Source: a virus. From it: a stretch of 36,846 bases of DNA. Positions 1 through 36,846 of this stretch are shown here, piece by piece. The position numbers and the translations under genes were made by a program. Below the pieces are notes generated by a model that ran no database searches, was not told the DNA's origin, and saw only the letters and a list, made by a program, of their open reading frames with translations. The stretch covers positions 1-36,846 of the IMG/VR virus record IMGVR_UViG_3300025674_000146. One strand, given 5' to 3'. How positions within the stretch are numbered: the first letter of the stretch is position 1; each line of letters begins with the position of its first letter.

Positions 1-126
1 CCAGCGGGGTTGTCTCCGACTGGTGGTAGGGTGAGTTCGCGTGGCCTCCGTGCCCGGTCTGCTTTTCCTTTCTCCTTTGGGCGGGCTGGGGTGCGGGGGC
101 CACGCCCATTTTTGCGCCCATTTTTG
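1..126. repeat. Terminal direct repeat, left copy
   Basis: These 126 bases are identical to 36715-36840. The copies diverge right after, where the left copy reads GGCTTC and the right copy CGCCCG. The repeat ends inside a short tandem run of CCCATTTTTG units. An overlap of this length is expected when a circular or circularly permuted phage genome is assembled, but a real short terminal repeat cannot be excluded. No convincing gene lies here. Confidence 0.9.
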
Positions 127-135
127 GGCTTCGAT

Positions 136-348
136 AAAGCTTGGCACCGGACATACCGTGAGGGTCCCCCCGGCGAGCGTCAGCGAGCCGGGGACCCGAT
201 GTCCCGTAAACCTTGGCAACGGTTCGTTTGTCTAGGGGGGTGCCAAGGTTTCTGAAACCGGGGTTTTCCCTTTGTTTGTATGGGATTAAACCCTGGCAGC
301 GGACCCCTTCTCGTGGAGGGTGTTTGCCAGGGTTTATTGCCAGGGTTT
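136..348. repeat. Cluster of 11-bp inverted and direct repeats (possible origin or operator)
   Basis: The motif AAACCYTGGCA occurs in both orientations. Plus-strand copies are at 208-218 and 288-298, with a weaker one at 136-146 (AAAGCTTGGCA). Inverted copies (TGCCARGGTTT) are at 241-251, 325-335 and 338-348. Copies 208/241 match each other with CTT/AAG, and copies 288/325/338 with CCT/AGG, so the spaced pairs form perfect palindromes. The last copy overlaps the stop codon of the primase-helicase gene. The cluster lies in a convergent gap with no gene, next to the replication initiator. Iterons of an origin, or operators, are the simplest readings. Paired copies could also form terminator-like hairpins. 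Confidence 0.6.
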
Positions 349-2179
349 AGAGACTCTTTTCGGTACGTTCGTAGGTTGCCCGTCGGCCTCGCCCACCGCC
401 TTCGCTGTAGATTAAGAACCCTTCTCGGACACCTTGTGCGAGCATGTCTCGGGTGCGCTTTTGTCCTGCCCCGCTGTAGTGGGTCGCTTCTGCCGGTGTC
501 ATCGGCCCGTGCTTCTCTATGGCGTCCAGTAGGTCGCGCAGGTTGCCCCGTTCCTGATCGTTCTGGAGGTTCGATAGGCGTAGGGCGGCGGACTCATACT
601 CGGGGACCGAATACATTTCCAGCTTCATCGGGCGCCCCGCTTCGGCGTCTCGCATCTTGTCGAAGTGGAGGGTGATCTCGGGGAGTTCGGCGTCCCGGGT
701 CACGAGGATCGAACTGTTGACGGTCGATTGGTAGACGGACGAGCCGCGTGGCCCGTTCGCTACCGACTTGCCGGTGTGGTGTACGGCGAGGACGGTGGCG
801 GGTGCGTCGTTAGCGAGGACGGTGAGCGCCGTCGTGATCTCGGACATTTCTTGCGCCGAGTTCTCATCTATGCCGCCGCTGAACATATTCAGGGTGTCTA
901 CGACGATGAACGTGAACCCCTTCTCTCGGACGTAGCGGGTCAGTCCGTCTAGCGTGGCCTGATCTCGGAGCGAGTGCCCGTAGGCGTCGCTGAACGTGAT
1001 GTTTTGACGAGGGTCAAGGTTCGGGTGCTCATGTAGCCACGCTGCGATGCGTTTCTTGTAGCCCCGGATGCCTTCCCCGACGAGATAGAGGACGTTCTGC
1101 CGCTTCGACTGCTGGCCGTACCAGTCGGCCCCGGACGCCAGCGTCAGGGTCAGGTCGATGCACACGAACGTCTTGCCGATGCCGGTCGGCCCGTAGATGG
1201 ACGAGAACACACCTTCAGGGATCGCATCCTTCACTGCCCATTCAAGGTCGGGCAGTCGGGAGATGGCGTCTAGGTCAAGTGCGATCGCTTCCCATCCCGT
1301 CTTTGATTCTTCGGCGTCGTTGTCTGCGACTGCCGCTTGTTGTTCTCGCACCCATTCTGCCAGTTCGACGGATTGGGCGGCGCGTTCTTGTTCGGTGAGG
1401 TGGGTGCGGTATCCGCCGTAGCGGGCTTCTGCGGCTCTGTCTGCGGCTGCGAGGTCTCCGTCGTGGTGGAGGTGTGCGTAGACGTGGAGTGCGTCATACG
1501 GCGTCTCCTCGCTGAATACGGGGTCGCTGGAGGTGTGGCAGTAGAACACGCCGGTGGCGACTGCGCCGACGGTGCCGCTTGTGCCTTCGGTTTTGCCGGG
1601 GCGAATAACGTGGATTACCCCGTCTCGGTTGGTGTGGCCGATGGTCCATCCGAGCTGTTCTAGGTAGGCGGCGGTGTCGGCGTTTGTGGCGTGCCCGTTG
1701 AACCGGTCCCATGCTGCCGGTGATTGTTGGAGTTCTTCCCGGGGTGTTGAGGGTGCGGCTTTTGTGTGGGGACGTAGGAAGTTGAGGACGGTGGCGGGTG
1801 CGAGCGGGATGGAGTCCAGCGTCGGGATCGTTCCGGCGTATCCGGGGGTTGGTGGGGCTACGACGAACCCGCCGTCGCCTCGCACGTCGATCCCTTTAGG
1901 GAATGAGTTGGCGTTGGTGAACGATCCGTCTACCCGCATGTAGATATGGCGCCCACCCCGAGGCGTTGTTACTTGCGGGTAACTCGTGAAGTCTACGTCT
2001 CCGAGTTCGGGACGAACTTCTTGCCACGCTTCATAGTCGTCGATGTCGATGACGACGAGGCCCTTGCCGGTAGCGATCCCGACGTTGCCGTTGGTCTCTA
2101 CCTTCCCTGCTTTTGTTTGCCAGTCGCTGATCGCTGGCTCTTTCGTTCCCGGCTTCAGAGGAAACAGACGGTCCTTCAC
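347..2179 (-). CDS. Primase-polymerase / RepA-like helicase fusion
   Basis: This 610-residue protein probably starts and drives phage DNA replication. The N-terminal third looks like a bifunctional primase-polymerase (AEP) domain: an acidic VIDIDD motif at residues 43-48, a GGRHIY motif at 75-80 and a glycine-rich VRGDGG segment near 99-104. The C-terminal half is a RecA-fold ATPase with Walker A GPTGIGKT (330-337) and Walker B FIVVDT (424-429), as in RepA/DnaB-type hexameric helicases. The last 60 residues look like a small helical DNA-binding tail. The start codon overlaps the stop of the upstream gene (ATGA). No separate DNA polymerase is present, so host polymerase probably extends the forks. 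The domain calls are firm; the division of labour is inferred. Confidence 0.88.
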   Translation of the reverse strand: MKDRLFPLKPGTKEPAISDWQTKAGKVETNGNVGIATGKGLVVIDIDDYEAWQEVRPELGDVDFTSYPQVTTPRGGRHIYMRVDGSFTNANSFPKGIDVRGDGGFVVAPPTPGYAGTIPTLDSIPLAPATVLNFLRPHTKAAPSTPREELQQSPAAWDRFNGHATNADTAAYLEQLGWTIGHTNRDGVIHVIRPGKTEGTSGTVGAVATGVFYCHTSSDPVFSEETPYDALHVYAHLHHDGDLAAADRAAEARYGGYRTHLTEQERAAQSVELAEWVREQQAAVADNDAEESKTGWEAIALDLDAISRLPDLEWAVKDAIPEGVFSSIYGPTGIGKTFVCIDLTLTLASGADWYGQQSKRQNVLYLVGEGIRGYKKRIAAWLHEHPNLDPRQNITFSDAYGHSLRDQATLDGLTRYVREKGFTFIVVDTLNMFSGGIDENSAQEMSEITTALTVLANDAPATVLAVHHTGKSVANGPRGSSVYQSTVNSSILVTRDAELPEITLHFDKMRDAEAGRPMKLEMYSVPEYESAALRLSNLQNDQERGNLRDLLDAIEKHGPMTPAEATHYSGAGQKRTRDMLAQGVREGFLIYSEGGGRGRRATYERTEKSL

Positions 2180-2472
2180 TCGGCGTCCTCCTCATCTGCG
2201 AGGCTGCACCCGTAGGCGCACGCTGCGTACCCGGCGAGGTCGATCCAGTGGTCGCTAAGTGTGGGCGACGTGTACGCCCTAGCCACCTTCACCATCACCA
2301 TCATCATCGCTACGTCAAGCCGGTCGAATTCGCACCCCGGCTTGTAAGCGTTCCAGAGTCGCGCGATGTCAGCGAAGTTGTCCTCTGGGTCCCCGTAATC
2401 GTTGTTGCGATCTTGCGTCACCGCATCCAGCGCCTTGTTCAGCACTGTCTCACGGTTGTTTCGTGAAGTCAT
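2176..2472 (-). CDS. DUF6378-like phage protein
   Basis: This 98-residue protein has the pattern RNNDYGDPEDNF near residues 22-33 followed by LWNAYKPG, then a helical segment rich in Met and Val (DVAMMMVMVKVAR), which matches my memory of the DUF6378 family common in phage replication modules. Its biochemical role is unknown; the helical build recalls MazG-type nucleotide hydrolases, but that link is speculative. A clear GGAGG ribosome binding site lies six bases before the ATG, just after a strong hairpin. The gene overlaps the primase-helicase gene and probably shares its message. Confidence 0.65.
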   Translation of the reverse strand: MTSRNNRETVLNKALDAVTQDRNNDYGDPEDNFADIARLWNAYKPGCEFDRLDVAMMMVMVKVARAYTSPTLSDHWIDLAGYAACAYGCSLADEEDAE

Positions 2473-2492
2473 GATCCCTCCTTTAGAGATGG

Positions 2493-2531
2493 AAAGGCCC
2501 CCGTCGCCCGTGGGTAGCGACGGGGGCCTTT
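2493..2531 (-). terminator. Perfect 15-bp stem-loop between early genes
   Basis: AAAGGCCCCCGTCGC (2493-2507) pairs perfectly with GCGACGGGGGCCTTT (2517-2531) around a 9-base loop. It lies after the ssDNA-binding gene and before the DUF6378 and primase-helicase genes. The A and T runs at the stem ends make it look like a terminator usable in either direction, although it is in the middle of a co-directional operon. Confidence 0.75.
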
Positions 2532-2549
2532 GTCGGGTCCCCTACCTGC

Positions 2550-2963
2550 CTATGCGATCGGAGGCGCGGTGGGGACGGCGGTCGGGGCTGCCTGCGGCGC
2601 AGGTGTCGTTGCCTGCGGCGCTACGGGCGCTGCTTGTGGTGCGGCGGGCGCTGCCCCGACGGTCATTTCGTAGAGCTTCGCTCGGGTGGGCGAGACTCCG
2701 GTGTGGACGATGCGGACGGTGCCGCCGATGACGAGCGAGTCCTTGTTCTGCAACGCAAGGTTGTAGAGCATGGCGTTTTCGCACGACACGCGCTGTTCGG
2801 CACCGTTGGCTTCTCGGATGGTGATGACCGGAACGTCTTTGTCACCGTCGAAGTTCTTTCCGACGGCGAGGTCAACGATCTGGCCTTCGATGGAGTCGCC
2901 AGCGACGGTGAACTTCTTGTAGTTCCCGCCGCCCATTGGCTGAAGGTCGTCAAAGATGGACAT
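2550..2963 (-). CDS. Probable single-stranded DNA-binding protein
   Basis: This 137-residue protein opens with MSIFDDLQPMGGGNYKKF and has a short beta-rich domain of about 100 residues, followed by a disordered tail rich in Ala, Pro and Gln (about 105-137). That layout, a small OB-like domain with a flexible tail, fits phage ssDNA-binding proteins, as does the position between the resolvase and the primase-helicase. The tail lacks the acidic tip of bacterial SSB, ending PTAPPIA. The ribosome binding site is a purine-rich GAAAGAGAAG inside a CTTTCT-type repeat. The assignment rests on layout and context, because no signature motif is visible. Confidence 0.45.
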   Translation of the reverse strand: MSIFDDLQPMGGGNYKKFTVAGDSIEGQIVDLAVGKNFDGDKDVPVITIREANGAEQRVSCENAMLYNLALQNKDSLVIGGTVRIVHTGVSPTRAKLYEMTVGAAPAAPQAAPVAPQATTPAPQAAPTAVPTAPPIA

Positions 2964-2993
2964 TGCTTCTCTTTCTCTTTCTCTTGCTGGGGT

Positions 2994-3275
2994 TCAGGCG
3001 CAGGAGGGTCCTGGCTGATGATCCGCATTTGCGGAGTTCTTAAGCTCTCTCACGTCTGTGAGGGCTGCGTTGTACCCGTCTAGGTACCCGTCGTCGTAGG
3101 ACGAATCGTCGGCAAGGATCGCATCCACCCTCTTGTCGTGCTCCTCATGGGAGATGACGTAGGGCGAGTCGATTACGACGGCGATGATCTCTTCGATGGT
3201 GAACTCATCGGGGACTTCGATGTTCAGGGTTTCAAGGTGGCGCCTTGCCTGTACCGAGATGAAGTCGACGATCAT
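2994..3275 (-). CDS. Hypothetical acidic early protein
   Basis: I do not recognise this 93-residue acidic protein. It contains a predicted helix (VPDEFTIEEIIAVVIDSPY) and a Tyr/Asp-rich patch (SSYDDGYLDGYNAAL) near residues 57-72. An AAGGTGG ribosome binding site lies before the ATG. In the 29 bases between this gene and the resolvase stop, an 11-codon frame (MTYVTSKVGNP) overlaps both neighbours by ATGA. It may be a coupling leader or chance. Confidence 0.7.
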   Translation of the reverse strand: MIVDFISVQARRHLETLNIEVPDEFTIEEIIAVVIDSPYVISHEEHDKRVDAILADDSSYDDGYLDGYNAALTDVRELKNSANADHQPGPSCA

Positions 3276-3303
3276 GGGTTGCCCACCTTACTGGTGACGT
3301 ATG

Positions 3304-3834
3304 TCATTGCAATAGCTCCTTTGGTAGTTCCACTTTGGGTAGCGGGTTGTGTGGCAGCGTTGGCTGCCCGAGTAGTTGTAGCCCGACTTCTCGTAGCCAG
3401 AGTGCGTCGGCTTCGTCGTCGGTGGCGTCGTGGTCAAGCCCGAGGTGTTGTATCGCTGCGGCTTTCATGGCGTCCTTCTTGGCTGCGCCGCTGCCGGTAG
3501 CGAACTTCTTTAGGGCGGTGGGTGCGACTTCGATCCAGGGGGTTTTCATGTCGTCCAGGGTGTCTCGGATGAGGTGTCCGAGGTAACCCAAGTCCTCACG
3601 ACCTTGCCGTGATCCGTAGCTGAAACCTTCCACGACGATGAGATCGCACGACCAGAGGCGGCTGTAGATTTCGGCGGTGATGACTTTGGCCCGGTACCGC
3701 TTCCATTGCTGCGGGTCGAACCGTGCGGGTTTGGTCGGGAACCGGATGGAGTGGGTGATTCCGTCTGGCCTTGCGATGCCGGTGCCGGTGAACGACGGGT
3801 CGATTCCGCCGACACTATTTACCTTTTGCCGCAT
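3304..3834 (-). CDS. RuvC-like Holliday junction resolvase
   Basis: This 176-residue protein has the RNase H fold signature of RuvC-type resolvases. The acidic catalytic residues sit in GGIDPSFTGTG (Asp12), IVVEGFSYG (Glu69) and TDDEADALWL (Asp140 and Asp143). The length is normal for RuvC. Such enzymes resolve four-way junctions during recombination-dependent replication and clear branches before packaging. The gene lies in the recombination segment next to the Cas4-like nuclease and overlaps the 44-residue gene upstream by 20 bases. Confidence 0.85.
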   Translation of the reverse strand: MRQKVNSVGGIDPSFTGTGIARPDGITHSIRFPTKPARFDPQQWKRYRAKVITAEIYSRLWSCDLIVVEGFSYGSRQGREDLGYLGHLIRDTLDDMKTPWIEVAPTALKKFATGSGAAKKDAMKAAAIQHLGLDHDATDDEADALWLREVGLQLLGQPTLPHNPLPKVELPKELLQ

Positions 3835-3949
3835 CTTGCTCCGCCCTCATTTTGAGGATTTGCTCTCGGGTCCAGCAGTCCTCATCTTGCTTAATTGCGT
3901 ACTGTTTGCTGGACCATTCGACCGGTCGCCCTCGCTTCTTGTCACTCAT
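3815..3949 (-). CDS. Small basic hypothetical protein (44 aa)
   Basis: A 44-residue frame begins MSDKKRGRPVEWSSKQ and ends EQDAAKGK. It fills the gap between two tightly packed genes, overlapping the upstream gene by 8 bases and the resolvase gene by 20. KKRGRP resembles an AT-hook-like DNA-binding patch, and DCWTREQILKMR looks like a short helix. A coding call fits the packing and the sensible composition. The function is unknown. Confidence 0.6.
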   Translation of the reverse strand: MSDKKRGRPVEWSSKQYAIKQDEDCWTREQILKMRAEQDAAKGK

Positions 3950-4652
3950 TTGGCCTCATTTCATCGGGCACCTTGAACCCTTTTAGCTTGCCCATCAGCC
4001 AGTCGGTGACGCTCTTGCGGTTCTTCCCGTCGATCTCTGCGATGAGGTGAGCGTGAAGGTGAGCGTTGATCCTGGCTTTGATTTCGGCCACCGTACCTGA
4101 GAGGTCCGTGTCGTCAAGGTAACCCGGGGGGATCAGCAGGTCTTCCTCAACGACACGGACCACCTTCCGCCCGGGGGGTGCGGAGGTTTCAGGTTCTCCT
4201 TCAGGCTGAGGGGGGTCGCCTGCTGGGGAGATTTCTTTAGCGCCGGGGAACGCAATCGTGATGCACTCAACGATGTCGTCGGCTTCTGACATTGCGATCC
4301 AGTCGGCTAGCTGCCGGTAGAACAGCAGTTCGCCGGTGGTGAGCGACGGGAAGTTCCAAGTGTGTGCGACGCCTGCGGCGGCTGCGAACCCTTCAACCAG
4401 CTTGCGCTGCTCAAAGGGCATCTCTTTGATGCGCTGCTCTAGGCGACGCACGTCGGCTTTGGGAGCTTGGGGTTCCCGTTCGACAAGCCACTTGTTTGCC
4501 CGTTCCATGCGCTGCCAGTCGCCGCCGTGGTCGGGGTGTAGTGACCCGCCGACGTAGACGCTGAAGGCGTTAAGGAACTCGGGTGTGTGTTCGTGCGCCT
4601 TGAGCCGTTCCCTGACCGGGCTGCTGTTGTAGACGTATCCCCCGCCGTTCAT
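3942..4652 (-). CDS. Hypothetical early protein
   Basis: I do not recognise this 236-residue protein. Its N-terminal 130 residues look helical (for example DVRRLEQRIKEMPFEQRK). A Pro/Glu-rich linker follows near residues 145-165, then a C-terminal segment of about 70 residues with a His-rich patch (INAHLHAHLIAEI). Its ATG overlaps the TGA of the Cas4-like nuclease gene, so the two are probably translationally coupled. It may partner the nuclease, as recombination mediators do, but no motif shows that. Confidence 0.7.
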   Translation of the reverse strand: MNGGGYVYNSSPVRERLKAHEHTPEFLNAFSVYVGGSLHPDHGGDWQRMERANKWLVEREPQAPKADVRRLEQRIKEMPFEQRKLVEGFAAAAGVAHTWNFPSLTTGELLFYRQLADWIAMSEADDIVECITIAFPGAKEISPAGDPPQPEGEPETSAPPGRKVVRVVEEDLLIPPGYLDDTDLSGTVAEIKARINAHLHAHLIAEIDGKNRKSVTDWLMGKLKGFKVPDEMRPNE

Positions 4653-5548
4653 CAGCTTGTCCAGACCGGTTCGTCAACGTACTTGCGGGCCTTCTCTTTG
4701 CCGTTGCCTGCGGCTGCGATGGCCTTGACCCATTCCAGAACGTCCCTGCCGGTTTCGACAGGGAACATGCGTGCCCAGTCAGGGGTGACCATGAGCACGA
4801 GGGTGCCGATCTCGTTGGGGTCTCCGAGTGTGTCGGACAGGGGTGCGAGGTGTTGCCGTTCGGTGGCGTTCAGCAGGTAGTTGCGGGCGCCTCGGGTCTG
4901 CACCCTCGGCGGGAAGGTGGCGCACCATTCGGCCCATCGGTACGCCGCTAGCTGCGGGGCTACGGCGTCCCCGTAGGGCTTCTGGTCGAACCCTCGGGAG
5001 GTGACCGACGAGTTCTTCGTCTTGGTGTCGCACAGCCAGATGCGTTCGCTGGCGAGGGGGCCTGCCCGGAACTTGAGTGCCATGTCGAACCGTCCGCCGA
5101 CCTTGGCGTAGTCGTTGAACACGGCCTGTTCAATGGCGACCGGCTCCGGTTTGTTTTCCACAAACCATGTGGAAATCTCGTTGATGTACGGACCGAGTTG
5201 TTCGTCCTCGGCGGCGGTCAGGGTCGGGCGGTTCTCCCCAACGAGCCAATGTTCGATGACTTCGTGGAGCTTGGTGCCCCGGTCGGTGGCCCGGAGCGGA
5301 CCCTTCTCGGCGGACGCCTCAAACCGTGCGTTCTTCACTCGCTGGAACGCTGCGTCTGGGTCGGTGGTCGCCATGTGAGCGAGGCTGCCCATGTTTTCAA
5401 TGACCCATTTGGCGGTGGCTTCGACCGTCCAGTTTTCTAGGACCGGGTTGGCGAGCACTTTGGAGGCGACAGTAGAGGCCGACACGAACACTTCGTCGTT
5501 CGGCGCCTTCCTGCCGTTCCATTCGCCCGCCCCGATTGGCTGCTTCAT
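4652..5548 (-). CDS. Cas4/RecB-like PD-(D/E)XK exonuclease
   Basis: This 298-residue protein has the motifs of the PD-(D/E)XK nuclease superfamily as seen in phage Cas4/RecB-type exonucleases. They are a GTKLHEVIEHWL helix with His95, a VAIEQAVF strand with Glu140, GGRFDMAL with Asp155 and IWLCDTKTK with Asp174 and Lys176/178. It probably resects double-stranded ends for recombination and works with the ssDNA-binding protein and the RuvC-like resolvase. No cysteine cluster of a Cas4 iron-sulfur site is obvious. The start overlaps the stop of the 39-residue gene upstream. Confidence 0.8.
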   Translation of the reverse strand: MKQPIGAGEWNGRKAPNDEVFVSASTVASKVLANPVLENWTVEATAKWVIENMGSLAHMATTDPDAAFQRVKNARFEASAEKGPLRATDRGTKLHEVIEHWLVGENRPTLTAAEDEQLGPYINEISTWFVENKPEPVAIEQAVFNDYAKVGGRFDMALKFRAGPLASERIWLCDTKTKNSSVTSRGFDQKPYGDAVAPQLAAYRWAEWCATFPPRVQTRGARNYLLNATERQHLAPLSDTLGDPNEIGTLVLMVTPDWARMFPVETGRDVLEWVKAIAAAGNGKEKARKYVDEPVWTS

Positions 5549-5664
5549 GATGGCTTCCTTCCGAGTAGGAATCTGATAAGGGAGGCTTGCAGTTGGAGGC
5601 GACGGGTCTTGCGGTTCGACTTGAACCAGTCGCTCGGCGGGAAGTGAACGTCACTCTTCTTCAT
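5545..5664 (-). CDS. Small basic hypothetical protein (39 aa)
   Basis: A 39-residue frame begins MKKSDVHFPPSDWFKSNRKT and ends RFLLGRKPS. It fills an otherwise empty gap. It overlaps the excisionase-like gene by 14 bases and the nuclease gene by 4 (ATGA). A GAAGGG ribosome binding site is properly spaced before the ATG. The product is basic and amphipathic. The function is unknown. Confidence 0.6.
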   Translation of the reverse strand: MKKSDVHFPPSDWFKSNRKTRRLQLQASLIRFLLGRKPS

Positions 5665-5833
5665 CGGGTGTCCCTTCGCTGAGGAACTGGGTCACGTCGG
5701 CCTGCGAGTACAACTTCATGTTGTCTCGGGCGAACACGGGCGCAGGGGCCTTGCCTGCTGCTACCCATCGTCCCCATGTTGCTTGGTGGACGCCTGCTTG
5801 TTCTGCGGCGGCGGTGCCGCTGATGAGTTCCAT
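5651..5833 (-). CDS. Excisionase-like helix-turn-helix protein
   Basis: This 60-residue protein has a MerR/HTH_17-type helix-turn-helix: SGTAAAEQAGVHQATWGRWV followed by the wing-like PAPVFARDNMKLYSQADVTQFL. This is the usual form of phage excisionases and small DNA-binding regulators. I chose the ATG at 5833 because GGAGGAG lies just before it; an upstream frame extension exists. It is first in the replication operon and is transcribed away from the integrase, so it could be the excisionase (directionality factor) or an early regulator. I cannot separate these from sequence. Confidence 0.7.
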   Translation of the reverse strand: MELISGTAAAEQAGVHQATWGRWVAAGKAPAPVFARDNMKLYSQADVTQFLSEGTPDEEE

Positions 5834-5956
5834 CTTCTCCTCCATCTCTGCATGGCACCTTGCCACACCGTTTGCGAGGCGTCAAGCATCATTGCTGCTT
5901 GATCCCGGCATGACGGTATGCTACCGTCGCAGAAGCCTCACAACACAAGGAGAACC
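5834..5956. promoter_or_regulatory. Divergent control region with two palindromes
   Basis: This gap separates the excisionase/replication operon from the integrase operon. It has two perfect inverted repeats: TCAAGCA (5882-5888) with TGCTTGA (5896-5902), and GACGGT (5912-5917) with ACCGTC (5923-5928). A plausible plus-strand -10 box, TATGCT, lies at 5917-5922 inside the second palindrome; no well-spaced -35 is convincing. An AAGGAG ribosome binding site precedes the GTG at 5957. Operators of a lysis/lysogeny switch are the likely role. Confidence 0.55.
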
Positions 5957-6229
5957 GTGCCCGAATTTCGGAACGCCACATACGAGACCGTCTACACCGA
6001 GCTAGACGAAGTGCTTGGCAAATCTGCCAGCGTCCACACCCTGTCGATCAGACTTGCGCTCCCCGAGCGCACCATCCGGTCGGCGCTGTCACACCTCTAC
6101 AAGCGGGGCCTCGCAGACAAGCTCACCGCTAACGTCTGGACCACCGACGTAGACGGCGAACTCCACCCCCACAAATGCCGCTGCGTCGAATGCGACCCCG
6201 ACTGGCACCGAGACCTGGCGAGGTTCTGA
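5957..6229 (+). CDS. Winged-helix-like DNA-binding protein
   Basis: This 90-residue protein has a helix-turn-helix pattern, HTLSIRLALPERTIRSALSH (about residues 28-47), followed by LYKRGLADKL and a strand, which together resemble a winged-helix domain. The C-terminal part (HKCRCVECDPDWH) holds Cys and His residues that could bind metal. The GTG start is chosen for its AAGGAG site; an in-frame ATG upstream has no such site. Its TGA overlaps the integrase ATG. As first gene of the integration operon it is the best candidate for a lysogeny regulator. No separate CI-like repressor is visible. Confidence 0.6.
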   Translation: MPEFRNATYETVYTELDEVLGKSASVHTLSIRLALPERTIRSALSHLYKRGLADKLTANVWTTDVDGELHPHKCRCVECDPDWHRDLARF

Positions 6230-7164
6230 TGCTGCGACCAGAGAACCTGCGACGCACCACCGACTCCGCCGAGAAGCGAGCGTGGGCAACCAACCCCTCG
6301 CTCGCCAAACTCATGGACGAATACATCACCTACCGGAGTGCGATGGGCGACTACAACGACCGGACCGCCATCACCGCTCGACGGCGGTTGATGAAGTTCG
6401 CCGCCCACACCGACAAACCCCTTGCCGACATAACCGAAAAGGATGTAAGGGACTGGCTCACGTCGATGGACGTGCGCCCCTCCACCCTCGCCGCCTGCTA
6501 CTCGGCGCTCAACACCTTCATGCAATGGTCGTGCGACGACGGCGTGATCGACCGGAACCCCTGCGTCAAAATCAAACGCCCCAAAGTCGTCGTCGGGGAG
6601 AACCGATCACTCACCGCCAGCGAGGTAGAAGCTGTCCGCCACGAGGCGCAACGGATGAGCGGAGTCAGAGGCCAACTGCTGTTCTCGCTGCTACACGGCG
6701 AGGCGCTGCGAGTCGCTGAAGTCGCCGCCATCCAAGTGGAAGACATTGACTTCGACAACAACTCGCTGTACGTCCGGGGCAAGGGCTACCAAGGGAAGCG
6801 TTCACGGCGCGTCCCGATGTCGCCCAACACCGCCAAGTTCGCCCGCCGCTACATGCGGCTCCGTAAGCACGGCGAACGGGGTCCCCTGCTTCGCAAGCAG
6901 AGCAGCGACGAGCCGTTGAACGTGTCCCGCATCGGAGAGATCGTGACCTCGTGGATGCAGCGGGCCGGTGTCAAGCAAGGCGCCTTTGACGGCGTGTCCG
7001 CTCACGCCCTGCGCCACACGGCAGCGGAGGAGATTGCCGCATCGACCGACAACGTGCGTATCGTTCAGGCGATGCTCGGCCACAAGAACCTCGCCACCAC
7101 CCAAACCTACCTGCGACGAGACGTTGACGGTTTGGACGACGTACAGGCGGCGCGCTTCTCGTGA
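6229..7164 (+). CDS. Tyrosine recombinase integrase
   Basis: This 311-residue protein integrates and excises the prophage. Residues about 25-105 form a SAM-like core-binding domain. The catalytic domain carries Arg161 (EALRVAEV), a probable Lys190 in the GKGYQGK hairpin, His259 and Arg262 (SAHALRHT), His285 (MLGHKN) and nucleophile Tyr294 (TTQTYLRR). All catalytic positions are intact. No N-terminal arm-binding domain is obvious, so it is closer in size to XerC/XerD. The ATG is coupled to the upstream gene (TGATG). The attachment site was not located, although the tRNA-like repeats at 33.4-35.4 kb are candidates. Confidence 0.93.
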   Translation: MLRPENLRRTTDSAEKRAWATNPSLAKLMDEYITYRSAMGDYNDRTAITARRRLMKFAAHTDKPLADITEKDVRDWLTSMDVRPSTLAACYSALNTFMQWSCDDGVIDRNPCVKIKRPKVVVGENRSLTASEVEAVRHEAQRMSGVRGQLLFSLLHGEALRVAEVAAIQVEDIDFDNNSLYVRGKGYQGKRSRRVPMSPNTAKFARRYMRLRKHGERGPLLRKQSSDEPLNVSRIGEIVTSWMQRAGVKQGAFDGVSAHALRHTAAEEIAASTDNVRIVQAMLGHKNLATTQTYLRRDVDGLDDVQAARFS

Positions 7165-7664
7165 AACGACTAGCTCCCCTGCTTCTTTTGGCGTTGTCGT
7201 GCGCCCCCGACGACCCGTTGCCTGCGGCGCCTGTTCGGTCGCCTGAACCGGTGCGGGTGGATTTGCTGGTGCCAACCACCACGACCACAACAACCACGAC
7301 CACCACCACGACGACAACGACCACGACGACGACTGCGCCACCGCTCACCGTCTTTAGAGACACGGTGGAACGCTGGCGTCCGATGGTCGCTGATGCGATT
7401 GCGTTGAACGGCGGCGGCGATGACGACGTGCATCGTTTCCTGCGGATCATGCAATGCGAGAGCGGTGGCGATCCCGATGCGAAGAACCCGAACTCTTCAG
7501 CGTCAGGGCTGATGCAGCACTTGACCCGCTTCTGGGACGACCGGTCTACCCGTGCCGGTTACCCCGGTGCGGACGTGTTCGACCCTGAAGCGAACATCTA
7601 CACCTCGGCGTGGCTTGCCCTGACAGCAGCAGAGGGCGGATGGCAGCATTGGGTGTGCCGCTAG
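7161..7664 (+). CDS. Lipoprotein lytic transglycosylase with poly-Thr linker
   Basis: This 167-residue protein has a lipoprotein signal with lipobox LALSC (lipidated Cys14), then a Pro-rich stretch and about 20 consecutive threonines (39-58). A small SLT/lysozyme-like domain follows, with catalytic Glu100 in MQCESGGDP, then NSSASGLMQH and a C-terminal GGWQHWVC. It should be anchored outside the membrane and cut peptidoglycan. The GTG start overlaps the integrase stop (GTGA), so it is expressed with the integrase rather than with the virion or lysis genes. That suggests a lysogen-expressed surface protein, perhaps affecting superinfection. This role is inferred. Confidence 0.8.
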   Translation: MKRLAPLLLLALSCAPDDPLPAAPVRSPEPVRVDLLVPTTTTTTTTTTTTTTTTTTTTAPPLTVFRDTVERWRPMVADAIALNGGGDDDVHRFLRIMQCESGGDPDAKNPNSSASGLMQHLTRFWDDRSTRAGYPGADVFDPEANIYTSAWLALTAAEGGWQHWVCR

Positions 7665-8026
7665 TACCCTCGCCGCCAAAGGTACTTAGCGAGGGCAATC
7701 AGCCGTGCCGGGTCATCTTTGGCTTGCCCAAGGGCGAGGTTGCAGGGGCTACAAACCAGCCCACGGATTTTGCCCGACGTGTGGCAATGATCGACAACCA
7801 GCCGTTCAGCTTCGTCCTTGCAGACAAGGCACCGCCCCTGCTGGGCATCGCATAGCTCCTCGTACTGGACGAGGCTGATGCCATACCGCATCTTCAGGTT
7901 GTGGTCCCTCATGTATTCCCGCTGGCAGTCGTCGCATCGGTTATGGACGCGCCTGCCGAACGTGGGAGAAAGGGTGTAAGCAGAGGGTCGTCTGCGACGC
8001 TTGCAAGCGACGCAGCGTTTCTGCAT
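7661..8026 (-). CDS. Recombination endonuclease VII-like HNH nuclease
   Basis: This 121-residue protein matches the phage endonuclease VII family. It has CVAC (5-8) and CDDC (31-34) in an N-terminal zinc ribbon, then YGISLVQYEEL, CLVC (66-69), the catalytic VVDHCHTSGKIRGLVCSPCN segment (Asp79, His80, Cys92, Cys95, Asn96) and a C-terminal helix. Endonuclease VII cleaves branched DNA before packaging. It is last in the late block, after the lysis genes. Its stop codon and that of the convergent lipoprotein gene are read from the same CTAG palindrome, leaving no space for a terminator. Confidence 0.85.
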   Translation of the reverse strand: MQKRCVACKRRRRPSAYTLSPTFGRRVHNRCDDCQREYMRDHNLKMRYGISLVQYEELCDAQQGRCLVCKDEAERLVVDHCHTSGKIRGLVCSPCNLALGQAKDDPARLIALAKYLWRRGY

Positions 8027-8029
8027 TGG

Positions 8030-8218
8030 TCAGGCCAGCGAGACCAGAATCCCGCAGAGCGTCAGGAGGATCGTGGCGAGAAGCCCGATCTGCCATCGCA
8101 GATGTGCGCTCATCTGCTCTAGCGCTCGCTCTACGGTGCGGTCGATCCGCTCAACGTCGTCGTAAAGACCTTGTAGCTCGGTCTCCACAACAGCCATCCG
8201 TTCGTCTAGCCCGTCCAT
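8030..8218 (-). CDS. XhlA-like membrane lysis protein
   Basis: This 62-residue protein has an N-terminal coiled coil (about residues 5-37, with LQGLYDDVERIDRTVER) and one C-terminal transmembrane helix (about 44-61, LLATILLTLCGILVSL). This is the layout of XhlA-type haemolysin/holin partner proteins in phages of Gram-positive hosts. It follows the endolysin gene by 8 bases. It probably modulates the holin or endolysin. Confidence 0.65.
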   Translation of the reverse strand: MDGLDERMAVVETELQGLYDDVERIDRTVERALEQMSAHLRWQIGLLATILLTLCGILVSLA

Positions 8219-8226
8219 GTCATCGT

Positions 8227-8856
8227 CTACTTCTTCTTCGCTTCTTTGCGAATCTTGTTGAGTAGAGCCTGCATGTGAGGCGACTCATAACAGCCGGTCA
8301 TTCGGCCCTTAGCGATCACTTCTCGCCAATGATTAGGCGAGTCAATGACGGCGGTGCCTTCGCCGGGGACGCCGACCCTGTATTCGTCTTTGCTGCTGTC
8401 GTAGGTTAGAAACATGCCGGAGCTTTCTGGTAGGGGGCCGTCGATCCAGCCCGAACTTGTAAGAGCCTGAAGGTGCCACCATTCGCTGCTGACCGTCTGC
8501 TTCAGGCCCCACTTGGCGAGGTACGGCTTGACTGCCTTGTCAGCTTGGGCGCGACTCACGCCTAGAGGACGTTTCAGGTCAACAGCGTGCCCGTAGCCGT
8601 CTGCCTGCTCCATGTGCCACGACCCTCGGGGTTTCCACGGATACGGGAAGCTCTTGCCGGTACGCAGAACACGGTCAGGGTTCGCTGCCAGGTTGCCACG
8701 ACCAGCCTTGTACCGGTCGTACAGCGCCTTCTGCTTGGAGTAAAGACGCACGGCAGGGTACGTCCCGTACCGTCTTAGGGCAGGCTCCGACAACAGCCCC
8801 CTGATGCGGAACTCCAGAATGGGGTGAACCCCACGAAGGTTGGCGTCCAAAGACAT
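8227..8856 (-). CDS. M15 (VanY-like) peptidase endolysin
   Basis: This 209-residue protein looks like a D,D-carboxypeptidase/endopeptidase of family M15. The zinc-site segments are SWHMEQADGYGHAVDL (His81 with His90 or Asp93) and SSEWWHLQAL (Glu125, His128). These enzymes cut the peptide part of peptidoglycan. Residues 130-205 form a C-terminal region with a KKEAKKK-like basic end that may bind the wall. No signal peptide is present, so release depends on the holin encoded just upstream, whose stop overlaps this start (ATGA). The spacing in the first metal motif is longer than classical VanY. Confidence 0.8.
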   Translation of the reverse strand: MSLDANLRGVHPILEFRIRGLLSEPALRRYGTYPAVRLYSKQKALYDRYKAGRGNLAANPDRVLRTGKSFPYPWKPRGSWHMEQADGYGHAVDLKRPLGVSRAQADKAVKPYLAKWGLKQTVSSEWWHLQALTSSGWIDGPLPESSGMFLTYDSSKDEYRVGVPGEGTAVIDSPNHWREVIAKGRMTGCYESPHMQALLNKIRKEAKKK

Positions 8857-9110
8857 CAGTCGTTCAGGTCAGCCTCGGTGCCACGCTCGGTGTTGACCAT
8901 CGACGGGTTCGCGCCCCCGATTGGCCCCTTGATGGCGGCGTAGCTCTTGACAATGGAGAGCAGACCGGCGACCAGAGATGCCTTAACAGCGTCCCCGATT
9001 GCCACGTCAAGCATCCCTGCCCCGTCGGTACCGACAAGGGCAAGGAACGTCTGGCAAACAGCCGCAATAGCGCGCTCGGCTGAATCCTTAAAGTTAGCGG
9101 TGGAAAACAT
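8856..9110 (-). CDS. r1t-type holin
   Basis: This 84-residue protein begins MFSTANFKDSAERAIAAVCQ and continues through FLALVGTDGAGMLDV to a hydrophobic helix (KASLVAGLLSIVKSYAAI). This matches the r1t holin family: a FxKDxxERAxxT-like N-terminus, a first hydrophobic segment, then a second one before a polar tail. It forms the membrane lesion that frees the endolysin. I chose the ATG at 9110 rather than a longer frame extension because the homologous pattern starts there. Confidence 0.8.
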   Translation of the reverse strand: MFSTANFKDSAERAIAAVCQTFLALVGTDGAGMLDVAIGDAVKASLVAGLLSIVKSYAAIKGPIGGANPSMVNTERGTEADLND

Positions 9111-9115
9111 GGTCC

Positions 9116-9298
9116 TTATTCTACGTCGTGTTTCTCGGTCAAGTCCATGATGACGCCCACCGTGTGCATAAATAATGCTGCTGCACTTATCCAAATGCCT
9201 TGGCGGAGAGTGCCGCCAGACATGGTGATGAGGACTAGGCCGGTTCCGCCGACAGTCCACGACAACCCTGCGATTTCTCGTAGCAATCGACGGATCAT
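9116..9298 (-). CDS. Small membrane protein, possible second holin
   Basis: This 60-residue protein has two hydrophobic segments (about residues 12-30 and 34-50, WTVGGTGLVLITMSGG and IWISAAALFMHTVGVIM), a basic N-terminus (MIRRLLREI) and an acidic C-terminus (LTEKHDVE). It is between a secreted protein and the r1t holin and its start overlaps the upstream stop (ATGA). A holin, antiholin or accessory lysis protein fits the context. The family is not recognised. Confidence 0.6.
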   Translation of the reverse strand: MIRRLLREIAGLSWTVGGTGLVLITMSGGTLRQGIWISAAALFMHTVGVIMDLTEKHDVE

Positions 9299-10512
9299 TT
9301 TTTGCTCTTTCTATTCGGTCCACCTTGTGACGGGGGAGCGCCACCTGCGCTCCCGGGGGTTGGTGCCGACGGACCCGGACGGGCAGCGAGCGGCACAGGC
9401 ATAGCTGTCGTAACGACAGCCGTTACAGCAATCACAGTTCGGCGCTGCGAGACAGTCACGTTTGACCCGGATGGGACATACGTCTCGGTTGCGCCAGCAA
9501 AAATGTCTACTTCAGCCTCAAACGCTTCTTTGATTTCGTCGTCGGCTTCTTGAATCGCTTTTGCGACCTGCCCAATCTGGTCGTCCGAAAGCTTGCCGTA
9601 GTCAATGTCCTCAATGATTTCTGGCGTGATGTCGTCAGGCGGCGGCAGGAGAGTCGTCGTCGTTGTCGGGGGGATCGTTGTCGTGGGGGGCAGCGAGGTT
9701 GTCGTGGTAGGCGGCGATGTGGTCGTCGTAGGCGGAACCGTCGTCGTTGTCGTTGTGGTCGGCGGCAACGTGGTAGTCGTCGTCGTGGGCGGCAGCGTCG
9801 TGGCCGGGGGAGCGGTCGTTGTTGTCGTTGTCGTCGTGGGCGGCAGCGTCGTGGTCGTTGTAGTGGTAGGCGGGACCGTCGTAGTCGTCGTCGTAGTCGT
9901 TGAAGTGGTAGATGGCGGAGGCTCCGTAGTTGTGGTCACCGGGACCGTCGTCGTGGTCGTTACCGGGACCGTAGTCGTCGTCGTCGTTGTTGAGGTAGTA
10001 GTCGTAGTCGTCGTTGTAGTCGTCGTCGTAGTAGACGATGTGGTTGTAGAAGTGGTCGTTGTCGTCGGAGCAGGGGCGTATCCGTCGTCGGACCATGAGA
10101 CGGTGCCTGACCCTTCAGGGACGGCAAGTCCCGCCTGCTCTTGGTATGTGCGGAATCGAAGGACATAATCTCCCGGTTGCAGGACCATATGGATTTTTGA
10201 TCCATAGCAGTTGTCCTGATCGTTATGGTTGCCGTCGTCGTCATCAACGATGACTGCGCCGGTGCTGTCAAAGAGGCGCAGCCACGGATCAACGGTCGTG
10301 GCATGATCTAATGGGCACGCCACGTTGGTATCGAACGTGACGTGAAGAAGCATCTCCTCCTCCAAAGTGAAGGAGTGATCGTAGTAGGTCTGGTCGCTGT
10401 CTAGCGAAACTGACGACAGGGCGACAGCGTGGGGGGCGAACCAAGCCAGCACGAAAACGCTCGCCAGAAGTACCTTGGCGAACTTGCGTAGTTTGGCCCC
10501 CCAGCCCCGCAT
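9295..10512 (-). CDS. Secreted or virion Thr-rich stalk protein
   Basis: This 405-residue protein starts with a signal peptide (basic MRGWGAKLRK, hydrophobic core to about residue 28, APHAVA cleavage region). Residues 32-148 form a beta-rich domain resembling pre-peptidase C-terminal (PPC) domains, with one Cys pair (Cys66, Cys102) and a very acidic VDDDDGNHND loop. About 140 residues (150-292) are nearly all Thr with Val and Pro. The C-terminus has an acidic helix, a YVPSGSNVTV strand and one hydrophobic helix (RRTVIAVTAVVTTAMPV), then a Gly/Pro tail. I infer a surface-anchored stalk protein. Being among late genes, it could act in adsorption control or lysis. Confidence 0.7.
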   Translation of the reverse strand: MRGWGAKLRKFAKVLLASVFVLAWFAPHAVALSSVSLDSDQTYYDHSFTLEEEMLLHVTFDTNVACPLDHATTVDPWLRLFDSTGAVIVDDDDGNHNDQDNCYGSKIHMVLQPGDYVLRFRTYQEQAGLAVPEGSGTVSWSDDGYAPAPTTTTTSTTTSSTTTTTTTTTTTTTSTTTTTTTVPVTTTTTVPVTTTTEPPPSTTSTTTTTTTTVPPTTTTTTTLPPTTTTTTTTAPPATTLPPTTTTTTLPPTTTTTTTVPPTTTTSPPTTTTSLPPTTTIPPTTTTTLLPPPDDITPEIIEDIDYGKLSDDQIGQVAKAIQEADDEIKEAFEAEVDIFAGATETYVPSGSNVTVSQRRTVIAVTAVVTTAMPVPLAARPGPSAPTPGSAGGAPPSQGGPNRKSKK

Positions 10513-10521
10513 TTGGCCTTT

Positions 10522-12078
10522 CTAAGAACCTTCGACGGCTTCCAGGCGGGCAGTCAGTTCCTGCACAGCTTTCACAAGCACCGGCACCATCTCGGAGTAG
10601 TTCAGACCCTCGTGCTCGCCGTCGTGCCACATGCCCGAACCTTCGGGGTCAATACCGGCAGCCTTAAGCGAACGGTGAACGTCTTGGGCGCTGAGGAACT
10701 GGCGGCAAGCAGCGTCGTCCTCATCCTTCCAGCGACCCTGGAACGGCTTCAGATCGTTTACGAAGTCAAGGCCGAGAGCGTCGCCCTTGCGTTCCTTGAG
10801 CGTCATGTCCGAGGTCTGAATGGTGCCGTTGACGGCGTAAACAGCAGTCCAGCGCAAACCGCTCTCGCCAAGCTGGATAGCGTTGTCGCTTGATGGCCTG
10901 AAACGGGTGTTGGTCCAAGTGGTGACGGAAGTGGAGTTGCAGGTTGCTGCAAACGTGCCGCCGCCTGAACTGAAGAAGCCCGTGTCGGTGTCTTCGATCA
11001 TGAAGCTGGGGTCGGCTGCGGTGCCGCCCGTAGCCCTGAAATCGGCTGCAACAACCGAGTTGGTGACAGTCAGCGACCCGAGCGTGCCGACCGACGTGAT
11101 GTTTGTCTGAGCAGCGGTCGTCAACGTGCCCGCAAGGTTCGTGGCCGACAGGGTGCCGGTGCTGGCGTTGTAGGTCAACGCCGACGCATCAGTCTCAAGC
11201 CCCTCGTTGCCGGTAGCTGCACCTGCAAGCACCGGGAAACAAGTCGTGTCCGTACCGGCGTCCGTCAACGTCGCAGTCGTAGCGACAGCAGCCGTACCCG
11301 ACGTGTCCTGATTGCCCGCCGTGTTCACGCCCGGAAGGTTGATGTTCGTCGTACCGTCAAACGACACGCCGCCAATCGTGCGCGCCGTCTCAAGAGCGGT
11401 CGCAGTCGTAGCGTTCCCAGTCGTGTCCTGATTGCCCGTAGCGTTCACACCCGGCAGGGTGATGTTTGCCGTGCCGTCAAACGACACGCCGCCGATCAGA
11501 CGTGCAGTCGCCAACGCAGTCGCAGTCGCAGCGTTACCAGTCGTGTCGTTCGACAACGTGCCGGTAATCGTTGCGTCGGTGTGATTGTGCGAATCGTCCG
11601 CAATCGTCGTCGTGATCGTGGCGTTCGCCGTGCCGTCAAACGAACCGGACGTGCCCGAAACGTCGCCGCTCAGAACAATCGTGCGACCCGTTTCCAACGC
11701 AGTCGCAGTCGCCACGTTCCCCGACGGGGTGACATACGCCGACCCGTGCGGAGTGCCGGTCGTCTGGTTGGCGTGCGTGTTCGCCTCCTGCAACGTCAAC
11801 GCAGGAACAACATGCTGCACCGTCGCACCGTTGTCGTGCGACGCCGCAGACGTGCCGTCAGCGCCACGAGTCGCAACAGTAAACGTGTTGCTAGACCGCG
11901 CCGAACACTCAATCGTTTCCTCAGCGGCAGCACCCAAGTCAATGACAATGTAAAAGTTGCCGTTGGTGCCGTCCGGGTAGGACGAACCGTCCGCCACGGT
12001 AATGCTGGTGGCACCCGACGTGATGGCACCGTTCAGAGTGGTGGACGGAACGCCGCCGTCAATGTCAATCGCAGCCAT
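10522..12078 (-). CDS. Tail fibre with C-terminal S74 chaperone (518 aa)
   Basis: This 518-residue fibre starts with a beta domain (MAAIDIDGGVPSTTLNGAI) that probably attaches to the tail. The middle has repeats of the type ATALETARTIGGVSFDGTAN with LPGVN and GNQDT, about 45 residues each, as in trimeric tail fibres. From residue 422 a C-terminal domain starts TSDMTLKERKG, matching the S74 intramolecular chaperone (SDxxxK motif), and ends in a coiled coil (VKAVQELTARLEAVEG). This domain helps trimer folding and is cleaved off in known members. Together with the 400-residue fibre it gives two receptor-binding candidates. Confidence 0.82.
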   Translation of the reverse strand: MAAIDIDGGVPSTTLNGAITSGATSITVADGSSYPDGTNGNFYIVIDLGAAAEETIECSARSSNTFTVATRGADGTSAASHDNGATVQHVVPALTLQEANTHANQTTGTPHGSAYVTPSGNVATATALETGRTIVLSGDVSGTSGSFDGTANATITTTIADDSHNHTDATITGTLSNDTTGNAATATALATARLIGGVSFDGTANITLPGVNATGNQDTTGNATTATALETARTIGGVSFDGTTNINLPGVNTAGNQDTSGTAAVATTATLTDAGTDTTCFPVLAGAATGNEGLETDASALTYNASTGTLSATNLAGTLTTAAQTNITSVGTLGSLTVTNSVVAADFRATGGTAADPSFMIEDTDTGFFSSGGGTFAATCNSTSVTTWTNTRFRPSSDNAIQLGESGLRWTAVYAVNGTIQTSDMTLKERKGDALGLDFVNDLKPFQGRWKDEDDAACRQFLSAQDVHRSLKAAGIDPEGSGMWHDGEHEGLNYSEMVPVLVKAVQELTARLEAVEGS

Positions 12079-13946
12079 CAGTAGGCCCCTTCAATAATCT
12101 TGAACCGTACCGTCACGGTTCCTTGTGCTTGACCAAAGTCGTCTTGCAGGTCAGACGGCGACTCAGCCGTCCAAATCAAATCCTCAATGATCCCGACGTG
12201 AGACCGAGACCCTTCTTGGAACGTCGTCAACGTGCGCTGCCGCCACAAAGAATCCAACGCATCTCGCTCTTCGACAATATCAACCCGCTCAGGCTCACGA
12301 TAGGGCACGTCTATGACAGACCGCAGCAGAATCGGAATCACAACGATCTGCGAACCCTGCGACCTCGGGTAAGCCTGAAGCGTCCACGACAGCAGCTTCG
12401 GACCTTTCGTGTTGTCCGTGCCGGACCGGGCGAGCTTGACCCGAACCTCATGCCGGGTGCCGGTCGTTTCGTCCGCAGAGAACGACGTGTCGTTTGCCGA
12501 CGTAGCCGCACCCAACGAATCAAACGTCCCCTCGTTGGCGGCAAGCATCACCGTGATGGTGCCGCCGTCAGCAAAGTCACCGTTCAGCTTGAAATTGACC
12601 GCCGTCTTGCGTTCCGCCAGCCCGTAGTTGATAAGACCCGAATCCAGCGAACCTTCTGCCACAAGGTCGGTGTCTTGGGCGTAGAAGCCATCGCCCGAAA
12701 CGGTAAACACACGCTTGTCGTCAAACGTCGCCACCGAATCAACATTGGCCTGCGAGGTCGCCATCAGGTCAGAGGCGTATGCGGGGACGAGGGCGTTGCG
12801 GTCCGACAGGTTCGCCAAGTCCATACGTCCAAGCCCTGACGACGTAGAGTCGTAGGCTTCCCAAGTGAACCAGACGTACTGTCCCTGACCCTCAAACGCC
12901 CGCACCGTCGAACCGGTCTCCACCAGGGCGCCTAGCGTCAAGTTGCCGTTCGTGTCCTGCACCGCCAGTCGGAAACCCTTGTTGGACCCGATCAGCAGGA
13001 ACCCGAGGTAGCCGTACACGCCCGACACGATCTCGCCGTCAGGCAACCGGCCAGCGACACTCGGTGCGGTCAGCGCCGTGCCGTCCGCCTGAAGCGTCAT
13101 CCGGAAGATTTCGCTCTTGTCGCCCGAGTAACCAGCAGCGTAAATGTGGTTTGTGCCCTCAGCGAACCCGACCCACGTCCAACTCGTGTCCTCATGCGAA
13201 TACAAAGGAGACGGTTTGGCGTGCGTGCCCGAGAACAGGTTGTTTTGCGTCATCTCGTACAGGTCGACGCCGTGACTTGCCATCACCCGGTTCTTGACAT
13301 ACGCAACATCGGTAATGTCGCCGGTGATCCACGACGACGCCGACGTACTGCCCGTGTCCGTCAAGTAGATGCCGCTTGCCCCCTGAGCGATCATGACGTG
13401 GTAGCCGGTCGAAGCCAGAGCCGTAATGTCTGCTGCTGCCGTGCCTGTCACCGCCGTGTACGACGGAGATGCAGCATACGGATCGGTCGTAAACCGTGCC
13501 GTCTGCCCGTCAGCCACATACAACCGCCCGCCCGCAGCCAACACCTTCAGATTCGTGTTAGACGACGACAAGCTCTCTGCCGTGTCTGGCAGCAGCGACA
13601 GCCTGCCCCGAGTCCAAACGTCAACGCCCTTAGACGAACGGAACCGTGCGCTGTCAGACGAGGGGCGGTCGTAGTCCGTCTGGCCCGCACCAATAAACCA
13701 CTCTTCAACGGACCGCCGCCACAAACCCTCAGGGTTGATTGACTGTGCGCCTACCGTGTCGCCCGTGTCCGACTGCTGACGCAGCAGCGGCACCGTCCGG
13801 AACTGGTAGCCCTCACGCTGCTCCCAGTCAATGAAGTAGCCACGACCGCCAATAGCGATGTCGAAACGTCCCGGTACGTCAGCGCTCAAACCACCGGCAG
13901 TACCGGTGAACATCACCGACGGGAGCGTAAGCGGAAGAGTCGGCAT
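12078..13946 (-). CDS. Tail nozzle / beta-propeller tail protein
   Basis: This 622-residue protein is beta-rich with several propeller-like strands (for example LAAGGRLYVADG, YVKNRVMASHGVDLYEM, YLGFLLIGSNKGFRL and VRAFEGQGQYVWFTWEAYD). Its C-terminal quarter resembles tail proteins that bind a baseplate or nozzle (GPKLLSWTLQAYP). Size, fold and position next to the connector-like gene suit a podovirus tail nozzle (T7 gp12-like role). This is inferred from architecture. The stop TAG is separated from the next gene by an ATG overlap. Confidence 0.6.
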   Translation of the reverse strand: MPTLPLTLPSVMFTGTAGGLSADVPGRFDIAIGGRGYFIDWEQREGYQFRTVPLLRQQSDTGDTVGAQSINPEGLWRRSVEEWFIGAGQTDYDRPSSDSARFRSSKGVDVWTRGRLSLLPDTAESLSSSNTNLKVLAAGGRLYVADGQTARFTTDPYAASPSYTAVTGTAAADITALASTGYHVMIAQGASGIYLTDTGSTSASSWITGDITDVAYVKNRVMASHGVDLYEMTQNNLFSGTHAKPSPLYSHEDTSWTWVGFAEGTNHIYAAGYSGDKSEIFRMTLQADGTALTAPSVAGRLPDGEIVSGVYGYLGFLLIGSNKGFRLAVQDTNGNLTLGALVETGSTVRAFEGQGQYVWFTWEAYDSTSSGLGRMDLANLSDRNALVPAYASDLMATSQANVDSVATFDDKRVFTVSGDGFYAQDTDLVAEGSLDSGLINYGLAERKTAVNFKLNGDFADGGTITVMLAANEGTFDSLGAATSANDTSFSADETTGTRHEVRVKLARSGTDNTKGPKLLSWTLQAYPRSQGSQIVVIPILLRSVIDVPYREPERVDIVEERDALDSLWRQRTLTTFQEGSRSHVGIIEDLIWTAESPSDLQDDFGQAQGTVTVRFKIIEGAY

Positions 13947-14851
13947 TAGATGGCGTACTCCCGCACACGGAAGCTGCCGTGCTTATCGTTCAACCGGCGA
14001 CGCTCCGCACGGACACGATCCCGATACAGAGTCCGCAGGTTGGAATCAGCCTGCGAGAACGTGCCAGGAGGAGTCTCAGAACCACGCCGAGGACGAGCAG
14101 CGTCCACCTCGTTCAACGTGATTTCCTTACCGGCAGTCAGATGCAAAGCAGCCGCAATGCACAGCAGATCGGCAGCGTCTGATTCAAGTCCCGTAACCGT
14201 CTCAAACACGTCATCCAAACTTGACAAGCCTGCACTCAACTCGTGCTTGTACGTCGCCCGGATCGTGCAGCCGTTCGGGATGCCCCGATCAACCGCAATC
14301 GCAGTACCCGAAGCGAAATCGTCGGTGTTCGTGTTGCGGATCAGACGCACGTTCGGCAGGCGAGACCATTGCTTGCGGGCATCAGTTGTGGACTCCCACA
14401 ACACGTCAACAAGACCCAGCACGTTCGTAGACGAAGCAAGGTCGTAGCCGTTGACCGTTGAGTTGTACGTCACCTCAACAGTCGAAACAGCAAACAGCCC
14501 CTCGCTCGCCAGCATCGACACGGCGCTGTTCAACGCACGAAGAATCTGCGAATCCGAATAACGAGGGTTAACCAGCACCACCGCCTTGTCACCGGCAGCA
14601 GCAGCAACCGTGCCGTACTCGCCACGGTCAACGTCAGCAGTCAAAGCTGCACCGTCAACCGACCAGACATGCATGTCCTCAAGGCCAATCGAAATGCGCG
14701 AACCCATCGACAAAGCGTTCAACGGGCGGCTAAACGTCAACGTCTCAGCGCTGTCGCTGATCGCCCCGTTCAGCTTGTTACGAACTTCAGGTTGACCCGT
14801 CCGCAGATAGTCGTTGCGGGTCTGATTAATAAGAGCACCAACCGTTGTCAT
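13946..14851 (-). CDS. Head-tail connector / tail adaptor protein
   Basis: This 301-residue protein begins MTTVGALINQTRNDYLRTGQ, typical of adaptor or tail-tube A proteins of podoviruses. Its first 90 residues are beta-rich (VWSVDGAALTADVDRGEYGT). A helical part with LRALNSAVSMLASEGLF follows, as in connector proteins joining the portal to the tail. The C-terminus is basic with helices (LRTLYRDRVRAERRRLN). It sits directly upstream of the putative nozzle, the usual order. The assignment is by layout and context. Confidence 0.55.
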   Translation of the reverse strand: MTTVGALINQTRNDYLRTGQPEVRNKLNGAISDSAETLTFSRPLNALSMGSRISIGLEDMHVWSVDGAALTADVDRGEYGTVAAAAGDKAVVLVNPRYSDSQILRALNSAVSMLASEGLFAVSTVEVTYNSTVNGYDLASSTNVLGLVDVLWESTTDARKQWSRLPNVRLIRNTNTDDFASGTAIAVDRGIPNGCTIRATYKHELSAGLSSLDDVFETVTGLESDAADLLCIAAALHLTAGKEITLNEVDAARPRRGSETPPGTFSQADSNLRTLYRDRVRAERRRLNDKHGSFRVREYAI

Positions 14852-15126
14852 TTCAGCGTCGCCTCAAGTTTTGCTGCACCAGTTACCGTCTCGGGCTGCA
14901 CGCCATCCTTACGGAGTCGCCGGTAAGCGTTATTGTCTGCGTCCATCACTTTGTCGGCAGCGTTAATCGCCCAAGTGCCTGCCGACTCAATCCCTACCGA
15001 ACGAGACTTCTGAGCGAAGCACCCCCTGAACTTTCCAGGCATATGCCGGTCATCATCAGGCCAATACGTTCCGCAAGTATCAGTCTTGCAGCCGTCGCAC
15101 TTGACGAAAGTTTCGGGAGTATCCAT
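14848..15126 (-). CDS. Small Cys-rich protein
   Basis: This 92-residue protein starts MDTPETFVKCDGCKTDTCGT; CxxC followed by Cys and a later Cys (RGCF) could bind zinc. The rest is helical (GTWAINAADKVMDADNNAYRRL). The start at 15126 is chosen over an upstream GTG because of AGGTGAAAGAG. It overlaps the connector gene by four bases. Its role is unknown. The upstream gap contains a GC hairpin (CCCCACCTGGGG). Confidence 0.6.
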   Translation of the reverse strand: MDTPETFVKCDGCKTDTCGTYWPDDDRHMPGKFRGCFAQKSRSVGIESAGTWAINAADKVMDADNNAYRRLRKDGVQPETVTGAAKLEATLK

Positions 15127-15205
15127 GCGCTCTTTCACCTGTCGCTAAAGGTTCCCCACCTGGGGATGCCTGTATTCTAAACGCCAATAAAGCGTTGGTC
15201 CAGAA

Positions 15206-16066
15206 TCAACCAATCAACACGAACTCGCCACCAATACCGGCAGCTTCAATAGCGTCCTTGTCGTTCGCCGTCACCGTATTGACACGACCACCCTGGAACA
15301 CCTGATCTGCCGTCACAATGTCATCAACAGTCGGGATCACATAAGCCGTGTAAACGCCGTCCTTCTTGATGACCGTCAACTCGGTGCCAGAACCCGGATG
15401 GACAGCGACATGCAACTGGCCCCACTTCTTCGACGTGCGGTTCGGCTTACTCGTCGGACCGGCAGGGTTGAAATACTGGAAGTACGTCTCGGTAATTACA
15501 GCGTCAGCGCCCGGAATCGAAGTCGTAGGCGACACGCTCACCGTCACGTTCGCATCCCCCGAAGCCGTAGCCCCCAACGACGCCGACCCTGCAATCGCAG
15601 CAGGAGCAGTATCGCCATTGACCACGACAGTCGGCGTCGGGATCGTGGCTGCGCCGCTGATAGCCGACGGGAACGCCTCGCCGTCAACGATGACCGTCGG
15701 CAGCGGGATCGTAGCCGTACCGCCAACAGCAGCAGGCGCAGCAACAGCCGTGCCCGAAGCAGACGCATCAACAGCGCCCGAACCGGCAACAGCCGCAGGC
15801 GCAACCGTCGCCGTTCCGCTGCCGGTAGCCGCAACAGCAGCCGACCCGACAACAGCAGCGGGAGCAACATTGGCTGCGCCGCTTGCAGTCGCATCAACCG
15901 CAGCCGAACCCGCAATAGCAGCAGGCGCAACCGTGACGCTGATCGAAACCGTCGCCCCGAGCGTCGCAGACCCGGTAACTGCGGCAGGCGTGACGATGAC
16001 GTTGACGCCGCCGTCGTACCTGAGGAGGTCTTGACGGTAGGTGTTTGTTGACCGGTATGCGGTCAT
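15206..16066 (-). CDS. Repeat-containing virion surface protein
   Basis: This 286-residue protein has about eight repeats near 18 residues long, of the form VAPAAVAGSAAVDATASGT, over residues 25-185, separated by a variant VIVDGEAFPSAISGAATIP pair. Such Ala/Gly/Val repeats are typical of flexible tail or fibre shafts. The C-terminal 95 residues form a distinct domain (PTSKPNRTSKKWGQLHVAV) of unknown type. No strong ribosome binding site precedes the ATG, so it may depend on coupling to the fibre gene upstream. Confidence 0.6.
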   Translation of the reverse strand: MTAYRSTNTYRQDLLRYDGGVNVIVTPAAVTGSATLGATVSISVTVAPAAIAGSAAVDATASGAANVAPAAVVGSAAVAATGSGTATVAPAAVAGSGAVDASASGTAVAAPAAVGGTATIPLPTVIVDGEAFPSAISGAATIPTPTVVVNGDTAPAAIAGSASLGATASGDANVTVSVSPTTSIPGADAVITETYFQYFNPAGPTSKPNRTSKKWGQLHVAVHPGSGTELTVIKKDGVYTAYVIPTVDDIVTADQVFQGGRVNTVTANDKDAIEAAGIGGEFVLIG

Positions 16067-16070
16067 GAGG

Positions 16071-17273
16071 CTACGCCGCCTCTAGCGCAGCAACCCGAGC
16101 CGACAACTGCTGCACAGCCTTCACCAACGGAGCAATCAACTCTTCGTAACGAATACCCTGACGATCAGGAATATCCTCGAAAGTGCCGTCTTCCATCTTG
16201 ACGGACTCGGCTGGCGAGTTGATCCACACCGCACGGTCAGAAGCCTGGTCGCCCAGCGTTGAAGCAACTTCTTGTGCGATGAAGCCCATGTGTTCACGGG
16301 TGCCGGTGTAGCCGCCACGGTCGTTCCACACAAACGAAACGGGTCGCAGGTCGTTGATGAAATCTAGGCCGAGGTCAAGGTCGGTGATGCTTGTCTTGTC
16401 TCGCTGGTCGGATGTTTGGATGGTGCCGTTTGTGGCGAATACGTCGTCCCAGCGAAGGGTTGCGGTGCCGCAGTCGTAAGTGTTATCGGCATACGGGCGC
16501 AAACCTGTGCTGTCTACACGCACTCGGTAAGCGCCCTGAGTGTACACATAAAAAACTTGTGACGACTGAATCCGAAGATCGTCCGTGCTACCCATAAAGA
16601 TCTGACCGATCAACGTGTCCGTCTGATCTTTGAACTGGATGTTGCCTGCGATGTTGGTAGTGCTGTTGCTGTCACGCAGAACCAGCAACGGCGATGCATC
16701 CTCCAATAAGGCGTCGCCCACTACATGAAGCTGCTTCTCGGGAACGGTCGTGCCGATACCGACACGCTGATCCGCACCATCAAGATGGATCAGATCAGAA
16801 CCGCCAGCCCCAAGACGAAGATCATCGCCAGAACCTTTAACAAACACCTGATTAGCGTCTGTGCTGTCGCTGTCTTGCAAATTAATTAAGACGGTAGCGT
16901 CCGTGGACTCAAACAACGCCACAGCGTTGACGGTGCCTCCGTTAACGTGCAGCGCTTTGCTAGGCGACGCAGTGCCGACACCGACACGATCATTCGTTGC
17001 ATCCACATGCAACGTGTCCGTATCAACCGTCAACCCAGCAAGCGACGGAGCAGTCGACCAACCAGACGTACCCGCACCAGTACCAGCCAACACCGAATCA
17101 GCAACAGCAGACGAAGACCCAGTACCAACCTTCGTCTCCAACGCAATAATCGCGCCAGAATGATTCGTATGGACAACATCATGCTCGAACCCAGCATCGT
17201 CCATCTCCGTCGTAGACAACGGCGACGGCTGCTCCGTGCCGGTATCCAACGATCCTGGGTAGTTCGTAGCCAT
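16071..17273 (-). CDS. Tail fibre with C-terminal S74 chaperone (400 aa)
   Basis: This 400-residue fibre starts MATNYPGSLDTGTEQPSPLS, an N-terminus typical of fibres that attach to phage tails. The middle is beta-rich with ALHVNGGTVN and LIHLDGADQRVGIGT-like repeats of about 40 residues. From residue 287 TSDQRDKTSI (Ser288, Lys293) starts an S74 intramolecular chaperone domain, followed by GLDFINDLRPVSFVW, GFIAQEV and a C-terminal coiled coil. Family members cut themselves before this Ser-Asp. The start overlaps the upstream stop. Confidence 0.85.
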   Translation of the reverse strand: MATNYPGSLDTGTEQPSPLSTTEMDDAGFEHDVVHTNHSGAIIALETKVGTGSSSAVADSVLAGTGAGTSGWSTAPSLAGLTVDTDTLHVDATNDRVGVGTASPSKALHVNGGTVNAVALFESTDATVLINLQDSDSTDANQVFVKGSGDDLRLGAGGSDLIHLDGADQRVGIGTTVPEKQLHVVGDALLEDASPLLVLRDSNSTTNIAGNIQFKDQTDTLIGQIFMGSTDDLRIQSSQVFYVYTQGAYRVRVDSTGLRPYADNTYDCGTATLRWDDVFATNGTIQTSDQRDKTSITDLDLGLDFINDLRPVSFVWNDRGGYTGTREHMGFIAQEVASTLGDQASDRAVWINSPAESVKMEDGTFEDIPDRQGIRYEELIAPLVKAVQQLSARVAALEAA

Positions 17274-17401
17274 CAGTCTTCCTCAGCAGCCTCCTGCGGC
17301 TGCGACAACTTCGCAATCTGCACCGCCTGAACGGCGATCTCAAAGTGCAGCGGGAACCGCTCCCGAATTACTCGCACCACTTCCTCAGCGGTCACTTCCA
17401 T
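17273..17401 (-). CDS. Small hypothetical protein (42 aa)
   Basis: A 42-residue helical frame begins MEVTAEEVVRVIRERFPLHF and ends SQPQEAAEED. It fills the gap between a structural gene and the fibre gene and overlaps the fibre start by three bases. The amphipathic IRERFPLHFEIAVQAVQIAK segment suggests a coiled-coil or oligomer. Similar small genes lie before fibre genes in many actinophages. Unknown function. Confidence 0.6.
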   Translation of the reverse strand: MEVTAEEVVRVIRERFPLHFEIAVQAVQIAKLSQPQEAAEED

Positions 17402-17409
17402 CTTTACTC

Positions 17410-17850
17410 CTACGGGGTCAGGTCAATCTGCAAGAACCCGCCCGCAGCGAACTGCACAGTAAAGGTTCCGTTCGATGACGAAATGTCCGACCCGAAATCC
17501 AACAGGCAGAACAGCGGGTCACCGGCGAGCGTATCATCCACAATCACCGCAGCCCGGGCCGTAATAGTCGAAGAAGTCCAAGCAGCATCAGTCGCATCAA
17601 AGTTCAACGAACCCGAACTGATCGCCATGCTGAAACCCGACAAAGCGTTGCCGTCAGCCGTGTAGCCGGTGCCGGACACCTCGCCAGACGACAAATCAGC
17701 CCAAAGGTCATGAGTGTCAAAGTCGGGCGTGATCGTGTTATCAACGAGACGGATGTCGAACGTGTCACTATCGACGTTCACCGCAAGCTGGGACGCATCA
17801 AGAACGTCACGAAAGGTCGGAAGAAAGACACCGGATGCGGTGACAGCCAT
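17410..17850 (-). CDS. Small virion structural protein
   Basis: This 146-residue protein is beta-rich with a hydrophobic core (TFRDVLDASQLAVNVDSDTF, FCLLDFGSDISSSNGTFTVQF). Its place is after the capsid gene and before fibre genes, which suits a head or tail decoration protein. A clear CAGGAGTAGCT ribosome binding site overlaps the stop of the preceding gene. The family is not recognised. Confidence 0.6.
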   Translation of the reverse strand: MAVTASGVFLPTFRDVLDASQLAVNVDSDTFDIRLVDNTITPDFDTHDLWADLSSGEVSGTGYTADGNALSGFSMAISSGSLNFDATDAAWTSSTITARAAVIVDDTLAGDPLFCLLDFGSDISSSNGTFTVQFAAGGFLQIDLTP

Positions 17851-17852
17851 AG

Positions 17853-18035
17853 CTACTCCTGAGCGTTACCGACGCCACGAGCAGCGTCGGGGGTAGCGAC
17901 CGCATCAACCCGGCCACTCCAATGTTCGGTCTGATACCCGGCAGTACCGGGACGGTCCTCACGCTCAACCCGAGTGCGACGAACCTTCTTCTTGGAGTCA
18001 GGCATGATGAACCCGACCGAAGAGTACTTACCCAT
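17853..18035 (-). CDS. Small basic hypothetical protein (60 aa)
   Basis: This 60-residue basic, disordered protein begins MGKYSSVGFIMPDSKKKVRR and ends GVGNAQE. A GGAGG site precedes the ATG at 18035; a frame-open upstream ATG overlaps that site and is less likely. It lies between the capsid terminator and the next structural gene. The composition suggests a small virion component. Unknown. Confidence 0.55.
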   Translation of the reverse strand: MGKYSSVGFIMPDSKKKVRRTRVEREDRPGTAGYQTEHWSGRVDAVATPDAARGVGNAQE

Positions 18036-18057
18036 CTGTACCTCCATCTAAAGAGAG

Positions 18058-18092
18058 AAAGGGGCGGGGGAAGATGGAGACCCCCGCCCCTT
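18058..18092 (-). terminator. Rho-independent terminator after the major capsid gene
   Basis: Read on the minus strand, AAGGGGCGGGGG and CCCCCGCCCCTT form a perfect 12-bp stem around a 10-base loop, followed by a TTTCTCTCTTT tract. It sits 10 bases after the capsid stop. Partial readthrough would give more capsid than tail mRNA. Confidence 0.8.
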
Positions 18093-18101
18093 CAACCTCT
18101 A

Positions 18102-19040
18102 TCAGTTGGCGCCGATGGAGCTGGCCGTCTCGTAGCGACGGATCGCAGCCTCACGGAACCGGGCGTAACCGCCCAGCCAGTACCAGCCGATCGGGTGGAA
18201 ACGCATCAGCGAATCGGTCACCGGACCACGACGGACCTGCGGGACCGCCGCCGACTCCGACGAGCTGAACGCCTTCGCCAGACATTCCTGACCGAGAATG
18301 AGGGACTGGTAAACGTCCACGGTGGAAGCGCCGCCGTCAGCGACGATGTTCACACGCGGGGTTTCGATCCAGCTAACGCCCTCAAACACGCCGACGATGC
18401 CCTGCCAGCGGCGGTAGTCCTCGCCGCCGGTGTTGTTGACCGGCTCAGCCCAGCCAGCAGCGCCGGTTTCGGCACGAAGGTCAACCGACTGATCCGGGTG
18501 GATCATGCCGATGTAGGTGGTGCCAACGAACGGCATCACGTTGTCGCCACGCAGACCAGCAACAACCTCACGGATCGAAGCAGCGCTGTAGGTGTCCGAA
18601 GCGGTGATGGCAGCCTGGGTAGCCTGACCCTCAAACTTGACGTTGGTGCCGCCGACAAGAACGTCACGGGCAAGGGTGTCAAGCGAGATACCGGCGTTGA
18701 AGCCGATCAGGTTCGCAGCGTCAGCATCAACGGCGGTGTAGTCGGTGCCCCGAGCCTTCGCCGTGGTGTTGATCGTGTTGCCGTACTCACGGAGAGTCAC
18801 GGTGACCTGCGAATCGCTCATGGCGACAGCAGTCACATCGCTGGTCTCGGTCAGTTCGGTGGTAGCAGCGGCAAGGTCACTACGAAGCGTGAAATTGACC
18901 GAACCACCCTGATGGGTAGCGACCGGACGCACGGTGGCGACCTGATCGTGATGAAGCTGAGGACGAAGCGCAAAATACATGCGCTTGTCGAAAGCGGTGG
19001 TACCAGCCGTGTTCAGGCTGGAAACTTGAGTGTAAGCCAT
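18102..19040 (-). CDS. Major capsid protein, N4-gp56-like
   Basis: This 312-residue protein begins MAYTQVSSLNTAGTTAFDKRMYFALRPQL and has the shape of the N4-gp56 capsid family: an LRPQ-like N-terminal segment, TTELTETSDVTAVAMSD followed by REYGNTI, then GRRWQGIVGVFEGV-like and GYARFREAAIRRYE C-terminal strands. I chose the ATG at 19040 because AGGAGG lies before it; the longer frame runs through the leader hairpin. It is the only gene between two hairpins, a strong terminator after it and a leader hairpin before it. Confidence 0.78.
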   Translation of the reverse strand: MAYTQVSSLNTAGTTAFDKRMYFALRPQLHHDQVATVRPVATHQGGSVNFTLRSDLAAATTELTETSDVTAVAMSDSQVTVTLREYGNTINTTAKARGTDYTAVDADAANLIGFNAGISLDTLARDVLVGGTNVKFEGQATQAAITASDTYSAASIREVVAGLRGDNVMPFVGTTYIGMIHPDQSVDLRAETGAAGWAEPVNNTGGEDYRRWQGIVGVFEGVSWIETPRVNIVADGGASTVDVYQSLILGQECLAKAFSSSESAAVPQVRRGPVTDSLMRFHPIGWYWLGGYARFREAAIRRYETASSIGAN

Positions 19041-19076
19041 AGCGGAAGGGCCTCCTAGCCCTGGAAGATGATCCTT

Positions 19077-19097
19077 CCGCCCGAAGGTATCGGGCGG
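19077..19097 (-). promoter_or_regulatory. Leader hairpin before the major capsid gene
   Basis: CCGCCCGA (19077-19084) pairs perfectly with TCGGGCGG (19090-19097) around a five-base loop in the gap between scaffold and capsid genes. There is no U-run behind it, so it is more likely an mRNA stabiliser or processing site than a terminator. Confidence 0.5.
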
Positions 19098-19113
19098 TTC
19101 CACACGGCGCTAT

Positions 19114-19596
19114 TTAGTAACTGGCTCCAAAGCCACCCTCAACCATGAGTCCAGCTTCAGCTTCCAAAGCCTCAAGTTCTGCGAGGGAAGAAGCGTTCGC
19201 CATGCGAGTAGCAATGTCCGGCGGAATAGCGGGAGCTTCACCGGCAACGCTTTCGATCGCTGCCAAACCCTGAACCTCATCATCGGTGACGGGATTCGTA
19301 GGTTCCGAAATCAACCCATACTCCTTGGCCTCCGCTTGAATACGCTCAATGGTGAGGTCTTCCTCACCGGCAAGCGCCTTGCGGAGCAACTTGGCTGTAG
19401 GGGAATCCCCAATGCCAGCCTCGTCAAACAAAGCCTCGCGCTCATACCGGGCAACTTTGGACTCCAACTCGGAAACCCGAGCAGAATCCACTCCGTCGAT
19501 CTTGGATTTGAGTGCCCCACGCAATCTCGTAATGAGTTCGTGGTCGCTATCCTCCGCAAGCTCAACGAGAGCTTTCAGTTCCTCAATATCGGCCAT
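19114..19596 (-). CDS. Capsid scaffolding protein
   Basis: This 160-residue acidic, helical protein (ELKALVELAEDSDHELITRL, then RVSELESKVARYEREALFDE as a coiled coil at about residues 39-60, then IERIQAEAKEYGLI) is directly upstream of the capsid gene. The size, coiled coil and low aromatic content match phage scaffolds, which fill the procapsid and leave before packaging. No protease domain is seen. Confidence 0.7.
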   Translation of the reverse strand: MADIEELKALVELAEDSDHELITRLRGALKSKIDGVDSARVSELESKVARYEREALFDEAGIGDSPTAKLLRKALAGEEDLTIERIQAEAKEYGLISEPTNPVTDDEVQGLAAIESVAGEAPAIPPDIATRMANASSLAELEALEAEAGLMVEGGFGASY

Positions 19597-19697
19597 GTGC
19601 TTTCGCCTCCTACCCTCGTGTCTTTCCCAAGGAGGGATTGCGGGGAAAGACAGATATGGGTTGTTGATTTACGCAGGCTCTTCGCCCGGTACCCACA

Positions 19698-19726
19698 AGT
19701 ATGCCGAATAAAACACTTAGCGGCAA
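19698..19726 (-). promoter_or_regulatory. Putative promoter upstream of scaffold and capsid genes
   Basis: On the minus strand TTGCCG (19721-19726) and CATACT (19698-19703) are 17 bases apart, close to the sigma70 consensus. The sequence is AT-rich next to it (TAAGTGTTTTATTC) in an otherwise GC-rich region, in a 130-base gap before the scaffold gene. A TACTTG repeat lies nearby. Confidence 0.4.
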
Positions 19727-19729
19727 GTA

Positions 19730-19885
19730 TTACTGGCACGACTCGCACGACTCGGGATTTTCCAAGTCACACGACGGCTCAATAACCTCGTCGGCGTTCT
19801 CGCCCCAATCAATTTCTAGCGAGCCAATTTCGCCCAACTCGCCAGTTTGATACAGGTCCATAAGGGTGCGGGGTTCAGGAGTCAT
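19730..19885 (-). CDS. Small acidic Cys-containing protein (51 aa)
   Basis: A 51-residue frame begins MTPEPRTLMDLYQTGELGEI and ends NPESCESCQ with a CxxC. It starts within the end of the 24-residue gene upstream. The C-terminal CDLENPESCESC could bind zinc or iron. Unknown function. Confidence 0.45.
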   Translation of the reverse strand: MTPEPRTLMDLYQTGELGEIGSLEIDWGENADEVIEPSCDLENPESCESCQ

Positions 19886-19949
19886 AAAGCGCCAACCCGA
19901 CCAAAGCAGCCGACACAATCAAACCCACGGCAAACACGATGAAAGGCAT
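19875..19949 (-). CDS. Possible 24-residue membrane peptide
   Basis: The frame MPFIVFAVGLIVSAALVGLA-LYDS is a single hydrophobic helix. It starts five bases after the stop of the preceding gene and overlaps the next start by 11 bases. No good ribosome binding site is present. Coding is plausible from packing and composition only. Confidence 0.35.
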   Translation of the reverse strand: MPFIVFAVGLIVSAALVGLALYDS

Positions 19950-19953
19950 CGGG

Positions 19954-20763
19954 CTACTCTGCCACACCCAGACCGGCGACGCCACCGGCAAACCCGCCGC
20001 CACCAGTAAACGCAGCCTGCGCTTCCTGGCGTGCCTCTTCCAAACGCTGCGTCGCAGGCGCCTCACCCGCCGCCAACGACAACAACTCGGCACGAGTAAA
20101 GTCACGCGTCAACTGCTCCGACCGGGACAGCAAACCAAACGTCTGGCGAGCCACATCAACATCGACGCCCTGCCCCGCCAACTGCTCAGCCTCCTGACGG
20201 GTCAAGTCTCCAAAGCCTTGCACCCGAGCCTGACTCGCAACCTGCGCCGCCTGAATACGCTGCTGCACCACCGGCAAACCAACCGACTCGTTCAACAACG
20301 CACCAAGCAACTCGCCCTGCGTGCCGCCCATGCCGTAAAACTCACGAGCAATCGCCTGCGTCTCAGGGTCGGCTTGACGGAACGCAACCTCCTGCGCCAC
20401 CGCAGCCTGCAACTCGTTGTAGCCCTGATCGTTAATCATCGCTTCCTGAGCATCAATCGTCCCCTCAGGCAACCCGTAGAACGACTCCAACTCGGCAACC
20501 TGCCGCTCATACGCCAAAATCTCAACAGGCGATACCGGAGGAAGATTCTGCTCCCGCCGGGAAAACACGGCACGGAACCGGCGCTGGAACGCAGGCTGCT
20601 GCTCCAACTCAAGCTCAACCCGGTCAGCCGAAGCGCCCGCAGACAAAAGACCAGTTGCCCAGCCCGTTAACTCCTCAAGACCATAATTTGCCAGCAACTC
20701 CTCAATTGTTGCCGACAACGCATCCGAAACAGCATCGTCTAAAGACTCAACATTTACAGCCAT
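19954..20763 (-). CDS. Virion protein, Ala/Glu/Gln-rich
   Basis: This 269-residue protein is mainly helical (LDDAVSDALSATIEELL, YERQVAELESFYGL, RQEAQAAFTGGG) and ends in a glycine-rich tail. It lies in the block between the giant virion protein and the scaffold. A head-internal or ejection protein is a reasonable guess. It is not recognised. Confidence 0.6.
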   Translation of the reverse strand: MAVNVESLDDAVSDALSATIEELLANYGLEELTGWATGLLSAGASADRVELELEQQPAFQRRFRAVFSRREQNLPPVSPVEILAYERQVAELESFYGLPEGTIDAQEAMINDQGYNELQAAVAQEVAFRQADPETQAIAREFYGMGGTQGELLGALLNESVGLPVVQQRIQAAQVASQARVQGFGDLTRQEAEQLAGQGVDVDVARQTFGLLSRSEQLTRDFTRAELLSLAAGEAPATQRLEEARQEAQAAFTGGGGFAGGVAGLGVAE

Positions 20764-20776
20764 CAGATTTCCTTCC

Positions 20777-21658
20777 TCATCGACGCACGCCCATCGCTTT
20801 CGTCAAACCGTTGACAACCGCAAGAGCCTCATCTTCGCCTTGGCGACTTTCCCAGAACTCATCTCTTGACCGAATGTACCGTTCGGTTTCGGACAACGAC
20901 ATCGCCCGAACCTGTCCGCCATCACCAATTGACAACACGTCCCGATACTCGCCGGTAAAGTCCACGTCCTGCATGTTCTTACCCAGCATGTTCGCAATCA
21001 ACTGCTTCTGCGGAGCCATGTATTCCGAAACGCTCACACCCTCGTCAATCAAGGCAGCAAACTGCGGGTACTGATTCTTTGCCACAGAAGTCACATAAGA
21101 ATCCACGCCGCCCTGAGTCAACTCACCAGTAGCAAGTTTGGTTGCCAACGACCTCTGCGTTTCCGCATCAATCGTGACCAGATTGTCCGCAGCCTGCTTA
21201 CGGATGTTTGCTTCAGCGGAAAGCATCGAACCTGCGCTAAACGCCTGCGTGCCCGCCAGGATCAAACCCACAATTTCGTCGTCGTTTAGCTTGCGACGCA
21301 AAGAATCAGTAGCCAATGCGTCCAGATCATCTGCCGAAAAGTCTGAACCCAACTGTGAAACAAGGTCCGAAATGCGTCCCTTTTCCTCTTCGACCTGACG
21401 AGCTACTTCCTCATCATTTGCCGGATCAGAAGCTAGAAGGTCCCAGTCTCGCTCGGCAGCAGTACGAGACGTAAACCAGTCAGTCGCCCGAAGCTGAGCG
21501 TTAAACGTCTCAACTGTGAACTCACCCTCAGCAGCTTCCTCAAGAATCGGCCCCAACTCGGGGTGCTCTAACGCCCAAGCAAAACCTGGGAATCGTTCTC
21601 GGACAATCTCACGCCACTGATCGACATTCTCTACTTCATTCCAATCAACTTCAGCCAT
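20777..21658 (-). CDS. Virion protein, helical
   Basis: This 293-residue acidic, helical protein (for example NDEEVARQVEEEKGRISDLVSQL, then DDLDALATDSLRRKLNDDE) has a two-residue gap to the next gene start. Like its neighbours it is probably an internal head or ejection protein. The low aromatic content and length are typical of such proteins. No family is recognised. Confidence 0.6.
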   Translation of the reverse strand: MAEVDWNEVENVDQWREIVRERFPGFAWALEHPELGPILEEAAEGEFTVETFNAQLRATDWFTSRTAAERDWDLLASDPANDEEVARQVEEEKGRISDLVSQLGSDFSADDLDALATDSLRRKLNDDEIVGLILAGTQAFSAGSMLSAEANIRKQAADNLVTIDAETQRSLATKLATGELTQGGVDSYVTSVAKNQYPQFAALIDEGVSVSEYMAPQKQLIANMLGKNMQDVDFTGEYRDVLSIGDGGQVRAMSLSETERYIRSRDEFWESRQGEDEALAVVNGLTKAMGVRR

Positions 21659-21659
21659 C

Positions 21660-22547
21660 TCAAGCTCCCATCAATTGCGACAAAACCGAGGTCATCTTTT
21701 GGAACCTATTAGCGGTAGCTCCGCCCGGGTCTTGCTCTTCCAATGACATTTCGGCAAAAGTCTGAGCACTCGGCGCTGTTCCGACCTCGCCCCCTCGGGC
21801 CAATGCCTTCTGGTACACCCGCTCACTCTTGTGGTAAGCGTCCACCATTCGCTCAATTTGATCGTCCTCAACAAACACGCCGCCTGTTTTAGTTTTTGCT
21901 ACCTGCTTAAAAGTTGCCTTCAGGTCATCACGGTTCGTCAAACGGATCGTAGGAGCAACCTTGCCGCCGTCGTCCTTAACCGGACCGCCCATTTCAACAA
22001 GGTACGCAAGCATCGCAGCAGCGCTCGCACCGTTGACATTAGCGATACGCAACAGCCCCCTGTTGGCGTCAACCGATGCCGCATCCCAAACGCCCCGAGT
22101 GAAGTCATCTTCATCAAGGAGGCCAGCACGCACCATCTTGTCTTGGTAAAGAGCTACTGCCTCAGGCGACATTGCGTTAGGGACACGGGCGCGATCGTCA
22201 AACCAAATGTACGCTTGGTCGTTCTCAAAATACCTAGGCCGAACAGGGCCTCCGTAAGTGTATTCAAGCCCCAACTCGCCCGTGAGCTGCGACACAACCG
22301 GGTTGTTAGTGATCTGCCTAAAGCTAAGAGTTACAAACTCGCCCGACGACGTTGGAATGACATTGCCTGCGTCGTCCAAAACTGGCTGACCATCGGCGTC
22401 AAGAACAATCGGCTCTTCGTAAGTCGTGTCGAACCCGGGAGGCAGGATTGCCCTCCTGCCAGGATCAAACTGAAAATCAGTCTCTTCTTCCTCCCCCTCA
22501 GGGGTAGGGGCGTCAGGGGTGCCAAATTGGAACCTTGGTGCTCCCAT
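21660..22547 (-). CDS. Virion protein, acidic
   Basis: This 295-residue protein begins MGAPRFQFGTPDAPTPEGEE with a disordered acidic N-terminus, then LDADGQPVLDDAGNVIPTSS and a helical region to the end. The start codon overlaps the giant gene's stop. The three genes 19954-22547 share size and style and may be a set of ejection proteins. Unknown. Confidence 0.6.
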   Translation of the reverse strand: MGAPRFQFGTPDAPTPEGEEEETDFQFDPGRRAILPPGFDTTYEEPIVLDADGQPVLDDAGNVIPTSSGEFVTLSFRQITNNPVVSQLTGELGLEYTYGGPVRPRYFENDQAYIWFDDRARVPNAMSPEAVALYQDKMVRAGLLDEDDFTRGVWDAASVDANRGLLRIANVNGASAAAMLAYLVEMGGPVKDDGGKVAPTIRLTNRDDLKATFKQVAKTKTGGVFVEDDQIERMVDAYHKSERVYQKALARGGEVGTAPSAQTFAEMSLEEQDPGGATANRFQKMTSVLSQLMGA

Positions 22548-25500
22548 TAGTTTTCACCTTCCAAATCTTGTTCATGGGCAGAACGGAACTCTCGGTACAA
22601 AACCCGTTCCCAAACTTCGGCAAACTCAGGAACTTGCTCCGCTATGATTGTGCCTGTTTCGTACAGCCACGCACGAAGCTGCACGTCGTAGCCACCGCCT
22701 ACCTCAAAGCCAGCACCTACAGCGTTATCCACAGCAAACTGGCGAGCCTCAAGGTAGGCAGTCAAAGGCTCAATCATGGGATTGTCCTTCAGGCGCTCAT
22801 CGCCAACAGCCTCAATAAGCTGCGCGATTTGATCCTCAGGAGAAACGCTTTCGCCCCGACCAACAACTCCCAAATAGCCAGGGAACTGATCTTTAAGCTG
22901 ATCCCTGACGCCCCTCAAATACTCCTGCGCCTCAACGGTAAGTTCGCCGTCAAAGTTTTCAAGCACTTCTTCCTTACGCATTTCGTAAACAATCCGAGCA
23001 GTGTTGTCCTGAAGAATCTCAAGAGACATCCGGGGGTTAAGAGCCTGACGTTCCGGATCGTCAGCAAATGTTCCGACGTAGACGCTGTAAACAAGATCAT
23101 CTTCCTCGGCAGGAGGCGGAGCAAAATACCCGTAAACCTGCGGATACTCAATCTCCGCAAACCGGTTCTCCCGAACCCAATCAATGCCTTCCTGATGAAG
23201 CGGAGTACCGCCACCGTTAGTCAAATCACGAGACTTCGGGTTAATCAAAGCGGCAGCGTCAAAGCCGTACCGATCAATAAACTCACCCGGAGCTTCCGCT
23301 ACGCCGAACTCTTCCTGAAGCCGACGGTACTCCTCCTGCACCATCCATGTCCTCATTTCTTCCCCAGTAATGTCAGTGTTGAACTGGTAACTAGGAGCAC
23401 CGGGAAGCAAGAAGCTGACGGCCATGCGAATAAACGCAGTGTACTGAGCGCGCCGACGAGCTTCTTGAACGAGAGCGTTGTTGCGCTCATCAGAATCAAG
23501 AGTCTCAAGACTCCACTCAGGATCATGGGCAATCATGTGATTCATGATCTCCATAACATGATTCTCAAAGATTCGATGTTCTTCCGGCGTCAAACCTCTG
23601 CCCGCAGAAAACTCAACCAACCGACTTACCCACGGCGGAATCATTACATCTGCGGCAGTTCCCACGGGGTCATCAAAAATGTTAGGCGGCAAACCGTAAC
23701 CTGCTGAGATGAAATCCTTAACAGGGTCAAACTCCGGTTCGTCAGGCAAAAACGCCGAAGCAAGAAGTTGCGGAACTGGCCCAAACCCAGGGTGCATTTC
23801 GCTAAACATTGACAACGACGAGGTTTGGCCCTCAAGCACCATGTTCAGGCCCGAAACTCCCGAAAGCAGCGAACCCGACCCTGGATAAACAAAAACCTCA
23901 TCGCCCCACTGGTTCTCTTGGAAGTAGCCGCCCGCATAATCCAGAAGCGCCTCAGCCTTGTTCAACCGGTTCGGGTTCTCCGCCATAATCGCAATCCAAC
24001 GACTAACGACCTCAAAGAACGCATCCCCGAACGGGAAAATATTGCGCGTCACATCAAAGAACTGGTTGCGCTCAGAAAGGTCATAAAGCCTCATCTTCAC
24101 CGCATGTAGCGCCTCAGCCTTAGCAACAGCGTCAGCTTCTTCACCAGTAAGAATCCGCTGATTGCCCGTAGGAAGCCGATCAAAATTGCTCTCGTTAAGA
24201 TTTCTAGTAATGCTTTCCGTCTGAGACTTGCTCAAGTTGGCTTTAGCAAGATTGTCAATCAGATCGCCCGCTTGGTTGGGATCAACGCTGCGCGCTAGAC
24301 GCTCCAAAGAACGCCAATACTGCTGACGGAAAAGAGGCGAACGATCCATGATGTTTGATGGCTTCGTCATCAGCCACTCAAACATGAAGTTGACAGCCCC
24401 GTCCGCTGCGTTGTCGTGACGAGCGCTTCTCGTAACCCGTCGGCCCACCACCATGTCGGGAAGGTCATCTATGCGGCTTTCAACAGCATCAAGGAAACGC
24501 CGATTTATGCTGCCAGCCCGGTCTGCAATCCTATAACCATCAAGCGAACCCGTCCGAAGCACGTCCAACAACTCAACATTGCCGCCCGTCAAGTCCTGAA
24601 TCCGCTGCTCCACGTTCTGCCGCAAGAAAGCGTCGGCGTCCGCTCGGCTGTTAACAATGTCCCGAACATTGGCATTGCGACCTTGCTGAAGCGTAGCCCG
24701 CACCCCAGGCATGTTTTTCCAGAAAGTTTCCGAAGCCTCCTGAAAATTGTCAGCCCGCAAAAACATCGCAACTTCAGGAGAAGTCAATAGGCGATACGCC
24801 TGATCCGCCCAATGTCTAGCGTAAAGCCTTGTGTCGGTTGGCGCCCCAGCCGGAGTTACCTTAAAAATCGGCTCAAAACCCTCAATGAACGCATACCTCT
24901 GCGCTTCGCCAATTCGACTTACGTCACGAGACGAAAACATCGCCCGCTGCATAGCCTCACTAGCCGACAAATACTGGCCCGTAATGTCAGTTGCACCTCG
25001 GGCGCCTCTTCGACTTTCGCCAATAGCGTGAAGAATGTAGTCAAGCGGGTGATTGCCCAAAGACGAATACCCCGAGAAAGCAAGACGAAGCTGACCCTCC
25101 GTCAACACCTTGACAGGCCAAGCAACACGAAGAAGGCGAGTTGCCTTCCAAGCAGACATAACGGCGCCCAAAACAAGGTCAGCAGGTCCCTGGACAAACC
25201 TGCCGCCCGCTTTCATCCACCCCTGGAAAATCGGGTTGCCAAACATCTCCCGAAGCTCACGGGCAGTCGGCATCGGAATGTTATTGCTAAGAGTTTCAGC
25301 ATAAACCTGAGGCGAAGGCTTAGCGGCACCATCTTTGATGTCGTGCCAAAAGTCCATGTGCTGAAACCCGGCAGTACCGTTCGGGTCCGTAAGCTCACGA
25401 ACCCAGTAAGCAGTTTGATCCTGAACGCCCCTATGCCAAACAGTAGCAATGTACTGCACGGCGTTAGAAGCCTTAGCAAGATCGCTAACCCCCTCAGCCT

Positions 25501-27184
25501 CAGCAGCCCTCATCGCAATTGATTCAGTCATGTCAATTGCGACTTGCTTCAGCATTGCCGGGTTGTTTGTTGCAGCAAACCGATAAGTGAACTCAGAAAC
25601 GTCAGCAGCCGAAGCGTTAGAGTTAATCAAAATGCGTCGCGCAGTATCGACACGCTGCCGAGCGTCAGTAATCGACAGAGACGACTCCGGAACGTAAGCG
25701 GCCTGCCGACGAAGCGAAGGCACATGATCCTGCGCCCAATCGATCTGCGGCTGGAACCGAGGCAGGCGAGGCAACTCAGTAACTTCGATACCAAGCTGCT
25801 CCTTAAGAATCTTAGCTACATCATCAAGATCGTTAGCGTCTACAATCTGCGCCACAGCCATAGGGTCAGCGGAACCGCCCAACGCTTTATCGACGTAAGT
25901 AAAGTCCGTCGAATCCGTCAAAGCCTCAATAACTTGGAGACCTTCTTCCGAATTCAAGTAATCGCCAGCCCTACTGACATCAATTGTGCGCCGCCCCCTG
26001 ATGCCCTGAAGGATGACCCCATCCATAGCAAGAGCACCCGGGCCAACAATCTCGTTTGCCAAATCAATTAAACCGGCAGTAATGCCGTACTGCTTAGTGC
26101 CCGGCTCAAACACCTGCGTTGAAGCAAACCGCCCAATCGAAAACGGCTGATCATCAACAAGTTGGAACTCAAGCGAGTTAGCAAGGCGCTGCTGCGCAAC
26201 CGCAGACTCAGGGTCAGTAAAGTAACCTTGCCCAAGATCAACCCTAGGCAACTCGCCCTTACGAATATCGCCTATGGCATCTTCCAAAACGACACCAGCG
26301 TCCGTCAGCGACATAACCTCAGCAGCAACATCTGGGTCCGGAGCCAAACCATAACGCGCAAAATAAATATTTGCCGCTGCCTCCATGCCAGCCAACCAGC
26401 CATCGTTAACCCAGGCATCGTGGACAACGGTGCCAACCGCCTGAGTGGATTGCGGGCCAAGATCAAGCACAGTCATTGCGCCACGGACAGTCGGCTTAAT
26501 GCCCTGCTCAAAAATTGGGTCGCCGCCCCCCAAGCCAATCGCTCCCAAAGCGTCGCCCGCCTTGTCGTGGAGAAAACCAGCGCCCCGCTTCCAAATGTCA
26601 AACCCCTGACTAAGCTGCGAATCTAACCTAAGCCCAACAGTATTGTCTGGGTCCGTAAGTTCATTGATTGGCTCCATCCCGCCAAGATTTACAGTCAACG
26701 GGTCAACACGAGGCTCACGGTTCAACACCGGCCCCATCACCGACGCCGTATCCCCCCCTTGCGAAGTAGGGGAACCCGAAGCAGACCGTTGCGCCCGACG
26801 GCTTCTTGCCCTAAGAACCCGAAGAGGGTCCCGCACCCCAGCCTCTTCCATCTCCTTGTATTCTCGGTAGCCGTCGGCACCAAGCGCAGCACGAAGAGAC
26901 TCGCCCTTAGTCATAGGGCGACCAGTAAACGTCCCAAGCTGCATACCCTCAGCCAGCGCCGCCCCCGCCACACGGCGGGCACCAGTGTCAGACGAGTCAA
27001 TACCCGACGACGCCAAAGCATCAAACGTCGAAGCGTCAAGCCACGGAAACGCCACCGCCAAAGACTCAAGCGCGTCAATAGCAACGTCATCGAACTCAGA
27101 CTCAGCTACCTGAGCGATCTGCCTGTTAGCAGCAGCACGCTCAAGAATCGCCCGCTCAACAGCAGGATCAAACGCAGAAGTCAC
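22547..27184 (-). CDS. Giant 1545-residue virion protein, putative ejection protein
   Basis: I do not recognise a family for this protein. It is helical with few low-complexity segments. An Arg-rich coil lies near residues 130-145 (RARSRRAQRSASG), and a hydrophobic stretch in the middle (SAWKATRLLRVAWPVKVLT) is a possible membrane helix. The C-terminus is acidic. Position and size suit an internal virion protein injected ahead of the DNA, as gp16 of T7 or the large virion-associated enzymes of N4-like phages. No transglycosylase or polymerase motif is visible. The order portal, giant protein, scaffold, capsid differs from T7. Confidence 0.65.
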   Translation of the reverse strand: MTSAFDPAVERAILERAAANRQIAQVAESEFDDVAIDALESLAVAFPWLDASTFDALASSGIDSSDTGARRVAGAALAEGMQLGTFTGRPMTKGESLRAALGADGYREYKEMEEAGVRDPLRVLRARSRRAQRSASGSPTSQGGDTASVMGPVLNREPRVDPLTVNLGGMEPINELTDPDNTVGLRLDSQLSQGFDIWKRGAGFLHDKAGDALGAIGLGGGDPIFEQGIKPTVRGAMTVLDLGPQSTQAVGTVVHDAWVNDGWLAGMEAAANIYFARYGLAPDPDVAAEVMSLTDAGVVLEDAIGDIRKGELPRVDLGQGYFTDPESAVAQQRLANSLEFQLVDDQPFSIGRFASTQVFEPGTKQYGITAGLIDLANEIVGPGALAMDGVILQGIRGRRTIDVSRAGDYLNSEEGLQVIEALTDSTDFTYVDKALGGSADPMAVAQIVDANDLDDVAKILKEQLGIEVTELPRLPRFQPQIDWAQDHVPSLRRQAAYVPESSLSITDARQRVDTARRILINSNASAADVSEFTYRFAATNNPAMLKQVAIDMTESIAMRAAEAEGVSDLAKASNAVQYIATVWHRGVQDQTAYWVRELTDPNGTAGFQHMDFWHDIKDGAAKPSPQVYAETLSNNIPMPTARELREMFGNPIFQGWMKAGGRFVQGPADLVLGAVMSAWKATRLLRVAWPVKVLTEGQLRLAFSGYSSLGNHPLDYILHAIGESRRGARGATDITGQYLSASEAMQRAMFSSRDVSRIGEAQRYAFIEGFEPIFKVTPAGAPTDTRLYARHWADQAYRLLTSPEVAMFLRADNFQEASETFWKNMPGVRATLQQGRNANVRDIVNSRADADAFLRQNVEQRIQDLTGGNVELLDVLRTGSLDGYRIADRAGSINRRFLDAVESRIDDLPDMVVGRRVTRSARHDNAADGAVNFMFEWLMTKPSNIMDRSPLFRQQYWRSLERLARSVDPNQAGDLIDNLAKANLSKSQTESITRNLNESNFDRLPTGNQRILTGEEADAVAKAEALHAVKMRLYDLSERNQFFDVTRNIFPFGDAFFEVVSRWIAIMAENPNRLNKAEALLDYAGGYFQENQWGDEVFVYPGSGSLLSGVSGLNMVLEGQTSSLSMFSEMHPGFGPVPQLLASAFLPDEPEFDPVKDFISAGYGLPPNIFDDPVGTAADVMIPPWVSRLVEFSAGRGLTPEEHRIFENHVMEIMNHMIAHDPEWSLETLDSDERNNALVQEARRRAQYTAFIRMAVSFLLPGAPSYQFNTDITGEEMRTWMVQEEYRRLQEEFGVAEAPGEFIDRYGFDAAALINPKSRDLTNGGGTPLHQEGIDWVRENRFAEIEYPQVYGYFAPPPAEEDDLVYSVYVGTFADDPERQALNPRMSLEILQDNTARIVYEMRKEEVLENFDGELTVEAQEYLRGVRDQLKDQFPGYLGVVGRGESVSPEDQIAQLIEAVGDERLKDNPMIEPLTAYLEARQFAVDNAVGAGFEVGGGYDVQLRAWLYETGTIIAEQVPEFAEVWERVLYREFRSAHEQDLEGEN

Positions 27185-27187
27185 GAA

Positions 27188-27520
27188 CTACCGCCTCTCA
27201 ATACGGCGAAGCAACCGGATAAGGGTAGGGGACTGACGGCGAGCAGCAGCAGCCCGCAAACGAACCAAAGACTGCTGCTCAGGAGACATCATCGCAGCAG
27301 GACCCGCAGGCCCCGGACCCGGACCAATCGGCAACCCAGCCTGCACCGGCTCCTCCGGACGCTCCGACCGTCGAACCACCGGAGGACGAGCAGGGCGAGG
27401 CGAAGGCGTTTCAGAAACCACCCCAGCGCGCCTTGACGCCTCACCCTGCGTCTCAGCCGCAGCCTCACCCGGCAGCCGAGAAGAATCCATCAAATCAGTA
27501 CGGTTGTATTGCGGAGCCAT
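27188..27520 (-). CDS. Small basic Pro-rich virion protein (110 aa)
   Basis: This 110-residue disordered protein starts MAPQYNRTDLMDSSRLPGEA and has Pro/Gly/Arg-rich segments (GLPIGPGPGPAGPAAM) and an Arg-rich helix near the C-terminus (LVRLRAAAARRQS). The ATG overlaps the stop of the upstream gene (TAATG), so translation is coupled. Its role is unknown. Confidence 0.55.
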   Translation of the reverse strand: MAPQYNRTDLMDSSRLPGEAAAETQGEASRRAGVVSETPSPRPARPPVVRRSERPEEPVQAGLPIGPGPGPAGPAAMMSPEQQSLVRLRAAAARRQSPTLIRLLRRIERR

Positions 27521-27807
27521 TACCACTTCACCTTGTTCGCCCAATACGCAGCAGAACACTTGCCCTTCGCAATGTTCTTCGCATGACGAGCCTTAAACGA
27601 CTTGCGACGAGCCTTCTCCTTCGCCGTCTTCGGGTTCTTGCCAGCACCCTTCACGCCCTGCTGACCAAAACGAATCGTCTTGATCGAACCATCCGCACAC
27701 TTCGCCACAACAACATGGCTCTTCGTCGGATGATTTGGAGTGCGCTTCGGCTTGTTGTAGCCCGAAACGCCAGCACGCTTCAGACGAGGATCAGGTTTCT
27801 TCGCCAT
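27520..27807 (-). CDS. Conserved small basic phage protein (95 aa)
   Basis: This 95-residue basic protein has the segments HPTKSHVVVAKCADGSIKTI, RFGQQGVKGAGKNPKT and FKARHAKNIAKGKCSAAYWA, ending NKVKW. I recall near-identical small proteins in many podoviruses, always of unknown function and often near the portal or head genes. It is a likely DNA-associated head component. Coupled to its neighbours by overlaps. Confidence 0.7.
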   Translation of the reverse strand: MAKKPDPRLKRAGVSGYNKPKRTPNHPTKSHVVVAKCADGSIKTIRFGQQGVKGAGKNPKTAKEKARRKSFKARHAKNIAKGKCSAAYWANKVKW

Positions 27808-27808
27808 G

Positions 27809-27997
27809 TCACTTCCTCTTCTTCGCTGCCCTCTTCTTCGCAGCCTTCTTCACAGGACGCTTCTTCGCTGTCTTAGCCGAATCCCTAAACGCCTTATCTG
27901 TAGGCGCACCCTTCGACCCAGGCTTCCGCATCCGCTCGTTAGAACCACGCTTGATGCGATTCCGCTTCTTGCGAATGTTGTCGTACAAGCCAGCCAT
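27809..27997 (-). CDS. Lys/Arg-rich histone-like tail protein (62 aa)
   Basis: This 62-residue protein starts MAGLYDNIRKKRNRIKRGSN and ends in about 20 residues of Lys, Arg and Ala (KKRPVKKAAKKRAAKKRK). It resembles histone H1-like tails and should bind DNA. Together with the next two genes it forms a run of tiny basic products. A role in condensing packaged DNA is inferred. Confidence 0.65.
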   Translation of the reverse strand: MAGLYDNIRKKRNRIKRGSNERMRKPGSKGAPTDKAFRDSAKTAKKRPVKKAAKKRAAKKRK

Positions 27998-28083
27998 CAG
28001 CGACGCTTCTTCGCCTTCTTCTTCGTCTTAGCGGCTGCCTTGTAGCCCTTCATGGTGTACGGCTTACTTCCCTTACCTGGCAT
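27997..28083 (-). CDS. Basic microprotein (28 aa)
   Basis: A 28-residue frame reads MPGKGSKPYTMKGYKAAAKT then KKKAKKRR. Its ATG overlaps the stop of the 110-residue gene and its TGA overlaps the next ATG, so it is tightly coupled on both sides. Similar MPGKGSKPYTMK-type micropeptides occur in other phages to my memory. It belongs with the adjacent basic proteins. Confidence 0.6.
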   Translation of the reverse strand: MPGKGSKPYTMKGYKAAAKTKKKAKKRR

Positions 28084-28415
28084 CAGTCCTCCTCAGACTT
28101 CCTCGTAGCCTTCTTCGCAGCCTTCTTCACCGGCTTCGGCAACTCAGGCGCATCCACCTTCATCGCCCCAGACGGAAAAAACGCAACAGCCTCACCGGCA
28201 AACAAACGCACCCCACCAATCGACACCCACGGCACCGACCCCTTACGAGGATCAGCAGCCATGCCGACCTGCACCGTCACCGAACGATCAAAATTCGCAG
28301 CAATACCCTGCCGCACCGACTCCATCTCGCCATTCACCCGAGCCTCATCGCTGACGCCCGCAAGATCGGACTCCTCAACAACAACAACCGGAATCTTCAA
28401 CTCAGCATTACGCAC
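28083..28415 (-). CDS. Hypothetical head protein with basic tail (110 aa)
   Basis: This 110-residue protein begins MRNAELKIPVVVVEESDLAG, has a beta-rich middle (VTVQVGMAADPRKGSVPWVS) and a lysine-rich C-terminus (KPVKKAAKKATRKSEED) like its neighbours. It lies between the portal and the microprotein gene. Possibly a DNA-binding head protein. Unknown. Confidence 0.6.
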   Translation of the reverse strand: MRNAELKIPVVVVEESDLAGVSDEARVNGEMESVRQGIAANFDRSVTVQVGMAADPRKGSVPWVSIGGVRLFAGEAVAFFPSGAMKVDAPELPKPVKKAAKKATRKSEED

Positions 28416-28423
28416 AAAGGCTC

Positions 28424-30274
28424 CTAACCCTGCGGGCCGACGAACGCAGCAGGCGAACGAGCGGCAGTCAACATTGACGACAGATTACGCAAATCCTCAG
28501 GCGGAGGCGCAATAGCCCCCGCAACCTCAGCCTCAGGACCAGCCCCCATCGGACCCCCCATCATTGCAGCACCCGCAGGAACCTGCTGCTGCTGCGCCGC
28601 CTGCTCAGCCTGACGACGCTCCTCAATCTCCGACTCAACCTCATCCCACGCCAAATCAATCCGCATCCCCGTGCGAACCTTCTTAATCAACGACGAGAAA
28701 TCCCGAACCGAGAACGGCGAATCAGGCGACGCAGCCAACGTCTGCACCTGCGTCAAAATCGCCCGCTCAATCGACTCCGCCGTAGAACGAGACTTCTCGC
28801 CCTCAACATCATCAACCAGCGGATCATGCCGCATCACCGTCTCCTGAGAAATCGTCCCCATCCCAAGACGCTGACCCAACGCAACAATCCGGTCACCCGC
28901 ATCCAAACCAGCCGCAAAATACGAAACCTTCGACTTGCACGACACCTTGCCGCCGTTATCCACCCACAAATCACCCGGCTTGTACGACAGATTCCCGTGC
29001 TCAGCCCCAAACCGGACCGCATACACCTTCTCCGACTCAGGGAAATACGCATGATCAATACGAGCCATCGCCTCGTTCACATGCTCAAGCGACTCCTCAA
29101 ACAACTGATGCGCTTCCTGCACCGGGAAATCCAACACCGCAGCCAACAACTGATCCGCACGCCGACCAGTCCGCACATTCGTTGCAGCCTCGCCACCCAA
29201 CTCAGACGGCAACCCCGCCGTCAAACGCTGCGCCCGCTCCAAATCACCAACAGCAGTCCGCTCCATAAACTGCGGAGGCGTATTCCGATACTGAATCGAA
29301 CCACCCTTCACAATGCCCGGAATGCCATCAAACGGATTCGGCGCCTGACGCAACTCCGGCTCCTCAGACGGATTCGCAATCACCCACGTCTCACCAAGAA
29401 TCCCCTGACGAGTCGCAATGTACGCCAACGCATCCATCTCAGCCGCACGCTGATACATGCCAATAATCTGGTGATACCCCGACTTCTGCTGCGACAACGA
29501 AATCTCACCCGGCATCACCACCAACGGCATACCCGCACGATTCGGCACCATCGCAATAGGCGCCCAATCCGCAGCCAAATGAATCTCACCCGACGACAAC
29601 GAATCGTTGAAATCAAAATCGTCACTACCCTCACCCTGACGGCGAGCAGCAATCAACCAAATCACATCCGAATCGACATACTCCAAAACGTCAATCGCCG
29701 TCTCAGACGTATCACCCTTCTTCACACCCAAACGGGCAGCCGCCTCCGGATGCGAACGCTGCAACCAACCCAACGTCTGCCGATTCGCAAAAATACAATC
29801 AGGCGGCAACATGTCATCCGGATCACCCGTCGGACACGCATACGTCGCCAACGGCGACCGCACATCAAACTGCGGAAACTCGCCACTCATATTCGGACGC
29901 ACCCGCAACGGAGCCGACGCATACCCAACCAAATACCGGGCCGCACGACGCAGCTTCCGCTGCGACTTATTCATCTCATGAAACGCATAAAACGCCCGAC
30001 GACGAGAACGAGCCTTATCCAACTCACGCTTCGACGCCGCCGCAGGCAACGCCTCAATCTCAGGAAACACCGACGCAATCCGCTGCGCCGTCTGATTAAT
30101 CCCCTGGCGAGCAATGTTCGCAATCGCAGGACGCTCATCAGACTGAAACTCAGGCAACGGCACAATAATGTCGCCGTCATACAAATCAGCGATCTCCCGC
30201 ATCACCTGCTTCGTAGAACCCTCGTCATACACCCGAGAGTTGTAAAGCTCAACGACCTCATCAGCACTAATCAT
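28424..30274 (-). CDS. Portal protein
   Basis: This 616-residue protein is placed directly after the terminase and one tiny gene and is the right size for a podovirus-type portal. It starts MISADEVVELYNSRVYDEGS (an AAGGAG site precedes this ATG; a longer frame does not have one). Typical portal features are the helical segment INQTAQRIASVFPEIEALPA, a basic RAARYLVGYASAPLRV segment and a C-terminal acidic/Gln tail (SEIEERRQAEQAAQQQQ). It forms the 12-fold ring through which DNA is packaged. Confidence 0.75.
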   Translation of the reverse strand: MISADEVVELYNSRVYDEGSTKQVMREIADLYDGDIIVPLPEFQSDERPAIANIARQGINQTAQRIASVFPEIEALPAAASKRELDKARSRRRAFYAFHEMNKSQRKLRRAARYLVGYASAPLRVRPNMSGEFPQFDVRSPLATYACPTGDPDDMLPPDCIFANRQTLGWLQRSHPEAAARLGVKKGDTSETAIDVLEYVDSDVIWLIAARRQGEGSDDFDFNDSLSSGEIHLAADWAPIAMVPNRAGMPLVVMPGEISLSQQKSGYHQIIGMYQRAAEMDALAYIATRQGILGETWVIANPSEEPELRQAPNPFDGIPGIVKGGSIQYRNTPPQFMERTAVGDLERAQRLTAGLPSELGGEAATNVRTGRRADQLLAAVLDFPVQEAHQLFEESLEHVNEAMARIDHAYFPESEKVYAVRFGAEHGNLSYKPGDLWVDNGGKVSCKSKVSYFAAGLDAGDRIVALGQRLGMGTISQETVMRHDPLVDDVEGEKSRSTAESIERAILTQVQTLAASPDSPFSVRDFSSLIKKVRTGMRIDLAWDEVESEIEERRQAEQAAQQQQVPAGAAMMGGPMGAGPEAEVAGAIAPPPEDLRNLSSMLTAARSPAAFVGPQG

Positions 30275-30473
30275 CGAACAACTCCTTGCAAGCATCGTGA
30301 GCAATCACCAGCTTCACCTGCTCCAACAAACCAACCGCCTTCGTCGGCGTCATACCATCCGCCATGTAGCACCACATCTCCTCCGCCTCATTGTCCAAAA
30401 ACGAAAAGATGGAAATGCCACCCAACAACGTCGCACCCTCAGGAATAGTCCCAAACGCACCATCACTAGGCAT
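30267..30473 (-). CDS. Small hypothetical protein (68 aa)
   Basis: This 68-residue protein starts MPSDGAFGTIPEGATLLGGI. Its start overlaps the terminase end by 8 bases and its stop overlaps the portal start by 8. It contains a helix (TPTKAVGLLEQVKLVIAHDA). It lies where some phages encode a small head-closure or accessory packaging protein. No family is recognised. Confidence 0.55.
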   Translation of the reverse strand: MPSDGAFGTIPEGATLLGGISIFSFLDNEAEEMWCYMADGMTPTKAVGLLEQVKLVIAHDACKELFDD

Positions 30474-32460
30474 CAACCCTAGACCTTCCGCCAAGCCAAC
30501 TCGCCAAATGCGAATTCAACCTAGGCATCCTAGAAGGGTCCGGGGCCTTCAGTACGCGGACTTTGTTTGCCATCATCCAGCAAGCCATGATCTGATCGTC
30601 AGTACCCGAAGCGCCATGCTGCAACGAATACCGAGTCACCTCATTAACTAGCTTAATGGCGTTACGCCTACCAGTAAAGTCTCTCGGAGACGCACCCGAC
30701 GGAGTCTGCAAACCCGGCAAACGAATATTGCCCTCCTCAAACAACGGACGCAGCATCGTCACCCCATACTTCGGGTCCGCCTTATTCTTATGATGCGTCT
30801 CATGATCGTGGATACGGATGTGATGCTTCCGCTTCCACCTATCGACATACGGCTGCTGCAAAAACCACCGCTGCGCCACATTCTTCTCAAAAATCACATT
30901 CCGCAGCGGCAACCCAATCGCCTCAAAATCCAGACGCATCTCCTCCAACACGCCCGAATACGAATCGCCCTCGCCATACAAAAACTCCGGCTGCGTCATC
31001 GCCCCACGGAACAAATCCAACAAGAAATACGACTCAGACGACGGATGATACGCCCACGCCTGCACCGCCCAATTCTTCGTCGGTGACGGATCAACCGCCA
31101 CAACCGTAATCAACTCACCATCCAACTCAGGCAACTCCCAAGCATCACGGTCACGATCCCAACACCCCGGATGATCGTCATCACCATCAATCCAATGCTT
31201 CGGAACCAACACCGTGTCAGGCGACGTGTCGTTCTGCTGAAACACCGTCTCAAACCGCAACGGATTCTCCGCCTGCTCACGCAACAAATCCCGATACGTC
31301 AACCGGCGAGGATCAAGCAAACACCCATCCGGATACGGCAACGCCGTCTTCGGATGATGATGCGGCTCCTTCGACGTGCCCCCCTCACACTTCTCCGGAT
31401 AATGCGCCCTAAACACAATGTGGTGATACTTGCGGCGATGCGTGTCATCCATATCCGGATCAACACCCTCAAGCTCAACAATGTCGTCCTCGTCAATGTC
31501 CAACTTGTCCAAGCAATACCGGTAATGCTCATTCGGCCCCAACCGCTGACCCTCAAGAATCAACAAACCACCCGGCTCAAGACGCTTCTCAACCTCAGCA
31601 TCCCACCACGTCCTCGTGCGCTGCTGCTCCGCCTCCGAATCCATCTTCCTCACCGTCACAAGATCATCAAAGATCAAGAAGTCAACACGCCAACCGATGA
31701 TCTCGCCGTTACCGAACGCCGTCCACGTCGGCTCCTTGTCCGCAGGCGCACGCCCATCCAACTGCTCAACCGTAAACGAATTCGCCGTCCAGAAATCCGA
31801 CTGGCCCAACGGCTTGATCCGACCGTAATCAACAGCCAACACGCCAGACGGGTCCGCCTCCATACCCTTCGCAACCAAATCATCCGACACCGGCACCAAC
31901 GCCGTGCGCTCAAACGACGTGCGAAGCCGACGGGTGTACGAACCAGCAGTCGTCATACCCCACGAACCCAACACGCCACGGATTCGACGGTCCCGCATCG
32001 TCAACCACGCCGGAATGTCATGAGCAAACAGGGCCGTCTTGCCCGAACCGGGCGGGCAGTTCACGACCGCAAACCGCTTCTCCTCATCCTCGTACAGCTT
32101 CAGAACAATGTCGGCTGCTTCCTTGCGCCACGGCGTAGCCACCCTGCCGAAGTAACGCTCGCTGAAGTAGTGGAAGTCGTCCAGGGCGTGAGCGGCTTCT
32201 TCCGACAGTCCGTCGTATTGCACGGGTTCGGGCAGGTGCGCCTCTTGATGCCCCTGCGTCCGAGGGTCCTTGTTGAGACCCGACCGCTGAGACCAATGCT
32301 TCTCGGGGTTCTTAGGCTTCACTAGCTCACGCCCACGCTCCTCCTTGAGAATCTTGTCGCCAGTTGGTCGGGAGAATCCTGCTGTCCTGCACGCATGTGC
32401 GATTGAGGAACCCTCATCGACGCACTTCCAGAACACTCTTAGCTGAGCCGGGGTAATCAT
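30466..32460 (-). CDS. Terminase large subunit with N-terminal HTH
   Basis: This 664-residue protein packages DNA. Residues 1-40 form a helix-turn-helix (LRVFWKCVDEGSSIAHACRT, AGFSRPTGDKIL) of the kind used by small terminase subunits to bind DNA. The ATPase has Walker A PPGSGKT (136-142) and Walker B FLIFDD (261-266). The nuclease domain has VVAVDPSPTKNW (Asp457). It is the first gene of the late block. No separate small terminase gene was found, so the HTH may serve that role. An AAGGACC site precedes the ATG, preceded by a TAATAT box that may be a promoter element. Confidence 0.88.
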   Translation of the reverse strand: MITPAQLRVFWKCVDEGSSIAHACRTAGFSRPTGDKILKEERGRELVKPKNPEKHWSQRSGLNKDPRTQGHQEAHLPEPVQYDGLSEEAAHALDDFHYFSERYFGRVATPWRKEAADIVLKLYEDEEKRFAVVNCPPGSGKTALFAHDIPAWLTMRDRRIRGVLGSWGMTTAGSYTRRLRTSFERTALVPVSDDLVAKGMEADPSGVLAVDYGRIKPLGQSDFWTANSFTVEQLDGRAPADKEPTWTAFGNGEIIGWRVDFLIFDDLVTVRKMDSEAEQQRTRTWWDAEVEKRLEPGGLLILEGQRLGPNEHYRYCLDKLDIDEDDIVELEGVDPDMDDTHRRKYHHIVFRAHYPEKCEGGTSKEPHHHPKTALPYPDGCLLDPRRLTYRDLLREQAENPLRFETVFQQNDTSPDTVLVPKHWIDGDDDHPGCWDRDRDAWELPELDGELITVVAVDPSPTKNWAVQAWAYHPSSESYFLLDLFRGAMTQPEFLYGEGDSYSGVLEEMRLDFEAIGLPLRNVIFEKNVAQRWFLQQPYVDRWKRKHHIRIHDHETHHKNKADPKYGVTMLRPLFEEGNIRLPGLQTPSGASPRDFTGRRNAIKLVNEVTRYSLQHGASGTDDQIMACWMMANKVRVLKAPDPSRMPRLNSHLASWLGGRSRVDA

Positions 32461-33146
32461 GGTCCTTGCATATTACTTGGCGAAATAATTTGCGCTAGTC
32501 CTCCGTCCCCCAGTGGCCCGTCCCCCGGCATGACCCGGGTCCTTATTACTTGTGCGTGCTGCGCGTACCGGGTGCGGGAATGGTTCTCATTCCCATTACC
32601 CCCCGGGGCGTCCCACCGGACCCCCGGGGCACCCCCACCCCCCCTCTCCGGTACCTATCAGCGGCCCCGATACGGGCCGGGGGTGCTGGACCCTCTAAGG
32701 GGGGCGGCGGGGGGTGCCAGCGGCGGCCCTGAGCTACCGGCCCCGGACCAAGCCTCTCGCCCTCTAAGGGGGTCGGCGGGGGGGTGTTTCAGGATTTCTC
32801 AGATTTTTTTTTGCCTTGCAAACAAAGGGAAAACCCGGGTTCTCGGAGGATTTCCCAAGATTCCCCCCTTGACCCCTGCATGGCGCCATGCTTAAGTGGA
32901 GCTTGCCACCCCGGCAGCGGCTCCTAGAGCGGCTCCGACGGATCGGAAGACTTCGGCACATAGCGACCGGAGCCAGACCCTGCGAAGGTCAGCCACCTCT
33001 AAGGGGTGGCAACGGGGCCACGATGGTCCACCCGGTAGGGCAGCGGAGCGCTGAGAGAGGCGCAGGGCACCCAAGCAGCCGGGAGAGTCCCCGCCGAGTA
33101 GGCCGGGAACCTGTCCGCCCTCACCGGGCTAGGCACGTCGCACCCT
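32461..33146 (+). other. Gene-free GC-rich structured leader
   Basis: No convincing gene lies in these 686 bases. Frames exist but their composition is the product of C and G runs. Three stem-loops with a CTCTAAG apex are present: 32691-32716 and 32760-32786 (CCCTCTAAGGGGG followed by CGGCGGGGGG) and 32992-33010 (GCCACC/GGTGGC). The first two are a direct repeat. Between them lies GGCCCCGATACGGGCC-like palindromic sequence. A short T run (TTTTTTTTG, 32806-32813) separates the halves. It could be a long transcribed leader, a packaging site or an origin. Confidence 0.55.
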
Positions 33147-33210
33147 CTCCCCTTGTCTGGCCCTGATGACGGGCCACTGATGAGGCGCAGTCACGCCGAA
33201 ACCTAGGGAG
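33147..33210 (+). ncRNA. Hammerhead ribozyme, type III
   Basis: All conserved parts are here. The cleavage triplet GTC is at 33155-33157. Stem I is TGGCCC (33158-33163) with GGGCCA (33171-33176). The core is CTGATGA (33177-33183). Stem II is GGCG (33184-33187) with CGCC (33194-33197). The GAAA core is at 33198-33201, followed by C33202, which pairs with G33155. Loop I TGAC and loop II GTCA are perfectly complementary, matching the loop-loop contact of natural hammerheads. Stem III has a 3x3 internal loop, then CTCCC (33147-33151) with GGGAG (33206-33210). The expected cut is after C33157, giving a 5'-OH mRNA that starts with stem I. The weakest point is the interrupted stem III. Confidence 0.85.
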
Positions 33211-33217
33211 AAATACC

Positions 33218-33424
33218 ATGCACTACGGCTACACCTACAGCCCCGCTATCGGCTACAACACCGACCAGCGGTTGGAGCAGTTCACCTGCAAGGCCGACGC
33301 CTACGGCTACGCCTTCGCTTGCGAGTGGCTGATCGGACGGACCGCCCTTACCGGCTCCGCCCGAATCGAACCGGCCACCGCCGCCCGCATTCTGGAGCGG
33401 TACAACGAACGGCTCATTGGCTAA
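33218..33424 (+). CDS. Small hypothetical protein (68 aa), first operon gene
   Basis: This 68-residue protein starts MHYGYTYSPAIGYNTDQRLE. It is alpha/beta, with one amphipathic helix ending ARILERYNERLIG. The family is not recognised. The ATG lies 8 bases after GGGAG, the ribosome binding site that is also the 3' strand of hammerhead stem III. A tRNA-like element begins 8 bases after its stop. Confidence 0.65.
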   Translation: MHYGYTYSPAIGYNTDQRLEQFTCKADAYGYAFACEWLIGRTALTGSARIEPATAARILERYNERLIG

Positions 33425-33431
33425 GAGAGAC

Positions 33432-33491
33432 GGCGCAACGGTTCAACCCGGGTTCGATTCCCGGGGCGCCACGATCTGCCACAAGGGCAGA
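33432..33491 (+). repeat. tRNA-like minihelix plus hairpin, copy 1
   Basis: GGCGC (33432-33436) and GCGCC (33466-33470) enclose a T-arm: CCCGGG, loop TTCGATT, CCCGGG, as in tRNA GGUUCRAnnCC. The D and anticodon arms are missing, replaced by a short linker (AACGGTTCAA). A second hairpin follows, TCTGCC/GGCAGA (33475-33491), then AAGGGAG and the ATG of the ArdC-like gene. In this copy the second hairpin has U-A and an extra pair where copies 2-5 have C-G. Confidence 0.8.
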
Positions 33492-33512
33492 CACCACAAG
33501 GGAGAAAACACC

Positions 33513-34427
33513 ATGAGCAAGCATGACGAATTGGCGCAGACGCTGGCCGAGACCCTCATCCGAGAGATCGAGAACAACCCCGGCCAGTGGTCCAAGCCCT
33601 GGAAGGCCGACGGCCTCGCCAGCTACCCCCACAACGTCACGACCAACAAGCCCTACACCGGCGGGAACGTCTTTGTCCTCTTCATGATCGGCAACGCCCG
33701 GGGCTACGCGACCGGGCAGTGGGCAACTTTCAAGCAGTGGAACGCCGCCGGCTGCAAGATTCGCAAGGGAGAGACCGGTACCAAGCTCGCCCGCTGGAAC
33801 GTCGTCTACAAGCACCCCGGCAAGGCCAAGAGCCAGAGCAAGGCGTGCTGCACCGAGTGCAAAAAGACGATGATCCCAACGACCTTCACCGTCTTTAACG
33901 CTGCCCAAGTCGAAGGCGACGTGACCGCCGCCCCTGACTTCCCCACCGGTCGCCCTGCGACCCTCCCGGGGGCCGATGAGGTCCGGGCCTACTTCCAGCG
34001 GGTCGGCGCTGATTGGCGAGAGGTCGCCAGCGACGGCGCCTACTACGCACCGGGCGGCGACTACATCGTCACCCCTAAGGCGGAGCAGTTCGCCACCGTC
34101 GGCGGGTTCGCCGGGACCGTGGCTCACGAGTTCACCCATTGGACCGGCCACGCCGACCGGGTGCCCCGGGACCTCTCCGGCAAGTTCGGGAGCGAGTCCT
34201 ACGCCTTGGAGGAGCTGGTAGCCGAGCTTGGCGCGGTCATCATCTGCAACTTCCTGGGGCTGGAGCATCAGCCGCTGGAGACGCACGCCGCCTACCTCGC
34301 CAACTGGCTGCAGGCTCTCAAGAGCGACGAGGGTCCCGCCCTTCTCTGGAAGGTGGCGGGCAAGGCTTCCAAGGCTGCCGAGTTCATCACGGACCGGGCC
34401 AGCGATGCCGAGGCGGTCGCCGCCTAA
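33513..34427 (+). CDS. ArdC-like antirestriction protein with metallopeptidase domain
   Basis: This 304-residue protein combines an N-terminal ssDNA-binding-type domain (residues 1-130, ArdC N-terminal, with WSKPWKADGLASYPHNVTTN) and a C-terminal zincin-like metallopeptidase. The zinc motif is HEFTHWTGH (205-213), with a second acidic site in SYALEELVAELGA. An extra CCTEC (112-116) may bind metal. ArdC-family proteins protect incoming DNA from type I restriction and are carried by plasmids and phages. The ATG at 33513 is used because AAGGGAG precedes it; an upstream frame runs through the tRNA-like repeat. It is the only large gene of this operon. Confidence 0.85.
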   Translation: MSKHDELAQTLAETLIREIENNPGQWSKPWKADGLASYPHNVTTNKPYTGGNVFVLFMIGNARGYATGQWATFKQWNAAGCKIRKGETGTKLARWNVVYKHPGKAKSQSKACCTECKKTMIPTTFTVFNAAQVEGDVTAAPDFPTGRPATLPGADEVRAYFQRVGADWREVASDGAYYAPGGDYIVTPKAEQFATVGGFAGTVAHEFTHWTGHADRVPRDLSGKFGSESYALEELVAELGAVIICNFLGLEHQPLETHAAYLANWLQALKSDEGPALLWKVAGKASKAAEFITDRASDAEAVAA

Positions 34428-34437
34428 AGAGTGACAC

Positions 34438-34496
34438 GGCGCAACGGTTCAACCCGGGTTCGATTCCCGGGGCGCCACGATCCGCAACAAGGCGGA
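34438..34496 (+). repeat. tRNA-like minihelix plus hairpin, copy 2
   Basis: The 39-nt minihelix (34438-34476) is identical to copy 1, with T-stem CCCGGG/CCCGGG and loop TTCGATT. The following hairpin is TCCGC (34481-34485) with GCGGA (34492-34496), which differs from copy 1 by a compensatory U-A to C-G exchange. AAGGAG and the ATG at 34519 follow. It starts 10 bases after the ArdC-like stop. Confidence 0.8.
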
Positions 34497-34518
34497 CACC
34501 AACAAGGAGAAAGACATC

Positions 34519-34704
34519 ATGACCATCGCCAACTACGGAGACGGCAACGGATACGACAGCGAGTGCGCCGACTGCGGCACCCCCGGCCTTGCCGGACGGT
34601 ACCCCGACGACATCGCCCGGGACCTTAGTCGGATGGGCTGGATCATCGAAGGCGAGGACGACGGCGTGACCTACGCCGACGCCTTCTGCCCCGCTTGCCA
34701 GTAG
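34519..34704 (+). CDS. Zinc-ribbon small protein (61 aa)
   Basis: This 61-residue protein starts MTIANYGDGNGYDSECADCG and has two CxxC knuckles, CADC (16-19) and CPAC near the C-terminus, with an acidic helix (DDIARDLSRMGWII) between them. The last gene of the operon (36475-36654) has a similar plan: a GWIIEGEDDG/GWIVDHDSYA segment between two CxxC pairs. They may be diverged copies. Probably binds zinc. Unknown target. Confidence 0.65.
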   Translation: MTIANYGDGNGYDSECADCGTPGLAGRYPDDIARDLSRMGWIIEGEDDGVTYADAFCPACQ

Positions 34705-34714
34705 GAGAGACAAC

Positions 34715-34773
34715 GGCGCAACGGTTCCTCTCGGGTTCGATTCCCGGGGCGCCACGATCCGCAACAAGGCGGA
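34715..34773 (+). repeat. tRNA-like minihelix plus hairpin, copy 3
   Basis: The minihelix (34715-34753) has T-stem CTCGGG/CCCGGG, so a U-G wobble replaces the C-G of copies 1 and 2, and the linker reads AACGGTTCCT. The T-loop TTCGATT and acceptor-like GGCGC/GCGCC are unchanged. The hairpin TCCGC/GCGGA (34758-34773) and AAGGAG follow. Confidence 0.8.
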
Positions 34774-34797
34774 CACCAACAAGGAGAAAGACACCCC

Positions 34798-34974
34798 ATG
34801 TACTTCCACATTTACAACAAGCGGCTCGGATACAGCCAGTACGTCACCACGGACCACGCTAAGGCCCTTTGGGTGCTGGACAACTGGTCCGAGAGTAGGG
34901 ACGGGGAGGAAGGAAACTACCGGCTCATCACCAGCAACGATCCGGACCTAGACTTCCGCACCCTCTACTTCTAA
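34798..34974 (+). CDS. Small hypothetical protein (58 aa)
   Basis: A 58-residue frame starts MYFHIYNKRLGYSQYVTTDH and ends DLDFRTLYF. It is aromatic-rich and compact, with strand-helix-strand features (KALWVLDNWSESRD). The ATG follows AAGGAG at proper spacing and the stop is followed by copy 4 of the repeat. Small aromatic-rich proteins of this type are common counter-defence candidates, but no family is recognised. Confidence 0.6.
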   Translation: MYFHIYNKRLGYSQYVTTDHAKALWVLDNWSESRDGEEGNYRLITSNDPDLDFRTLYF

Positions 34975-34981
34975 GAGACAC

Positions 34982-35040
34982 GGCGCAACGGTTCCTCTCG
35001 GGTTCGATTCCCGGGGCGCCACGATCCGCAACAAGGCGGA
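34982..35040 (+). repeat. tRNA-like minihelix plus hairpin, copy 4
   Basis: The minihelix (34982-35020) is identical to copy 3 (T-stem CTCGGG/CCCGGG). The hairpin is TCCGC/GCGGA (35025-35040). The spacer to AAGGAG has a few extra bases (CAACACCAC). It starts seven bases after the stop of the previous gene. Confidence 0.8.
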
Positions 35041-35064
35041 CAACACCACAAGGAGAAAGACACC

Positions 35065-35343
35065 ATGACCATTACCAAGCGCAACGTCGAGGCAGCGTTC
35101 GGGCGGTACGTCAAGGCGTGCCACCGTCTCGGGCTTGTCCCCGAGGGCGCCAGCATCGGCCTAGAGTACGGGTCCAAGACTTACGGGCAGAGCTTCAAGG
35201 TCGTCACGATCGACCCCGACACGTCCGAGCGTCGCCCCCCGGCTGGCAGTATGCATATCGGCATGACCAAGCGGGAAGCGTTCGACCTACTGGCCGACCG
35301 AGCCAGCGTCCTAGAGGACGTGGCCCGAGCGATGGGGAAGTGA
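35065..35343 (+). CDS. Small hypothetical protein (92 aa)
   Basis: This 92-residue protein starts MTITKRNVEAAFGRYVKACH and has a helix, a beta segment (GQSFKVVTIDPDTSE) and a C-terminal helix (KREAFDLLADRASVLEDVAR). AAGGAG precedes its ATG. The layout resembles small DNA- or protein-binding accessory products. Family not recognised. Confidence 0.62.
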   Translation: MTITKRNVEAAFGRYVKACHRLGLVPEGASIGLEYGSKTYGQSFKVVTIDPDTSERRPPAGSMHIGMTKREAFDLLADRASVLEDVARAMGK

Positions 35344-35349
35344 GACAAC

Positions 35350-35408
35350 GGCGCAACGGTTCCTCTCGGGTTCGATTCCCGAGGCGCCACGATCCGCAAC
35401 AAGGCGGA
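35350..35408 (+). repeat. tRNA-like minihelix plus hairpin, copy 5
   Basis: The minihelix (35350-35388) has T-stem CTCGGG/CCCGAG, so the U-G wobble of copies 3 and 4 has become U-A. Across the copies the same pair reads C-G, U-G, U-A, the path of compensatory change. The hairpin TCCGC/GCGGA (35393-35408) and AAGGAG follow. Confidence 0.82.
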
Positions 35409-35428
35409 CACCAACAAGGAGAAACACC

Positions 35429-35566
35429 ATGAAGAACCCGGCTACCGCTCCCGCCCTCGAAGACTGGGGGTATGCGCTCTGTAAAGAATGCGGCAGAGCG
35501 TTTGATCTGCTCGACGCCGAGGACGCCGAGGACTGGTATCACGGGCACGATTGTGAGGCGTCATGA
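35429..35566 (+). CDS. Small Cys/acidic protein (45 aa)
   Basis: A 45-residue frame starts MKNPATAPALEDWGYALCKE and ends WYHGHDCEAS. The CKEC pair and the later HGHDC could form a zinc site. Its stop overlaps the next start (ATGA). AAGGAG precedes it. Unknown. Confidence 0.6.
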   Translation: MKNPATAPALEDWGYALCKECGRAFDLLDAEDAEDWYHGHDCEAS

Positions 35567-35682
35567 TGCGGCGAGTCTGCGACGCCTTGTTCGTCGCCAG
35601 CGTCACCGCCGCCCTGGTCCTCGCCGTCGTCGTTATCTACAACAACGTCACGGACCCGGCAGTCTGCTGGACTTCCTGCTGA
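35563..35682 (+). CDS. Small membrane protein (39 aa)
   Basis: A 39-residue frame starts MMRRVCDALFVASVTAALVL and continues AVVVIYNN, then ends AVCWTSC. It has a positively charged N-terminus, one transmembrane helix and a short cysteine-containing tail. It overlaps the gene before it by four bases, so it has no repeat in between. A small membrane effector is possible. Unknown. Confidence 0.6.
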   Translation: MMRRVCDALFVASVTAALVLAVVVIYNNVTDPAVCWTSC

Positions 35683-35745
35683 ACCGTGCGGGTGACCTAC
35701 CCCTTCCTCTCCCTGAGGGGGTAGGCATCCCGGACTGTTCAGTCC
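35683..35745 (+). repeat. Second intergenic RNA element, copy 1
   Basis: After TGA comes ACCGTGCGG. A stem CGGG (35689-35692)/CCCG (35729-35732) encloses hairpin CCTACCCC/GGGGTAGG (35696-35725), and GGACTG/CAGTCC (35732-35745) follows. Compared with copy 2 the CGGG/CCCG pair is compensatory with CGGA/TCCG. AAGGAG and the next ATG follow. Confidence 0.65.
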
Positions 35746-35766
35746 CACCTAACAAGGAGAAACACC

Positions 35767-35931
35767 ATGAAAAACCATATGCATGACTTCCCGATTGAGT
35801 ACCTAGAGGAAATCCGCGACACCGTGCGCGGTGAACTACTCAAGCCGCACCTACTGACCGTCAAGCAACAAGCCGAAAACGGCATCGCACTAGCGGAAGT
35901 TACCGCCGAACTGGAACGGCGCGAGCGCTGA
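35767..35931 (+). CDS. Small helical protein (54 aa)
   Basis: A 54-residue frame starts MKNHMHDFPIEYLEEIRDTV and continues with charged helices to ELERRER. An AAGGAG site precedes it. The mix of acidic and basic helices suggests a dimer or protein inhibitor. Unknown. Confidence 0.6.
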   Translation: MKNHMHDFPIEYLEEIRDTVRGELLKPHLLTVKQQAENGIALAEVTAELERRER

Positions 35932-35987
35932 ACCGTGCGGATGTCCTACCCCCTTCGAGGGGGTAGGCGTTCCGGACTGTTCAGTCC
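35932..35987 (+). repeat. Second intergenic RNA element, copy 2
   Basis: This copy has CGGA (35938-35941)/TCCG (35971-35974) around a long hairpin CCTACCCCCT/AGGGGGTAGG (35945-35967), then GGACTG/CAGTCC (35974-35987). The stop codon of the gene before it merges with the element (TGAACCGTGCGG), as in copy 1. AAGGAG and the ATG at 36011 follow. Confidence 0.65.
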
Positions 35988-36010
35988 CAACTAAACCAAG
36001 GAGAAATACA

Positions 36011-36292
36011 ATGAGAATCAACCTGTTCGACGCCGCCCGTCAGGGCGACGCCGAATACGAAAACGCCGTCCGAGATGCGGCGAAGGCGACGGCACGCAGG
36101 GAGCACCGTAGCGCCGTGCTCACCGGCTGGCGCCCCAACCCCCTTTTCGGGTCAACCGACCCGGCTGACCGTCACGAGGCGGGTTATCGGTGGATTGCCG
36201 ATTTTGAGTACCCGTTCCCGGGTACCGGCAAAACGGCGCTCGCTACCTACGGCGTTACGCCCGATGGCACCGCCCGTTGTTGGGCAGACTGA
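36011..36292 (+). CDS. Small hypothetical protein (93 aa)
   Basis: A 93-residue protein starts MRINLFDAARQGDAEYENAV. It has an N-terminal helix, basic KATARREHRSAV and a beta-rich C-terminal half (WIADFEYPFPGTGKTALATY). The GTGKT resembles part of a P-loop, but the context is not an NTPase. Unknown. Confidence 0.6.
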   Translation: MRINLFDAARQGDAEYENAVRDAAKATARREHRSAVLTGWRPNPLFGSTDPADRHEAGYRWIADFEYPFPGTGKTALATYGVTPDGTARCWAD

Positions 36293-36301
36293 GGAGGCGT
36301 G

Positions 36302-36475
36302 ATGCAGTTTCAAGAGCTGAAATTGACGGTGGCATACGAGAACTATGGCGGTTCGTCGGAGGCCCTGGATACCGTCCTATGGGCGATAGAGCAGGCGTGC
36401 GGGACGTTTGAGTTGGCGGTGCTGGATTACAGCGCCCGAGACTTGGGTCTCGTGCCAATCGAGGAGGTGGCGTGA
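36302..36475 (+). CDS. Small hypothetical protein (57 aa)
   Basis: A 57-residue frame starts MQFQELKLTVAYENYGGSSE and ends DLGLVPIEEVA. It is acidic with alternating strand and helix. GGAGG lies before its ATG without a repeat element. Its stop overlaps the next start. Unknown. Confidence 0.58.
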   Translation: MQFQELKLTVAYENYGGSSEALDTVLWAIEQACGTFELAVLDYSARDLGLVPIEEVA

Positions 36476-36654
36476 TGGCTATGCATGTGGAGTTCGCCAT
36501 CACTTGCGACGTTTGCTATCGACAGCACGACGACGCTGACTTCTATCCCGACCAAGCCAAGCAGAGAGCGCGTGCCGACGGGTGGATTGTCGATCACGAT
36601 TCCTACGCCCCTACTTGTGCCGCTACCTGTCCACGGTGCCGAGAGGAGGAGTAA
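36475..36654 (+). CDS. Zinc-ribbon small protein (59 aa), last operon gene
   Basis: A 59-residue frame starts MAMHVEFAITCDVCYRQHDD and has CDVC (11-14) and a C-terminal CPRC. It shares the two-knuckle plan and a GWIV segment with the 61-residue zinc-ribbon gene at 34519. ATGA couples it to the previous gene, and a GTG three bases earlier is an alternative start. A terminator follows 13 bases after the stop. Confidence 0.6.
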   Translation: MAMHVEFAITCDVCYRQHDDADFYPDQAKQRARADGWIVDHDSYAPTCAATCPRCREEE

Positions 36655-36666
36655 AAGGTGCGGGTT

Positions 36667-36690
36667 GTCTCCGACTGGTGGGTCGGAGAC
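36667..36690 (+). terminator. Stem-loop after the accessory operon
   Basis: GTCTCCGAC (36667-36675) pairs perfectly with GTCGGAGAC (36682-36690) around a 6-base loop. A T run (TTTTTACG) lies about 10 bases downstream. It follows the last small gene and faces the convergent early operon, so termination is likely. The first arm recurs without its partner at 36726. Confidence 0.6.
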
Positions 36691-36714
36691 TTCCCCGGAC
36701 TTTTTACGCCGCCG

Positions 36715-36840
36715 CCAGCGGGGTTGTCTCCGACTGGTGGTAGGGTGAGTTCGCGTGGCCTCCGTGCCCGGTCTGCTTTTCCTTTCTCCTTTGGGCGGGC
36801 TGGGGTGCGGGGGCCACGCCCATTTTTGCGCCCATTTTTG
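36715..36840. repeat. Terminal direct repeat, right copy
   Basis: These 126 bases equal positions 1-126. The last six bases of the window (36841-36846) do not match the left copy; here the CCCATTTTTGCG tandem unit continues. The copy number of this short repeat may vary in the population. Confidence 0.9.
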
Positions 36841-36846
36841 CGCCCG

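Follow-up and report, generated by a model that had tools for sequence, protein, structure and literature searches.

A type III hammerhead ribozyme stands at the head of an accessory operon of the virus IMGVR_UViG_3300025674_000146, the outer part of its stem III contains the Shine-Dalgarno (SD) sequence of the first operon gene, and the junctions that follow are punctuated by a tRNA-like structure for which the label TLS was coined in this analysis. The ribozyme itself is of a known kind; what is new is the SD-containing stem III together with the TLS operon, and these two features are more interesting than the ribozyme alone. On balance, it seems probable that one transcript is divided here by RNA devices located at the gene junctions, whereby the hammerhead would free the first SD and RNase P and/or RNase Z would cut the TLS.

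The window, i.e., the whole stretch of 36,846 nucleotides that was analysed, is the entire virus record. Its ends are nearly identical (1-127 and 36720-36846, an overlap of about 127 nt), which would fit a genome that is circular or terminally redundant. The hammerhead (33146-33211, plus strand) lies 5' of all the plus-strand operon genes, and its position therefore fits the operon 5' end proposed in an earlier note on this DNA. It is preceded by a divergent intergenic region of about 686 nt that reaches from the divergent terminase gene to the hammerhead and is noncoding according to the list of open reading frames (32461-33145, plus strand). This region must contain the promoter as well as the leader that would be lost on cleavage; no sigma-70-like site is seen in it, and it has no significant fold (z -1.26). 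Downstream, and always on the plus strand, the operon consists of gene 1 for 68 amino acids (33218-33424), TLS 1 (33430-33476), a gene for an ArdC-type antirestriction protein of 304 amino acids (33513-34427; Pfam ArdcN 2.1e-27, MPTase-PolyVal 6.1e-36; PHROG 7245), TLS 2 (34436-34482), a 61-aa gene (34519-34704), TLS 3 (34713-34759), a 58-aa gene (34798-34974), TLS 4 (34980-35026), a 92-aa gene (35065-35343; PHROG 24182), TLS 5 (35348-35394), and two overlapping small genes (35429-35682) for 45 amino acids and for a putative membrane peptide of 39 amino acids (35563-35682). Long hairpins occupy the next two junctions (copy 1, 35678-35743, z -5.67; copy 2, 35927-35986, z -4.92, repeat families D4 and D8; both plus strand). 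The genes had been described as of the antidefence type, which is shown for ArdC only; gene 1 and the other small genes are without known function. A blastn search of INPHARED with the operon head gives no match, and the relatives of the window ArdC and terminase in that collection are distant ones only.

All parts of the complete type III hammerhead that had been claimed for 33147-33210 are present in the sequence, and its stems and loop pairing covary. The core segments CTGATGA (33177-33183) and GAAA (33198-33201) are accompanied by the cleavage triplet GTC (33155-33157), which conforms to NUH and lies between stems III and I, with cleavage expected after C33157. Stem I (TGGCCC/GGGCCA, 33158-33163/33171-33176) and stem II (GGCG/CGCC, 33184-33187/33194-33197) are perfect, and loops I (TGATGAC, 33164-33170) and II (CAGTCA, 33188-33193) are complementary as had been noted, 4 bp being possible between TGAC (33167-33170) and GTCA (33190-33193). 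Stem III is indeed interrupted by a 3x3 internal loop (33152-33154/33203-33205), which separates an inner part of 2 bp (T33156-A33201 and G33155-C33202) from an outer part of 6 bp (TCTCCC/GGGAGA, 33146-33151/33206-33211). The assignment to type III follows from the core, the NUH triplet, three stems with stem III open, the loop contact, and a significant model match, all of which are found (every feature on the plus strand).

This match came from the Infernal search of the plus strand with Rfam models that had been suggested as a check: Hammerhead_3 (RF00008) matches at 33150-33207 with 32.7 bits and an E value of 5.4e-7 over the whole record, in which it is the sole type III match. For the same 32.7-bit match, the E value is 3.7e-5 when 601 bp are compared with all 4227 Rfam families. 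The gathering score of Hammerhead_3, which serves as annotation cut-off, is 48.5 and thus a default Rfam scan misses the window hammerhead; at the gathering threshold no family is listed for the window. Further type III hammerheads from phages, although well formed, score 44.3-47.3 bits and thus also less than 48.5. In an almost gapless alignment of four distinct sequences, i.e., one from the window and three from hammerheads that other phages have in this position, 98.2% of the cells are paired over 14 pairs, and 8 of these 14 pairs are altered on both sides. The covariation score of 0.869 compares with 0.272 for shuffled alignments (reached in 0/500) and with 0.119 or less when the alignment is slid. 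Covariation extends to the loop contact, as the third loop-loop pair (33169-33191 in the window) is A-U, U-A, or C-G across the hammerheads. Minimum free energy folding favours another structure by 2.4 kcal/mol (-27.2 versus -24.8 kcal/mol for the hammerhead, the loop-loop contact being excluded). As judged by sequence and covariation, the window hammerhead is confirmed as a genuine hammerhead of type III.

Five successive junctions after gene 1 bear an 86-nt repeat. Its TLS folds into a 5-bp acceptor stem, a D-loop-like AACGGTT segment, and a 6-bp T-arm with a TTCGATT loop, followed by ACGA, and 3' of each copy in the window a small hairpin, an SD, and an ATG follow in this order. The covariance model R1 scores the five copies at 63.8, 63.8, 60.4, 60.4, and 62.5 bits, respectively, and the next best match in the window at 11.5 bits. 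Among 49 aligned sequences from many phages, 95.7% of the pair cells are paired, 10 of the 11 pairs show changes on both sides, and double changes occur in 211 cells; the covariation score is 0.981 versus 0.213 on shuffling (0/500) and 0.12-0.24 on sliding. RNAalifold recovers the same structure unprompted. This covariation indicates that TLS is clearly selected as an RNA structure. The invariance of its loops is in part a matter of construction, because the search patterns fixed the loops. An ordinary tRNA has a 12-bp helix; in TLS the helix, after which ACG follows, comprises 11 bp in 45 of 59 elements and 12 bp in the other 14. TLS is not a complete tRNA, since it has no cloverleaf or anticodon arm, 10-12 nt standing where the D and anticodon arms would be, and ARAGORN finds no complete tRNA in the window. 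It is not a tmRNA either (20-21 bits versus a gathering score of 47; none found by ARAGORN in the window). Rfam has no match to TLS at cut-off: the window scan at the gathering threshold is empty, and elsewhere only weaker matches occur, with sub-threshold ones to RF00023 and RF01684. TLS is therefore a candidate for a new RNA family.

Two explanations would deprive these elements of their meaning as RNA. A score under the Rfam cut-off and a short inner stem III might be taken as signs of a chance or decayed hammerhead motif, but the E value in the record, the intact core, the compensatory changes seen in the stems and between the loops, and the presence of hammerheads at the same place in other phages make this very improbable. 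As to the tRNA-like repeats, covariation rules out that they are simply DNA repeats or attachment sites. More broadly, they might be thought to act at the DNA level, as remnants of integrase attachment or as sites of cassette shuffling, given that attachment sites are commonly situated at tRNA 3' ends, that a tyrosine integrase gene is encoded in the window (6175-7164), and that the gene order of the window differs from that of the related contig L038. A DNA site, however, would conserve its sequence, whereas the TLS stems vary between copies with compensatory changes, and all copies have one orientation and lie just before a start codon, so that a function at the DNA level would come as a great surprise.

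TLS are found on the coding strand only and sit between stop and start codons, which makes them gene-junction punctuation by position. In a survey of 68 distinct elements, an upstream stop codon was found for 59, at a median of 9 nt before the start of the TLS model, and a start codon for 58, at a median of 43.5 nt after the discriminator A; a second hairpin lies between TLS and start in 53 of the 68. For the most part, the gene annotations of Fowlmouth and Predator agree with these spacings between stop, TLS, and start. In Fowlmouth (L105, NC_048734.1) the annotated genes 43 and 47 overlap TLS, and their true starts are probably located further downstream.

TLS is widespread among phages. L038, which shares about 76% DNA identity with the window in the common parts, has six clear copies whose stems differ yet are complementary. 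A first search pattern with fixed stems gave no matches; with loop-only patterns TLS was found in many phage contigs, among them the mycobacteriophages Predator, Fowlmouth, Cuke, and MaryV/Cosmo, and model R1 finds 1-11 matches per record in 19 phage records. In genomes of Glycomyces, TLS copies closely follow an FtsK-like gene (L039:6285-6697, L045, L060, L068), so that the element seems to be present also in what may be integrative elements. Many of the pattern matches in genome contigs are ordinary or odd tRNAs and not TLS. That TLS is a host chromosomal element was tentatively rejected: only 1 of 394 genomes in one class and 1 of 295 in a second, with few candidates scored per genome, had a match, which in each case was the centre genome itself.

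The hammerhead and TLS occur together in other phages as well. A search for hammerheads followed by an SD and a separate search for TLS variants both returned contig L141. Its noncoding leader is followed by a hammerhead of type III (28.7 bits), the first gene, and four TLS, and beyond an inner stem of 2 bp and a bulge the SD TGAGGAGG pairs with CCTCCTCA. The same layout is found in L253, and a similar one in L085, L093, and L236. The hammerheads of the latter three (L085 around 3090, L093 around 4724, L236 around 4150) are variants in which the core reads CTGAAGA and stem II is preceded by an additional U. Thus, five marine contigs combine a type III hammerhead, an SD in an interrupted stem III, and a TLS operon. 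As the heads of these five are homologous to one another, they count as one independent recurrence and not as five; as they have no recognisable relation to the window, the arrangement exists in at least two lineages. In L092, one TLS is accompanied by what are, by descriptor, two type I hammerheads, one of which is scored by Rfam. No type III hammerhead is detected by Rfam in most TLS phages and the two devices therefore are usually apart; no TLS is found in the hammerhead-bearing contigs L008, L026, and L033-L037. In the unrelated contig L008, a type I hammerhead (1116-1168, 28.4 bits) lies a short way 5' of an ArdC gene.

In the window, the 3' strand of outer stem III (GGGAGA, 33206-33211) is at the same time the SD of the gene at 33218-33424, and a cut after 33157 would therefore free the SD from its partner TCTCCC (33146-33151). 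The predicted probability that the SD is unpaired rises from 0.20 in the uncleaved RNA to 0.57 in the 3' cleavage product. We propose that the operon would be transcribed as a single RNA and that the hammerhead would cut after C33157, removing the noncoding leader and leaving an mRNA with a structured 5' end, i.e., stem I with a 5'-OH. The 5' strand of outer stem III could then depart and the SD of the first gene would become accessible. Within the operon, host RNase P most likely would cut TLS on the 5' side and RNase Z possibly after the A, giving rise to short mRNAs with a stable structure at the 5' end; at the two later junctions a long hairpin is present in place of TLS. RNase Z fits an element that ends in A without CCA, which is why its participation seems possible. 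Cleavage by RNase P or Z is not assured, because the helix is mostly of 11 instead of 12 bp and the end is ACG and not CCA; with a helix one pair shorter than that of tRNA, the elbow might also be recognised by some other factor. RNase P suggests itself, since tRNA-like structures in phage RNAs and in operon transcripts are known to be cut by it; its substrates comprise polycistronic mRNAs as well as RNAs of phages (PMC11143913), and examples cited there include the his operon, the C4 RNA of phages P1/P7, and phage M3 RNA.

The two parts of this proposal have to be weighed against simpler readings. The hammerhead might be an ordinary phage ribozyme that trims a 5' end, its stem III extending into the nearest sequence and including the SD incidentally. 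This is quite possible, though less than probable: in 25 type III hammerheads from phages the core is closely followed by an SD, which in the majority stays free behind a stem III of 3-5 bp, and 65 of 500 shuffles of the upstream sequence of the window mask the SD equally well, so that masking in the window, taken as a stand-alone signal, is not significant. Fully paired SDs, however, occur in 4 of the 25 hammerheads, the window (counted through L032, which is the same virus) being one of them, and are more common than expected from permuted 5' strands (1.2, p 0.015). Also, the hammerheads at the head of the five marine TLS operons all have CCTCCTC/GAGGAGG and an inner stem that is short and interrupted. 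Masking of the SD by stem III is therefore plausible, chiefly on account of its recurrence. The TLS, in turn, might remain uncut in a polycistronic mRNA and serve as 5'-stabilising or ribosome-recruiting structures or as decoys of tRNA-binding proteins. The constant part of TLS is the T-loop with the GG segment, i.e., the tRNA elbow, and its distance to the start codon is fixed, as such a role might require, but the spacing between stop and TLS is equally regular, TLS, long hairpin, and hammerhead take similar positions at junctions, and cutting is the only role known for the hammerhead. We thus regard uncut TLS as rather unlikely and favour the division of the transcript at these sites.

In organelle transcripts, for instance those of mitochondria, tRNA structures between genes mark the cut points. 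The TLS operon resembles such tRNA punctuation in having tRNA structures between genes, whereas its elements are minimal tRNA mimics, not working tRNAs, and reside in phages. In engineered hammerhead switches the SD is masked in a ribozyme stem and freed by cleavage; the window hammerhead differs in being natural and in being known here without a ligand, and the freeing of its SD is predicted. TLS shares with the tRNA-like domain of tmRNA (RF00023) and with MALAT1 mascRNA (RF01684) an acceptor stem, a D-like segment, and a T-arm, all being partial tRNAs, but it is situated between mRNA genes, has a helix of 11-12 bp and no anticodon stem, ends in ACGA, and lacks a tag region. The his operon, C4, and M3 RNAs processed by RNase P also present a tRNA-like structure in phage or operon RNA, whereas TLS is a uniform element repeated at successive junctions for which the substrate role is putative. 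No earlier description of a tRNA-like intercistronic phage element was found in the open-access literature.

The earlier note had regarded a hammerhead in this position as notable, and the novelty of the ribozyme is less than it implied, given that prophage hammerheads adjacent to antirestriction genes were published in 2011; the SD within stem III and the tRNA-like elements had escaped that note. Clustered hammerheads that flank single prophage genes are active in vitro and in E. coli, ardA lies directly downstream of a hammerhead in three Legionella strains and is flanked by ribozymes in Agrobacterium, and loop I-loop II contacts of this kind are said to be common (Perreault 2011, PMC3088659). 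The window hammerhead is like these prophage type III hammerheads (RF00008) in core, triplet, stems, loop pairing, and accessory or antirestriction neighbours. Unlike in them, the SD of the following gene lies within its outer stem III, past the internal loop, and it heads an operon with tRNA-like elements at the later junctions. The purpose of phage hammerheads has been open since 2011, and an operon with a second RNA device offers a concrete and testable one, namely that a long mRNA would be split into separately translated pieces, by the ribozyme at the head and by host tRNA-processing enzymes elsewhere. As TLS is present in culturable mycobacteriophages (Predator, Fowlmouth, MaryV/Cosmo), M. 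smegmatis offers a setting in which the questions about both RNases can be addressed. If the proposal is true, the TLS operon would be a phage form of mitochondrial tRNA punctuation, and the SD-masking stem III a natural version of the engineered ribozyme switch.

Directly upstream of the hammerhead, a leader RNA of about 250 nt is conserved in L141 (11690-11945, minus strand), L085 (3120-3377, minus strand), L093 (4750-4990, minus strand), and L253 (12040-12290, plus strand); two of these leaders were compared with Rfam and have no match. The leader has a multibranched consensus fold, closed by a helix GAGGAGGA/TCCTCCTC in which the otherwise SD-masking strand takes part. Because the two pairings compete for this strand, the formation of stem III could depend on how the leader folds. 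A comparable strand exchange with a 7-nt decoy in the window (33081-33087) found no support, as a similar decoy arises in 279 of 2000 shuffles and the one in the window is not predicted to pair on folding. The long hairpin 3' of the 39-aa gene of the window corresponds to a TLS 3' of its apparent counterpart in L038 (2106-2222, the resemblance being judged by eye), which suggests that TLS and long hairpin can replace each other at junctions; the two long hairpins possibly are sites of the RNase III type. A more far-reaching idea, to which we give little credence, is that some phages possess a full system of RNA punctuation, with hammerheads, tRNA mimics, and long hairpins as cutters that can stand in for one another, and with the head hammerhead as a leader-governed switch that cleaves to translate. 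If the leader indeed acts in this way, it would represent a natural leader-controlled hammerhead. Finally, a strong hairpin in the window 3' of the last operon gene (36653-36704, z -5.1), the feet of which are AAAAGG and CTTTTT, possibly is a terminator.

Follow-up and report, generated by a model that had tools for sequence, protein, structure and literature searches.

The window, by which we mean the whole stretch of viral DNA analysed (36,846 nucleotides, positions 1 to 36,846 of IMG/VR record IMGVR_UViG_3300025674_000146), encodes a terminase (phrog_38) together with a tail gene set, and one of its structural proteins shares 28-31% identity with proteins encoded by Streptomyces phages, Stella and Dennebes among them. 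A rightward operon on its plus strand codes for an ArdC-like anti-restriction protein and several small proteins. The first gene is an ORF of 68 amino acids (33218..33424), without match in PHROG, whose stop codon lies just ahead of the first of five copies of a 39-nt element. There follow the ArdC-like protein (33513..34427, 304 amino acids, with ArdcN and MPTase-PolyVal), a called ORF of 61 amino acids (34519..34704), an ORF of 58 amino acids read from the sequence (34798..34974), one of 92 amino acids that resembles phrog_24182 in the PHROG comparison (35065..35343) and, 3' of the fifth element, an ORF of 45 amino acids also read from the sequence (35429..35566). The five elements lie at 33432..33470, 34438..34476, 34715..34753, 34982..35020 and 35350..35388, all on the plus strand and 7, 10, 10, 7 and 6 nt, respectively, past a stop codon, in agreement with the positions and the short spacing that had been described in an earlier note on this DNA. 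When phage records were searched at the DNA level for the operon, no match was found.

Each copy is built of GGCGC, AACGGTTC, NN, a 6-nt stem strand, the loop TTCGATT, the opposite 6-nt strand and GCGCC, and its core, GG-N9-GGTTCGATTCC, has five occurrences in the window and none in 100 shuffled versions of it. ViennaRNA predicts one fold common to all five copies, namely a 5-bp acceptor stem, a 6-bp T-stem and a 7-nt loop, with folding energies between -17.5 and -20.5 kcal/mol. The lowest of these values belongs to element 1, which combines the acceptor GGCGC/GCGCC with the linker AACGGTTCAA and the T-arm CCCGGG-TTCGATT-CCCGGG, is followed by a discriminator-like A at 33471 and scores 58.3 bits with the covariance model described below. 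The core of element 2 is identical; element 3 has the T-stem CUCGGG/CCCGGG, element 4 is recognised by its fold and by the covariance model, and element 5 has CUCGGG/CCCGAG. Comparison of the copies bears out the earlier reading of one variable T-stem pair, which is C-G in copies 1-2, U-G in copies 3-4 and U-A in copy 5. On the predicted fold, the element is a miniature tRNA mimic, having an acceptor stem, a T-arm and a D-loop-like GG, and no anticodon. The 39-nt fold of the earlier picture is confirmed, and three things had been missed: the occurrence in other phages, the conserved, D-loop-like linker AAYGGUUY, and a larger repeated unit of 86 nt. This unit consists of the minihelix, an unpaired ACGA, a second hairpin, AAGGAGAAA with a ribosome-binding site and then ATG. 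The second hairpin of unit 1 (33475..33491, UCUGCC-ACAAG-GGCAGA) starts 4 nt past the acceptor; that of unit 2 lies at 34481..34496 (UCCGC-AACAAG-GCGGA), and those of units 3, 4 and 5, identified by folding, at 34758..34773, 35025..35040 and 35393..35408. Its stem is UCUGCC/GGCAGA in copy 1 and UCCGC/GCGGA in copies 2-5, the third pair being U-A in copy 1 and C-G in unit 2, and this difference is a compensatory change.

Several other features of the region can be mentioned here. Between genes 3' of element 5 lies a different repeated intergenic element (35678-35755 and 35927-35994), which forms long imperfect hairpins with 27-nt arms and has GGACTGTTCAGTCC and a ribosome-binding site identical to the element units. 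GTTGTCTCCGACTGG repeats occur near the right end of the window (36662-36752), where the copy has a hairpin with TTTTT behind it, perhaps a terminator, and at about 3090-3210 in a related phage contig (L040). No tRNA genes occur in the window, while Stella and Immanuel3 (L226 and L227), its relatives among the Streptomyces phages, have arrays of 21-22, and the weak 20-bit matches of the covariance model in these two phages turned out to be true tRNA genes.

The related contig L040, which was also recovered as L006, has six elements and an ArdC protein that is 68% identical to that of the window. In both phages an element lies upstream of ArdC, and a protein similar to the 92-residue product of the window also comes after an element in the relative. 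The loop, linker and acceptor are unchanged between the two, whereas the T-stems of the relative are wholly different (GAGGG/CCCUC, CUGAGG/CCUCAG and CAGUGG/CCACUG). Because stems vary in this way between phages, a strict pattern anchored on GGCGC found no viral match. Of the stem pairs, the core pattern AAYGGTTY-N6-GGTTCGATTCC prescribes the inner two of the T-stem alone, without selection for pairing beyond them; it matched at least 119 stretches of IMG/VR, compared with two for a scrambled motif. Among the 109 distinct viral matches listed, most differ in their stem sequences; even so, a T-stem with at least three of the four further pairs forms in 107, and in 91 it is joined, at the expected offset, by an acceptor of 5 bp. 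When the arms were swapped among these matches, the T-stem formed in 18% and both stems in 2%. An alignment of 39 sequences has two-sided changes at all five acceptor pairs and at the four outer T-stem pairs, with 98.8% of its cells paired and 177 cells changed on both sides, compared with 50 in shuffles; since this alignment was pre-selected for pairing, the unselected count of 91 among the 109 listed is the stronger evidence. The earlier note had made its structural reading depend on covariation in a larger alignment, and such covariation is present. A covariance model made from 40-nt members only, the length of the element varying by one base, retrieved many contigs with several copies, contig counts being different from counts of independent lineages.

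These data bear directly upon the idea that the repeats act as DNA, be it as the core of an attP site, as a tRNA fragment left by integration or as a recombination repeat. Phages often carry the 3' ends of tRNA genes, and repeats within a genome can recombine; yet there are five to ten copies per genome, they follow the sense of transcription just past stop codons, and both their stems undergo compensatory changes, which contradict such a role because what is kept in a conserved DNA site would be the sequence rather than the pairing. An integration site is expected once per genome, whereas the window has five copies with differing stems, and no integrase was noted among the proteins searched. 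We thus consider a function at the DNA level most improbable; the earlier note would have been refuted by elements that occur only as DNA recombination sites, which these data contradict.

What is the position of the elements with respect to genes? Statistics on the distance from stop codons were taken from annotated phages, namely the isolated mycobacteriophages Cuke, Fowlmouth, MrMiyagi and Indlulamithi, which have about 7-10 copies each, none of them annotated in the stretches viewed. The 33 elements of these four phages are all oriented with transcription and lie mostly 8-11 nt, typically 9 nt, past annotated stops, and the placement directly behind stop codons within operons thus applies there too; in 29 of them the next annotated start is 35-52 nt downstream. 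The starts are distant in the remaining four, where some genes have been annotated across an element, which may reflect start-codon errors. A few loci deserve separate mention. In L087 (1726-1987, minus strand) three elements about 111 nt apart lie opposite an ORF of 1200 nt, at odds with the intergenic pattern, and a 7-kb Lachnospiraceae contig (L194, 496-6927, minus strand) has about nine elements, most with the T-stem GCAAGG and with varying acceptors of up to 7 bp. One viral contig (L069) has, some 226 nt on the 3' side of a tRNA-like element, a Pistol ribozyme (981-1046, 61.8 bits), so a self-cleaving RNA and a tRNA-like element do occur together, and in an Epilithonimonas prophage (L105, 3167-3199) the DUF805b motif of Rfam lies immediately 3' of an element.

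The elements might also be an RNA signal to RNA polymerase, which could work by antitermination in the manner of the put RNA of phage HK022, a precedent, or by termination. Stem-loops do recur along the operons, but TTTT follows within 12 nt in just 8 of 202 elements, and for want of T-runs we rejected an intrinsic terminator; moreover, rules of the T-loop kind have no known role with polymerase. A polymerase signal is therefore very doubtful, only somewhat less so than a function as DNA.

The elements are widespread. Their hosts include Bacteroidota, Actinomycetota, Lachnospiraceae and Treponema, and this spread over phages of several phyla suggests that a universal host factor is involved. 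A set with one genome per species (257 Gb) yielded only 55 matching stretches, 44 with both stems, and IMG/VR contains some of these as well, as prophages of Chryseobacterium sp. Leaf404, Epilithonimonas mollis and E. xixisoli. In the archaeon Haloferax marinum there is a single element (L163, 5475-5514, minus strand); it forms both stems, has a second hairpin and an ATG downstream, and lies in a context that is not evidently viral. With the covariance model, there was no match in phages T4, lambda, phiC31 and phi29, and only weak matches in T7 and D29.

The resemblance to tRNA is most precise in the elbow. Counting loops in multi-copy contigs, with stems and linker GG required and the loop left free, we found TTCGATT 67 times, TTCGACT 8 times, and TTCAACT and TTCGAGT 4 times each, all in accordance with the tRNA T-loop rule UUCRANY. 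Scanning with A at position 57 produced 10 matches, 7 of which form both stems, while C or T at 57 produced four, with both stems in one, and any other base at position 56 (D56) produced none. The GG is retained in many other linkers, for instance ATCGGCAACCT, TTTGGAATATA, CTGGTAGTTTC and AAAGGCATACA. This evidence needs to be qualified, for the main scan fixed linker and loop, and conservation there rests mainly on the survey of other linkers and on the loop-variant scans. In tRNA, G18-G19 of the D-loop dock on T-loop bases 55 and 56. The linker is 9-11 nt long and its GG is positioned like G18-G19, so that AAYGGUUY most likely stands in for the D-loop; by analogy, its GG would dock into the T-loop. 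Together, the stem covariation seen in many phages, adherence to the T-loop rules and the retained GG strongly support selection on an RNA fold that mimics the acceptor/T-arm half of tRNA, and the selection on RNA structure that had been proposed from the window copies thereby extends to a family.

Which factor would recognise such a fold? Identical elbow features would be recognised by factors such as TruB, TrmA, EF-Tu, the CCA-adding enzyme or the ribosome, and the element might serve as their platform or decoy, for regulation rather than for cutting of mRNA. Repetition between successive genes and the precise spacing past stop codons better suit a cis-acting operon signal, and we regard the platform or decoy role as improbable. 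Alternatively, the element might remain uncut, as a compact tRNA-like block, an obstacle to exonucleases or an insulator between adjacent cistrons, which would either stabilise the 3' end of the upstream message or act as a barrier to readthrough and coupled reinitiation. A very stable stacked fold directly past stop codons would suit such a block, and hairpins in this position are common stabilisers; stability alone, however, needs neither a UUCRANY T-loop nor a GG kept across unrelated phages. Among the alternatives to cleavage this one has the best prospects, even if it seems unlikely.

The explanation towards which we lean, by a small margin, is that these compact mimics of the tRNA elbow are cut by host RNase Z, RNase P or both, thereby separating cistrons. 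The 3' strand of the helix measures 11-13 nt, near the 12 of tRNA, the acceptor/T stack is about 12 bp, and the tail follows the consensus A-C-R-A, being ACGA in 35, ACAA in 28 and ACCA in 3 of 202 elements (the GG served as a filter for these counts). The elements therefore offer what RNase Z uses in its substrates, namely an acceptor/T-arm, an unpaired discriminator and no CCA behind it. CCA blocks bacterial RNase Z, and its rarity here fits RNase Z cleavage. They also have the acceptor stem, T-stem and T-loop that form the core of a minimal RNase P substrate of the AT1 type. Apart from the three ACCA tails, they lack a 3' RCCA, with which RNase P RNA pairs and which E. coli RNase P prefers, so RNase P alone is less likely. 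By analogy, then, processing by RNase P or RNase Z would fit a stacked helix of 11-12 bp, an unpaired discriminator base and the scarcity of CCA. Further evidence comes from the 28 nt past the acceptor, which at 196 sites fold with a mean z of -1.42; z is below -2 at 40% of the sites, compared with 7-10% in four control stretches; strong second hairpins usually start 1-5 nt past the acceptor, most frequently 4. Stem-loops at the 5' end are a known kind of mRNA stabiliser, as in ompA.

The mechanism would thus be as follows. In polycistronic phage mRNAs, just past stop codons, a 5-bp acceptor stem would stack on a T-arm of 6-7 bp, with no anticodon arm, while the GG of a single-stranded substitute for the D-loop would dock into the T-loop, and the host enzymes of tRNA maturation would recognise the result. 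A cut by RNase Z after the discriminator base is the most likely event, and RNase P might cut at the 5' side. The upstream message would then carry a tRNA-like structure at its 3' end, and the downstream one would begin with about 3 unpaired nucleotides followed by a stem-loop and a ribosome-binding site, so that cistrons would be separated and both ends stabilised. The fold, its covariation, the T-loop rules, the GG, the place after stop codons, the second hairpin and the wide occurrence in phages are observed, whereas the docking of the GG, which enzyme cuts and how mRNA stability is affected are what we infer in this scheme; more generally, phages probably use host tRNA-processing enzymes to cut or protect messages. 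Against cleavage we count the ACRA tail, which could have another role, the weak second hairpins of some elements, in which a strong one is missing, and the many phages, such as T4, lambda, phiC31 and phi29, that show no element.

In comparison with known systems, the elements share with canonical tRNAs the UUCRANY rules and the stack of about 12 bp, but not the cloverleaf with D-arm and anticodon arm, and ARAGORN found no tRNA gene in the window and 45 element-bearing loci. The tRNA-like domain of tmRNA has an acceptor, a T-arm and a stemless D-loop, without anticodon arm. The elements have in common with it the acceptor, the T-arm and the lack of an anticodon arm, while being devoid of an mRNA-like domain, and neither the window nor ten element-bearing loci have a tmRNA match at the gathering score. 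Every Rfam family stayed below its gathering score on the elements; in the window, a weak tRNA-like match came from mascRNA-menRNA (RF01684) alone, to elements 1 and 2, with a non-significant 18.2 bits (E 2.8), far below the 42.5 bits of the gathering score. The mascRNA and menRNA, 3' elements of MALAT1 and MEN-beta, are cut by RNase P and RNase Z. They also have a reduced tRNA-like fold, placed at the end of a longer RNA, but belong to animal non-coding RNAs, are longer and retain a rudimentary anticodon arm. The AT1 minihelix substrate of RNase P comprises acceptor, T-stem and T-loop (PMC11143913), the same core as in the elements. Other substrates of this enzyme, such as phage M3 RNA, the phage-derived antisense C4 RNA, the TYMV tRNA-like structure and his operon mRNA, are single cases, whereas the elements recur as a covarying family whose linker has GG and whose tail is not RCCA. 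An intergenic mimic of the T stem-loop in Brome mosaic virus RNA3, known here from the title of a cited reference (B11 in PMC5723415), is instead a single-copy replication enhancer of a plant RNA virus. Among actinophages, the SAS/ESAS of cluster K mycobacteriophages (13-bp GGGATAGGAGCCC and 17-bp inverted repeats; PMC3203893) and the CR repeats of cluster M are likewise short, numerous and intergenic, lie upstream of starts and in some cases have stem-loops; the elements differ from SAS/ESAS in sequence and fold, and in the cluster M phages Rey and Bongo the covariance model found short T-arm-like pieces and no full-length element.

Taking the viral and organellar precedents together, tRNA-like viral RNA structures and tRNA punctuation are already known, while a widespread, repeated and anticodon-less version in DNA phages appears to be new, no description of the family having been found in the open-access literature. 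We put at about even the chance that dsDNA phages of many bacterial phyla, perhaps also viruses of archaea, have in common a widespread RNA family, as yet without a name, through which the tRNA-maturation enzymes of the host are recruited and operon mRNAs are cut into single, stabilised messages. If so, a common signal of phage gene expression, present also in phages of the laboratory host M. smegmatis, has been overlooked by annotation; it would tie phage mRNA processing to universal tRNA enzymes, help to account for how the expression of many small genes in phage operons is set, and provide a natural minimal tRNA-elbow module for studies of RNase Z and RNase P. It would also constitute the phage counterpart of mitochondrial tRNA punctuation, built from anticodon-less tRNA elbows: in both cases tRNA-type structures lie between cistrons and would be excised, but mitochondria use functional tRNAs for this, and phages a non-coding minihelix with no anticodon, whose cleavage is putative.
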